This document shows positions 1 through 64,000 of a stretch of DNA of 64,000 nucleotides, one piece after another (positions within the stretch are counted from its first letter, which is position 1; each line of letters starts with the position of its first letter). The notes under the pieces are model-generated. The model saw nothing but the letters and a program-made list of their open reading frames with translations. It had not been told where the DNA came from and made no database searches. The translations under genes were made by a program, and so were the position numbers. The stretch is from Artemia franciscana (Eukaryota > Arthropoda > Branchiopoda > Anostraca > Artemiidae), in NCBI RefSeq assembly GCF_032884065.1, contig NC_088866.1, positions 27,249,899-27,313,898 of the forward strand, in the 5' to 3' direction.

Positions 1-92
1 GGGTTGCACATAAAACGTTTTCTTCTCTTCAAGTCTTTCTCTAGGCTTATAGCCTACTATTGATTTTGTCAGAGAAGAAAAGAGAGAAGGCC

Positions 93-355
93 ATTAGTTT
101 TTCTGCTGCTTCTATGTTGTTCATCTTGACTAAACTCTAAAACCCATAGAAAGGCCTGCATGTTGTTCTTTAATGTAGTCCTAAGTAAGCTAACTTAAAT
201 ACAATATACCTATTATATAACTGCAGCTAAAAGGATTAAATATGATTTTGTTGTTGTTTTGAAGAGCTTTTAATGTTTTCAAAATTCAAATAATACTGCA
301 AAATGCCCAAGTACTATTTCTGTCAGGAATTTTATCCGTGTTCAACGTGGCTCTT
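93..355 (+). repeat. Dispersed repeat duplicated on both sides of the CR1-like element
   Basis: Bases 93-200 recur in direct orientation at about 4228-4337, with the same run from ctatgttgttcatcttgact to the end of gtaagctaactta. Bases 205-355 recur at about 9247-9395, including the shared tracts tttctgtcag and ttcaacgtgg. Copy 2 is therefore the same sequence opened by the nested element at 4338-8919 and by about 310 further bases (8930-9245). Either a segment was duplicated around the LINE, or both are members of a dispersed family. No coding potential is visible. Confidence 0.75.
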
Positions 356-639
356 AAGGCCACATTTACAGGTATTGTCCTAATTTACAGGTATTAAGTT
401 GAAACAAGAGTGACATGTGACACAATGCATGAAAAAAGTATAATTTGGGCTATATTTTTACACATTAGGGGGCAGGGTAAACTATAACAGAAGCAAATTA
501 TAAATCTATTAACCTTAATTTCTCTGTATATTATAAAGTTAGAATTGTTTCCCAAACATGTTTTCTTCTCAAGAGCTTCAAATGTAAATTCATACCTGAT
601 CATTTTCTCTGTATCTTTAGTTGAAAATCATATATTTAA

Positions 640-1021
640 GTTTTTAGTTAGGCTATCTAGGCCATATAAGCTCAGAGACGTTCACATCAATAATGTGAGA
701 AGACTTCCAATCCCTACTAACTCTCTGCCATCTTCACGCCCTCCTCTTGTCCTTTTTACTGTCCCAAGCCTGGACATCAAAAGGTCAATCATCAAACACT
801 CCTGCAAGCTCCGCGAGGATATACAATTTCGTGGTGACGCATCCAAGACAGAGAGAAACAGGAGAAAGGCCTTAGTTGATGAGTTGAATAGAAGATTAAG
901 CTCAGGTGAGCCCAACCTCATGATCTTCAAGGGCCAAATCGTTCCAAAAAACGAAGCTGCTCATCGCAGTTGGGAAGCGCCACCCCAGCCCCCTCCAAAC
1001 CAATCCGCGATGGAAACCTAG
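640..1021 (+). pseudogene. LINE ORF1 remnant (CR1/L2-like RNA-binding protein, C-terminal part)
   Basis: This is an open stretch of about 125 residues. It contains a basic segment with the pattern RSIIKHSCKLRED, then SKTERNRRKALVDELNRR and GEPNLMIFKGQIVPKN. That order (a basic helix of the 'R..L..EL..R...GE' type, then a short strand ending in IVPKN) is typical of the C-terminal domain of LINE ORF1 nucleic-acid chaperones. The upstream half (RRM or coiled coil) is not recognisable. It overlaps the start of the ORF2 reading frame at 970 in another frame, as expected within one element. It is probably dead, because the partner ORF2 is broken. Confidence 0.5.
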
Positions 1022-2148
1022 TTATATCATTGCATCTTCATGTAAATAGTTTTGTTTCCCCAATGCTTTGTTTTGATAAATCGTCAGTTGATATTTCTTG
1101 TGAAGCTTCATCCAATCCTTCTCCAAACGTTTCCCATGTCGATTTAAGTGTTATTTCTGCTAATGTTAATTCAAATGTTATATCTATTAACTTGCTCGTG
1201 TCATGTCAGAATTCAGCAGATTCAAGTTTTTTGAGTACTATATCTGATGTTACCTCTGAGTCTCAACAGCCAAATTTCCTAAGTCAGAAGCCCCTTTCTG
1301 GAAATACTTTCTGTGTTCTTTCAAGCAAGGTTGACTGTCTGACAAATAAGCTTCTAGAATCCGGAGTGCTTCTTAGGGAAGAAGCAGCAGATGTTGCAAG
1401 TTTTGTTGAATTGTTACCAAAACATAGTTTTTTGGTGGTTACTGAAACGTCCCTACATATCTCGGGATATCAACTATTTAGCAACTTGGAGCACCCAAAT
1501 TGTCAAAGAGGAGTTGGTGTTTATGTAAGAGATAGTATCCAGGTAAGTGTTGTAAATCCTACTATGCTTGATATATCTTTGATAGAAAGTGTATGGCTTG
1601 ATATCTCCATTGCTAATAAAAATTTGCATCTTGGGTGCGTTTATTTAAGTCCAAGTGCTCCTTCCCTTGAAGATAGTGAATTGGCCCTCAAAACTATCAT
1701 TGATGAAATGACATCTTCAATATCCCTTCCTAGCTCATTTGAGTTAATAATCACTGGAGATTTTAATTTTCCTGCAACTGAGTGGGTCGAAGAAACTGGA
1801 CATTTTTCATCTAATAGTAGAGACTCACCTTTTTCATCTTGCTTATCAAATAATTTTCTTCGTCAGACTATTGATAAGCCTACACGCTATAGAGCTGATC
1901 AGAATCCCTCACTGTTAGACCTCGTCATTTTGCATGATACTGATTCCCTCATTTGTAATGATTATTTACCCCCAATTGCTAGTAGTGACCACCTAGTTAT
2001 TATGTCTGTGCTGTCCCTAAATAGCTGTCCTCAACCTAAATTTCGTCCTCAGACTTTCACCGACTATGAGGCAATACAGCAGGAACTTTCATCTGCAAAC
2101 TGGTCAATGCTTATAACCAGTGACATCAATGAGTTGTGGTTAAATTAA
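970..2148 (+). pseudogene. CR1-like LINE ORF2, endonuclease part
   Basis: A 392-residue frame holds an apurinic-type endonuclease/exonuclease/phosphatase domain. An N-terminal stretch of about 120 residues has no clear domain. After it come the catalytic-Glu segment (VVTETSLHI), the GVGVYVRD strand, the LGCVYLSP strand, the GDFNFP motif (catalytic Asp/Asn) and finally SLLDLVIL plus SSDHLVIM, the terminal Asp-His pair. All core motifs are present. The frame ends just before an 11-A run at about 2147-2157, which looks like a frameshift: linker sequence continues in another frame towards the RT at 2589. The enzyme would nick target DNA for target-primed reverse transcription. Confidence 0.85.
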
Positions 2149-4129
2149 AAAAAAAAACTCTTCTTGCTCTTGAAAAGAAACATTCCAGGGTTATTTTTAG
2201 AAAACAGCCCAAAACACTTCCCTTCCTCTCTAAGGAAGTTAAGAGGCTGATTAACCAGAAATCTAGAGCTTGGAAACAGTATATGAAGAAGAGGAACTAG
2301 GAGACCTGTCATTTTATAAGGCAGTACGGAATCGTGTAACAGATTCTGTAAAAAAAACTGAAATCTACCTACGAGGAAATATTAGCTTCTGAGATCAAGT
2401 TAAACCCAAAATCTTTTTGGAGACATCTCTCTTCTAAAAACCCAAATCATCATACTATTCCTGACCTTGTTGACCACAGTGTACTACACTCATCTCCAAT
2501 AGATAAGGCTGACATTCAAAATGCACAATTTGCTTTTGCCTTTACCCAAAATTCAGGTACCTCCTCACCAGATCCTCCATCGTATGAAGTGCTTTTCCCT
2601 ATGCCTGATCTGTCAGTAAATGAAGTAATGATTTTCAATAGCCTTGAGAAGCTTGATGTAAATAAGTCAAAGGGACCAGACAGTGTTCATCCACGTCTTC
2701 TTAAGGAGTGTCAAAAAGCTCTCAGCTACCCCCTGTGCATCCTGTTCCGCTTATCTCTTCAAAATGGGAAACTACCGCATGATTGGAAAACATCTTATAT
2801 AACCCCAAACCATAAAAAAGGGAAAAAGAGACTCAGCCGAAAAATTACCATCCTATAAGCATCACCTCTGCAGTTGTTAAGGTGCTTGAGAGATTTCTTA
2901 ATAAAGCTCTAATTGAACATCTTGAGGTCAATAATATCCTTTCCACATCACAACATGGATTCAGATCTGGTAGATCTGTGGACACTAACCTTATCCAAAC
3001 ATATGAATTAGTGACTACACTGCTTGATAAGGGTTTTCCTGTCGACATGATTCTTTTTGATCTGTCCAAAGCATTCGACAAAGTTTGTCATGAATTCCTC
3101 ATAATCAAATTGAGGGCCGCAGGTGTCAACAAAGGTATTGTACAGTGGATTATGGGCTTCCTTTCTGAAAGATCACAGAGTGTCAGAGTTTTTGATTTGC
3201 AAGGAACTCCTCAATTCTCTTCTCCTACAACTGTATTAAGTGGCGTGCCCCAGGGCACTATTCTTGGACCAACACTTTTGAACTTCTATGTTAACGAACT
3301 ACCCACCCTTCTTTCAAATCTTATTACCCTTTATACTGATGACTCAAAACTAGTTGGAAAAGCGGCTACTCCCTCTGACCAGCAATAAATTCAAACAGAT
3401 CTTGATAGTCTAGGAAGATGGGCTAGCATGTGGCTTCTGACTTTCAATGCTGACAAATGCCATGTAATCCATTTTGGCAAACATAACAAGCATCATAAGT
3501 ATTTCCTTCAAGACAACTTCCTTTCTGCTGTTTCCAATTAAAGAGATCTTGGGGTTATTGTAGATCGCCAATTAAAGTTTAGCAGCCATGCTAAGTCTGT
3601 TTCATCTTCTGCAAATAAAACCCTTGGTATCATAAAAGGAAGCATCTCCAGCTGACAACCTAGAGTTCTTATGAAGTTATATAAGGTGCTTGTACATCCA
3701 TGCCTGGAGGTTGGAATGTCATTGGCAGCCCCTTCCTTTAAAAAATATAAGAAGTTGCTTGAGGATGTCCAGCGTTGTGCCACTAAGATGGTTATCAACA
3801 TGAATAAATTTCCATACAAAGAAAGACTATATTGTTTGAAGCTGCCAATGCTGACATATCAACAGAAAAGGGGTGACATTATTTTAACCAAAAAAGTCCT
3901 CTCTAAAAATACCCTTCCTGGTCTCTTTGCACAGCCCTTGCATTCTGGTACTAGAGGACATTCTTTGAAGCTCTCCATGTAGTGTTCCACGAGTAGACTC
4001 TTCTGCTCTCTGAAGAAACAGTTTCTGCTACTTCAATGGGACATGTTCAAGTCCCACCTTGATAGGGAATGGCTCTGCCAGGAGTTCCTTTACAATTGGG
4101 AAGGTGCAGAGTCCTCCACAAGAGTCTAA
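2149..4129 (+). pseudogene. CR1-like LINE ORF2, reverse transcriptase and C-terminus (broken)
   Basis: The linker at 2149-2588 has stops and shifts. RT fingers are at 2589-2830 (KSKGPDSVHPRLLKE, then HDWKTSYITPNHKKGKK). A frameshift at about 2825-2835 moves the frame to PISITSAVVKVLERFL, then QHGFRSGRSVDTNL, FDLSKAFDKV (catalytic Asp), SGVPQGTILGP and LYTDDSKL (catalytic Asp-Asp, with Thr where Ala or Val is usual). Stops follow near 3386, 3540, 3655 and 3980. The frame at 3671-4129 gives the thumb and C-terminal tail typical of CR1/Rex/Daphne elements (GVIVDRQLKFSSHAKSV, then LHSGTRGHSLKL, ending SSTRV). The element is almost full length but cannot make an intact protein. Confidence 0.88.
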
Positions 4130-4329
4130 TTTAACAGCCACAATCTACGCCAAACAAATTATTTTTTCTTATGGACCATCACAAGGATGGATAATCCTTA
4201 TATTGCTCCAAGCAGTGATTTAAGGTAATTAGTTTTTCTTTGCTGCTTTCTATGTTGTTCATCTTGACTGAACACTAAAACCCATAGATAGGCCTGCATG
4301 TTGTTCTTTGGTGTAGTCCTAAGTAAGCT

Positions 4330-4337
4330 AACTTAAG
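4330..4337. repeat. Left 8-bp target-site duplication
   Basis: The sequence aacttaag immediately precedes the terminal motif ggtaaaattctag, and recurs exactly at 8920-8927 directly after the inverted terminus ctagaattttacc. This marks the outer boundaries of the nested element at 4338-8919. An 8-bp duplication fits hAT, P or Merlin-like transposition. The termini do not show the usual hAT CAG start, so the superfamily is open. Confidence 0.8.
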
Positions 4338-4881
4338 GGTAAAATTCTAGTCCATTGACTTCTTGCTATCTTGGAAAGTTGTTGGGCTAGTGAATTGAAA
4401 CTTTCAGGGATGGGTCTAGAGGCTAAAGTATGTCCCGGGAAGGTATTTTAAAGTACCCACCTTCACTCCTTCTCCCTCTAGAGGGCCCTGAAATTTGCCT
4501 ACATGACAAGTCTATACCTATTGAAATTTTGACAGAACAACATTTTACCTTAATTTTCAGTTACTAGTTGCTTTTTCTCTGCCTTTAGTTCTAAAAATGC
4601 AATTCCTGTTGTTTGAGTAGAATTTTGAGCCATATCAATGTTTTTTTTCAAAATTTAGGAAATGTATTTGCATATCTTTAAAAGCTTATGAAATGGAATT
4701 GAACAAAGTTATGAAGCTGAAAACAATTTTGTTGTACTTCAATTAAGCAGAAGATCTATTTTGCGAGGTTTCACTTTTATAACACGCATATTTGTAAAGG
4801 TCATCAAAGGTCAGGGCGCTCAAGAGGGAGAAGGAGTGGAGGTAGTTGTTTCAAAATACCTTCCCGGGACATTCATTAGTT
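4338..4881 (+). mobile_element. Family B inverted-repeat element, left part (outer, older)
   Basis: The element starts with a terminal inverted repeat of about 150 bp (ggtaaaattctagtccattg ... cccgggaagg ... ctccttctccctctagaggg). Its inverted counterpart starts at about 4801 (agggcgctcaagagggagaa ... accttcccgggacat). The end of that right repeat was split off by insertion of the inner element and now lies at 8828-8919. Between the repeats is a non-coding core of about 300 bp. A relative of the whole core and right terminus lies at 30405-30885. No ORF is present, so it must be a non-autonomous DNA transposon. Confidence 0.7.
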
Positions 4882-6217
4882 GGTAAAATTCTAGTCCATT
4901 GACTTCTTACTATCTTGGAAAGTTGTTGGGCTAGAGAATTGAAACTTTCAGGGATGTGTCTACAGGCTAAAGTATATCCCGGGAAGTTATTTTGAGATCC
5001 CTAACTATACCTCTTCCCCCTCCTCTGTATAACGCAGTTTTTTGTGCATTACAGCTTATATTTTGGTCAAATTTGATCCTATATTACTATTAAAAATGTA
5101 AATCCTTGCTTACCTTAAAAAAATTCAACTTTTCACTGTTTTTTAAGCTACTATATTCCATAATTAGTTTACCAGCATTGAAAAACAATTATTACCTTTT
5201 ATGGTATAGTTCAAAATGGAATGCAGGCATTTAAACGCATCTCCTGTTTGAACTCTTATCTTTAAAGGGCATTTGACAGGGGCAATACAGATAAGACTTT
5301 GAACTTTTAAGGGGCTTCTCACTCAAAATTATGATTCGTTGCTGCAATTGGGTAAGGTTTATGTTATATGTATGTCAATAGCATTTATTTTGTTAATCAT
5401 AACAGCATAGAGAAAGTCAATTTCTTCAAGAAGGCCCAATAATGATTCTTAGAAACCTGAAGAGAGGCGAAACAGAAATTTAGTGGGAAAAATAAGCACA
5501 AGTCCTAAATGCGTGATTGACATAACCGTAACAGATACACTCTCTTTGGGTGAGTTTTTTTTTAGGGGGGGGGGTTAATTTGAAAAAAATTAGAAAGATA
5601 TATTTGTAACTTACGAATGGGTGATCAGATCTTAATGAAGTTTGATATTTAGAAGGATCTAGTGCTTCAGAGCTCTTATTTTAAATCCCAACCAGATCCA
5701 GTAACATTGAGGGGAGTTGGATGAGGAAAACAGAAATCTTGGAAGACGTGAAAATAAAGGTATCTTCATCTTCGAAATGGGTGGTCAGATCTTAATGAAA
5801 CTTGATATATAGAAAGATCATATGTCTGAGATGCTTAATATAGATGCTTATACAGAAATTACTCTGTATATGAAAGGGGTTTTTCCTCCTCAACGCCCCG
5901 CTTTTTACGCTAAAGTTTGACACTTTCTGTTAACTTTACTTTTTAAAACAGAAAAAAAATTTAGCATAAAGAGCGGGGTGGTGAGGAGGAAAAGGCCCTT
6001 TCATATAAGGAGTAATTTTTGTTCATTTTAAGTTTTAATGTTGCTCCTTACTTTCAGTTAAAAACACTTGTTTTTTTTATTTAATTTATGCCATAGTTTT
6101 ATAAATATATATTTAAAATTATCAAAATAAACCAAAAATAAGCCCTTAATAGACATTAATTACAACACAACTATCCAGAAAAGAAGTTTTACAAAGGAAA
6201 GTAAAGGACCATATCAA
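4882..6217 (+). repeat. Left arm of a giant inverted repeat (about 1.33 kb)
   Basis: This arm is the reverse complement of about 7482-8827 along its whole length. Matching landmarks include the terminus ggtaaaattctagtccattg, the tract tttgaactataccataaaag in the right arm, the segment with aagatctgaccacccatttc, an internal small palindrome (about 5853-6065), and the inner boundary near ggaaagtaaaggaccatat. The arm contains one copy of a ~290-bp monomer also found tandemly at 45100-45970. Arms enclose a 1.26-kb spacer. In single-stranded form this would make a very long hairpin. Confidence 0.85.
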
Positions 6218-7481
6218 ACAGTTTGTGGTAGCAAACTGTAGTAAGGAGATACCCGGCTCATTAGTAAATGAAACCATAAAAAACGGAATTTTGATGCTAA
6301 AATGCTGGAATTTGATGCTGAAAATATATAATTAATGAAAAAAATCAAATAGTTGAGAAAATGAGAATTTTGTCTCATTTTCTAAAATCTAGAAATTCTT
6401 CAAAAATCTAGAGGGGGAGTATGGGGCGGTTCCAAGAATATGCGGGGCAAGTTTAAACTGCTGGGAAGAATAAATCATTATTCAAAGTTTCATTTATTCA
6501 AAACAAAAGTGTTGTTTCCACTTTTTGTTGAAATCATACCCATTTTCTCTCTAGTATTTATAAGATTATGCTATATTTCAATGTCAGGACTCCAATTATA
6601 TTTTAGCCTGATGAAGGGTTATAAAGCTCCAATATGTAAATCCGATATTTTTGAAAAATTTAATGTTACTTCTTTGTTTTCACTTGAATAATCTGTTTTT
6701 ATGACACTTGATATTAACCAAGTGACATATAGCGATTGCAAATTCTGTTGTTCTGTCGATCATGCTCAATAACGCTTCTTAAAAACCTGAAGAGAGGCAA
6801 AACAGAAATCTGAGACCAGTGATGTCAATTGCAGGAGGGACAAGGGAACCGCCCCATAATCCCCCTCTAGATTCTTTTTATATTTTCATTGAAAATGCCT
6901 TTATTTGTGTTTTCTTTCTCCAACCTTTCTCCAACTCATAAAAACGTAACAAAACGAATATAAACAAGTCTTTCATTTATTTCCTAGTTTTTGTTTTATA
7001 AAGATTCCTCAACAAAATCATTAATACCCCTCCCCCCTTGGAAATTTCCTGGATACCACCCTATGAAAGAGATTTAGAAATGTGAAAAATACCAGTTTTC
7101 GAATTTTAAGGGGTATATAACATTTCTAAATTTTCTATATTGGTAAAACACCAACAATTGGGAGAAGGGGTTGTTGAAACACAAATATTCAATCAATGAA
7201 GTCATAGTTTGCACCAAAGGCCCAAGAATTTTGATTCTGCCTTGGCCCAACACATGCACAATAACCTTCACCACTTCATTTTGTTTGAAAACACTTCCAT
7301 TATTCAGAGGTCCTTGTCAAAATATTTGCTTGATTTTCATCTTCATATTATGCTACTGGCTGACAAAATTCTCATTTTCTCAACTATTTGATTTTTTTCA
7401 TTAATTATATATTTTCCTTTCCTGGTTTCTCACAAAACATTGAGCTTTAAATATTATAGGAATGTGTTGAAGCTTGTCTTA
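6218..7481. other. Spacer of the giant inverted repeat
   Basis: No convincing gene is present. Bases 6218-6330 match the 3' terminus of family A in reverse (agtaaggagatacccggctc). Bases 6400-6435 and 6850-6880 form a smaller inverted pair around ccccctctagat. Bases 6705-6724 form a hairpin-like terminus (cacttgatattaaccaagtg) followed by gacatatagc, as at the end of family D near 46147. The spacer is thus a mosaic of older repeats. Short ORFs here have no recognisable domain. Confidence 0.6.
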
Positions 7482-8827
7482 AGTTTATATGGTCTTTTAC
7501 TTTCCTTTGTAAAACTTCTTGTCTGGATAGTTGTGTTGAAATTAATGTTTATTAAGGGCTTATTTTTGGTTTATTTTGATAATTTTAAATATATATTTAT
7601 GAAACTATGGTATAAATTAAATAAAAAAAACAAGTCTTTTTAACTGAGAGTAAGGAGAAACATTAAAACTTAAAATGAACAGAAATTACTCTGTATATGA
7701 AAGGGCCTTTTCCTCCTCAACACCCTGCTCTTTATGCTAAAGTTTTTTATTGTTTTAAAAAGTAAAGTTAACAGAAAGTGTCAAACTTTAGGGTAAAAAG
7801 CGGGGCATTGAGGAGGAAAAACCCCTTTCATATACAGAGTAATTTCTGTATAAGCATCTATATTAAGCATCTCAGACATATGATCTTTCTATATATCAAG
7901 TTTCATTAAGATCTGACCACCCATTTCAAAGATAAAGATACCTCAATTTTCACGTCTTCCAAGATTTCTGGTTTCCCCATCCAACTCCCCTCAATGTCAC
8001 TGGATCTGGTTGGGATTTAAAATAAGAGCTCTGAAGCACAAGATCCTTCTAAATATTAAACTTCATTAAGATCTGATCACCCATTTGTAAGTTACAAATA
8101 CATCTTTCTAATTTTTTTTCAAATTAACCCCCCCCCCAAAAAAAAAAAAACTCACCCAAAGAGAGCATATCTGTTACAGTTATGTCAATCATGTATTTAG
8201 GACTTGTGCTTATTTTTCCCACTAAATTTCTGTTTTGCCTCTCTTCAGGTTTCTAAGAATCATTATTGGGCCTTCTTGAAGAAATTGACTTTCTCTATGC
8301 TGTTATGATTTACAAAATAAATGCTATTGACACACATATAACATAAACCTTACCCAATTGTAGCAACAGATCATAATTTTGAGTGAGAAGCCCCTTAAAA
8401 GTTTTAAGTCTTATCTGTATTACCCGTCAAAAGCCCTTTAAAGATAAGACTTTCAAACAGGGGATGCATTTAAATGCCTGCATTCCATTTTGAACTATAC
8501 CATAAAAGGCAATAATTGTTTTTCAATGCTGGTGAACTAATTATGGAATATAGGCTAGTAGCTCAAAAAACAGTGAAAAGTTGAATTTTTCAAAAGTAAG
8601 TAAGGATTTACACTTTTAATAGTAATATAGGATCAAATTTGACCAAAATATAAGATGTAATGCACAAAAAACTGCATTATATAGAGGAGGGGGAAGGGGT
8701 ATAGTTAGGGATCTCAAAATAACTTCCCATGATATACTTTAGCCTGTAGAAACATCCCTGAAAGTTTCAATTCTCTAGCCCAACAATTTTCCAAGATAGC
8801 AAGAAGTCAATGGACTAGAATTTTACC
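7482..8827 (-). repeat. Right arm of the giant inverted repeat
   Basis: Inverted partner of 4882-6217, ending in ggactagaattttacc, the inverse of the left terminus. It carries the second copy of the small palindrome (about 7620-7860) and one 290-bp-type monomer (about 7900-8230). The flanks are cattagtt (4874-4881) and ctttagtc (8829-8836), an imperfect 8-bp pair. This fits insertion of the inner element into the older family B copy with a mutated target duplication. Confidence 0.83.
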
Positions 8828-8919
8828 TCTTTAGTCTGTAGATTCATCCCTGAAAGTTTCATTTTCCTAAACTAAACCCTTTCTGAGACAGCAAGAAGTC
8901 AATTAACTAGAATTTTACC
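8828..8919 (-). mobile_element. Family B right terminal inverted repeat (outer element)
   Basis: Inverse of the 4338 terminus (ctgtagattcatccctgaaag ... aagaagtcaattaactag, ending aattttacc). It is followed by the second aacttaag target duplication at 8920-8927. Together with 4338-4881 it rebuilds a non-autonomous element of about 635 bp that was later split by the inner foldback. Confidence 0.75.
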
Positions 8920-9404
8920 AACTTAAGTACAACTTGCAGACCAATTTATCCTAGGCTATCTCAAAATTTCAAATTTCAACTTTGAGTCAAAACATTTTTA
9001 AGTCACCTTTTTAAATCTTTTAAACACATTCAAAGATCACCTTTATAAAACTTGTACCATAAGCAAAATCTCTTTTTTTGTGCTTATTGATTTATTATTT
9101 ATATCAATTGGCCAGAAACTTACTTTGAACCAGCTTAGGCTAAATATTTTTATTAGAGAATTAGCTGACACTCATTACTTAAAAAAGTCTCCTTTCACCT
9201 ATCTAGTAATTTCTAGCGTATGAATTCATTCATACAGAAGCATAAAATGTACCTATTATGTAACTTCAGCTTAAAGGACAAAATACGATTTTGTTGTAGT
9301 TTTGAAAAGATTCTAACGTTTTCAAGATTCAAATCATATTGCGAAATGCCTAGTTACTATTTCTGTCAGAAATTTTATCCGGGTTCAACGTGGCTTTTTT
9401 GCTT

Positions 9405-11148
9405 CAAATTACATAAAAAAAACTAGTTTTTCTAACTGAAATAAGGAGCGACATTAAAACTTAAAACGAACAGAAACTACTCCGTATATGAAATGGGTTG
9501 TCCCCTCCGCAATCCCTCGCTCTTTACGCTAAAGTTTGACTCTGCCACAATTCTACTTTTTAAAACAATTAAAAGCTTTAGCGTAAAGAGCGAGGGATTG
9601 CGGAGGGGACAACCCATTTCATATACGGAGTAGTTTCTGTTCGTTTTAAGTTTTAATGACGCTCCTTACTTTCAGTTAGAAAAACTAGTTTTTTTATGTA
9701 ATTTCTGAAAGTTTTTGAATTAATGCATGTTTGATTTTGGCTCTCCACACATAAATTATTAAAACGAAATTTACATTTTAATTCCTTATTTGGCTAAATG
9801 GCTTTCTCTTAGTTCTGATCAGACGATTTTGAGAAATAAGGAATGGAGAAGGAGGCCTAGTTGCCATGCAATTTTTCGGTTACACAAAAAGGCAACTATA
9901 AATTTTAATTTTTAACGAATTTTTTTATTAGTAAAAAATATATGTAACTTAAGAATTAATTTACGTAACAAACTTTTATATTCTTAAATTTTTATTCTGT
10001 ATATGAGGGGGTTTGTACCCTCGGTAACACCTCGCTCTTTACACTAAATCGTAAGTTTTGTGCCGATTCTTTAAGAATGACCCCTGAATCACAAAGGCCG
10101 TAGAATAAATAGTTGAAATTACTAAAAATACTATAGCATAAAGAGCGAGGTATTTATCTCCTCCTAAATACCTCGCTCTTTATGCTAAAGTATTTTTAGA
10201 ACCCCTCATATGCGTAATAATCTCTGTTCGTTTTAAGTTTCAATACTACTCCTTGCTTTCAATTGAAAAAGCTTTTCCATGTTTAATTTTTCATTGTTTT
10301 TTTTATAGTAATTTTAGAAAATCCGGCGCCCTTTTCATTGAATTTCTGTTCTCCCATGACATATTTCTCCAGTGAAAGATCCTCCCACATAGCCCCCTCT
10401 TTTCAACCCCACCCCCAAAACCAAAAAAATCCCCTGAAAAGGACTGTACACTTCCCAATAACCATTATTATATGTAAACACTGGTCGAAGTTTGTAACTT
10501 GCAGCCCCTCCCCCAGGGACTGTGGGGGAGTAAGTCATTCCCAAAGACATAGTTATTATGGTTTTTGACTATGCGGAACAAAATGGCTGTCTCAAAATTT
10601 TGATCTGTTGACTTTGGAGAAAAATGAGCGTGGGAGGGGGCCTAGGTGCCCTCCAATTTTTTCGGTCACTTAAAAAGGGCACTAGAACTTTTCATTTCCG
10701 TTAGAATGAGCCCTTTTGCAACATTCTAGGACCACTTGGTCGATACGATGACCCCTGGGAAAAAAAAACAAAAAAAAACAAACAAATAAACACGCACCCG
10801 TGATTTGTCTTCTGGCAAAAAAATACGAAATTCCACATTTTTGTAGAAAGGAGCTTGAAAATTTCGCTATAGGGTTCTCTGATAAGCTGAATGCGATGGT
10901 GTGATTTTTGTTAAGATTGTGTGACTTTTAGAGGGTGTTTTCGCCTATTTTCTAAAAGAAGACAAATTTTCTCAGGCTCGTAACTTTTGATGCCAAAGAC
11001 CAAATTTGATGAAACTTATATGTTTAAAATCAGCATAAAAATCCAATTCTTTTGATGTATATTTTAGCATCAAAATTCTATTATTTAGAGTTTCGTTTAC
11101 TATTGAGCCGGGTCGCTCCTTACTACAGTTTGTTACCACGAACTGTTT
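9405..11148 (+). mobile_element. Family A composite element, fullest copy
   Basis: Module order: a palindrome of about 290 bp at 9415-9705 (arms gtaaggagcgacattaaaac ... and their inverse, loop near 9555-9570); a middle module (atgcatgtttgattttgg ... ggcctagttgcc) at 9710-9990; a second palindrome of about 275 bp at 9999-10275 (tacctcgctctttatgctaaag and its inverse); a body from 10326 (gcgcccttttcattgaattt ... gactgtgggggagtaagtca ... gagccgggtcgctccttact); and the terminus acgaactgtttga at about 11145. The same order occurs at 21478-22915 and inverted at 53495-55010. It has no coding capacity and is a non-autonomous foldback-type element. Confidence 0.75.
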
Positions 11149-11187
11149 GAAAGAAAATAATTCGGTATTTCGGGGCTTCTGACATTA

Positions 11188-11406
11188 TTACTCCTTTGCG
11201 GAAGTTAGGCTCAAAATTGGAAAACGATTATATTTTTTCTCTGGGCCCCTTCCACCTCTTAGTTCATTTATTTTCCCGTTAGTTTTCACCTGTTTTCGCT
11301 TTATAGTTGTGTTATCTCTTAGCAGTTCTTTCGTTAGTTGAGTTATGGTCGTGGTATATATGTTTAATCGCTCGTATAGTTGTGTTATTTTCAAATTATA
11401 CTCCAT
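11188..11406 (-). other. 72-codon ORF in the duplicated spacer, copy 1 (unrecognised)
   Basis: The ORF starts with ATG at 11406 on the minus strand. It encodes a Lys/Thr/Asn-rich, probably helical peptide beginning MEYNLKITQLYERLN. The identical 72 residues recur at 12358-12576, but this reflects the very recent 1,170-bp duplication and not selection. Two base differences between the spacers (for example attcatttatt versus attcgtttatt in the regions read) do not break the frame. I see no domain, and it may not be a gene. Confidence 0.2.
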
Positions 11407-12357
11407 AATAGAGAGGCTCCGAACACCCAGGATTGTATATTAAGCTCTGAATTTGACGTTTTTTTCTAACCTGACCCGATTCGTCCTGCGCCCTGCGCCC
11501 TTTTCATTGAATTTTTCTTCCCCTATGACATATCTCTCCAAGGAAAGATCCTCCCACATAGCCCCCTCCCCTCAACCCTACCCCCAAAACCAAAAAAATC
11601 CCCCTGAAAACGTCTGTACACTTCCCAATAACCATTATTATATGTAAACACTGGTCGAAGTTTGTAACTTGCAGCCCCTCCCCCAGGGACTGTGGGGGAG
11701 TAAGTCATTCCCAAAGACATAGTTATTATGGTTTTTGACTATGCGGAACAAAATGGCTGTCTCAAAATTTTGATCTGTTGACTTTGGAGAAAAATGAGCG
11801 TGGGAGGGGGCCTAGGTGCCCTCCAATTTTTTCGGTCACTTAAAAAGGGCACTAGAACTTTTCATTTCCGTTAGAATGAGCCCTTTTGCAACATTCTAGG
11901 ACCACTTGGTCGATACGATGACCCCTGGGAAAAAAAAACAAAAAAAAACAAACAAATAAACACGCACCCGTGATTTGTCTTCTGGCAAAAAAATACGAAA
12001 TTCCACATTTTTGTAGAAAGGAGCTTGAAAATTTCGCTATAGGGTTCTCTGATAAGCTGAATGCGATGGTGTGATTTTTGTTAAGATTGTGTGACTTTTA
12101 GAGGGTGTTTTCCCCTATTTTCTAAAAGAAGACAAATTTTCTCAGGCTCGTAACTTTTGATGCCAAAGACCAAATTTGATGAAACTTATATGTTTAAAAT
12201 CAGCATAAAAATCCAATTCTTTTGATGTATATTTTAGCATCAAAATTCTATTATTTAGAGTTTCGTTTACTATTGAGCCGGGTCGCTCCTTACTACAGTT
12301 TGTTACCACGAACTGTTTGAAAGAAAATAATTCGGTATTTCGGGGCTTCTGACGTTA

Positions 12358-12576
12358 TTACTCCTTTGCGGAAGTTAGGCTCAAAATTGGAAAACGATTA
12401 TATTTTTTCTCTGGGCCCCTTCCACCTCTTAGTTCGTTTATTTTCCCGTTAGTTTTCACCTGTTTTCGCTTTATAGTTGTGTTATCTCTTAGCAGTTCTT
12501 TCGTTAGTTGAGTTATGGTCGTGGTATATATGTTTAATCGCTCGTATAGTTGTGTTATTTTCAAATTATACTCCAT
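12358..12576 (-). other. 72-codon ORF in the duplicated spacer, copy 2 (unrecognised)
   Basis: Second copy of the ORF at 11188-11406, exactly 1,170 bp downstream, with an identical predicted peptide. No family is recognised. Its presence follows from the tandem duplication. Confidence 0.2.
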
Positions 12577-13390
12577 AATAGAGAGGCTCCGAACACCCAG
12601 GATTGTATATTAAGCTCTGAATTTGACGTTTTTTTCTAACCTGACCCGATTCGTCCTGCGCCCTGCGCCCTTTTCATTGAATTTTTCTTCCCCCATGACA
12701 TATCTCTCCAAGGAAAGATCCTCCCACATAGCCCCCTCCCCTCAACCCTACCCCCAAAACCAAAAAAATCCCCCTGAAAACGTCTGTACACTTCCCAATA
12801 ACCATTATTATATGTAAACACTGGTCGAATTTTGTAACTTGCAGCCCCTCCCCCAGGGACTGTGGGGGAGTAAGTCATCCCCAAAGACATAGTTATCATG
12901 GTTGTCGACTATGCTGAACAAAATGGATATCTCAAAATTTTGATCCGTTGACTTTGGGAAAAAAATGAGCGTGGGAGGGGGCCTAGATGCCCTCCAAATT
13001 TTTTGGTTACTTAAAAAGGGCACTAGAAATTTTCATTTCCGTTAGAATGAGCCCTCTTGCGACATTCTAGTACCACTTGGTCGACACGATGACCCCTGGG
13101 GAAATGAAAAAAAAACAAACAAACAAATAAACACGCACCCGTGATTTGTCTTCTAGCAAAAAATACGAAATTAGGCAAATAAGGCAAAATTTAGGCAAAA
13201 TTAGATAAGGCAAATTTTCTCAGGCTCGTAACTTTTGATGGGTAAGACTAAACTTGATGAAACTTATATATTTATAATCAGCATTAAAATGCGATTCTTT
13301 TGATATAGCTATTAATATCAAAATTCAATTTTTTAGAGTTTTGGTTACAATTGAGCCGGATCGCTCCTTACTACAGTTCGTTACCACGAA

Positions 13391-13900
13391 ATTTTTGACA
13401 ATGAGACCGTTCGAGTTCAACCACTGGGTGTGGTTTAGCTGAACCACTGTTTTCGCGTGAAACAATGACAAACCAAGTTATAATGAAAGTGTTTCGTATG
13501 AAACAACTGACTGGTTGAGACTTTGGTTTAACCAAAACTGTCATTATCAAATAATTTAACAAAACTGTCAAAACAATAGTAACAAATAAACTGACATTAT
13601 TTTTATACAATCCTCATAAGGACTTATGCTTATTTACCTCTCACTCAATCAGACGATCTTTCTTGGCTTATTCTACAATTTGTCAAGGCTTGATGCCCAC
13701 AACTACATGATTTTAATTCAAAATCAACTGACCATAAAAGTTCCACCGTTTATAATCATTGCCTGGACTTTTTAGACGTAAATTTCAAAAATAAGAATTT
13801 GTAGGCTATAAATAAGAGTTATAACTAACAATTAGAATTTGAGGCATGTAAAAGCAAGTTTTGATTTATTTTTTTCATTTTAGGCCTATCTGGATAAATG
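13391..13900. other. Non-coding interval with a dispersed repeat
   Basis: No gene is seen. Bases 13610-13740 (caatcctcataagg ... tcactcaatcagacgatctt ... ggcttgatgcccacaactac) resemble 63360-63485 and, more weakly, 54005-54110. This is a repeat that tends to lie beside family A copies. Confidence 0.5.
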
Positions 13901-13919
13901 TTGGGTAATATCCTACAAT

Positions 13920-14545
13920 TTGATTCACATAGGCCTAAGACGTTTCAGTTCCAAAAGGGCAAAAAATGGATGTGCAAAATATTTAGGAATAATAGTAGAT
14001 GAAAATCTTTCTTTCCTTCCTCACATCCATGCTGTAGAATTAAAGTTTTTAAGGAATCTGGTTATCATGAAGAAACTGAAGCACACATTCCCACGTAAAA
14101 CCCTCTTCTCTACAATGCACTCATGAAACCCCACTTACATTATTGCGCAATGGTAAGGCAGTCAACGTTCAAATCCCATCTGAAAAAACTGGATTCCATC
14201 CACGAGAATGCCTTGAAGATCATTAAACACAGAGAATATTATCTCTCGCTGAAATCGCTGTTTAAGCCTTCCTGCTTGGTTTTTGCTTTCAGATTCCTCT
14301 CTGGCTTTCTTCCACCGCCTTTTAGGAATCTATTCCGTTTGTTATCTGAACAGTGTCTTCCAATTACAAGACTATCTGCTATCTGCACAGATCTATATTC
14401 AACATACGCCAAGAGTGAGGTCAGATTTTTCGCCTGATATCGTCTGTGCTAAAGCTTACAATACCCTACCACTTGAACTGAGAGGTAGGAGCTCCCTTGG
14501 TTCTTTCAAAAAGAGAATAAAAGATTATCTTGTTTTGAACTAGTT
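13920..14545 (+). pseudogene. CR1/L2-like LINE RT C-terminal fragment
   Basis: The first frame (13920-14126) gives CAKYLGIIVDENLSFLPHIH, the 'YLG...D..L.F..H' motif downstream of the RT active site. A second frame (14123-14437) gives MKPHLHYCAMV and ENALKIIKHRE. A third (14283-14543) gives RVRSDFSPDIVCAKAYNTLP, then LELRGRSSLGSFKKRIKDYL and a stop. This is the conserved C-terminal block of L2/CR1-type ORF2 ('AWNSLP..lR...SL..FK..L...L'). Three overlapping frames mean at least two frameshifts. No catalytic RT motifs remain, so this is a 5'-truncated copy. An untranslated tail follows to about 14870. Confidence 0.8.
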
Positions 14546-14880
14546 TAATTTAAATAAAAATTCTAAATAGAAAAGTGGTTTTAACCTTTATTCAGGTTTT
14601 TTGTGTGGGGATTGGAGTGGTTTTCTCCTGTATTAAGAGGCTGGGACTTGTAAGTATGGTTTTGTTGGTAAGGGCCATGGCTGTATCAAGGAGTGGAGGG
14701 GGAGCCATAATGTGTATTTATTTTTGAGGTGATAAGGGACTCAGCATGCATTTTTTGCATAGAGATTAGAGATTATGTATGTCATGACTGTTATATATTT
14801 TTTTTTTAATAAACCCGATTGAACTTTAAAATTAGATGTGCATAAACACATTAAAAAAAACAGCAATGGTTAGTTTACAT
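14546..14880 (+). repeat. 3' untranslated tail of the L2/CR1-like fragment
   Basis: Non-coding sequence after the ORF2 stop includes gtaagggccatggctgtatc and ends in a T-run followed by aataaacccgattgaacttt near 14810-14835, a plausible polyadenylation-type end. No other gene is seen. Confidence 0.45.
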
Positions 14881-15019
14881 ATATAATATATGCTATGGTG
14901 ATTGCTAATCGACCATTTCCTGTGTCGCCGTCGTCATTTATATATCCCCCTGTGCCCCCGGCGTCTTCCCTCTAGCATATGGTTCTGTGGAAGAAATAGG
15001 GAATTTCATACCTATAACA

Positions 15020-15581
15020 GAAGAGTGATCCAATGTTTTAAGTGCCAAAAAAATATGGTCATATCCAAAAGGACTGCCATGCCAACCAACCAATCTGCTT
15101 GCAATGTGCAGGGAAGCATTCATCAGCAGAATGTCATCTTAAGAATAACCAAGTCACTACCAACAAAGACATGCATAAATGTGCCAATTGTCTTGGAAAT
15201 CATTCTTCAACTTCACCAGCCTGTCAAATTAGAGTGAAAAATAAAGAGATTCTGAATGTGGCTCAAAAATATCAAGTTAGCTTTAAAAGAGCTCAAGTTA
15301 TGTACAGAAGTTATGCCCAAGCAGTTCATAGTAGTGCATTAAAACCTGAAAGAACCAATGTAAATAGAATATGGACAGACACCATAGACTCGGTGAAACG
15401 TCAAACTATAACAGACACAGTGAATAAAATCTTGATTGCATTGGCTCTATCCCCTGAAGTGCTTTCAATAGGCTCAGCTCCAATTGCAGAAAGAGTGGAG
15501 AAGATATGTGAATTTATGGATAAACTCAATTTGACAACAGTTGACACCAGTTTCATAAGAGATCAGTGTGCTAACAAATGA
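15020..15581 (+). pseudogene. I-like LINE ORF1 (gag-like, three CCHC zinc knuckles), partial
   Basis: Three knuckles are visible. The first (CFKCQK ... YGHIQKDC, about 15030-15075) is split by a one-base change in an A-run near 15045-15050. The second is CLQCAGKHSSAEC and the third CANCLGNHSSTSPAC. A basic and helical C-terminal half follows (QKYQVSFKRAQVMYRSYAQA). This is the ORF1 layout of I/Jockey-group elements, where the protein binds element RNA. The N-terminal gag domain upstream of 15000 is not recognisable. The ORF ends at 15581 in the overlap atga with the ORF2 start, typical of stop/restart translation. Confidence 0.85.
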
Positions 15582-16588
15582 CTTTAAATCTAAAAATACT
15601 ATCATGGAATGCCAGATCACTTGTGAAAGTTAATAAGGACCTTCTTGTGCAGTTTTGTTTGGAAAATCAAATAGATATCTTTTGTATCCAAGAGACATTC
15701 CTTAAACCTTTTATAAAGACACAGTTTCATGGTTATAGGGTCATACGACAAGACAGAACAGATCGTGACAAAGGGGGAATCATTATTGGAGTGAGAAATC
15801 ACATTCGGTTTAATCAACAATGGGTTAATTTAAGTCAAGGAAGAGCCAAGATAATAGGATGCATAATGTTTATAGATCGCCAGAAGAAAATAAATATTTT
15901 CAATATTTACAACCCTGATGGAAGTGAAAACAATTTAAGAGAAACATTTGAACAAATGATGCATAGTGTACCTAGTCGAGAATTAATAATAGCTGTAGGA
16001 GACTTTAATGCCCACAGTGAGAGTTGGTGCACATGTGGCCGATCCAACAATGCTGGAAGAGATATTGAAGATTTTCTTATGAATAATAATGACCTATGCC
16101 TTTTAACCCCAAAAGATTTACCTACCCACCTTAACCATAATACTGGACAATACAGCACCATAGACCTAGTGTTCTCTTCCCCACATATTGCTCCTACCAC
16201 AAAGGTGACATCTTTAAGGAATACAATACTATATAGTGACCATCTTCCAGTGATGAATGAGTTAAATGGCTGTAATAATATACAAGCCAATAACATAGCA
16301 CATAAGTTCAAATTGAAGAAGACTGATTGGAAAACTTTCTTAACTGCATTAGAAAATGTCCATATTGAGGAGCAGTTAAAGGACGTGTCTTCATCAGAAA
16401 AAAAGATTAAGATATTTCAAACGGCGTTAATGGATGTTGTGGATAAAGTTGTTCCCAAAATTAGTACACACAAATTGAATCACAAATTCACTAAGTGGTG
16501 GAATGAAACATGCACCAAAGCGAAACATGACCTTAAAGATGCGAAGTCCAATTATGAACGCTTTCCTACCTTTCATGGATATGTATAG
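15578..16588 (+). pseudogene. I-like LINE ORF2, endonuclease
   Basis: The ATG at 15578 overlaps the ORF1 stop by four bases (atga). A complete EEP endonuclease domain follows: ILSWNARSL (metal-binding Asn), IDIFCIQETFL (catalytic Glu), GGIIIGVRN, INIFNIYNP, AVGDFNAHSESW (catalytic Asp/Asn), YSTIDLVFSS and YSDHLPVM (Asp-His). After it come about 100 residues leading towards the RT, ending at a stop at about 16586. The endonuclease frame itself has no internal stop, which suggests a relatively young copy. Confidence 0.9.
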
Positions 16589-17059
16589 TACCAACGAAAG
16601 GCTGCTGAATTTAAGAAAATAGTAATTGCTGCTAAACGAGAAAGCTGGATTAATTTCCTCAATAAGTTAGATTTTAGAGTCCCTGCATCAAGAGTCTACT
16701 CAACAGTTAAGAGTCTGATTATTGGAAGTCGTGAAGATCAAAGAAATCCTCCAATAACATACAAGAATTCCACCCAAGTTACCGATCAAGTAATAGCTGA
16801 AGCAGCTGTATAGAGGACTCAAGAATATACAGTGTGGATTTAGACGTAATAGAAATACAGAGGATCTCTTTTGGAATTTTATATGAAATACATAAGATCA
16901 AAACTAGAGTATGCTTCATTGGTGTATGAGGCTGCCAGCCCGTCTGCATTGAGGCTATTGGACACAGTACAATATAGTGCCATAAGAGTTTCATTTGCAG
17001 CACGTAAAACAACACCTAAGCTATTCTTAGAATCAGAAAGTGGATTGGAAAGTTTGTAA
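16589..17059 (+). pseudogene. I-like LINE ORF2, residual RT region with catalytic core missing
   Basis: After the stop, frame-shifted remnants run to about 16800. Near 16815-16865 there is LKNIQCGFRRNRNTEDL, the RT motif just upstream of the palm. The next readable segment (from 16871) is YIRSKLEYASLVYEAASPSA, which in full elements lies far downstream, in the thumb. The palm with its two catalytic Asp motifs is therefore absent. At least one deletion joint lies at about 16862-16875, and another probably near 16805-16815. The copy cannot reverse transcribe. Confidence 0.8.
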
Positions 17060-18150
17060 GTGAGAAGAAATGTGCGTTCATTGAAATACTTGAAAAAGCT
17101 TTGGACATCAGATCACAACCACCCATTTAAATCTACGATACTTAAAAGAAAAAGACTGTGGATTTCTTCAAAGAAACAGCATGGAATTATTAAAGCTTTG
17201 CATTTGGCAGAAAATTTAGGATTACAGGTAAATTTAAACCTAGCACTGGAAGTACCCAATCTAAATATCACGCCAATATGGGCCATTCAAAAAGTTCCAT
17301 GCTTTTGTGATTTTGAAAAATGGGATGGATTGGACTATAATCAATCATTCACAATGGAGAAAAGAATGACCTATCCAGAAGCCATGGACGGCTTTACTGA
17401 TGCTTCTAAAAGTGACAAGGTCGGAGCTGCGTTTTGGATACCAATGTGGAATGTGAAAGAACTTTACCGTCTCCATTTTCGACGCTGAAGTGTTTGCTAT
17501 ACGACAAGCAGTATCGTATCTATATAAAAAATTACAACGCGGGGATCAAGTTAGAATATGTACAGACTCTAAAAGTGCTGTTTCCTGTTTAAATGAATTC
17601 AGTGATGGAGCGAATCAATCAAGAGAAGTGATTTCATGCTTTGTAGCCATGCAAGAACTGCTTTCTAAAGGAATAAAGCTTTCGCTTCATTGGATACCTG
17701 GTCACAAGAAAATCCAGGGTAATGAACAAGCTGATTTAGCAGCAAAAATGGCCGCCAGTGCAGACATACAAATAATACAAACAACGACACCAACAATAGT
17801 ATTCCAAATAGAAGACATAATACAGCAGATAAAACAGTTTAGCTTTGAAGAAAATAGAAATCTCTCTGGAAATCTTTTGATTACAAAGAAGAACAGAAGG
17901 AAATTCGAAAATAAGTTATATGAAAGTTTATCAAGAGAAGAAGGAAAAATTGCGTCCGCACAGAATGTTACAGAACAGACATTAGAAGGTTTATGAGAGA
18001 ACATCGAATAAAACTATGTGAAGAATTACTCGGTGGAGCATTAACTGATGAACAATCAGTTGAAATTATAAATTTAGTTTGTGAATTTTTGAGATTGATT
18101 GATAGAAAAAGGACGTTGTAAACTTTTCGCAGCGAATTGTAAAAATTCAA
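17060..18150 (+). pseudogene. I-like LINE ORF2, RNase H domain and tail
   Basis: RNase H type I is readable in two frames. The first ends with MDGFTDASKS (first Asp) at 17388-17415 and shifts near 17475-17490. In the second, DAEVFAIRQAV (Glu) is followed by RICTDSKSAV (second Asp) and LHWIPGHKKIQGNEQADLAA (His and last Asp). All four acidic residues are present. The domain removes element RNA from RNA/DNA hybrids and separates I-group LINEs from CR1 and RTE. A lysine-rich tail ends at 17996, and a non-coding 3' end follows. Confidence 0.88.
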
Positions 18151-18600
18151 TTGTGGAAGTGCATGGACCCTAAGGTGCTAAAACACAGAGGGGGTCTTTC
18201 GGCGATTCACTTCACTTCATAAGTAACTTCCCTATGTTTCATGATTTGCATGGAAAGTTGAAGTGGGGAAAAATAACTGAATAAAGAAAGGAAAATAGAA
18301 AAAGATAAACAGACTGATTATTTCCCTGAATTAAGAGTTATGATTATGGACGTATTTTTAATGTGATCAAACCTGGTTGTTATGGCCTATAGCTTCTGAT
18401 GCGATTATACTTGGTTTTCTTAGCCTATAGTTTCTGAGTTCTTGGATTTAGCTTTGTGCTAAATAGCAGTGTTAGCCGTGCCCTTGATTAGGGACTAATG
18501 TGTTGAACGTAGGCACTGGCCTGGATAATAATCTGATACTCTTTTTCTGGTAAGGTGGTTTAGTATATTTTTATATAAATATGAGGAAAAAAAAAAGCAG
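18151..18600 (+). other. 3' end of the I-like element and intervening sequence
   Basis: No gene is seen. The segment tggaccctaaggtgctaaaa ... gggggtctttcggcgattca is a likely 3' untranslated region. From about 18250 the sequence is anonymous AT-rich DNA with an A-run near 18587. Confidence 0.4.
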
Positions 18601-19117
18601 AAAAGCAACAAATATGCATCAAGTGATGATGACCCATCAAACCGCTCCATGTTTGATATTTTGGATGCATCAAGTGGTTTAAATTCAGTGTTTTTGAAAG
18701 CTAATAATGTTATCTTTAAAGCCTTTGGCTGATAGTTTCACCCAGATTTTAGAAATTGTAGAGGATAATAAGAAGGTTTTGGAGTCAATTGATGGTAGAA
18801 TAAAAACTTTGGAATGCCGTATTTCAACAGTGGAATCTGGAAATACAAATTTAAACACCAAAGTTAATCGCATTGGTGCTGAAGTTACTGGTGATAAAAG
18901 TGAAGATGATGAGCTAAAGAAAAATCTTTGTGTTGTCCCGGAAGAGGTTCGTTTCTTCAGTGATTCTACCTCTAATTTATCAAACCGCCTAATATCCCTT
19001 GAATATAGATCTAATAACAGCAACCTAATCGTGTGGAATGTTCCATGTGAAAGCAAAAATGAAGCTAAAGTCATTTTGGAAAAAATTGCAAGGGCGGTCT
19101 GTAATTGTCTGAAATGA
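18600..19117 (+). pseudogene. LINE ORF1-like protein (coiled coil plus RRM-like), broken
   Basis: An upstream frame reads SNKYASSDDDPSNRSMFDIL and is joined by a frameshift near 18700 to the frame at 18707-19117. That frame holds a coiled coil (ILEIVEDNKKVLESIDGRI, then LECRISTVESGNTNLNTKV) and then SNRLISLEYRSNNSNLIVWN, the start of the RRM-like fold of L1/CR1 ORF1 chaperones ('R...LE.rsR.NNLIV.NVP'). The pattern is characteristic of LINE ORF1p, which trimerises through its coiled coil and binds element RNA. It stops early at 19117. Debris of the RRM continues to about 19330. Confidence 0.6.
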
Positions 19118-19329
19118 CGGATTTTTATATTGTGATGGTAAAGAAGGAGAAAAAATTCTGTGAGGCTAAAGTTCGGTCATCTGATACAAAAGTGGATATA
19201 TTAAAAGAGGTAAATGGCTGAAAGGCAAGTCAGTAGCTGGTCACATTAATATTCATGTAATTGATGATGCACCTGTTCATTGATGATGCAATTTCTGTTC
19301 GTGTTAGTCGAAAAAGGTTATTTGCAATG

Positions 19330-20100
19330 AAAGATCCTTTCTGCCGTTTATTAGTATCGAAAGAGCAAATGAAGTGAAATCTGTTCATCAATATACTCAA
19401 TTAATTCCCAAAATAAGCCAACCAATGTATTTAGGCGGTGTTCTACAATGAAATTATAATTATGTAGTATGTACATGCAAATGTTTTTGTTTTTTCTCCC
19501 TATGCTTATATTTTTTATTTTAAGTGCATGTTTGTATATGAAAGTACATAATTTCTCGTTTTTTACCGTGGTGTGTTTGTGTGTGTGTGTATTGTGTGGT
19601 TATGCAGTAAATAAGTATTGAGAATTATGCTAGTTGGTAATTCATTACTTCGTTGGCTGACATTGCTTATGAAAAGTTTATTTTGTATTTTTTTTTCTGT
19701 TTGTATATTTGTGTGTTCATTATATATGGAAAGATTGAATATTGTTTCGTCAACTAACATTCCCTAAGGTGGCAGAGTTTCGTAATTGGGAAAAGATGTT
19801 TTTATAGTCCATAAAATTCGAGGTCAAATGCTCTCATTATCACTCAATTTTTTAAAAGAAAGGATTGCAGCTTGGCTGCAAATTCTTTCGGGTCTACCAA
19901 AACAAAGAACTGCCAAAATTTTGTTTTAACTGTTGCTCCCCCAGCCACTTTCAACACACCTCTCCGATTGATTCTCCCTAATATGCCTGTTGTTCTGGAG
20001 TACACATTTCTAAGAAAGATAAACCATTCATTTCCCCCCAATATGTGGCAACTGGGATAAAATTCAGTCATCTTACAACTTAGTTTGTCCTGTTTTGCAA
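19330..20100. other. Unassigned interval
   Basis: Low-complexity gtgtgtgtgt lies near 19570-19595. The short open frames in both strands near 19840-20070 show no known motif. Nothing supported. Confidence 0.4.
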
Positions 20101-21250
20101 GAGAGACTAAAGAAGGACACCATCCACATCAACGACTTTTAAGTTTTCTGCGATATCCTAAAATGTTAATGGAACTAAGACCAAACACTTTTTCATTGGT
20201 GAGCTATACAGCCAGTACGATCTAATTTGTTTGCAGGAGCGTTTAGTAACTCCAGATTGCCTTAGTTTTCTGTGTTGAAGTCCAAATCACATAGTATTTT
20301 CGACCTTAGCCAGGATAACTGGTGGCCTGTCATCAAGAGGTCTGGCATGTATATTTAAGCGTAATCATATTTCCCCACCCATATTCTTTATTATCATGAT
20401 GAATTCTTCTTACCACTTCGTATTAGATCAAATATCCTAACCAATTCATATTTTTCGCATGATAATAGATCACTCAATTACAATTTTTGCGAGGAATCAT
20501 GCTTCACTGAGAAAATTAATAAAGCATTTAGTGACTCAATCTCTAAATTACATTGTGATCGGTGACCTTAACACAAATATCAATACTGACTATGTTAGAA
20601 AGGATTATTTTCTTGATTTTGTCCCGCTATAGGCCTACCGCATCATTCTTAAATCTCTAGGCTTTACCTATATCCATCACTTTTGACCACGTTGTGTGCT
20701 CTTCATCAACTTGTTCTTCGATTGTAACTGTCGACGATCATGACCATGAAATTGACAATTTACCGTTATCTTTGATTTTTTTTTTTTCCAATGTTCTAAC
20801 AGATTTGAAATTGAAAAAGAAATAAAATTGTTTTCGAAGTATAGTTTGAAATAAAGGAGTTGTACATATTAATGCTTACATCCCTTCTATCTCTTACGTG
20901 TGTGCCTTATCATTTATTACACCTTAAATATGTTACAGTTTCTGAGTTCAATTATTATTATAAAGAAGTAGCATCTTGTTTAAGAGAGGCTGAATGCAGA
21001 GCTGTTCCGGTAGAATGTATCTGTATTGGTGCTCATAAATGATTCTGGTCAACAGATCCCTATTTAAAGACTGTGAAAAAAAAGCTAAATTCTGGCTTCG
21101 AGTTTAGAACAATTGTGGCCACCCATGGTCAAGGTGTGTTGTGGATTTAAAATAAAAAAATATTGCAGATTTCAAGAAGTATCTTAGGTCAGTAAGATAT
21201 TGTGGCATGGATTTCCTTGTAAGTAAACGTGAATGGCATAAAGTGATTAA
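20100..21250 (+). pseudogene. Degenerate LINE endonuclease and linker
   Basis: Readable only in pieces. Near 20140-20250 is SCNVNGTK ... ELYSQYDLICLQE, resembling the 'NVNGL...l...DI...QE' start of EEP nucleases. Near 20545-20580 a degraded NYIVIGDLNTN reflects the GDLN motif. Near 20720-20760 is VDDHDHEIDNLPL, the SDH..l equivalent. Near 20940-21080 is REAECRAVPVECI ... FWSTDPYLKTVKKK, like the linker before the RT. Many stops and shifts show an old copy. It follows the ORF1-like remnant at 18600-19117 and may belong to the same element. Confidence 0.5.
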
Positions 21251-21477
21251 TTCTGAAAAGCTTGAAAAGGATTATTCCTAAAGTGATGCTATACCACTAT
21301 CTATCCGGCAGAAGCATTATTCTTCAATTTCTTCTGTTTCTAACTATTCCATACATGCCGTGTATTCTCGTCTACTTGCAACTTTTTTTTCTATCCGTAT
21401 TTCACAGCGACATGGTTCCCATTACATGTTCTGCTGTATGTAGTGGTGTTAGAATCTAAAATCTGATTCTGTTGATA

Positions 21478-22915
21478 TTAAATGAAAAAACAAGTTTTTT
21501 TAACTGAAAGTGAGGAGCGACATTAAAACCTAAAATGAACAGAAATTACTCCGTATATGAAATGGGTCGTCCCTCCTCAAGGCCTTGCTCTTTACGCTAA
21601 AGTTTTTAATTGTTTTAGAAAGTAGAATTGTGGCAAAGAGTCAAACTTTAGCGTAAAGAGCGAAGGATTGCGGAGGAGACAACCCATTTCATATACGGAG
21701 TAATTTCTGTTCATTTTAAGTTTTAGTGTCGCTCCTTACTTTTAGTTGAAAAAAACTAGTGTTTTTTATTTAATTTCTGAACTTTTTTGAATTAATGCAT
21801 GTTTGATTTTGGGTCTCCGCACAAAAATTATTAAAATGAAATTTGCACATTAATTCTTTTTTGGCTAAATGGCTTTCTCTTAGTTTTGATCAGACGATTT
21901 TGAGAAATAAGGGGTGAGGAAGGAGGCCTAGTTGCCCTCCAATTTTTCGGTTACATAAAAAGGCAACTAGAACTTTTAATTTTTAACGAATTTTTTATTA
22001 GTAGAAAATACGCGTAACTTAAGAATTAACTTACGTAACAATCTTTTATATTCTTATATTTTTATTATGTATATGAGTGGGTTTGTCCCCTCGTCAATAC
22101 CTCGCTCTTTACACTAAATCTTAAGTTTTGTCCCAATTCTGTAAGAATGAGCCCTGAATCAGAAAGGCCGTAGAATAAATAGTTGAAATTACTAAAAATG
22201 CTTTAGCATAAAGAGCGAGGTATTTATCTCTTCCTAAATACTTCGCTCTTTATGCTAAAGTATTTTTAGAACCTCTGATATGCGTAATAATCTCTGTTCA
22301 TTTTAGGTTTTAATGCTACTGCTTTCTTTAAATTGAAAAACTTTTCATGTTCATTTTTTCATTGTTTTTTTGTAGTAATGCTAGAAAATCCTACGCCCTT
22401 TTAATTGTATTTCTCTTCCCCCATGACACATTCCTCCGAGGGAAGATCCTCCCAAATAGTCCCCTCCCCTCAAGCCCATCCCCAAAACCAAAAAATCCAC
22501 CTGAAAACGTCTGTACACTTCCCAATAACCGTTACTGTATGTAAACACTGGTCAAAGTTTGTAACTTGCAGCCCCTCTCCCAGGGACTGTGGGGGAGTAA
22601 GTCATGCCCAAAGACATAGTTATTATGGTTTTAGACTATGCGAAACAAAATGGCTATCTTAAAATTTTGATCCGTTGACTTTGGAAAAAAATAAGTGTAG
22701 GAGGGGGCCTAGGTGCCCTCCAATATTTTGGTCACTTTAAAAGGGCACTTGAAATTTTCATTTCCGTTAGAATCAGCCCTCTTGTGACATTCTAGAACCA
22801 TTTGGTCGGTACGATGACCCCTGGGGAAAAGAAAAAAAAGAGAAAAAAAACACACACCCGTGATCTGTCTTCTGGCAAAAAATACGAAATTCTACATTTT
22901 TGTAGATATGAGCTT
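21478..22915 (+). mobile_element. Family A composite element, 3'-truncated copy
   Basis: Same module order as at 9405-11148: first palindrome 21478-21785 (accttgctctttacgctaaag-type arms), middle module 21785-22065, second palindrome 22070-22335, body from about 22390 (gactgtgggggagtaagtca near 22585). It stops abruptly near 22915 after gtagatatgagcttgaaat, without the distal terminus. There it meets the minus-strand LINE RT, so it either inserted into that LINE or was cut by it. Open frames in the body are copies of those in the 10335 region and are not genes. Confidence 0.72.
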
Positions 22916-22920
22916 GAAAT

Positions 22921-24110
22921 ATCTTAAGATATCTCTTAGGAAAATGTACTTCAACTTTCTTAAAATGCCAACATTCCTAGCGAGTTCAAGACTAATATAA
23001 TCTATATGTTTTCAAAAACTAACCCATTCATCAGTTAAAACTCCTAGATAATTTGTACAGTTTATTCTTCAAATAATCATATCAGCAAAATTAAGTCTAT
23101 CTATCCAAGGGTAATAATTTGACCTCCTACCATACAATAAAAAGCAAGATTTACTATAATTCAAATTTAACTTATTAAGCTTCATCCACTCTTGTACAAA
23201 CTCCAGACAAGAACTACTGCGACTCAACAGCTGAATTCATGTTTGTGCAGCCACGGTTAAATAAGTGTCATCTGCAAAGCTGGGGACAATTACTTTTTCC
23301 CCTTCGCATCCAAAATCAAGATCATACGAAATCATATTAAAAGCTCTGCATAAATCTTTTATGAAAACTGGAAATAATAGGGGGCCAAGAACAGATCCTT
23401 GAGATACTGCAAATTTAAAATAACTGACTAAAGAAATATTATTTTCTAGTTTTGTATATTGATATCTTTCGTTTGAAAACAAGGAAAGTAATTCAAGAAA
23501 TGATCCTCTAAAACCACAATTTTTTTAATTTGACATTTAGTATAAAATGATAAACGCAGTCAAAAGCTTTTACAATATAAAAAATAATAAACAGAAGCGA
23601 CTTTCATACCTTTATCCAACACATCACTAGCAAAACTTGTCAAAAATAAAACAACATGCTCAGTAGATAAAGCCCTTCAAAAATCAAACTGATTTGGATT
23701 AAAAAATGACTTACTCTCGAAAATTCAACCGTTTTTTTAACTATTAATTTTTCAAACAATCTTGATACTACCATTAATAAAGAAATGGGCCTACAATTTC
23801 CTAGTACATTTTTATCCCTATCCTTATAAACAGGAATAACTTTTGCAATTTTAAAACAACTTGGAAACACTCCAGTCCAAAAACGTTCATTAGATAAGTA
23901 CAGTAAATAACATAAAATAACAGGGTAAATACACTTTAAAGTTTTAACTGCTACCAAATTAGAACCAAAAGCTCCAATTTTCATATTATTCAATGTTTCA
24001 GAAAGCTCATAAGCATTAATTGGCTTCAAATATGCTGAAACACCACCTGCATTCAATAATTATTTTTGAAAACTATCTTCATGCTCAGAAAATGCTTCAT
24101 GCTATGAAAA
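22921..24110 (-). pseudogene. CR1/L2-like LINE reverse transcriptase (broken)
   Basis: On the minus strand, from 24056 down, come KIGAFGSNLVAVKTLKCIYP, CFKIAKVIPVYKDRD and GNCRPISLLMVVSRLFEKL (RT fingers). A frameshifted middle follows at 23640-23482. Then VSQGSVLGPLLF (RT motif B; Val-Ser where Gly-Val-Pro is usual) and VPSFADDTYLTV (catalytic Asp-Asp). From about 23230 to 22930 are fragments EWMKLNKLNLNYSKSCFLLY and CTNYLGVLTDEW. The end is lost at the family A junction (22915). Orientation is opposite to the debris at 18600-21250, so the two were either inverted relative to each other or are separate copies. Confidence 0.82.
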
Positions 24111-24159
24111 TGTTAATGTTTCAAGTTCCTTCCAAAAAATAGGTCATCATACTTTGTCT

Positions 24160-25540
24160 TGACATGGCTCTTATTTCAATTGTGGGTCATATACGACTAA
24201 AGCATCGTTTCAAATACAAGCTATTCACACATTTCATCATTGCTATTATTCTGTTCAATGATGGTAACTGATGGTAAACTACCAATGACACTTGCTTGTC
24301 ACTGATTTGTTTTTAATTTCCTTAGTAATATTACCTACCGGTGCCCTTTATTTTGCTAGAGATTTCACTGTCTATTACCAGGTTATTTTAGCACACATGT
24401 AACAGTTCCGACATTCAGACAAGATATGATTTATGACATTGGTGCAGCAGTACGCATGTCTTCCTTTTACTTTCTTTTGAATGCTAATACCCAAAGGATA
24501 GTGATAGGATTAATCAATAAGTTATGTGTCACCCCCAATGTGAGCAAGAAGTTAACCCTCGTTGTCCACTGTAAATTTCATAAATGCAATTTTTTTTTAA
24601 GCAGTATCATCTCCAAACATTTTACTCTTGTTTATCAATTGTCAGCAGTGTGAAATTTTTCTATAGTCCAAAGAAGTTTAATCTCTCACATAGTTCAAAT
24701 AATTGTCTTTTTCAGCATTCAATGCTAAAATAACTCTATCATGTGCACGTACTTTCTTGAAGTATTTCTTCTTCAGTTTTTCAATTCTGCTGTTATTCTG
24801 TTCAATGAAAGTATCTGTTGGTAAACTACCAATGATACTATGAACGTTCAGCAATGCTTTGGTTTTCATTGAATACTTTTTAATTCTCTAGGCGATTTTA
24901 TTTGCTAATGTTCTTTTCTTTTTGCTCTAGTATTCACTGTCTATTGCCAGATTATTTTTACATAGATAACAGTTTTAACACCTAGACAAGATATGATTCA
25001 TGACATTGGTAGAAGAATACGATTTTTTTCTTTTTTTACGTTCCGTTGAATGGTTACACCAGAAAGATAATAACATGATTTATCAAAAGGTAACTTGTTA
25101 CCAGTAGCACTAGCAAGAACTTCACCCTCATCATCAAATATTAGTTGTAAGTTTGCATTATCCTTAGACACAATCTTATCTGGCGTTTTTACACTGGTAT
25201 AGCCACCATTACGATATTTTAAATTTTTTTGGTACTCAAAAGAAAGCTAATCTCTCACTGCCATGGCCACGCTCTCATATATTTTCAATGATGTCACTAT
25301 TAGCGTATGCTTCGCAGTTCAATTATTTGCCCTTGTCAGCATTCAATATTACGACGACTATTATTGAGACACACTTTTTTGAAATATTTCATTTTTACTT
25401 TTTAAAATAAGATGTATGTGTTTACCCTTCCATTGCACAGTGAAAATTAGTCGAAATCGTGCAATAATCTAACCGCTGTCGATGACCAGGCATAGAGCAC
25501 CACGAGAATAGCCCCATAAAAAATTTTAAGAACCTTTTTC
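24160..25540 (-). pseudogene. Unrecognised tandem protein module, degenerate, about 2.5 units
   Basis: Repeat unit about 555 bp: the tract cattggtagtttaccaacag (inverse, near 24825) recurs with changes near 24270. The clearest open part, 24678-24869, reads LLNVHSIIGSLPTDTFIEQN, then EKLKKKYFKKVRAHDRVILA. Another unit (about 25000-25200) gives FDDEGEVLASATGNKLPFDK followed by CYYLSG. A Cys-pair segment (ECRNCYMC) lies near 24380. The same order of blocks occurs on the plus strand at 40235-40880. No domain family is recognised. All copies carry stops, so they are either dead paralogues of a repeated-domain gene or part of a transposon. Confidence 0.45.
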
Positions 25541-26740
25541 ACCAAAGATCACTTTCTATTTTGATTTGGTAAACAAAAAGTTGAAATTTTTTTTAATAAA
25601 AAAAATTCTAAGTTAATCAAAATTTTAAATTCAAAAAAACTTAGAGGCCGGAGGGAGGGAACTGAGAGAATGTAAATTTCTGGGGAGGGATTACTGGGAA
25701 TTGGGAGGGGAAGAGGGACTATAGAGGGGTACATGGCAAAATAAACTCATGCGCAAGCCTGGTAATGGTAAACGAGTGTGGTTGGGATCATTACATTGCA
25801 GAAAAGGACACCTGGCCGACTGTAGTTATTACAATTATTGTGACCAAAATAAGCGTCATTGACCAACAAAAGAAATTGCCTTTCTAGCAAGCATCTCAAT
25901 ATCTAACCTCAATTGAGAAATCGGCTACGCAAATAACTTGTTTTGATATTGTGGCGCCTAATACAAGTTAGCTAGCATTTGGAAACAATTCATTGATTGT
26001 CTAGAATGTATTAAAACATAATATCATCAATGAATGGTTGGCTAGGTTGAGTCGCACATCGTTCTTTTACCATGAAAAATATCGGGTCTCATATTCGGTT
26101 CCTGCACCAGATAAAAATTTCATGAATTCATTCTAAAAACTGCTTAGAAGCAAAAAAAGAGTCGTTTGAAAAGAAAGCAAGTTGCCATTAGTTATGTCAC
26201 TGGTAGCACTGGGGATTTTCCCTTTCTGTGTTGTCTTAAAAAAAATGCCGGCACCGAGATTCGAATGGGTAGGGCTCTGGAAGCACAGATAGACCCCATA
26301 CTTTTTTTCTTCAATTGGGCCCTAACAACATCGTATGGTGATATATGTTGGATTGTGTTCCATACATCCCAAATAGTGATACATTGGATATTAAAGATTT
26401 TTTTTCATGTATCCTTTTTCCTTTTTGAAGAATAACCAAAATTATGGGTGTTTCGTTATTACAAATTGAACGCCTTGTAAAGGCAGTAATATCTGGAAGA
26501 TTTCAAATGTTTCATAGCAACGAGCTGTAATTAAGGAGCGATGCAAATGAACACTAACAAACTCTTTCAGAAACAGATCATTGATAAGAATAAAGAATTG
26601 AATTTATTCTAATTCAAAGAATATAAAGCTTATTAACTTTGTTACCCATCAAAAGTCAAAAGCCTGATTAATTTTGGACTAACTTTTGAAAAGGGGAAAT
26701 TACCCCTGAAATGTCAAATAGTTTTAATAAAAATCAACCA
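25541..26740. other. Unassigned interval
   Basis: No supported gene. Purine-rich sequence near 25640-25735 (gagggaggga, gggaggggaa) makes spurious open frames. The 89-codon frame at 26166 has no recognisable motif. Confidence 0.4.
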
Positions 26741-28130
26741 TTATATTTAGCATACCAGAGAACCCCAATGTAGAGGTTACAAGCTCGTATATACAAATTG
26801 TGTAATTTTGCATGTATTACCAAAAGAAAGATTACTTATACGTGTTCATCTCTTTATTTGTTGGTTTTCCCAAAGGTTATCTTATCGAAAAAGGATCATA
26901 AAAGTTCAAGATACGGCTCATTTGATTGGAAATCAAAATTTCTAGTGCCGTTTTTAAAAAACGCAAAAGACTAGAGACCATCTAGCCCCCTCTCATACGT
27001 CTTTCTCCCTAATGTTGTCAAATCAGAATTTTCAGATATCTATCTTGTTCAGCATATTTGAAACGTCCAAAAACAATGCCTTTGCCTACACCATGACCCC
27101 CCCCCAACCCCTCGGGAGACGACTGTAAGTTACGAAATATATACATTGTTTACTAACAGCATTTGTTACTTGGTAGTGTACGGACATTGGGGGGGGGGGA
27201 TTTCTGATTGGGGAGATTTAATACGGTGAAAAGTATTCATGGGTGGGGAATTTTCTGGGGTTAATCTTTCCAGAGAAAATTTAAACTGTGGGTATTTGCA
27301 AGGATTCCTTCACGAAATTCTCTTTATTGGTCTTTCTTTGGCTTTTCAAGGAGTAAATTTAACCTGGAGAGATGTTCTTCGGGAAATTTTCAAGGCTGTT
27401 GGGATTGCCTGGAGCAGTTGTCTGAAGGGGGACTTTCCACATGAAATATTCTCCATGGGGTTTTTTCAACAGGAGATACTTTCCACTGGGAAGGGGGGAT
27501 TTCCGGGCAAAATCTTCTGTGGGGGAGGATATCTAATATGATTTGAAAAACGATAAGAAATTAAAATTTTTGTAAATGAAAGTATGCTAAGGAGAATTTT
27601 ACAGGTGAAAGGGCTGAAAGCTACGAAACTTACCATTGTTTATGCATTGTATTTGTTAATGGGTCCGTAAGAAATTTTCTTGGGGGAATTTTAGCAAGGA
27701 TAAAATTGCCCAGGGGAATTTTCCGGTGGGGGGGTTTGTACAATGAACTTACTTAGAGGAATTTTCTGTGGGGGACAAAACTTTTCACATAGGGAAGCTG
27801 GATTTCTCGGCATCATATGAAAAACTATGAAGAATTAAATAAAAAAAACAGGTTTTTGACTAGAAGTAAGGAGCAACATTAAAACTTAAAACGAGCCAAA
27901 AATAGTCTGTATATGAGAAGGGTTGCTTTTCCTCAATACCTCGCTCCTTATGCTAAAGTTTGACTTTTTGTACCAGTTAATTTGAAAACAAATCCTGAAA
28001 CACAAAGGCCATTTAATTAGAATAGGAAATTATTTAAAAGTTATAAAATACCTTAGCGTGAAGAGCGAGGTATTGAGAAAGGGAAACCCCCTCATATACG
28101 GAAAATTTCAAACTTGTTTTTTTAATTCAT
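26740..28130 (-). mobile_element. Family A relative, inverted and diverged
   Basis: Read on the minus strand, a palindrome module (27838-28125, with tacctcgctccttatgctaa and its inverse agcgtgaagagcgaggtatt) comes first. A G-rich section with repeated ggaattttct-like motifs follows (27200-27830). Then the body inverse (about 26860-27130; includes ctcgggagacgactgtaagt, the counterpart of the gactgtgggggag tract). Identity to the 9405 copy is clearly lower. The 100-codon plus-strand frame at 27239 is a reading of the G-rich repeat and is not a gene. Confidence 0.55.
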
Positions 28131-29900
28131 TACAAGAGAGGTGGCAATGATACTGATAGCACACACTTAGACCATAATTCAAACGTTCACATCTTAATAG
28201 TTATATGAATGTGCAATCAAAATCACCAAAGATGTATTTGGGGCCCAGGGATGAAGTTGTTCGTTCCCCAAACCATTGTTTTTGTTTTATTTTGTGATAT
28301 TCTAGACTCCTTAACTTCTATTCCGTTGTTCCTATTTTAAGTATGACGGTGTGAGGTGTAAAAACATAGCTAACACAAATATTTTGTTTTTTCAGTAAAC
28401 CAGATACTAAACCCCAACGTGTTCACAGCTGAAACCAGGCGCAAAATAAGCCCAGGCGCCCATAGCCTCCTTGTCATAAGCTTTTGGTAAATATATATTT
28501 AACTTAATACCTGCATGACGACTGCTAACCTCCTTAAAAAAAATTACACGTGTGAGGATCCATGATACAGCCATTTCACTCACATGGCTTTCTTAAAATT
28601 GGCCATTCAGATGCTATGTAGATTGAGTTAATATGGGGTTATATACCTGGCGTGTATCATGTTCTCAAGTACATTTTATGGAGCTAAAAGACTTGGCTTT
28701 TAAAAGACTTTTATCTTTCAATTCGTCCAACTCGCTTCTAGAAAGATAAGATCTCCCCCTCCCCCTATTATGTATTTTCTTAATTTTTGTTGTCTTTCTT
28801 ATTCAAATTATCAAATAATTATATATTTTATTGCTGCCCATCCTCTTGAATTTTTATTATTTCCTGTTCCCTTTCCTCCTGAAAAATTCCTGCGTTCGTA
28901 CTTCTCTATTGCAATTATTTTTACAAATCCACTATGAAAATATTTAGCTTAGCTAGTGACACTCTCAAAACATAAATAAGTCTTAGTTGAATATGCTCAA
29001 AATGGATGTTAGTCTAGCAAATTCTTATATCATAAGGTGGTCGAGAAGCTTGTAAGAAAGTAACGCTAATGAATGAGTTTGGCTGTTTTTCACTTTAAAA
29101 AGTTCTACTAGGCTTGTGAGTGTGACAACCTTGGATAGACCCCAGCAATAAGTTGTGAATGAACGTCTACAATACGTTTAAGGCAACATCATACCGAACA
29201 CCAAGAAGCTAGGATGAGAATTGCATTCGTACTTAGTTTTATTTTTGCTCTTTAAAATGATGTAAGTACAAAAGAATTTACTCTTAAGAATATCGAATTA
29301 TTTCTGATTAGTGAATTATTTTTAGATAACCAATCATAAATCGTTGACATACTTCAGTTAAACGCAACTTATGTTATGGAACAGTGATACGAATGTACCA
29401 TTAGGTGTTGCCATGGAATAGATTAAAATACAAATGCTGTTCTCTACTAAAAATATACAATAAACCCATAATTAACTCTCAGATTGATGTTAAATATTGC
29501 CCTCCTCAGGATTAAATTAGAAGCGAAAGTTTATCCAATGAAATTAAGGTTGGTATTAAAACTAAAAATGAACAGAAATCATTACGTGTTTCCATCTTCT
29601 CACTTTTAAATTTAAGTTCGGTAAGTGGTTTAATTGAAAGAATTGTAGAGCCCAATTGCAGTTGAAAGTTTTTTGTTTAACAGAGATCTAATTAAAAAAG
29701 TAATTTCAGTTTCAAGTCGCTGTGTAGTGTTACGCCGCTATTGTGTTTGAGCATTCGCTATAAATGTTTACTTTCGTCCCAAGTATTCTAAAATGCGTAT
29801 TACTGCATGTAGCAAGATTCTGATGATCGCATATTGTTTCTTTGTTATTATTAGAGAAGCCATCCATTTTTTAGGTTTCTAAGATCCCCTCCAACAAGAG
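28131..29900. other. Intergenic, nothing recognised
   Basis: AT-rich sequence without sustained open frames, RNA genes or repeats that I can identify. A short partial match to the palindrome edge (ttggtattaaaactaaaaat) lies near 29550. Confidence 0.4.
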
Positions 29901-29901
29901 T

Positions 29902-30160
29902 AAAAATGTGAAAAGTGAGCTTGCTTACAGATAACATTACCTATAGAGCGAGGCTTATTAGTCCATGAGCCTCGCGGGCAGCAGGGGAGGTCTGTATTCT
30001 ATATTTATTCAACAAAGTCATAAAACTAAATAAAAAAACCGAGCTTTATTAAATAAATATAGAATACAGACCTCGTCCCGTTGCTCGGAGGGCTCAAGGA
30101 CTAATACACTTTGCTATATAGGTAATTTTACCTGTAAGCAAGCCCGCTTTACACATATTT
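29902..30160. repeat. Foldback element with ~108-bp inverted arms
   Basis: Left arm 29902-30009 and right arm 30051-30160 are imperfect inverse copies around a 41-base A/T-rich loop. Paired landmarks include gagcttgcttacag with ctgtaagcaagcccgc, acctatagagcgaggc with gctatataggta, and gtctgtattctatatttatt with aataaatatagaatacagac. There is no coding capacity. It is distinct in sequence from the family A palindromes, though it also contains a gagcgagg box. Confidence 0.8.
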
Positions 30161-30404
30161 CCCATGGATTATTTCCCATGGAGGGGGAGGGTCAACGAAA
30201 AATGGATACGCTTCTCCAATAATGACAAAGAAACACTATGCGATCATCAGAATCTTGTTATATCCTGTAATATGCACTTTAGAGCACTTGGAACAAAAAT
30301 AAATATTAACGAAGATGTTAACCTACAACTCAAAATCAGAACAAGCATATTGTCTTAGAAGATTTATTCGAAGATCCTACATGAAAATTTATAATGCAAT
30401 AGGT

Positions 30405-30885
30405 TTTTTTTGCTGTCTTGGAAAGGGGTTGATTAGGAAAATGAAATTTTCAATAGTGAATCCACTGCCAAAAATATACTCCAAGATAGCATTGCCAAGC
30501 TAATATATTAACCCTCTTCTGATTTTTAAGTTTTAAAAATTTGCCTACTTGACAGGTTCAATCTTGGAAAAACAACACTATACCTTAATTTTCAGTTTTC
30601 AGTTTCTTTTTCTCTAGTTTTAGTTTTGAAAATAATATTCCTGTTATTCGAGTAGAATTTTAAGTCGTATAAATGATTTTTTTCTAAATTTAGGACATTA
30701 TAACAAAGATTTTAAAAGCCATGAAAGGTCAGTGCCCTCTAGAAGGAGAAGTAGTGAAAGTGGGTACTTCAAAATACCTTCCCTGGATATACTTTAGGCT
30801 GTAGATCAGTCCCTGAGAGTTTCATTTTCCCAATCCAGCCCCTCTCCGAGAAAGCGAGAAGTTGCTTGTCTAAAATTTTGACAAA
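30405..30885 (+). mobile_element. Family B element, second copy (diverged)
   Basis: Resembles 4340-4871: a left terminus-like stretch (ctgtcttggaaaggggttga), the core beginning tttgcctacttgacagg and including ctgttattcgagtagaattt, then the inverted right terminus (ctctagaaggagaagtagtg ... ataccttccctggatatact ... tcagtccctgagagtttcat) ending near gaagttgcttgtctaaaatt. Non-coding. Confidence 0.65.
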
Positions 30886-31734
30886 ATTAGCAATTCTTCA
30901 CAACTTAGACTCTTGCCCTTACAGGGGTCATGCAAATTTTACAGACCTACATTTTATTTTCTTTTTCTTAGGTATTGCAAATTTTTTACTCGACGTCATC
31001 TTCGGTCACGATGGGATCGTGGCTGAAAACGGGATGGGAAGGGCCCTCTCTACCTTCCGATAGTTTTTGGCTCTTGGAGAGGGTGTTTGGAACCAGAATA
31101 TTACCTGTATTACCAGAAGCAGATCCAGATGGGGGGGAGGGGCGGAAGGAGTCTTAGGCCCCCAAGATTTTTTTGGTGCTCTCATTCGCATTCCCTACTT
31201 TTTCCTTTTTTCGCTCTTTTCATTAAGTAAACTTGTCAATTTTATCAATTATTCGTAGGTAATTTATCCAATTAACAACGGAAAGTAAAGTTTTCCTTTT
31301 AACGTAAAGAGCAAAGTTGAAACTTAAAGTGAAAAGAAATTATTTATCTTCAGCCGGTTCAGTATGTATCTGCAAAATTGGCATGAAAATCTTTGAATGC
31401 TGCAAAGATTTTTCTACGAACATGGAACTTTCCCCTATTTCACGAAAATGGAAACACCTGTTGAAGATAAAAGTAGTCTTCAACACGTTTCATAAAGGTG
31501 GTAACACAGTTATAGCATAAATCGGTAACGCAATCATTTGTCTATTCACGATGACATATTGAAAAGTAGCCTTGTTGCTGAAAGTTCAAAATAGAGAAAA
31601 GTAAAAATTTGGATACAAACATGGAATGGATATGAGACGAAGACTGATGGCTGAATATGAAAGGAGATAGAAGAATGTTTTCTTATGTTTTAGTAAAATA
31701 TCTTAAAATACCCGGAAATCGAAAGGTAAGCTTT

Positions 31735-32700
31735 GACTAATAATAAATCCCCTCCACCCTCAAAAAATCCTTAATTTTAGTTTTTGCGGCTAAGTAAATA
31801 GCGAATGGGCCAATAGGGCTTTCGTATGAATAAATTAATCGGTCTATTTGTTCTAACTATAAAGCTAGTTTGGTTGGAATTAGATGAATGAAAGCGTTCA
31901 AAAAATTTAGGCCAGGGACAGATCCATGTGGTAGGAGGGGGCCACCCTCACCCCAAGACACTTCTGGGTCACTTATTCCGTTCTTTTTTCTTTTTTGAAA
32001 TCTTTTTTAAAATAAACTTGTCAATTTGGTGCCTATCTTGAGTTACATTGGCACCCTTCGTCTAGTGGCCCCCGCGCCCAAGATTTTGCTCTTGATTTGT
32101 TAGAGATTCAGACATGAAACTGCTCGCACAATCAGCTTACGAATCATTTCGTCATAAAATTATAAGATAAACTTCGCTTTTAGGAAAAATTAATCATATA
32201 ATTAAACTTGCTTGTTAGATCTTTATCCTCAGATTATGTTTTCTTTTTTCTTTTTTGGGCAAAGTTATTTCTATTTTCTTTCTTAAGGGCCCGTAAATTT
32301 AGGGTACGGTTTCTGGGCGTCAATGATGGGGATATGATAAGGCAACTTACAACATTAATTTATGTTAAGGAATATTTTTTTTTGAACTGCTCCTACCCAC
32401 TCCCTATTCAGAAAATCCTTAATTTCAGTTTTGTGACTAATTAAATAGCGAAACGCAATAAGGCTTTCGTGTGATAATTCTGTCTGTCAATTTATTTTAA
32501 CCGTATAGCTAATTTGGTTGAAATCGGATAAATGAAAGAGTTAAAAGCAATTTAGGCCAGAAACAGATCTATGGGTTCGGAGGGGACAACCCTCCTCCAA
32601 GACACTTCTAGCACCCTTATTTCGTTCTTTTTTCAGTTTGGTGCCAACCTGAAATCCCATTGGCACCCATGGTCTAGTGCCCCCCCCCAAGATTTTTTCT
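31735..32700 (+). repeat. Two direct copies of a ~370-bp dispersed repeat (family C)
   Basis: Copies at about 31735-32105 and 32385-32700 share, in order, aaaaatccttaatttt, aagtaaatagcgaa, a ggctttcgt tract, aatttaggccag, acagatc, ccaagacacttct, and ggcaccc ... gtctagtg ... caagatttt. The 31110-31200 region (cccccaagatttttttggtg) and the sequence just after SDR exon 3 (gggccaaatcttggggtggg, inverse) are partial relatives. Non-coding. Confidence 0.65.
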
Positions 32701-33475
32701 AGGTCAGCACCTGTGTACTATGGCGATAAAGGTAGAGAAGCAGGTTTAATCCGGATCTAGTTTATTTGGTTTATTAAAACAAATATGTACAAGATTTTAT
32801 GTTCATGACTCCTTTTTGTAAAGAAAAATATGCCCTCCTTTTTACGATGCTTAGCGTACTCTTAAAAGGGTCAAAGTGCCTTTTTTCAGAGATAAGTCGA
32901 AAAAAAAACTTTAACCAACTGTTGAAACAAAGTTAATTTTAGATTTTTTTTTTTAATTTGTTATGATAATACAACTGTCACAATGGGAATCCTTCTTCTG
33001 CATCAGTTAATTATTCCAAAAATAGAATGTCCTGGAGAATGAAGTACTTTACTAATGGCTGTTTAAAGTATCCCTATTAGATGAATTTTATCTTGTTTAT
33101 TCATTTATTCGTTCATTTAATATAAAAATTCTGTAATATAAATTTTATAGCCAAAAGATGCTCGAACTAGCAACACAAAATATATATAAAAAAAAACTTT
33201 ACCAAAATTAATTGGTAATGCGTACGCCTTTTATATTAAGCACTGCAGTACAGTAGTGCAAGGTTGACTTCAAAGCCAAAGCAAAATCAATTTAGATGCC
33301 AAATTATTCAAGTGCAGTATTATATTATAATAAATGAGCTGAAAGCAGTTCCGTCAAACTTTCACTTTTTGTGTTTTTTTTTAAGCTGAATCTTCTAGAC
33401 AGTGGTTTTCAAGTAAAAAAAAATCATTCCATCTACAATGACGAAACTATCCAATGATCCACCTTTATTACAAAA
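32701..33475. other. Sequence upstream of the SDR gene
   Basis: AT-rich region between the family C repeats and the first coding exon. It must contain the 5' untranslated region and perhaps the promoter, but no TATA box, initiator or other site stands out with confidence. Confidence 0.3.
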
Positions 33476-33734
33476 ATGTGCAATGTTAATCATTTTAGAC
33501 TTTTCGAATTCTTCCAAGAGGTTTGGCACAACAACATTCGCCATTTACCCCTTATTGGTCAGCTTACCTGCGGTTTCCTCGCATTCACATGCTTACCTTT
33601 GTTAGTATCGGTAGTTTCGATCAGTGTTTGCATTTTAGTCCCAATGCGAATCATTAGCAAATTCACAACGAAATGGTGCACCTGTAAAAACCGAATGGAT
33701 GGAAAGACAGTTCTCTTGACTGGTGCCACATCTG
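33476..33734 (+). CDS. SDR gene (retinol dehydrogenase 11-14-like), exon 1
   Basis: Encodes the N-terminus of a membrane-anchored short-chain dehydrogenase/reductase. ATG at 33476 opens about 86 codons: a leader, a hydrophobic helix around residues 30-57 (LPLLVSVVSISVCILVPMRI), a basic stretch (KFTTKWCTCKNRM), then DGKTVLLTGATSG, the first half of the NADP(H)-binding TGxxxGIG motif. The exon ends at 33734 after one base of the Gly codon, at a consensus donor (gtaagc, 33735). This layout (anchor, WxCK-like, GKTVxxTGA) matches vertebrate RDH11-14 and related insect enzymes, which act on retinoid or other lipid carbonyls at the ER or mitochondria. The start is the first in-frame ATG seen. An upstream ATG at 33439 is in another frame. 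Confidence 0.85.
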
Positions 33735-34479
33735 GTAAGCTTTCTTCCTACCTTTTCTTTTTATATTCACTATATTTTTCATAGCAGCCAAATATTCTTT
33801 AAATGTGATATGTAAAATTTTTTAATTTTCTTAAATAATTATTTATGCATCAAATTAACTCTTACTAGGTGGCCATTTTTGAGTTACTCGTTTATCATTC
33901 TGTTGGTACTTCTTACTCAAAATGACTTTGATAGACTTGACTTAGCAAATGAAGTTCGATTCATTTTAAATTTAATATGGTCAAGTCGAATAAAGAGCTT
34001 TATTGTCCATCCTCAGCAGCATATAAAGAAATAGATTAAAAGCAAAGATGAGCAACTGGCAGGAAAACATAATAGGAGACTAGTTCATTATTAGCACAAG
34101 GTTTAGAGGCTTAAAAGACCCAAAAGTGTCTGAAAAAAAAATTGAACAGTAAACAGAGAACTTCAACATGAAATTTTCTTAACTTGGAAACATTTCGCCA
34201 GTAAATATTTTACTTGATTCCATTACTGGCAAAGGAACAAAGTGAACACACCAGTTGACGCCTTTTGTGTGCTCAATCCAAATTAAATATATAATTCTCC
34301 TCATAAATATACCCCCCTCCCTAATTGTCATGTATGTTGCCATAAAACACAGGTTTTTACTATGGGGATAGGTACTAAAAGAGGCCAGTACTCCCTATGC
34401 TATTGTGGAGAACAAGAGGTCAGTACTCCCTATCCTGGTATGCACTAAAAGAAGTTCTTTGTGATCGTCCATTGATAAA

Positions 34480-37265
34480 AATTGATCTGGGTCTAATGAT
34501 AGCTGTTTATTGTTTCGAGTAAAATTTTGGGTAGGCACACGTAATTGACATATTTGAAAAAAAAAAATCAATTTGATGTTTTAGATCAGGGTTTGAAGCT
34601 GGTGTGCAGAATCCAGTTGAGTCAAAAGATATTACGCAAGATCAAATTAAATATTTCGAAGAACCTCATGTTTGGTAAACAGGTTTATTTGAATTTAAAT
34701 GTGCTAGTAGAATTTATGATATTGTATTAAACTTTAATTTACCACTTATATCAACATAAGCATGGCATGACTGCTATTCTTTGTAAAAAAGGCGCTGAGA
34801 ATAGAAACTTAATGGGAATGACCGTGTGTATCAATATAACCGTGGCGTGACCGCTTGTATCAAAGTGGGGATGGTGATGACAGAAAAACAAAATTAAAAA
34901 ATGGAAAAAAATTAAACAAACTAAACAACAATGAAAAATAAAGAAATATTTTGTTTGAAAGAAAAACAAATTAGCGCTTTATATCAAAATTGTTTTCAGT
35001 ACAATTTTGAGTAGACTCACCTAATTGATATGTTTGAAAGAAAAACAACTTGGTGCTTTAGATCAGACCTCGAAGCTGGTATGCAGAATTTAGTTGACCA
35101 AAAAGATATTACGTAAGATCCAAATCAAACATTGCTAGGAGCCTCCTGTTGAAGATCAGTTTTTTGTCATCGTCAATGGAAAAAGGTGAAACTGTCTAAT
35201 GGTATCAGTTTATTGTTTCAACTACTATTTTGGGTAGGCACACGTAATTGGTATGTTTGAAAGACAAGCAATTTGATGTTTCAGATCAAGGCTTGAAGCT
35301 GGTAGACTGAATCTAGTTGACTAAAAAAATATTACGTAAGATGAAATTCAATATTGAGAACGACCTCATATTGGGTAAACCGGTTTATTTGAATTTAAAT
35401 GTACTAGAAGAATTTATGATATATTATTAAACTTTATTTGACCGCTAATATCAACATAAACATAGTGTGACCGCTAATTATTTCTCTATGAAAGGGGCTG
35501 AATTTAAAAATTTAATGGGAATGACCGCGTGTATAAATGTAACCATAACGTGTTCGATTGTATCAAAGTAGGCATGGTGATGACAGAAAAAAAAAGAAAA
35601 AAAGAAATAAAACTATTAAAAAATGAAAATAAAGCACAAAACAAACTAACAATAATAAAAATAAAAAATATTCGAAAGAAAAGCAATTTAGTGCTTTAGA
35701 TGAATATTGTTTGCAGTACAATTTTGACTAGACTCACGTAATTGCTATGTTTGAAAGAAAAGCAATTCGGTGCTTTATATTACAGCTGGAACCTGATGTT
35801 CAGATTTTAGTCGGCTCAAAAAAATATGACGTAAGATCAAACTTAAACATTGCTAGGAATTTCTTGTTGTGAATAAGTTCTTTTTGTGACCTTCTACGTA
35901 TGAATCTGAAATTGCAGCATATGATAGCAATTTATTGCTTCCAGTACAATTTCGGGTAGGCATACAGAGTTGGCACGTTTGAAAGAAAAGCTACTTGATG
36001 CTTTAGATCATGGCTTGAATCTGGTATGCAGAGTATAGTTAACTCAAAAGATATTAAGTAAGATCAAATTAAAAATTTCTCATAACAATATGTTTGTTGA
36101 ACCTTTTTTTAAATTCAAATGGGCGAGTAAAATTTATAATATAGTATTGAACTTTACTTCACCGCTTATACCATCACAGAAATGGTGCGACCAGTTGAAT
36201 GAATATAATTATGGGAATGACCGCTTGTATAAACATAGCCAGGGCATGACCCCATTGTATCAACATAGGCATATTGATGACAAAAAATAAAAATTAACAT
36301 TAAAAAAAATTAAAAAAGAGAAAATATAAGAAATTAAAGTAAAAAATATAATTAATGAGAATTAACAAAACAAAAAAAAGAAAATTGAAAGTCATGTTCG
36401 AATGAAAAGTTATTGGGTGCTTGAGATTGCTTTATTGTTTCCCATACAATTTCGGGTAGACACATGTAATTGATATACTTGAAAGGAAAGGAATTTGGTG
36501 CTTTAGTTCAGGGGTTTGAAGTTGGTATGCAGAATTTAGTTGACTCAAAAGATATTAATTAAGATAAAAAATAAAAGTTATTGAGAACCTTCTGTTGAAG
36601 ATCAGTTTTTGTCACCTTCTAAGTGGAAAAGTGAAACTGTAGCAAATTGAAAGCAATTTACTTTTTCCTGAATTTCGGGTAGGCACTAGTAATTGACATT
36701 TTTGAAAGGGAAGAAATACGATGCTCTAGATAAGGGCTTGATGCTGGTTGGCAGAATCTAGTTTACTCAAAATGTATTTTGTAAGATCAATTAAAAATTT
36801 ATAAATGCCTCATGTTTAGGAAACGATTTATTTAAATTCAAATGGGCTAGTAGAATTTATCATATAATATTAAACTTAACTTGACCGCTTGTATCATCAC
36901 AGGCAAGGTTTGACCACTTGTATCAACATAATCATGGAAATGACCACTTGTATCAATGTATCCATGGCATGACTAATTGTATCAACATAGGAAATTTTGA
37001 TGACAGAAAATGAAAATGTAATGGAAATATAAAAAAATAAATCAAAATAATGGAAAATTTAAAAAACGCCAAGTTCGAAAGAAAAGCAATGTGGTGCTTT
37101 AGATCAGTATATTGCTTCCAATACCATTTTTGTAAGGCATATTTAATTGCTGTGTTGGGAAGAAAATCAATTTGGTGCTTTACATCAGGGGATACAATCT
37201 AGTATGCAGAATTTAGTTGACTCCGAAGATGCTACATAAGGTCAAAACTAAATATTAATGTAATG
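34480..37265 (+). repeat. Higher-order tandem array, ~720-bp unit, about four copies
   Basis: The block gatcagggtttgaagctggt recurs in two alternating contexts. Series 1 starts at about 34582, 35283, 36007 and 36729 (spacings 701, 724, 722). Series 2 starts at about 35062, 35776, 36507 and 37183 (spacings 714, 731, 676). Each higher-order unit thus has two related subunits of about 480 and 230 bp. The longer contains several ~33-bp subrepeats of the type tgaccgcttgtatcaacata. Copies are clearly diverged, so the array is old. Short ORFs inside are by-products. Confidence 0.85.
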
Positions 37266-37860
37266 ATAGTAAAATCGTGTCTGATATTATCAAAATTTTA
37301 TCAAGCATTTTAAGAGTACATTGTTCCTCAGGAATGTCTTACAAAATTACCAGCTAATGAAATTGTTTGCACAAAACGTGCACATTTGAAAGGAGTAGTA
37401 TAGTTTTTGGACCACCAAACTCATCCACTCAATTCACATCATTTTCAGTCCATTTTACATCATTTTAAAAACAATTATTGCATATATGAACATTTTCCAT
37501 CCCTTCATTCAACGTGAAAACAGGTCCTCGGAAATCAAATTTTGTCTCATTTTTATACCTTTCACAACATGAACACGGGTTCTAGACCCCACCTAGATTA
37601 CCCCATCGATATACCACCTTTATTGAATTCATGTCATTTTAAATGAAGATTTCCGACATTTTTATAATTTCTTATCCTGAACTTTAAGATCAAAACAGGT
37701 CTTGTGAAATAAGAATTCAATTAATTTGTGAAATAAGGTATTAATTATATTCTATTTTTCCTATGCTACCAGTAAAATGTAATAATTTAATATTTATTGG
37801 ATATTTCAATATCAAGATCTAAATTATTTATTTTATCTCTCAATAACCGTTAAAGTCATA
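37266..37860. other. Intronic sequence, no feature recognised
   Basis: AT-rich. Repeated ttttacatcatttta-like words near 37435-37470. No gene supported. Confidence 0.4.
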
Positions 37861-37867
37861 CCTTCTT

Positions 37868-38101
37868 CTATTTTTGAAATTCCTTTTCAAGATCAGCTGC
37901 TTTAGAATCAAAACACTTATGAGCAAATAGATCAACAATTTCACCTTTAAAATCAACAGTAGTAACGAGTTTATATTCATATATATTTGTAACATTATTC
38001 ATTCCTATAATCGTGTATTCCATTCCAATGTCTAAATCTTCTGTCCTAATAGTTCGATCATGTTTATTTTCCATTTTCATTTCTCTTAAAATGTTCTCCA
38101 T
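37868..38101 (-). CDS. Small ORF of 77 codons, unrecognised, possibly transposon-derived
   Basis: ATG at 38101 on the minus strand. Charged N-terminus (MENILREMKMENKHDRTIRT), then a strand-rich stretch EDLDIGMEYTIIGMN ... YKLVTTVDFKGEIVDLF and a charged end. The composition is protein-like for such AT-rich DNA, and the middle resembles the small 'l..g..Y.I......n..g....v..l' strand domain found in uncharacterised arthropod proteins near mobile elements; this resemblance is from memory and weak. There is no neighbour with a related function. It lies inside SDR intron 1 on the opposite strand. Confidence 0.35.
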   Translation of the reverse strand: MENILREMKMENKHDRTIRTEDLDIGMEYTIIGMNNVTNIYEYKLVTTVDFKGEIVDLFAHKCFDSKAADLEKEFQK

Positions 38102-38940
38102 TTATTAATTGCTAGTTTTATTCAATAGAATTTCAAATCGAAATTAATCTTTCTTTGAATTAACTCTGGCTTTGTTCCCAAGAAGTTCTGTTATTCGGAG
38201 TTCTGGGGAGGAATCCGGACACGCGTCACCTGAAACGTCACCAGAAGCCAGTCAAATGAAACACAAAAAAGTGTTCAAAAGAAACACGACTGGTTATCGG
38301 TTGTAATCCAACAATTCGACTCCCACTGGTACCTTGTGTAGCGGATGACGATGTCGAAACGGTTGGACTAGGGGACCCAGATCAAGGAGTAAGTAGCAGC
38401 CAGTTTCCGTCCAAACAAAAACCCTGCGAGTTAGCCTCAGAACTCAGGATGATGATAATATCGCCAAAACAAGAAAATGAATAACAGCCTGGGGAGTGGC
38501 TATGCAAAAATTTTTAAAGTTTGATTTTTAGTTTGTGTTTATTCTATCAATTTATTTATTGAAAAAACATAAGGAATTTACTGAAAAAATGGAGAAAAGC
38601 CTGGGGGAGGATTTGGCAATTTTTTGTAGAGAAGCATGCTACATACGCCATCTTTGTTCAAACTGTGGAAAGAGAAACTAGCCTTTATTTATTTTCCGAT
38701 CATGTTTTTTTGTTCGGTCGGGAAGATTTAATTTTTTCCAATGTACGTATCAATGGAATTTTCTTTTAATATGGATTCTGAATATGTATAATTTATTAAG
38801 TTTAACTAAACCCATCAAAAGCTACGAGACAATTCTCAGTTATTCAAATAGAACCTCTGACGTCACTGTATTTATTCCCGTGACAAGTTTATACTTGGTT
38901 CTGGAGATAATATTACTTTTAGCTTAATTTTAATACATAG
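38102..38940. other. Intronic sequence, no feature recognised
   Basis: The plus strand near 38210-38300 can be read as a short polar peptide (SPETSPEASQMKHKKVFKRN) but has no frame support beyond that. Otherwise empty. Confidence 0.35.
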
Positions 38941-39330
38941 GGGCCATTAGCTTTACTTTTTATGGTTTGAGTGATCGCAATTTCTTTCGGTCTGTCTGTC
39001 TGTCGGTCAGTCCCGGTTTGCTAGTTTGGGCACTTCCAGATAAGCTAGAACGATGAAAGTTGGCAGGTGTATCAGGAACTAGACCAGATTAAATTCAAAA
39101 TAGTCATTTTCCTAATTCGACCACCTGGAGGAGTGTGGAAGGACGGTTAATTCAGAAAAATAGGAAAAATGGGGTATTTTTAACTTACGAACTGATGATT
39201 GGATCTTAATGAAATATGACATTTAAATGGATCTAGTCTCTCAGAGCTCTCATTTAAAATCCCTACGGGATCTAATGACATTGGAAGGAGTTGGAAGGGG
39301 AAACCGAAAAATCTTGGAAAACTCTTAGAG
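38941..39330 (-). mobile_element. Family D terminus plus part of the 290-bp monomer (inverted)
   Basis: Contains a gtctgtctgtctgtcggt microsatellite followed by gctagtttgggcacttccag and cgatgaaagttggcaggtgt, then at 39180-39310 an inverse monomer fragment. This is the mirror image of 46000-46166, where the same blocks end in the hairpin cacttggtaaataccaagtg. Family D appears to be an element with a terminal hairpin, a short tetranucleotide tract and an internal tandem monomer. Confidence 0.6.
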
Positions 39331-39359
39331 TCGAGACATGGGGATGAAACTTGGTGGAC

Positions 39360-39850
39360 AATATCTGGCACCCCTTATCATTCCTATGACATCTTACAGA
39401 TAATTTACTATTAAAAATATGCTTTAAATTCATTGGTTCATGTTTTGTAATCCATCCTAAACGTGATACACCATGGCAATTCATCCCATTGTGCCACACT
39501 ATGACTAGCCTTTGGCACCCCTGATCATTCCCAAGACATTTTTCCTGTATTTTCTTGTTAAAAATGGTTCTTGAAATTCATTGGGTAGTGCTTTTGCAGG
39601 CCAACCCTCCGTGATACACCATGTCAGTTCGCGCCACCGTTCCACACTATTAATGGCCGTTTGGCACCAGGCATTATTTCTAAGACATTTTTCATATATT
39701 TTCTTATTGAAAATCATGCTTTAAATCCATTGGTTTGTATTTTTGCATGCCACCCTCCTTGACAAACCATGCGATTTCACACTACCTTGCCACACTATGA
39801 CTGAACCTCTGGTTCTCCTCATCATTCCAAAGACATTTTTCAGATATTTT
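39360..39850 (+). repeat. 148-bp tandem repeat, about 3.3-4 copies
   Basis: The landmark ggcacccctgatcattccca occurs in variant form at about 39367, 39514, 39663 and 39810, spaced 147, 149 and 147 bp. A second landmark (tgataCACCATG-like, then ccacactatgac) follows in each unit. The unit length is close to one nucleosomal DNA length. Minus-strand open frames here are artefacts of the repeat. Confidence 0.85.
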
Positions 39851-39864
39851 TTTCTTTAACAAAG

Positions 39865-40078
39865 TGATATCCGATTCTGCTTCCAACCACTTCTGTCCCT
39901 GATTCCACCAGTTCCAAAGTCCTGATTTCACCAATTCCGCTCCAGTATTCATCAGTTCCAGTCCCAGTCCCCAGCTCCGCCGATTCTGGTTTCGTCAGTT
40001 CTGATTCACTCACTTCTGTTACCGATTCCACAGTCCCAGTTTCACCACTTCTACTCCGAGTTCCGCCAATTCCAGGAT
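39865..40078 (+). repeat. Minisatellite of gattccaccagttcc type
   Basis: Irregular ~12-18-bp repeats built from 'tccgccaattcc', 'gattccaccagttcc' and 'cagttctgattc'. On the minus strand this reads as a Glu/Ser/Thr/Gly-rich peptide, which is not a gene. Confidence 0.7.
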
Positions 40079-40234
40079 TTTTTATGCGGCTGTCCCCGTG
40101 GTAATCTATGGCTATTCATCAAGAATAGCTAGTCTATTATACGTTTCCTTATAATTTTTATATTGGTAGGATAAACACTCACATCTCATTATAAAAAGTG
40201 AGGATGGAATTTTCCCGGAAAGTTTGTGCTCATG

Positions 40235-40880
40235 TTTAAGTTATCGTTGAGTTGATTGCTGACAATGAGTAGTATTTGAACTATAAAACAAGCATGAATT
40301 GGGATCCTATAGGAAATATATGTGCGCGTTGTCATGAATGTGAAACGTTAAATTCCTTTGGAATACAAAAAATTATCACCTGTGATGGTGGATTTGCGAG
40401 AGTATGGAAGTCTTAAACGTTTAGTTTGTGACGGAGGTCAACTTTTTGTTACGGTTGCTGGTAGCACATTACCTGTTAATAGATACTATCTGGCATTAGC
40501 ATTTAAAAGAAGACAAGCCTACTGCAGCACCAACATTATAATGCATATCTTATCCAGGTGACAAAACTGCAACTTATGTTAAAGTAATGTCGCAATAGAC
40601 ATTACAAAGCTTGTAAAATAGAAAGGGCATTGACAGACAATATCATCAAGTAATATAAAGATGAAATGATGAAAAACAAAGCAGCAATAAACGTTACTAG
40701 AAGGATCATGGAAAAGGTGAAGAAAAAGTATTTCAAGAAACGCGTTCATGATAAAGTTATCATGTTATTGAATGCTTGCGAAAAAATCTGAACTATGAAA
40801 TAAGAATTAATGGGAATATTATTAGAAATGCAGGCTAGCGTTTTCATGACAGTGAGGCATTAAATTCCTTGGGAATATAA
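40235..40880 (+). pseudogene. Unrecognised tandem protein module, second locus (about 1.2 units)
   Basis: Readable pieces in order: NICARCHECETLNSFGIQK (two CxxC pairs), CDGGQLFVTVAGSTLPVNRY then YLALAFKRRQAYCSTN and MHILSR, NCNLC, then KKKYFKKRVHDKVIMLLNA. The unit restarts near 40754: the tract gaactatgaaataag ... gaggcattaaattccttggg repeats gaactataaaacaag ... gaaacgttaaattcctttgg (period about 520 bp). It matches the inverted locus at 24160-25540. Stops interrupt every unit. No known family. Cysteine pairs and a basic KKKYFKK patch suggest a zinc-binding or nucleic-acid-binding protein, which is inference only. Confidence 0.45.
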
Positions 40881-41039
40881 AAAAAATATCATATTTTGAA
40901 AAGATTACAAAAGAAAGATCACGAATAAGATTATGAATAAGAAAAGTCACCAGAAGGAGGATCACGGGTAAGTGATTATTTATATTGTTTTTATTGTTTT
41001 GTATTTTTTCCCCCAGATAGGATCGTATCGACCCAGTGG

Positions 41040-41635
41040 TGTTAGAATATCGTGAGAGGGTCCATTCGAACAAAAATTAAAACTGCTTTTTAAGTGACCA
41101 AAAAATTTAAGGGCAACTAGGACCCCTCCAACGCTCATTTTTTTTGAAAGTCACCCTAGATATCCATTTTGTTCAGCATTTTTGAAAAATCTAATAGCTG
41201 CGTTGTTGAGGATGACTTAATCCCCCACAGTCCCCAGGGGATAGGCTACCAGTTATTAATTTGGCCCATTATTTGCATATACTATTGATTATTGGGAAGT
41301 ATGTAGACGTTTTCTGGGGGAATTTTTTCTGTTGTGGGGGGAAATTAGAATACTGAATATTTCCCAGCATAATTAAAAAGGATCAGAAATTAAATTTAAA
41401 AAAACAACAAGTTTTTCAACTGAAAGTTAGAAGTAACATTAAAACTTATAAATAAACTTATTTTAATTAAAAGACCTTTGTGATTCAGGGGTCATACTTA
41501 AGGAATTGGAACAAAGTTCGAGCTTTAGCGTAAAGAGCAAGGTAATGACTAGGGGGCAAACACTCTCTTATACTTCATAAAATCTGTTCGTTTTAAGTTT
41601 TAATGTTGCTCCTTTTGGCTTATTCACAGAACTTA
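41040..41635 (-). mobile_element. Family A copy, inverted and shortened
   Basis: On the minus strand: palindrome module (41393-41625; agcgtaaagagcaaggtaat with tttgtgattcaggggtcat), then a short G-rich link and the body (41040-41300, including cccccacagtccccagggga, and tgaccaaaaaatttaagggc near 41095). The distal terminus is missing. Lies in SDR intron 1. Confidence 0.65.
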
Positions 41636-42520
41636 TTCAGAGGATGGCAGATTCAGAGAATGTATTACTTAAACTCTTATGTTATAAATTCATTAGGCGC
41701 AGAAGAAAAACAAAATTTCATCACTTTGCTGCTCAAGTTTTTTTCTCGTTTAAAGATTTTTATGTGGAAACCAGGTGAACGTTTACCTGTAGAAAAAAAA
41801 TATATGAGTCAGGGAGTCAGCGTATTTTTCCCATTGTATTCCTCCCAGAAAGTTCTTCCCGCGGGAAAATTCGTCTTCGGATAATTTCTAGTCATACTCC
41901 GCCCGGATAATTCTAGATGTTCATTTTAAGGGGAATTTCAAGTTATTTATTGCTATTAAAGTACATGTACGAACTCTTCTAAAATGATTTGTAGCTTTCG
42001 ACATTTTCAGTTTTCTCCTTCAGAATTCAAACATTAGATTATAAGTAAAATTTTGAAGAACAGTAGTTTGTTGAACAATTACTTAATAATAATTTTAATA
42101 AAATTAATTTGGTGGAAATAGACGGGTATTATTGCTCATGTAGACGGAAGTTCCGGATGACTTGGTCTTCAACTTGGTGGAAGCCATCACGGCCTCCAAG
42201 ATTGTGTTCTCTGATGTTTAAATACACTGTATACGTTTTTTAAAATACATTTAAACATTTTGCACAGGAAAAGAGGAAAATTGTTAAAAACGGTGACAAC
42301 AAAGGTCCTGGTAGTATTTGTTACCAACAGTTCGATAAGAATAGTAGTTAGGGGGTTCCAGATGACGAAAAAGCTTAACGGCGATTCCCTGAAAACACAG
42401 CTCTTAGTAATTTTTTTCAAGACCCGTGTGTATTTTACATCATAGGGCTTGTTTGCTTTTGCTTTTTACGTAATAGAGTTTGTTTTCTTCGTGGTTTCTT
42501 TGGTTGTTATGTAACAGAGA
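41636..42520. other. Intronic sequence, no gene
   Basis: The 93-codon frame at 41603 crosses the palindrome edge and has no recognisable domain. The rest is anonymous AT-rich DNA. Confidence 0.35.
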
Positions 42521-42905
42521 ATGTTTTTTTTCAAGATGTTTCAATATTATTTTTATAGACATTTTTTTAAGACGTTTCTAGTCATTTCAAAACGTTTCAA
42601 GACATTTTTGAAATATTTTTTTCAAGACGTTTCAGGAAATTTCAAGACGTGTTTTAAAACGTTTTCCTTCATACGGTTTTCAAGACTTTCAAGACGTTTC
42701 GAAACGTTTCTGAAGAGAATTTTCTTCAAGATGTTTTTTCAAGACGTCTGAAGACGGTTTTTAAAATGTTTTTCTTCAAGAAGTTCTTCAAGACGATTCA
42801 AGACATTTATAAGACGTTTTTAAGAATGTTTTCTGTACGTTTCAAGACATTCCAAAACGTTTTTAGGACATTTTTCTTCAAGGTGTTTTTCAACATGCTT
42901 CGACA
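42521..42905 (+). repeat. Minisatellite of ttcaagacgtttc units
   Basis: About 30 irregular copies of a 10-14-bp word (ttcaagacgttt, ttcaaaacgttt, tttttcttcaagatg). The phenylalanine/lysine-rich frames reading FFKMFQ or FKTF are produced by the repeat and are not genes. Confidence 0.85.
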
Positions 42906-43125
42906 TGTTGCAAAAAATACGAAATTCCTTATTTTTGCAGATAGGAGCTTGGAACCTCTACAGTAGGGTTCTCTAATATGCTGAATCTGATGGTGTGATT
43001 TTTATTAAAATTATATTACTTTTAAGAGGGTGTTTTTTCTTTTTTCGAAAATAAGGCAAATTTTAGTATTTCGGTTACTATTGAGTCAGGTCGCTCCTTA
43101 CTTACAATTCGTTACCACGAACTGT
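42906..43125 (+). mobile_element. Family A 3' end fragment
   Basis: Matches the last ~220 bp of family A: ggagcttggaacctctacag, ctgaatctgatggtgtgatt, gagtcaggtcgctccttact and the terminus ttaccacgaactgtttga at about 43123. It sits directly after the minisatellite. Confidence 0.7.
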
Positions 43126-43488
43126 TTGATTTGTGTGGTTTAACTGAGTGTTTACTCGGAAGTAGCAACGGACCACCTGAACTGTGACTAGAGTGAAAAG
43201 AGCTCTAGGTGAGTAAATGTTGACTAGAGCAAAAAGAAGTGGGTGCAACGCTAGCATAATGGGGCTACACAAACGAAGGCCCAATGAGCCGTAGCTCAAT
43301 CATAGCAAGACTCCTATTCATAAACCATCTTTCAAGTCGTAACATGAGAATGGTCTATGTCATAGATGACAAGAGATATACATTTCCTATGATACTACTG
43401 TAAAACATAATGTTTCAGACGTAAGAAAGATATTCCATTTGATTGTCTTTGCAGTAAAAGTAAGTCTTATTAAGTGTTCATTTTCCAG

Positions 43489-43581
43489 GAATTGGGTACG
43501 AAGCTGCTTTGGATCTTGCCAGGCGAGGGGCTCGATTGATTCTTCCCGTGAGAAACATGGAAAAAGGGAAAACAGTTTCAA
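43489..43581 (+). CDS. SDR gene, exon 2
   Basis: Acceptor cattttccag ends at 43488. The first two bases complete the Gly codon left by exon 1 to give SGIGYEAALDLARRGARLIL, so TGxxxGIG is restored exactly across the splice. PVRNMEKGKTVSS follows. An Arg after the 'GAR' strand is as usual for NADP(H)-preferring members. The exon ends at 43581 with one base of the next codon, and the donor gtaagg is at 43582. Its length of 93 bp with phase 1 at both ends keeps the frame. Confidence 0.88.
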
Positions 43582-43929
43582 GTAAGGAAGTTAACTGCTG
43601 CTTAATAAAACAAGGTTTTATCTTCGAGGTTTCTAATTATAAAAATCAGTTGATTTTCAGTTTATATTTCGTTGTTTTAAAGGAAATATAAAGATAACAA
43701 AAATAACCTTTCTTTATAAAAATCCGCTTAGAAGATGTTTTCCGAAAGTAAACAAAATCTTGTATCTCCTAATAGCAAACAGTAAAAAAAAATATAAGAT
43801 TACTTTGATTTTCACTTATTTTGAATTTCCTTATTCCTGCATTCCTCATTTTTGAATAAACCATATTAGATTAAAATGAAAACAGCATATTCCAAGAAGA
43901 TAATTTTCCTTTTTTAGTTTTTCAATGCT

Positions 43930-45060
43930 TATAATATTCTATACGAATGTTCATCGTCCTAGCACGTCCTCGACGATGGCATGCCTGTAAAGTTTATTGA
44001 ACTAATTCAGGCATATTACTCAGAGTCAACAAGTCGGATAATAATTTATGGCGAAGAAACTGAAGAATTCCTAGTCGAAAGTAGAGTAAAGCAAGGCTGT
44101 GTTCTCTCTCCAATCCGGTTTAATTACTGTATAGACTGGGTGCTAGAAAATGCCCTAATGCAACACAATGGTGCCCAAATTGGGAAAAAATCTGTCCTTG
44201 ACCGACTTGGATTATGCTGATGATGTCGGACTCCTCTTTAGCTGCTATATGATATTATCGAATGGTCAAATCTGATTGGACTTTGAGTAAGCGTAGAGAA
44301 AACTAAATTCATGGTTATGAACCATCCAACCCAAATATCTTTGAGCGTGAACTTAAATCAGTTAGAAAGGGTTGAGTGCTTTACCTACCTAGGCTCTATA
44401 CTTGCCACTGATGGTTCTTCAGACTTACACATCCAGCAAAGAATACATAAGGCGGTGTTTGTTTTCGCATCTCTTCGAAAACCCCTTTAGAACCGCCGAG
44501 AAATATCAATTCTGACAAAAAGTCGAATCTATACGGCCGTGGTTCAAACCATCCTACTCTATGGATGTGAAACTTGGTCCTTGAAACTTCAACACGAGAG
44601 AGCACTATCTGCTTTCGAACATGGTTGCTTACGCCAAATACTTAGAATTTACCGGCAAGATCGTATATCAAACTCCGATATTCGCCAACTCTGCAAGATT
44701 AGAAGAGATGTCGCTACCACCGTTAGAAAGCGCCGCTTAGAATGGCTGGGTCACGTCCTGCGAAGACCACCAGAATACCTGCCCTGTAAATTCCTTCTAG
44801 TTGAGCCATAAAACTCTCGGAAGAGGCATCAAGGAGGGTAAAAAAAAAGAACTGGTGGACCCTAATCAAGTCTGACCTGGATCCCATTGGGGGCCTTAAG
44901 AAATTTGGATATAGATGGTCGGCCCAGTGGCCCCCGTTCGCAGAGCAGTTGGCAGCAGATCGCGAAACCTGGTCCAAAGAGGTCACAAGGATCCTGGATG
45001 CCGGGTGAAGCAGAAACACCTGACTCCCGCCGCAAGTACAAGAAAAGTAAGTAGCACGTC
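43930..45060 (+). pseudogene. RTE-like LINE, RT motif B to C-terminus (broken)
   Basis: Starts with the RT segment FIELIQAYYSES, then VKQGCVLSPIRFN (motif B), then after a frameshift near 44200 DLDYADDVGLLF (catalytic Asp-Asp). SVEKTKFMV, ECFTYLGSILATDGSS and LLYGCETWSLK follow, then GCLRQILRIYRQDRISNSDI, RKRRLEWLGHVLRRPPEYLP and a tail with KNWWTLIKSDLDPI (about 44850). The YLGS ... LLYGxETW ... WxGHVxRR series is the signature of RTE-clade elements. There are stops near 44218, 44490 and 44810. It is 5'-truncated, with no endonuclease. Confidence 0.88.
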
Positions 45061-45099
45061 CAGAAGTACCGAACTCGCCAAAGCACTGGGCCCACCCAT

Positions 45100-45970
45100 A
45101 ACTCCCCCAAAGAGAGCAGATACAGTCCTATCACATCAATCATGTATCTACAACATTTTCTAACTCTATCCACTATGTTTCATTCCGATCTCTCCACTCT
45201 AAGCGTTATCCAAGATTTCTGGTTTTCTCGTCCAACTCCCACCAATGTCACCAGATCAGGCCGGGATTTAAAATAAGATCTCTGAGACATGAGTTTCTTC
45301 TAAATATCAATTTTCATTAAGATCCGATCACCTGTTCTTAAGTTAAAAATACCTCAATTTTTCTATTTCTTCCGAATTAACATCCCCTCCAACTCCTTCA
45401 AAGGGGGCGGGTTCAGTCTGTTTGTGTCAATCACGTATCTAGTACTTGTGCTTATTCTTTCCTCCAAGTTTCATCCCGATCCCTCCACTCTAAGCGTTTT
45501 CCAAGATTTTAGGTCTCCCCCCCAACTCCCCCAATGTCACCAAATCTGGTCGGGATTTAAAATAAGAGATCTGAGGTACGAGGTCCTTCTAAATATGAAA
45601 TTTCATTAGCATCCGATCGCTCTTTCGTAAGCTAAAAATACCTCATTTTTCAAATTTTTCAGAATTAGCCTTCCCCCCAATTCCCCCAAAGAGAGCGAAT
45701 CCATTCCGGTTATGTAAATCTCGTATCTAGGACTTTTTCTTGTTTTCCCATTAAGTTTCATCCCGATCCCTCCACTCTAAGCGTTTTCCCAGATTTTATG
45801 TTTCCCCCTCCAACTCCTCTCAATGTCACCAGATTTGATCAGAATTTAAAACGAGAGTTCTGTGACACATTATCGTTCTAAAGATCAAATTTCATTAAGA
45901 TCCGATCGCCCATTCTTAAGTTAAAAATACCTGATTTTCCAATTTTTCCGAATTAATCGTCCCCCCACCC
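45100..45970 (+). repeat. ~290-bp tandem monomer array, three copies (family D internal)
   Basis: Landmarks ccctccactctaagcgtttt at about 45190, 45482 and 45771, and attaagatccgatc near 45318, 45605 and 45897, give periods of about 290 bp. Single copies occur in the arms of the giant inverted repeat (about 5500-5780 inverted, 7900-8230) and inverted at 39180-39310. Non-coding. Short ORFs inside are not genes. Confidence 0.8.
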
Positions 45971-46170
45971 CCCCTCCCCCAGATGGACGAATCAGGGAAG
46001 TGACTGTTTCCAATGTGATCTGGTCCCTGATACGCCTACCAAATTTCATCGTCCTAGTTTATTTGGAAGTGCCTAAACTAGCAAAACCTGGACCGACAGA
46101 CGGACAGATAGACAGACAGACCGACAGAATTGGCGATGCTATATGTCACTTGGTAAATACCAAGTGCCAT
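45971..46170 (+). mobile_element. Family D terminus with hairpin
   Basis: After a C-rich tract come gatctggtccctgatacgcc, tttggaagtgcctaaactag, a gacagacagac microsatellite, gcgatgctatatg and the hairpin cacttggtaaataccaagtg (46147-46166; 9-bp arms, 2-base loop). The mirrored copy is at 38941-39180. A related hairpin is at 6705-6724. Internal tandem repeats plus a terminal hairpin recall Helitron/HINE elements, but no ATC..CTRR ends were verified. Confidence 0.55.
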
Positions 46171-46179
46171 AAAAGCTAG

Positions 46180-47540
46180 ACCGAAAGAAATTCAAAAGCT
46201 ACCGAGTCATATCCCTCATCCCGATTGCTGCAAAAATGTTCGCAATTATGCTTCTAAATAGGGTCCGAGACACTAGAAATTCCCGAACGCAACCCAACCA
46301 AGCAGGATTTAGACCGGATTTGGACTGCTGTGATTAGATAGTTTGTGGCGAGTCCTAGAACATTGCTTCAAACACTAGCAGGAGAATCCAAATCTTCATT
46401 GATTTCATCACAGTCTTTGACTTGGTCTATTGGGACGTCATATGGGCCGCAATAAGAGAGGAAAGAGTCCCTGACAAGATCAACAGACTGTTGAAGGCGT
46501 ACTACGATGGAAGCCTGGCCTTAGTTAGATTTTTTAGTGAGCTTTCGGATCTGGTCGTGGTCGAGGAGGTTGTATGTCAAAGATGCGGTCTGTCACCAAA
46601 TCTTATTCAACTTTGTCATTAATTGGTTTATCGCGGCCCTCGACAAATATAGAAGTGTGGAAGTGAGCCTGTCCTTCCCTGTCACAGATCTTGAATACAC
46701 CTATGATGTGGACATACTTACTGAGTCTGTTACAGATGCCCAGGCACGATTAATGAAGTAGCAAGCGGAGCACTTTTGACTGACCCGCAAATAAGTCTAC
46801 CGAAGACGAAAACGATGCAGACAGGTGGGATGGATGACACCCTTGTGACCCAAAGTGGTAGTCAAATCGAGGACGTTCAGTCGGTCAAATACCGTGGCTC
46901 AATCATAAATACAATTGAGGAATCATCAAAGGAGATCTGGAATCGCATATCCTCAGCATGGAATGTCTTTCTGCAGCTAAAAACTCGCTTTGGAAGGGTA
47001 GAGAAATCCCTCCACGCTTAAAGCTCCGAGTTTACGACCTATTCCCTCTAAAATACCTGAATATTCAGGTATTTGACCTGAATACATAACCTGTTCATCT
47101 AAATTACTGAGTAATATACTAGGCATTCACCTGTCAGACAGAGTCTTGAACGTAGAGGTCAGGAGAAGAGGTCGGGATCACCCACTTATCTCTGATGTTG
47201 TCAAAAGAGGCGTCTGAGGTGGTTTGGCAACACCTTACGGAGATCAGAAGAACATATTACTCAAAAATGCCTCGAATGCCTTCCACTACCAGCATGGAAG
47301 AAGAAAGCATAGGACAGACGAAAATATGGTTTGCAAAAGTCAAGGCTGATTTAGATCATATTGGGGTTTCCGAAAATTTGGGTGACGCTGGGATCTTTAC
47401 TGGCTTGAAATTATGGTGCCTGCCCCCTCGAGTAAAATCTCTGGAAAGAAACATATGGTCGTCAGCTGGGCGCTACATTGAGCCTGGATGCGACTTGAAC
47501 GTGCAACAAATACAAGTAAGTAAGTACATCTTATGATCCT
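46180..47540 (+). pseudogene. RTE-like LINE, second fragment (broken)
   Basis: Frame pieces in order: YRVISLIPIAAKMFAIMLLN, QPNQAGFRPDLDCCD (RT fingers), IQIFIDFITVFDLVYWD (Asp; usual form FIDF..AFDSV), VVCQRCGLSPNL (motif B, altered), DLEYTYDVDILTE (catalytic Asp-Asp replaced by Asp-Val-Asp), LPKTKTMQTGG, VKYRGSIINTI (YLGS equivalent), RVLNVEVRRRGR, then a weak C-terminus. A palindrome at 47051-47074 sits where the LLYGxETW block should be. Old and inactive. Distinct from the neighbour at 43930, although both run in the same direction. Confidence 0.82.
47051..47074. repeat. Perfect 24-bp palindrome
   Basis: aaatacctgaat followed directly by attcaggtattt reads the same on both strands with no loop. 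It interrupts the RTE-like C-terminus and lies just before a 23-bp sequence (47084-47106) that recurs inverted at 48023-48045. Confidence 0.9.
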
Positions 47541-48330
47541 CACAATCCCTATCTGTTTTTATCATACATGTTTTAACCGATCTATCCATTTCGCAGATAC
47601 ATCTTGCATGTGGTAGACATTATTTCAGTTTAATACAAATTACTTCGGTTCTAACATTAGTTCAATGTATTTAACCTCAAAATACCAAGCTTTAAATTAA
47701 GTTCACAATATACACTAATCTACACAAGTCCTTGGCTACTTTTTTATGATCTTGAATTATTTTATTGGCCTTCCATTCTATCTCCCTTCCCATCTGATGG
47801 GCTTCTTAAGGCTAATGGTCTTTTTTGTTCCCGCCCAATTTCTGAAACAGATTCTAAGAATCTTAATAACGCCACTGCTAGTGTCTATTCGATAGCAAAC
47901 CCGTTTATGAGACTTGACAAAAACATAATTAGTCTGTATGTTTTTACATAATGTTAATCCAGTGGGAGAAAAAAAAACAAAAGATGTTTATTTAGTAAAA
48001 GCACGTTAGATTCTACGAAGATTAATTTAGATGAACAGGTTATGTAAAAGAAAATATACCCACTGCTGAGCTAAAAATAGTGTTTTCTTTTGCACATCAA
48101 TTTAAAGGGTAATCCTATATTTTTTCGCTCAGAGATTTTGATTCGATGTGCATTGAATGCAAATGGTAGAACTTGTACGAAAAATAGAATAATCTTTTAT
48201 TTTCGAGATGGGTGTCTGCTTTGAAATGTAAAGCGTAAACCCTCCCAAACCTCAACCGAGACCGAGTCCGTTTGGAAATGAAAATTGTTTGGCTATTGGG
48301 AGAACCCTTGGGTATTGGGAATTGCAAGCA
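47541..48330. other. Intronic sequence with one long-range inverted pair
   Basis: No gene supported. The sequence at 48023-48045 (taatttagatgaacaggtta and three further bases) is the exact inverse of 47084-47106. Confidence 0.5.
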
Positions 48331-48332
48331 GT

Positions 48333-48363
48333 TAGCCAGGTGGGTGAAACACCCACCTGGCTA
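48333..48363. repeat. GC-rich perfect hairpin
   Basis: Arms tagccaggtgggtg (48333-48346) and cacccacctggcta (48350-48363) pair perfectly around aaa. It lies directly upstream of the LINE fragment at 48370 and stands out in AT-rich surroundings. Confidence 0.85.
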
Positions 48364-48369
48364 TTTTCT

Positions 48370-49175
48370 TTTAATCTTCAGTTCTCGAAGTCCACCAGTC
48401 CCCAAACTTAAACCTCGTCACGTTACTTCTGAATTCCTTTTTACAAATTGTGATGAAAATGAAATAAATGAAATAATTATGAGTATTAAATCACAATCCT
48501 GTGGAGTAGATGAAGTATCGTTAAAAGTTGTTAAAGCAACAAAAACAATTGTTATTTCTATTTTGAATCATCTGATTAATTTATCACTTGAAGAGGGAAC
48601 TTTTCCAGAAAGACTTAAATTAGCCCGAGTGCTACCCCTTCACAAAGGGAAGTCAAAAATGAACCGAGTAATTACCGACCCATTTCTATTTTACCTTTTT
48701 TTTCGAAGATTTATGAGAAAGTAGTCCATGAAAGAATGTATGATTACCTCCAGGAGCAGAATCTTCTGTGCGATACCCAGCTTGGCTTTCGCAAAGGACT
48801 TTCTACGGATATGCACCAGCTATCTGGAATTCAATCCCCTTGGAAATCCGGAACTCAAATAACCTTACTACCTTCAAGCGAGCAGTGAAGGGTCGTTACA
48901 GAAATACTGTTTAGATTTGAATATCATGCGGTCCTCCTCTTTTCGGTCTTTTCTTTTCTTTTTTTTCTTTTCTTTCTCTTCGTCACCCCCTTTTTTTCTC
49001 TTTTTTTCTTTTTTGATAAATCCAGTTGATTCGTTGTTTCTGTTAGTTGATTGTTTAATTATTCTTTAGTTAAGTTTCTGCCCTAGTCAAGCACTTTTGT
49101 GCTTTCCTGGCCGATTATGTACATGGAATTATGTGTTTTTATTTAAATATATATGATTGAATTGAATTGAAGAAT
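48370..49175 (+). pseudogene. CR1/L2-like LINE with RT core deleted
   Basis: RT fingers in one frame: SCGVDEVSLKVVKATK, LEEGTFPERLKLARVLPLHK, then a frameshift near 48690 into KVVHERMYDYLQEQNLLCDT and QLGFRKGLSTDMH. At about 48812 the sequence jumps without a stop into APAIWNSIPLEIRNSN and LTTFKRAVKGRYRNTV plus stop (48914), the extreme C-terminal block of such ORF2s. The palm with its catalytic residues is missing. A pyrimidine-rich 3' end follows, finishing in a (gaatt)-type tail (attgaattgaattgaag, about 49153-49170), the short-repeat tail usual for this group. Confidence 0.85.
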
Positions 49176-50820
49176 TCCTGCGAACAAAACTCTAGCACAG
49201 CTTGCATCAAACAATAAGGGCGTAATTGGTAATTTGATGTGTGTGTGTAGACTTGTTCCTGTGTTTGCGTACGTTTGTGTGTTTTTGTGCTCCTCAATCT
49301 CATCCTGCTAAATAACTAAGAAGACTAATCCGCCATTCCATCATAAATTTACTATGAAAAAGTAGCATATAAACAGAATTAATGGAAATAAAACTAATTT
49401 ATTAATAAAACTATTTACTTTTTACACAAACAAAAGTTTGTGTAAAACGAAAAACTCAATGCATACCCGTACTAATGAACTTATTTTGGAAGAAATATAG
49501 CCTCTCAGGCGCATACGGGTTAAAGCACATAAAAAAGAATTTTTATTGAAATAGAAGAAAAGCGATAACAGTAAAAAGTTTGGGATTTCCCAAAAGGAAT
49601 TTAAAAACCCTCGTCCATCGTATCTGCCCCCATTAAAATACAACAACGAAAACAAATAGTCCGCACATGCAAAAGTAAACTACTCAAAGAAAAAGGATGA
49701 ATGTTTGAGAGGTTTTTCACTCTCAGAAATCATATACCTCAGGTGGCTAGTACCAAGCATGGCAGAAGTGTGTCAAGCATAGCGGAACTGTGAGAACAGT
49801 ACTAAGAGTGAATGATCTGTGCCAAGCATGACATAAGTATCCCAAGCATGGCAGATGTGTGCTAAGTCTGGTACAAGATCGTGATTTCATAGCAATCTGG
49901 GAATGTACATTATACAATTAGGCTAGTGAGTTAAGTAATCGAAAATTAAAGAGCCATTTGAAACAGACGGACAGAAAATAAAATCCTTCAATGATCTAAA
50001 TGTGAAACGGTCAAACATTACTGTCTATGCATAATTGACTGAAAATGAACAGAAATAAAAATAAATAATTATACCAAACATAACACCAAAAAGGACACAA
50101 ATTACTGCCCATAGGAGTTGGGCTAGAGTTTCCCTTCTAACCGTAAACCAAAATAAAAAATTGTCGCTAAATAGAATCTGTAAACCTTAATTGTTGATGC
50201 TTCCTGTAATTAGTATATTAAACACTAAATAATTATACATTACACATTCAGTTCATTTTCAATATCTTTCCAGTCACCTTGATTTTTATAGGGATTTTTT
50301 TTTTGTCAGTATTTTGGAATTAATAAGATGAAAGCTATTTTCCTTGTAATAAGATTAGGGCATTAACGTTATTTTGTGTTAGGGCGAGATGCACAAGATT
50401 TCGGAAAGAAACGTAATGACGCTTTAATTAAATACCAAAAATAACGAATTGTACAGAAAACGTAATAATTGTAGGAAAAATTATAAAAATCACAAATATT
50501 AAGCCCAAGTAACATACAAGAAATTTATAAAAAACTAAAATTGTTTGTATTAAATGTATTTAATATACTTCAGACCAGATAAGAAACTTCATTATTTTTG
50601 GACATTGACGAAGAATGAGACAGAAATTTATGGAGGAAAAAAGAATTTTCCTTGCCAACATTTTTTAACACATTTTTTTTATCAAACACGAAGATTTATC
50701 TATTCCAAATCAGACCAAATTATTTATTCAAAATCACTGTTTTCATGCATAGAGTTCCTGGTAAATTCACTGTTCTCCCCCGATCCCTTCTGTGCGTTTT
50801 TTTTCTTGCTGTTCACTTCA
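49176..50820. other. Intronic sequence; short imperfect repeats only
   Basis: At 49745-49875 the word ccaagcatggcagaagtgtg recurs about four times with changes. The remaining DNA is AT-rich without supported genes. ORFs near 50554-50922 are shadows opposite the transposase end. Confidence 0.45.
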
Positions 50821-50827
50821 ACTCGAC

Positions 50828-53479
50828 TCAACCTTCTTTTTTTCCTCTTTTTATTTCTTGAGACAAGCTTGAGTCCTTCGGTTGGTGGGCTGTTGTACAT
50901 TTTACAGACACAGGTTCTCTGATTTCCATATTCCTTGCAACCCTTGAGTCTAAAATTTCAGGAAGTAAGGATTCATTCCAGAAGGCTTCAAGCTTCGGAA
51001 ATATTTTTTCCCAGTATTCTTTCGATCGGTGAACTGTAATTATTTCCCAATCCTCAATAGAGTTATAAACTATTAAGTGGCATACCATTTTATCCAGTAT
51101 CTCGAGTTGGCCTTGTATCTGGGCGAAATACCTGTGATTTTTTTTTTAGCTGAAGACCTTCACTGGATAATTCAAGAAAAAATGCTTTAACTAAATTTTT
51201 TGACTGGGCCACATCATAAATGGTTTTGAACTCTGGTATATTATGCACAGTTTTATCTCTATAGGTGTGCCATTAGGGAGCAGTCCATCTACAGATGCAG
51301 CAAGATACTGATACTGTGGATGCACACTGAGTCCTATTTGATCTCCCTTTACGACTTTTAAGTTGAATTTGTTTTCATATGCTTCTAGTGCCACTACTTC
51401 TAAATCTAAGCCCTTTTTCATTAGGGCAGAGCAGAATCTAGGTCCCAAGTTTCGAATTTGCTTAACAATTGGGGCAACTCTGGTGCTGTTTTTTCTGGTT
51501 GCAATTCTGTGGAAGTAACTACTAGTTATTCTCTTAGATCTTTCTTCAACCCAAGTGTCATTTTTGGATTGGCCCTTGGTACTGTTGAACAAACAGCTTA
51601 TACTGGCAAAATCCAATTTTGAATACTCGTCAGTATATTTTTGTATGGCCAAATTCATTTCATCAGAAGTCATGTCTGGCTTATTGCAATTTGGTCCATA
51701 GTCGCGATTACCAAAGTTATAGTTTCTATTTTTTAACTTAGCAGCGTGTTTTCCTCCAAGAGCACTATAATAACTGGTCAAATTACGTTTAGATATTACA
51801 CGGAGTTTAGCCGTTTTATTACAATATTTTTTTTGTTACGCTAGAAGGACTAAACCCAAAAATATTTTTCCAAGCTAATTGATGCCATTTTGGACCTGAA
51901 TTATAAGCAAGACTTGCTCCATGAACTCTTGCATGATATGAACCTCGTTTAGACCGGCTTATTTGCTTTCCTCCGGTGAATTTAGCAACAACTGACATGT
52001 AGCTTTCAGCTAAGTTTGTAGTTGCGTCATTTCCAAGCTGCTCTGCTTTTCGACACACAATATCGACCTCTGTCATAACATCTTCAAACACGTGCAGGGG
52101 AAAATTATTCCACCGATCTTCTATTTTACTACTCACGGTCAATTCAGCAATCTTAGGACAACCAGAATCACATTTTGTGTGGTTTCCGAAAACATGGTAC
52201 GGACCTCTTTTTAACAAGATTTTCAATTCTTCTGCTGTTCCACTATTTTCAGAATTTATTTTTATCGCACCCCTTAAATTTTTTGTCAGTTGCTGGATAT
52301 TTCCTCGGGGAAGACATTTTGTGTACAAACCTTTTTTATTTTTGCACAAATTATATAGATGGGCTGTATAGTTTTTGTGACGTGATTTGCACATTCATGT
52401 TTCCGTATGTTGGAACCGTAGGAAACACTTTGTTTTAGCTTATAAAAAACACTAGAATCACCGTCCCGTCCCCGATATACTCTAAAAACTGTGCTCCGTG
52501 CATCTCCTCACTGGAACGAAAGCCTTCAACTAGAATATCTGTTTCCATGCTCCTTGGATTTCCGTTATAATTCAGAAAACAGAAATGATCTTTGGGAATT
52601 ACTTTGGCGTTTGCAGAAGAAAAACATATATAACAGTATTTATTTTTTATGCCAACATATAACAGTTTTTTCATAAATGCATCTATGATAACTGCAACAC
52701 ATCCTTTGGCCGAATAATCGTGTCATTTGCTACGCTTATTCCAGCCTCCATCACATATCTCTTTTGTCCAGTATGAGTCCTCCTTATACCTATCATCATG
52801 AATGGCTGATTTTAAGGCCTCTCGTCCATTTTCTAGCAAAATTTCTGATAAAAAATTCATCCAAGCATTACCAAGCTGCTTTTCAATACGGGAATAAACT
52901 ATTCGTGATATTGGTTTCACTCCAAGCACCCCGAAGAATTCACACAGTGTAGAATACCCTCCTCCACTACCCTTGGCTCCCCAAACAGCCTTCGAATTCA
53001 AGCAGCCTTTAAGACTTGATTTTTTTTTCGGAAAAAGCAACCTGTGTCTGGTCCGTAAAATTTGAAAGATATTCTTTTACGCTTGTTGCTGGACATTCTG
53101 GTTCACCTTTAATCCTCTTTTCCCAGTTACACTTATTACACTTAACTTTCAGTTCAGTTTTCAGGCCTTTCTTTTCTAATTGCTTTATAATCAATTTTCC
53201 GTGATCGCAACTGATTTTGTGTCTGAATAATGAAATTACTTCAGCAAGGAAATACCTTAGATTCACAATGCAGTTTCCATCTGGAATTCCAGATAAGTCT
53301 ATGTCAGTATTCGTATCGGGGCAATCAACACCGCAAGAACCACCACCCTTTCCCAATTTATTTGAATCGTCTATGAGAGGATTCGCTGAAAATTCTTCTG
53401 AAATTTTTGATCCATTTGACAAATTATCTTTATCTTGTTCTCCAAGCAGCACCTTTCTAAAAAAAATGAAAAGAACCAT
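50828..53479 (-). pseudogene. MULE-type transposase fused to YqaJ-like nuclease, frameshifted
   Basis: Reads from 53479 down to 50828. N-terminal frame (53479-53009): Cys/His-rich region (RHKISCDHGK, then KCNKCNWEKRI). Next frame (53040-52723): KAVWGAKGSGGGYSTLCEFF, GVLGVKPISRIVYSRIEKQL, ending in CDGGWNKRSK (probable first catalytic Asp). Next (52674-52435): VGIKNKYCYICFSSANAK, RSMETDILVEGFRSSEEMHG and EYIGDG (second Asp). Next (52394-51819): a Cys/His block HVFGNHTKCDSGCPK and NLAESYMSVVAKFTGGKQIS. Next (51781-51191): YqaJ exonuclease part (WVEERSKRITSSYFHRIATR, then LAASVDGLLPNGTPIEIK). Last (51088-50828): its C-terminal helices after YFAQIQGQLEIL. The order matches arthropod proteins with a Mutator-like transposase domain and YqaJ domain. 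At least five shifts or stops make it a pseudogene, but all modules are present. Confidence 0.82.
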
Positions 53480-53494
53480 AGAAAAAAAACAGCG

Positions 53495-55010
53495 ACCCGG
53501 CTCAATAGTAAACGAAAGTCTAAAAAACGGAATTTTGATACTAATAAATACGTCAAAAGAATCGGATTTTAATTAAATTTAGTCCTACCCATCAAAAGAT
53601 ACGAGCCTGGGAAAATTTGTCTTATTTTGGAAAAAAGGGGGAAACACGCCCTAAAAGTCATATAATTTTTTGCCAGAAGACTGATCAAGGGTGCGTGTTT
53701 GTTTTTTGTTTTCTTTTTCCCAGGGGTGATCGTATCGACCCATTGGTCCTAGGGTGGCGCAAGAGGGCTAATTTTAATGAAAATGAAAAGTTCCAGCGCC
53801 CTTTTTAAGTGACCAAAAAATTGGAGGGCACCTAGGCCCCCTCCCACTTTCATTTTTTTCTCAAAGTCAACAGATCAAAATTTTGAGATAACCATTTTCT
53901 TAAGCATAGTCGAAAAACATAACAAGATGTCTTTGGAGACGACTTACTCCCCCATAGTTCCCGGGGGAGGAGCTACAAGTTATAAACTTTGACCAGTGTT
54001 TACCTTGACCTGATGCCCACTTAATTGGACCATCTGTCTTGGCTTTTTCTACAATTGGCCATGACTTGACTTTTCCCACAACTATTCCCTTTTTTAATTA
54101 AAAGTCAATGGTTGAGGGGTTTTGGTTGAGGGGGGGGGTTGACGGGAGGGAGCTACGTTGAAGGATCTTTACTTAGAGGAATTTGTCACGGGGAAAAGAA
54201 ATTCAATGAAGGGGCATAGGATTTTCTAGCATTATTAAAAAAAAAAAAAAAAACACTGAAAAAATAATAATGAAGAAGTTGTTCAACTGAAAGTAAGGAG
54301 CAGCACTAAAACTTAAAACGAACAGAAATTATTACGCATATGAGGGGTTCATCTCCTCCTAAATACCTCGCTCTTTCCGCTAAAGTAATTTCAACTATAT
54401 ATTCTACGGACTTGGTGATTCTAGGGTCATTCTTAAAGAACCGGGACAAAATTTAAGCTTTAGTGTAAAGAGCGAGGTATTGACGAGGGGGCAAACCCCC
54501 TCATATATGTAATACAAATATACAAAATTCTAGGTGCTTTTATAAGTTACCAAAAATTGGAGGGCAACTAGACCTCCTCCCCCGCCCCATTTTCTATCAA
54601 AATCGTCAGAACAAAAATATGAGAAAGCCATTTAGACAAAAAAAACATGCAAATTTCGTTGTGCGGCGAGCCAAAATCAAAACATGCATTAATTTAAAAA
54701 CGTTCAGAAACTACATAAAAAAACAAGTTTTTTTAACTTCAAGTAAGGAGCGACATTAAAATTTAAAACGAGCAGAAATTATTCCGTATATGAAAGGGGT
54801 AGTCCCCTCCTCAACGCCTCGCTCTTTACGCTAAAGTTTCTTATTGTTTTAAAAAGTATAGTTGTGAGAAAGAGTCAAACTTTAGCGTACGTTGAGAGCG
54901 GGACGTTGAGGAGTGGACTACCCCTTTCATAAACGGAATAATTTTTGTTCGTTTTAATGTCGCTCCTTACATGCAGTTAAAAAAAAACTTGTTTTTTTAT
55001 TTAATGGACA
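53495..55010 (-). mobile_element. Family A composite element, inverted full copy beside the transposase
   Basis: On the minus strand: first palindrome 54708-55010, middle module 54520-54705 (atgcatgttttgattttggc in inverse), second palindrome 54265-54510, body about 53495-54000 (inverse of gccgggtcgctc at 53495 onwards; gactacgggggag-like tract near 53945). The distal ~45 bp of the family (ccttactacagttcg ... gaactgtttga) is missing, and the body ends about 15 bp from the transposase reading frame (53479). The module order is identical to 9405-11148. Confidence 0.75.
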
Positions 55011-56713
55011 AGAGGGAATGAAACTTGTATATGTAATTTTTACTTACCGGTATTTTAAATTCAGCCACCTTTTGTTGATAATTTTCTTCCTCATAGCTCA
55101 AATGTCTTATTGACTTCAGTTGACAAGTCATCAGTTTTAATCAGAGACACAATGCCTTTTAGGCATAATGCCTAAAATTGCATAAGAATCCAACCTTTTT
55201 TTCTATTGGCTGATGAACAACGCTATTAAGCCAGAAAAGGGGTAAAATAAGTAAAAAGTAAGCACATTTTGAAATTATATTTTTCTGATTTTGCTCTCAA
55301 ACTATTTGTGATAGATATAAGAAATTTCCTGTAATGGTTGTAGATTATAAAATCTACATATAATCTAAAATTCTACCCTCTGGAGCCAATTTCATACCTT
55401 CTAGCAAGAAAAATGTTGAAAATTAAAATAATGTTTGCACCGTTAAAAATAAAAATATAACAATTCTGCAACGAACATTTTTTTTTTAATCCTGGCAGAA
55501 TGAACTAAAAAAAAAATCTACTATCATTTCCATCCACTAAATTTTTATTCACCAAACTAAAATAACTTGATTTCTTTTTTTGCACAATAGGTAAAGCATA
55601 TACAGAAAAAGTACAACCAACAATTTTTTCCTTTTTAACTCGAGATTCATCAAAAGAAAAAAAAAATCAGCTAAAAATCGCAGAAGTTATTCAAGATTTT
55701 CTATTATAGGAAAAACAGCATTGGACACAAATTAAGACCATTAGCCTTAAGTAAGTCCTATGCTTATTCTACCTAGTTTTAATTAAAATTCCAAGGAGCA
55801 ATAATGAGATTTTTAATCGATTTGTCTTCTTTTTTCTCTCAACAAATTTTAGATCCAAGTTTTAGGAATTAGCTCAATCCAAACCCAAAAACGTTTCTTA
55901 AAAAAGTTTTCATTCCCCCCATATTTTTACAATAGCCTTAAGAGATGATTCTTATGAAAAATTTTCGGTTAAACATATTATTTGGCCTTTTTACATTTAA
56001 CCTTATGTTTGCGCCTAGCGTCAAGGTATAATGGCTGCATTTAATTCCTTGAACAGAGAAAGATAACTAGGATCAAGTCATTCTAGTTTTGAAGTCTCGT
56101 ATTCGGCACCTAATAACCAAGGCTTGACATAATAGAATAATGTCATAATAGAATAATAATAATAATAAATAATAGAATAATAGAACATAATAGAATGTAC
56201 ATAGTCATACTAGAATAAACAGTATTAATTTTCTTCACACTTTTCTCTTCCTTTTTGGCGTTACTCTCATCGCCGTTCCATAGCCAAAAAATTTTTGACC
56301 CGTAAGGATTCTCGTAGAATTGCCAAATTAGTCGTTTGTGACCTAATAAGTTACAATACGTAAATTTATAGCATAAGATTTAAGCATAACTTAACAACTA
56401 GTATACAAGGTATAGAGATAGTGTTCGTTGCTTAAAGTCTATCGTAAGTTCTAGTAGACCCAAAGTCGCTCCATACATTAAGAAGAGAAACAAAGTAAAA
56501 AAAAGAGAACAACAAACGAAATCCTAAGAACTAATGTGTGTTAGTTTGATCGTTTAGATCTTTTCAAATTATTTTTGAAATTTCGGTTACTATTTGCAGT
56601 AGTCCCCTTTTTACTAAGTTTCAGCTATTGCTTTAACTATGGTTGGAAAGAAAGACAAAATTCAACAAAAATATTTTAGCCTTCTATGAAAATGAATTTG
56701 ACTTTTTTTTAAG

Positions 56714-56956
56714 GTACAATAAGCCGTCTTACTGGAAATAAGAACATTAATTTGAAGTTCATGGACCTAGCCAATTTAGATTCAGTTAGAGAATTTTGTC
56801 AGTCTCTTGTTGCTGAAGAAGCAAGAATTGACGTCCTTATCAACAATGCTGGCAATGCACCATGGGAGAAGGTTATTGATATCACAGATGATGGACTAGA
56901 ATACCAAATGGCTTCCAATTATTTTGGACATTTTTTGATGACCAACTTGATAATAG
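56714..56956 (+). CDS. SDR gene, exon 3 (end uncertain)
   Basis: Acceptor ttttttttaag ends at 56713. The first two bases complete the Ser codon from exon 2. The exon encodes TISRLTGNKNINLKFMDLAN (the Asp after the adenine-site strand), SVREFCQSLVAEEARIDVL, INNAGNAPW (the NNAG motif), DDGLEYQMASNYFGHFLMTN and LII. In RDH11-14-like enzymes the following stretch is '..LLLPLLKK..'. Here GLFLPLKNKG continues in frame past 56956, so the exon may extend to about 56985. After that, family C-like repeat sequence and a C-run (57030-57045) take over with no convincing donor. The catalytic Ser and YxxxK are not in the window as far as I can read. Confidence 0.8.
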
Positions 56957-57444
56957 GTTTATTTTTACCTCTGAAAAATAAAGGCATCATTTGGGCCAAA
57001 TCTTGGGGTGGGCATGAACTCCATCTGGCCCCCCCCCCCCCCGATTCACTTTGTGTCGCGTAAGACAAATTTGGGTTTTGGCAGCACATTGATCGAATAT
57101 TCTAAGTAAAAATGCATTTTCTGCACCTGTGTGTTGCTTGGAAATGTACTGTAACCAAATGTGGAACTCAGCCACACTGACCTCTAAGATTAATTATAAC
57201 AACGAAGAATACAATCAACGAGGTTAAGTGATTAAACTGAAAGTGGAAAATTCAACCAGATTACAGGCTGGCATTCCTCAGCGAGAAACTTTCTTATTTA
57301 AGTAAACAATGCGTCGGTGAAAGTAACCTTCATTGTTATGCTGAGGGTTGTACCTAAAATATCAGTGTCCCTTCAGCAGAAATCTTCCAGATCAAATATA
57401 TTTACAAAAAGGAAAAACATAACAAAAAAAAAATATAACAACAT

Positions 57445-58340
57445 TCAAGGTAACAAGGGGAACCGCCGAGCTTTCATCTTTGCAAAATCGTCAACAAGCT
57501 GGTTGTAGTCCAAATTTTTTACTAAATCCTTCTCTGCAAATATCAAAAGGAGGTGATTGAGACGATCATCTCTTGTTGAAGACCGCAGGTAGTTTTTCAC
57601 TATTTCTAGGCTAGAAAACAAACGCTCATTGCTCGCTGTTGTCTCAGGAAGTGTGGCAGCAATACGAAGTACTTTAATTACTTTTGAGTAAGCCACTGGT
57701 AATGCCTGAAGATGGTCAACAATGTCTAGGAAGTTTTCCGGCTTTTTCTCCTCATTGAGCAAGAAACGCTTGGAAATACCAGCTTAAGATTCGAGAAGAA
57801 TGCTGTCGATATTCAGCTCGTCGTAAAGAGAAGAGAAAAGCTTGAGCAGCTCTGTGTCCATAAACTTGGTTGAGCTTGGATCCAAGGCTTCGAGCGTACT
57901 CAGCACTGGCAAGTTATCTGTGAACCTTCTGTCAAATTCGGCTAGTAGACGGTCAAAAGTTTTGAAGTATTCTTGCTTCATTTCATCCGCCAAAGTAGTA
58001 GTCCAATTTCCAGATTCGATGAAATTCTTTCCTAGCGTCAAAGTTGTCAGAAATTGTATCCGATGCTTGGTGATCTTTTGAATTTTTCAAGGTCGTCCTT
58101 TCTGACCAACAGAGGAGGGTCTATTCGCGGGTCCATTCACAGCAGGTACTTCAGTTTTGAGTTTTGTTGCAAACTCTTTAGCCGTCTTGAAAAGCGATTG
58201 CCTGAATCAGGGTGCGCGATCGAGAAATAACCAAGTCGACGGCGACGGTATGGAGTTGCTGAGACAGCTATTTCGTAGCTCGCGTAATTGCTTCTATGTA
58301 GTGCAATTGGAAGAAAACACGAACGATTTCATCAAGAAAT
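57445..58340 (-). pseudogene. hAT transposase C-terminal half (ZMYM1-like), broken
   Basis: Upstream debris at 58340-58090 (VRVFFQLHYIEAITRATK, LHTVAVDLVISRSRTLIQAI). Next frame 58041-57784: GKNFIESGNWTTTLADEMKQ, then EYFKTFDRLLAEFDRRFTDN. Final frame 57762-57445: LPVAYSKVIKVLRIAATLPE, TTASNERLFSSLEIVKNYLR and DDRLNHLLLIFAE. The last block (LPxTTASNERxFSxLxxxKxYLR) is the hAT C-terminal dimerisation motif, closest in style to zinc-finger MYM-type 1-like elements. A stop at 57784 and shifts make it inactive. The N-terminal zinc finger and first catalytic residues are not found. Confidence 0.87.
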
Positions 58341-58820
58341 GATAGGCCAGGAATTGACCTGTTTTAGTCTAACAGCTTAGAGAAATTAATGCAAATATTT
58401 AGAATTTATAATATTAATATAATTCTCTAGGAAACAGGCATTTGACAGAACTTGAGAGTTAGATTATGTGCCTAACCTGCTTTCAAAGTTTACAATGGTT
58501 GATGGCAAATAGTGTTATTATTATGGCCGGCAAAGGACCCTTTTAGGTGGAAGCTTGGGCCCCTGAAAAATCTGGGGGATGGCACTTGTCCACCCCTGCC
58601 CCCCCTCCCAAATGGCGCCTCTGCTGAAAAAGAATTTAAATAGTCTTTGTGTTTAATTATTTGACCTATGGATCATTATTTCATCTAAGTACCAGTTTTT
58701 GAGAATTCTATATTTCATGATATATTCAACTACGTGAGAGAGGGTGGAGGGACTGAGTGTAAAAAATTGTTTCGAAATGTCCATTCAATGCTTGCAAAAT
58801 ATAGTGCGTTTTTATATGTA
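58341..58820. other. Non-coding interval
   Basis: Holds a G/C-rich patch (ggcacttgtccacccctgcc, near 58575) of the kind that often flanks hAT copies. Nothing else recognised. Confidence 0.35.
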
Positions 58821-58822
58821 AT

Positions 58823-60080
58823 TAAATAAAAAAAAGTATTTTTCAACTGAAAGTTAGGGACAACGTTTAAGCTCAAAACGAACAAAAATTATTCTGTATA
58901 TGAAGAGATTGTCCCCTCCTAAATAACTGGCTCTTCATGCTAAAGCTCTTAGCATTTAAGAAAAGCATCTTATTCTATTGAAACGACCCTTGGGTCTTAG
59001 GAGTTTATTCTTAAGAAATTGGGACTAACAGTCAAATTTTAGTGTAAAGACCGATGTATTGAGAGAAAAGGGAACTCTTTCATATACAGAATATTTGTCC
59101 ATTTTGAGTTTTAATGTTGCTCCTTACTTTCAGTTGAAAGAGTTGTTTTTTATTTAATTTTTTCTTTTTTCAAATAATCCCAGTAAACCTGGCTCATACT
59201 CAATGAAAAATTCCATCCCCTAAAAGGATACTCCCCCTTGGGAAATTGTAAAATTTCTATTTGACAATTTCCTCCTTGCCGAAAATTCCCGCCACTCTCT
59301 GCAAAATTTCTTGCAGAAAATTTAGCCTGAAAAATTCTCCTTAGCATACTGTCATTTGAAAAATACTTTTAAGTTCTAATCGTTTTTCCGATTAATCTAG
59401 AAATCCTCCTTTTTTTGAAATTATTTCTTGAAAATCCCAATTTACTGAAATCTCACTCGGACAGTTCTCCCGGAACATCTCCACATTCAAAATAGATACA
59501 AATTAGGCAAAAATACTGTAAGACAAATACGAAGCATTTGGTATAGGAATTCTGTTAAATCTCCCCAGTTTAAAGTTACCCCTGGAAATTTCACCCCCGG
59601 AAGTTTTCCTCCACACATAAAATAATCCCCATGGAAACCGACCCCAAGCACAAAATCCATCCCCTCCTTTTCCTGGAAAATGTCTGTATACTTCCTGATA
59701 ACAGAAACTGTTCGTAACTAAAAATAGGTTTGGGTGCGGGGTGAATTGCCCTCCAATCTTTTTTTATTGGGACTAGAGCTAGAAAAAACGGCATTAGAAC
59801 CTTTGCCGATCTACCGATGCTCTAGGACGATTGGTTTGATTCGATAGATTTTTTGACATTTTGGAGGTCTTCCCCCCCCCCCTTTCAAGAACTGGTTAAA
59901 TTTTTTCAGGCTCATAACTTTTGGTGGGTAACATTAAATTTAATGAATTTGGATTCCGCATAATAAGCCAATTTTTTTGATGTATTTATACTGATATCAA
60001 AAGTTTGCTTTTTAGAGCGTTGTCTAATATCGAGCCATGTCGGTCCTTGCTTACAGTTCGTTACCACAAACGGTTTGATT
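58823..60080 (+). mobile_element. Family A copy (diverged)
   Basis: Palindrome module 58823-59160 (gaaagttagggacaacgttt, inverse ttgctccttactttcagttg). Then a section rich in gaaaattcc-like words (59200-59640). Body end 59830-60080 with ttcaggctcataacttttgg, gagccatgtcggtccttgct and the terminus cgttaccacaaacggtttga. Confidence 0.65.
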
Positions 60081-60287
60081 ACTGAATTGGGCGAAGAGCA
60101 TGTTTTTTAAATAAAACTTACTGAATTTGGCGAGTAGATTGTACTTTATACTTCCCTTTAGCCTCCATCCTGCTCAGGCTCTTTCATTGGTGGTAGCCTG
60201 GTGATTTACTGCTTTATAAACATTTTTTATTATTCTTCTATTATATAAACATTTTTTTTTGCAGAATGCAACAAAACAGTAGATCTT

Positions 60288-60850
60288 TTAGGGGGTAAAA
60301 GGGCCCTGGAGTGCCTGGTTAGACGAAAGACACCACCTTGGGATCTCTTTATCCAGCAAAAAGATCGTTTCACGGGCTTTTCGATTGATCTCGTATTTGC
60401 TCAGGCAAAATCGTCCGCAGCTTGGGCCTTTGGCCCTCATGATTGGGGCCTCTTCGACGACAATTCTAGCAATGTCTGAGACTATTTGAGGATATCCTTC
60501 AGCCATGTCCAGTGTCAGCTCCCCGGGAGGGACCAGTCATGAGTCTTTGGGTTGTAATCGTAGACTGTTTGAGCTTGGATTGTCGTCTGCCTAGGTAGGA
60601 GGTATCCGAACTAATTGGTATTATGCTCCACTATTTGGATGTTGAATAGCACTTGGTAGGTGAGCACTTTGAATATGTTACAGATTTGCATCTGCATGCG
60701 CCTGGAAATGTAACGCATTCTCCCAAAAATATTGAGCCTTCTGACGAAAGATGAGGCTTTTGATATTTGGCTGAATACTTCTTCATTTATAGAGCTTTCA
60801 TTAGACATCACGTAGCCAAGCTCAATTAAGCACAGGCTCCGTCAATTGAC
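60288..60850 (-). pseudogene. RTE-like LINE C-terminal fragment (weak)
   Basis: Minus strand from 60835: LGYVMSNESSINEEVFSQIS, then SFVRRLNIFGRMRYISRRMQ and CNIFKVLTYQVLF, which fits the 'YLGsv....gsi..ei..RI..A...f..l......is...K..if...v...lLyg' block of RTE ORF2. A downstream frame (60506-60288) without clear homology follows. No catalytic motif is present. Confidence 0.4.
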
Positions 60851-61435
60851 GAAATATTCTCTCGTTTCGCATTTCTTCTCCTTGTGTTGACATGATTCTG
60901 AGCTACTGAATTCGTCAAGTTTAGGTTTACTTTCGGTATTTACATAGTCCCCATGGAGCCTCTTTCCTTATAAAAGACGCTTTCATTACTGTATAGGTGA
61001 TCCAAAACTTCTTGGGCTCCTACTTGTTCCATTTTACAAGTTTGATGGGATAAATTTTATCGTAAACTGGATCCATGATTTCCAATATATGATTAAATGC
61101 ACTGGATACCTCAAGTTATATAACAAAGGTTTTGAAGCTAACACGACTTAAACCCTCCCTAAAGTTTCTTTGACTTACAATTTTAGCTCAATGATCTTTG
61201 CGTTTTTTGCCATGCTCAGTTTACTTCATCCAAACTTAACGGCATCTATAACTGTAAAATGGTCTGAGTAGACTAAAAAGCCTTAAAGCCGCGCAAAATA
61301 ATCCTGGGAGGCTTATATGCAACACAAGCAATGACCTTTTCGCCCCCAAACAGAATTTCTCTGGTCGAACTTCCATATTTACCCTCAATCCATACTTACT
61401 TGATTATCATACTTACTTGAATATCATTCCCTTTT
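60851..61435. other. Non-coding interval
   Basis: No supported gene or repeat. Possible degraded RTE sequence at its start. Confidence 0.35.
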
Positions 61436-61437
61436 TA

Positions 61438-62498
61438 ATTAAATAAAAAAATACAAATTGTTTTTATTGAAAGTAAGGAGCAACATTAAAGCTTAAAACA
61501 AACAAAAATCTTTTCATATATGAGAAGGACTATCCCCTCCTCGAACTTCTTTCTTTACGCTAGATTCTTAATGCTCTTTAAAAACAATTCTTAGTCAAAT
61601 ACAATGGCTCTTGTGTTTGAACAGTCTTCCTTAAAGTATTGTTACAAAAAGTAAACAAATTAGTATAAAGAACAAGGATTGAGAAAGGGGTAGTCCCCCT
61701 CACATACGGAATAGTTTTTGTTTGTTTTAAGTTTTAAAATTGATCGGTACTTTCAGTAGAAAACTTTTTTTTAATTTAAGTTCCAAATGTTTTAAAATTA
61801 GGCTTCGAAATCCCCTTAAGTATGAAATTTCTCCTGGAAAATTTTCCTCGAAAATTTTTGTCTCAGGGAAAATATACTCCTGCAAAAAATTATGATGAAT
61901 TAGTAGGCTATCTTAAAATTTTGATCTGATGTCTTTGGAGTGAATGAGACATTGAAGGGGATCAGTTTCCCTCTAATCGTTTTGTTCCCTCAAATAGGGG
62001 ATTAGAGCTTTTGATTTCTGTTTGTATGAGTCTCCTCTCTGTCTACTAGGACCATTGATTTGATACGATCATTCCTGGAAAAAACAAACAAAGCAAATAA
62101 AGGCACATCTTTGATCTTTCTTCTGGGAGACAGATCCTCATTTTTGATGATAGGAGCTTAAAACCTGTGAACCAGGGTTTTCAGATATACTGAATGTGGT
62201 GGCGTGATTTTCATTAAGTTTGCGTGATTTTTTGCGAATGTTTCCCGTTTTTTGAAAATCAGGCCAATTTTCTCAGGCTCGTAGCTTTTGATTGGTAAGA
62301 TCAAACTTAATGGAATTTTGTATATTTAGAATCAGCATTAAAAAAATTACTGAAAAATGACAGCATTTGAAAAAAGACAGAAGAAGAATAAATGTATCTG
62401 TTCATTTCATGTATCAATTGTTATCAAAACTCCATTTTTTAGCTTCCGTCACTATTGGACCGAGTCTTTTCATACTTACAGTTCGTTACCACGAACTG
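61438..62498 (+). mobile_element. Family A copy (diverged, single palindrome)
   Basis: Palindrome 61438-61785 (gtaaggagcaacattaaagc ... acggaatagtttttgtttgt). Short link 61790-61900, body with tgatacgatcattcctggaa (about 62056), ggcacatctttgatctttct, ctcaggctcgtagcttttga, and the terminus cgttaccacgaactgtttgg at about 62497. Middle module and second palindrome absent. The 83-codon frame at 62367 overlaps the terminus and is not a gene. Confidence 0.7.
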
Positions 62499-64000
62499 TT
62501 TGGATTATTCAGAGACTTCTTTATTAAACATGGGATTCTGAAGAGACTAACGGTTCTTTATTTTTCAATTCTAATCCGGAAAAGCATACATACAAAGAGA
62601 GAGAGAGAGCTTTTGTGACCAATGAAACATTCATGTATACTTTCAAAATCTATTTTTGGTGAGAGATTGCATCAAGAGATTGCAGCACATCCTCATATCC
62701 ACTTGTCAGGCGGTGTACGTGCAACACAACAGTGATTCCTTGTGATTCTAAACTTTCCTATGGTTTTAGTCAGAAGCTTGAGCATATGTACTACTACCAA
62801 GTTTGCAAAGGCTTATTTGAGACAAATCAGAATCTCTATTACTTGCTATATTTGACAAAATTTCTTCAAGACGGAAATATCAACGCATAAGTTCACCAAT
62901 AAACAATAAAGTAAGAGCAACAGCAACCGAACAAAAATTAATTAACTAACATCCACACAAAAGAAGAATAAAACTTAACGAAAACAGAGGAAAAAAAAAT
63001 CATGTCTGGATTACTTATAAGACAAAAATAAGAAGAAAAACAAATAAATCAACTCAATAGAAGAATTTGTAGGAAAAAAAATCTAAGGTGAATGAAAGAG
63101 GAGAAAAACAAAATATAAAAACAAAAAACGAAAGAACGACAGCAAAATAATACGCTACACTCATTCCGCTGGAATGAATCCTGGAATATCCTAGTCCTTT
63201 GCTGTGAAGAACAGTGTGGAAATAGTAGCATTTTTTAATATTTTGGTGAATAGTATTGAGTTGGACCATACATTTCTTAATTCTAGTATATTTTTTCAAG
63301 TGTTTTGTCTTTTTTTCATGTGTTATATTGATTGCTTTTATTAACAAATAAGCTAACATTAATTTTGTATAATCCTAATAAGGGGGTTGATGCCGGATTT
63401 GCCTCTCACTCAATCGGACTGTCTGTCTTGCCTTTTTCTACCATTAGCCATGGCCTGATGACCACAACTACTTGATTTCAAACAAAGTAATTTAGCATTT
63501 CCAGATAAAAATGTTTCTCAGCTAAATTGTTCCTTTGTAAGAGTTTTCTGCCGTTTTTTCTAATATTTTTGATTAATCCTTTCTTATTGATTAGATTATA
63601 GAACTCCAAGTCTTCTCCACTGGTAGAAATTTTCCTTTTTACTTTTTTTAGAAAAAAATAAAACTGATCAAATTGTTTGTCTTATGATGTTACTGCTATT
63701 AACACTGCTAACAACTCACTGCAGCACCAAGCTGTCTGAGGTAAACACAGCTCTACTAGCTTCTTTTACAAATCCATCTATTCAAAAAACCTCTTTATTC
63801 CCTCCAAAGAACTTTCAGTGTGCCATAAGTCCTTCCTTACGACCTCCCACCCTATTTGGGGATGACTGGTTTTTTGTTTTGGCTCTAGATGAATGGTTAC
63901 AAAGGGTGATCTTCGGCAATCTGTCATCCTTCACCTACAGAATGTTACCTATGCAACTCAATATATCTCTTATTATAGCCCTAGAAAGCAGTGTAGAGCC
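62499..64000. other. Non-coding window end, partial dispersed repeats
   Basis: A short (ag)n tract lies at 62597-62610. The 63360-63485 segment (tcactcaatcggactgtctg ... ccatggcctgatgaccacaa) is the same repeat as 13610-13740. At 63640-64000 the sequence (ctgcagcaccaagctgtctg, gacctcccaccctatttggg) looks like a dispersed repeat but no second copy is in the window. The minus-strand frames at 63049-63359 have no recognisable domain. Confidence 0.4.

Follow-up and report, generated by a model that had tools for sequence, protein, structure and literature searches.

A dispersed repeat of Artemia franciscana has very probably gained a third internal unit at one locus by an unequal exchange between its own two direct repeats, some time after it was inserted there. 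The copy under study, W, lies in a window of 64,000 nucleotides (the whole stretch of DNA that was analysed; NC_088866.1, 27,249,899-27,313,898), where it occupies positions 9408..13398 of the plus strand, as do all of its parts given below, a length of ~3,990 bp delimited by ends that are common to copies at other loci. On the reading that we favour, a two-body element, LEFT-B1-spacer-B2, was inserted first, and a later exchange in situ between B1 and B2 would have produced the order now seen: B1, spacer, a B2/B1 hybrid, spacer and B2.

A single switch in the middle body

Behind the LEFT segment (9408..10325), three bodies are found at 10326-11150, 11495-12320 and 12665-13398, separated by spacer 1 (11151..11494, delimited by comparison with the spacers of other loci) and spacer 2 (12321..12664). 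The period is 1170 bp, and the first-pass annotation, which had described a 1,170-bp tandem duplication with three units, gave coordinates that proved to be exact. Base-by-base alignment, which that annotation had proposed as the way to look for one switch point, shows that the middle body follows unit 3 up to 11613 and unit 1 from 11660; the last difference between units 1 and 2 lies at 10443/11613, the first between units 3 and 2 at 12830/11660, and the 46 bases between these limits are the same in all three units. The alignment thus reproduces the interval of about 46 bp (11614-11659) to which the switch had been assigned. Units 1 and 3 differ at 182 informative columns, a count inflated by the scoring of each gap column singly, and unit 2 fits a single switch at 181 of them: it has the state of unit 3 in the first 15 columns and that of unit 1 in 166 of the remaining 167, the one other column (10943) fitting neither unit. 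If the columns are assumed to be independent, the probability that 15 and 166 columns in random order would show a single switch is ~10^-21. The 46-bp tract that holds the switch is the second-longest identical tract, next to one of 48 bp.

The crossover interval of 46 bp (11614..11659) is closed by a base, the T at 12830, that is private to unit 3, with G in 16/16 B1 and 18/18 B2 bodies at other loci. Should this T be a later mutation than the exchange, the interval would extend over 95 bp, 11614-11708. The duplicated segment can accordingly be drawn as a first copy at 10444..11613, consisting of the B1 remainder, spacer 1 and the B2 start, with exact ends that are uncertain within the crossover interval, and a second copy at 11614..12783, as aligned to the first. 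These copies differ at four sites (10943/12113, 11184/12354, 11266/12436 and 11524/12694). As judged from the rest of the family, it is copy 1 that has the derived base at 10943, 11266 and 11524, whereas at 12354 it is copy 2. The earlier description of unit 2 as a start identical to unit 3 joined to a remainder identical to unit 1 therefore holds as a pattern, whereas "identical" is only nearly true.

Four differences are also what allelic variation could give, and we considered whether two haplotypes of a two-body copy might have been joined inside a body during assembly, with a false duplication and a false switch as the result. The three-body count of W comes from one assembly, whose likely source was made from a pool of 14 females and then purged of haplotigs, according to the available text of PMC11492255. 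The same text reports a 20-kb size-selected library, which should span a 4-kb element, and an assembly QV of 47.62; moreover, a 46-bp identical tract would be short for an overlap-based misjoin, and the corresponding copies in the second three-body element described below, L014, have diverged further (~14 substitutions and a 7-bp indel). On this evidence we regard an assembly artefact as unlikely.

The two-body form and a probable in-place expansion

Markers for the spacer (a 40-mer, with at most 2 mismatches) number 1,519 genome-wide, and we fetched 20 loci of 9.5 kb around the best spacer matches, which were thus chosen by their likeness to the spacer in the window. Nineteen of the 20 have the form body / 344-bp spacer / body, and the twentieth, L014, has three bodies. 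All or part of LEFT (~920 bp) precedes the first body in 18 of the 19 two-body loci, and in 19 of all 20, the exception being L024. Five two-body copies that were measured are 2,907-2,924 bp long, and some of the fetched copies are truncated or carry deletions (e.g., L020, L023 and L024). First bodies are 88-96% like unit 1 and second bodies 87-91%, except for an 81% piece in L009, while the two types of body resemble each other at ~88-90%. To type bodies we used 53 sites that consistently separate the first bodies (B1; 16 of them) from the second bodies (B2; 18), with at least three quarters agreeing within each type. The B1 and B2 rows of the other loci are nearly uniform, and within this set a switch from B2 to B1 is seen only in unit 2 of W and in the second body of L014. 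Eleven further bodies in the window and the fetched loci (e.g., 22394-23300) were also typed; they are mosaic at the 53 sites and were rejected as clean B1, clean B2 or clean recombinant bodies.

In W itself, unit 1 (10326..11150) is of B1 type at 48 of the 53 sites, with 3 B2-like and 2 matching neither type, and the chimeric unit 2 (11495..12320) carries B2 alleles at the 8 sites up to 11613 and equals unit 1 at the other 45. Unit 3 (12665..13398) is mainly of B2 type (35 of its 42 lettered sites, with 5 B1-like, 2 neither and 11 gapped) and has a private deletion: it lacks ~92 bp, at window positions 13173-13206, that are present in other second bodies, and some of its B1-like sites adjoin this deletion. 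Since unit 1 types as B1, unit 2 as B2 then B1, and unit 3 mainly as B2, the two parental bodies appear to be built-in repeats of one dispersed element, and the comparison of loci supports the ordinary two-body element LEFT-B1-spacer-B2 (~2.9 kb) as the ancestral state. The first-pass annotation had read the locus as a-b, c-b, c-d from unequal crossing-over between neighbouring bodies of one family. That reading gains support from the two-body elements elsewhere, which supply the a-b, c-d state; the bodies that would have exchanged are fixed direct repeats of one dispersed element rather than chance neighbours.

A hybrid body can also arise by gene conversion, here in an older array, B1-spacer-B2-spacer-B2, that was partly overwritten from unit 1, and a small number of B1-like sites do occur in unit 3. 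This would need a prior duplication as well as a tract that runs from the switch through the remainder of the body and the spacer, both of which one exchange accounts for, and a non-hybrid triple was not seen among the 40 candidates scored in the search described below. We consider this history extremely unlikely and retain the single exchange.

The duplicated sequence itself bears on where and when the exchange took place. The two spacers of W differ at 2 of 344 sites, as compared with a median of 9/344 (2.6%) over all pairs of 23 aligned spacers. Three variants are common to both W spacers and absent from 21/21 others, and two more are each present in one other spacer. A 70-mer that includes three of the W spacer variants (absent from 21, 20 and 21 of the 21 others, respectively) matches just two places in the genome at no more than 1 mismatch, namely the two W spacers. 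The body part of the duplicated segment adds five variants that are common to both copies and absent from 57 other bodies, and one site that is unshared. Because the 70-mer matches only these two spacers, the duplication most likely arose in place, after insertion. Counting strictly private variants, 8 are common to both copies (over 1051 bp, the B2-start part being left out) and 4 are unshared (over 1170 bp), and the exchange would therefore fall late in the life of the W insertion. The event had been called very recent, which stands as a relative date only, from copies that are 4/1170 (0.34%) apart as against the family's spacer median.

The same variants weigh against the idea that the triple was made during rolling-circle transposition, by slippage or as a concatemer, and was inserted as such. 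Tandem repeats are known in rolling-circle elements, as stated in the available part of PMC7492417, but the variants of the W spacers match nowhere else and are most simply explained as mutations gained after insertion, no sibling triple was found among the 40 candidates scored, and the switch points of W and L014 differ. Transposition of a ready-made triple is thus very unlikely, and expansion in place is the reading that we carry forward.

A second triple and the proposed mechanism of exchange

At L014, on C11, the first body is B1, the second is B2 then B1, and the third is B2. The switch falls near body offset 510-527, as compared with 118-165 in W, and the L014 spacers carry private variants of their own in common. 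These differences in switch point and private variants speak for two independent events. Leaving aside single-base gaps and gaps at the ends, ~14 substitutions and one 7-bp indel separate the L014 copies in 1,159 alignment columns, and because they have diverged further, the L014 event is probably the older. Its fit to a single switch is looser (83/88 columns), and the switch lies within ~15 bp of identity, which is short for homologous exchange. At the junction of spacer and B2 in L014, a 7-bp repeat is present twice in one copy and once in the other; both copies of W have it doubled.

Three-body copies look rare. Among the 40 scored of 11,043 candidates for a full spacer-body-spacer match (1514 bases), only W and L014 contain one, and the other matches span only one spacer and one body. 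No marker pairs 1.0-1.3 kb apart were present among the ~100 exact spacer-marker places listed (C1 and part of C2).

We propose that a non-coding repeat with the structure LEFT-B1-spacer-B2, probably a Helitron-like transposon, was inserted at this locus; that its direct repeats B1 and B2 would later have paired out of register; that an exchange would have taken place within the identical tract of 46 to 95 bp; and that the product would thereby have gained one 1170-bp period. Homologous unequal exchange is our candidate for the molecular route. Exchange between sister chromatids, meiotic exchange and template switching during replication would all yield this product and are indistinguishable here. 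The reciprocal deletion product, a single body that begins as B1 and ends as B2 without a spacer, was searched for with an in-silico single-body query, for which 40 of 9,480 candidates were scored and 19 of the 40 hits were typed in this check (L012 and L018, which are among the 21 remaining hits, had been typed earlier). In 17 of these 19 the absence of a spacer 3' of the body was the basis on which they were judged to be single-body elements, 9 of them B1-like and 8 B2-like, and none of the 17 has the structure of the deletion product. Most of the B2-like ones share the same three B1-like sites, and L048 and L050 are mixed at a few 5' sites, L050 having four B2-like sites and then B1. From the mixed sites in L050 and the five B1-like sites in unit 3 it follows that the wider family contains small mosaics. 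Either the deletion product is rare or has been lost, or it lies outside the typed and scored set of copies.

Comparable arrays have been described in other elements. In tandem arrays of LTR retrotransposons, TRIMs and Cassandra elements that share internal LTRs, one repeat and one internal region are gained, as in W (available text of PMC11899658; see also PMC7215508). The parts of PMC11899658 available name recombination between repeats on sister chromatids or homologues as one proposed cause of LTR tandems, and its authors could not decide between mechanisms. Unlike these arrays, W has a LEFT segment of 918 bp outside its repeats, its family leaves clean empty sites without a target duplication, and its repeats have diverged enough to let the switch be mapped. 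A likeness may also be drawn to Mothra, a non-autonomous Helitron of rice that is non-coding and has changed its internal repeat number in place; the changes are ascribed to unequal crossing-over or slippage in the portion of PMC4683698 at hand. In that account Mothra has blocs of several repeats, whereas W has two long diverged bodies and a crossover that can be placed within 46-95 bp. The process is thus of a known kind and its mechanism is not new, and W is a well-resolved example of it. What it offers is a natural record of one unequal exchange in which the ancestral state, the switch point, a relative date and an independent second case all come from one genome. A family of ~1,500 spacer copies could be used to count recombination between short, diverged direct repeats, and it could show how a dispersed element starts to become a tandem array.

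The nature of the element and its surroundings

No Pfam match was found in the unit 1 body in six frames, and no ORF of at least 150 aa lies inside 9408-13398. LEFT begins with a long, near-perfect palindrome of ~300 bp (9406-9704; inverted repeats, fold z = -35), and related palindromes recur within the window, e.g., near 5852-6100 and 7614-7849. The 10 Rfam matches in 9000-15000 are all below gathering scores, and those at the 5' palindrome are read as chance matches to a near-perfect hairpin.

The ends of the element are sharp in the aligned copies. Joined-flank queries for 13 loci gave junction-spanning matches for 4 (L009, L019, L021 and L022), and empty sites were inspected for three: those of L009 and L022 are clean and without target-site duplication, and the six copies found for L019 have one extra base. 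At both clean empty sites, A is followed by T. Among 41 distinct 3' ends, two of which are internal B1 ends before a spacer, the next base is T in 27, A in 11 and C in 3. In 5 of the 6 copies tested an inverted repeat, AGTAAGGAGCGA, occupies 33-48 from the 5' end and 27-38 from the 3' end; W has an 18-base imperfect match. The score of the repeat was reached by 1-9 of 300 shuffles, which gives it modest support. Helentron/HINE elements are expected to have subterminal inverted repeats of 11-15 bp. The complement of the 12-bp subterminal repeat recurs near position 250, and, as read from the sequence, a palindrome precedes the 3' end. LTR retrotransposons and TRIMs have repeats at both ends and a target duplication of 4-6 bp. 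This class was rejected for the present element, in which LEFT lies outside the first repeat and no target duplication is seen at the clean empty sites of L009 and L022.

On balance we favour a Helitron-like element. Helitron-type Rep domains are abundant in the genome (150 scored of 7,436 candidates), and Helitrons make up 8.81% according to the available text of the likely source paper (PMC11492255). As far as the accounts in PMC4067079 and PMC7492417 available extend, Helentrons, HINEs and DINE-1 resemble the W family in several points: the target site is not duplicated, inverted repeats of ~12 bp lie subterminally, the 5' one has an internal complement, and a 3' palindrome and internal repeats are present. 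They differ from it in that the 5' subterminal repeat of the W family lies 33-37 bp in, as compared with 2-4 reported for mite HINEs, in that its insertion is apparently between A and T rather than at TT, and in its 300-bp 5' palindrome. The one Helitron copy compared as a candidate autonomous partner (L045, 8.5 kb, of the 150 listed Helitron_like_N matches) shares no ends with the element. Because neither of the clean empty sites has the TT target and this comparison yielded no autonomous partner, the element is not filed as a member of the Helentron/HINE group.

The two-body form may have its own origin in a transposition error. Single-body LEFT-B1 and LEFT-B2 elements are also present in the genome, and most of 16 two-body copies retain the terminal hairpin sequence of B1 unaltered (the exceptions are L010, L018 and L019), with one base changed in units 1 and 2 of W. 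For these reasons an origin by 3'-end bypass, of the kind described for Helraiser in the available part of PMC4778049, would fit: as a model fitted to the anatomy of the family, replication might have read through the end of B1 and 344 bp of flank and stopped at the end of a truncated B2. A bolder and more tentative proposal, which we hold at somewhat below even chances, is that a full B1 element was fused through its intact 3' end and 344 bp of host DNA to a 5'-truncated B2, that this rolling-circle element spread to ~1,500 copies, and that its direct repeats seed repeated independent expansions in place, as a first step from dispersed transposon to satellite array. The 3' end of the single-body element L033 has two successive copies of the terminal hairpin sequence, like a doubled terminator. 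No account of a non-autonomous Helitron in Artemia was found in the literature searched, in which this repeat family may be undescribed.

Other repeats and coding remnants are present in the window. The ORFs at 970-2148, 2882-3388, 15578-16588 and 17490-17996 encode endonuclease (PF14529), reverse transcriptase (PF00078) and RNase H (PF00075) domains and are probably the remains of non-LTR retrotransposons. On the minus strand, ORFs at 51191-53479 have a YqaJ domain (PF09588) together with matches to Mutator-like transposase that are below the curated cut-off. A tandem repeat with a 289-bp period and 3 copies is located at 45100-45974, in a stretch that is GC-richer than its surroundings.
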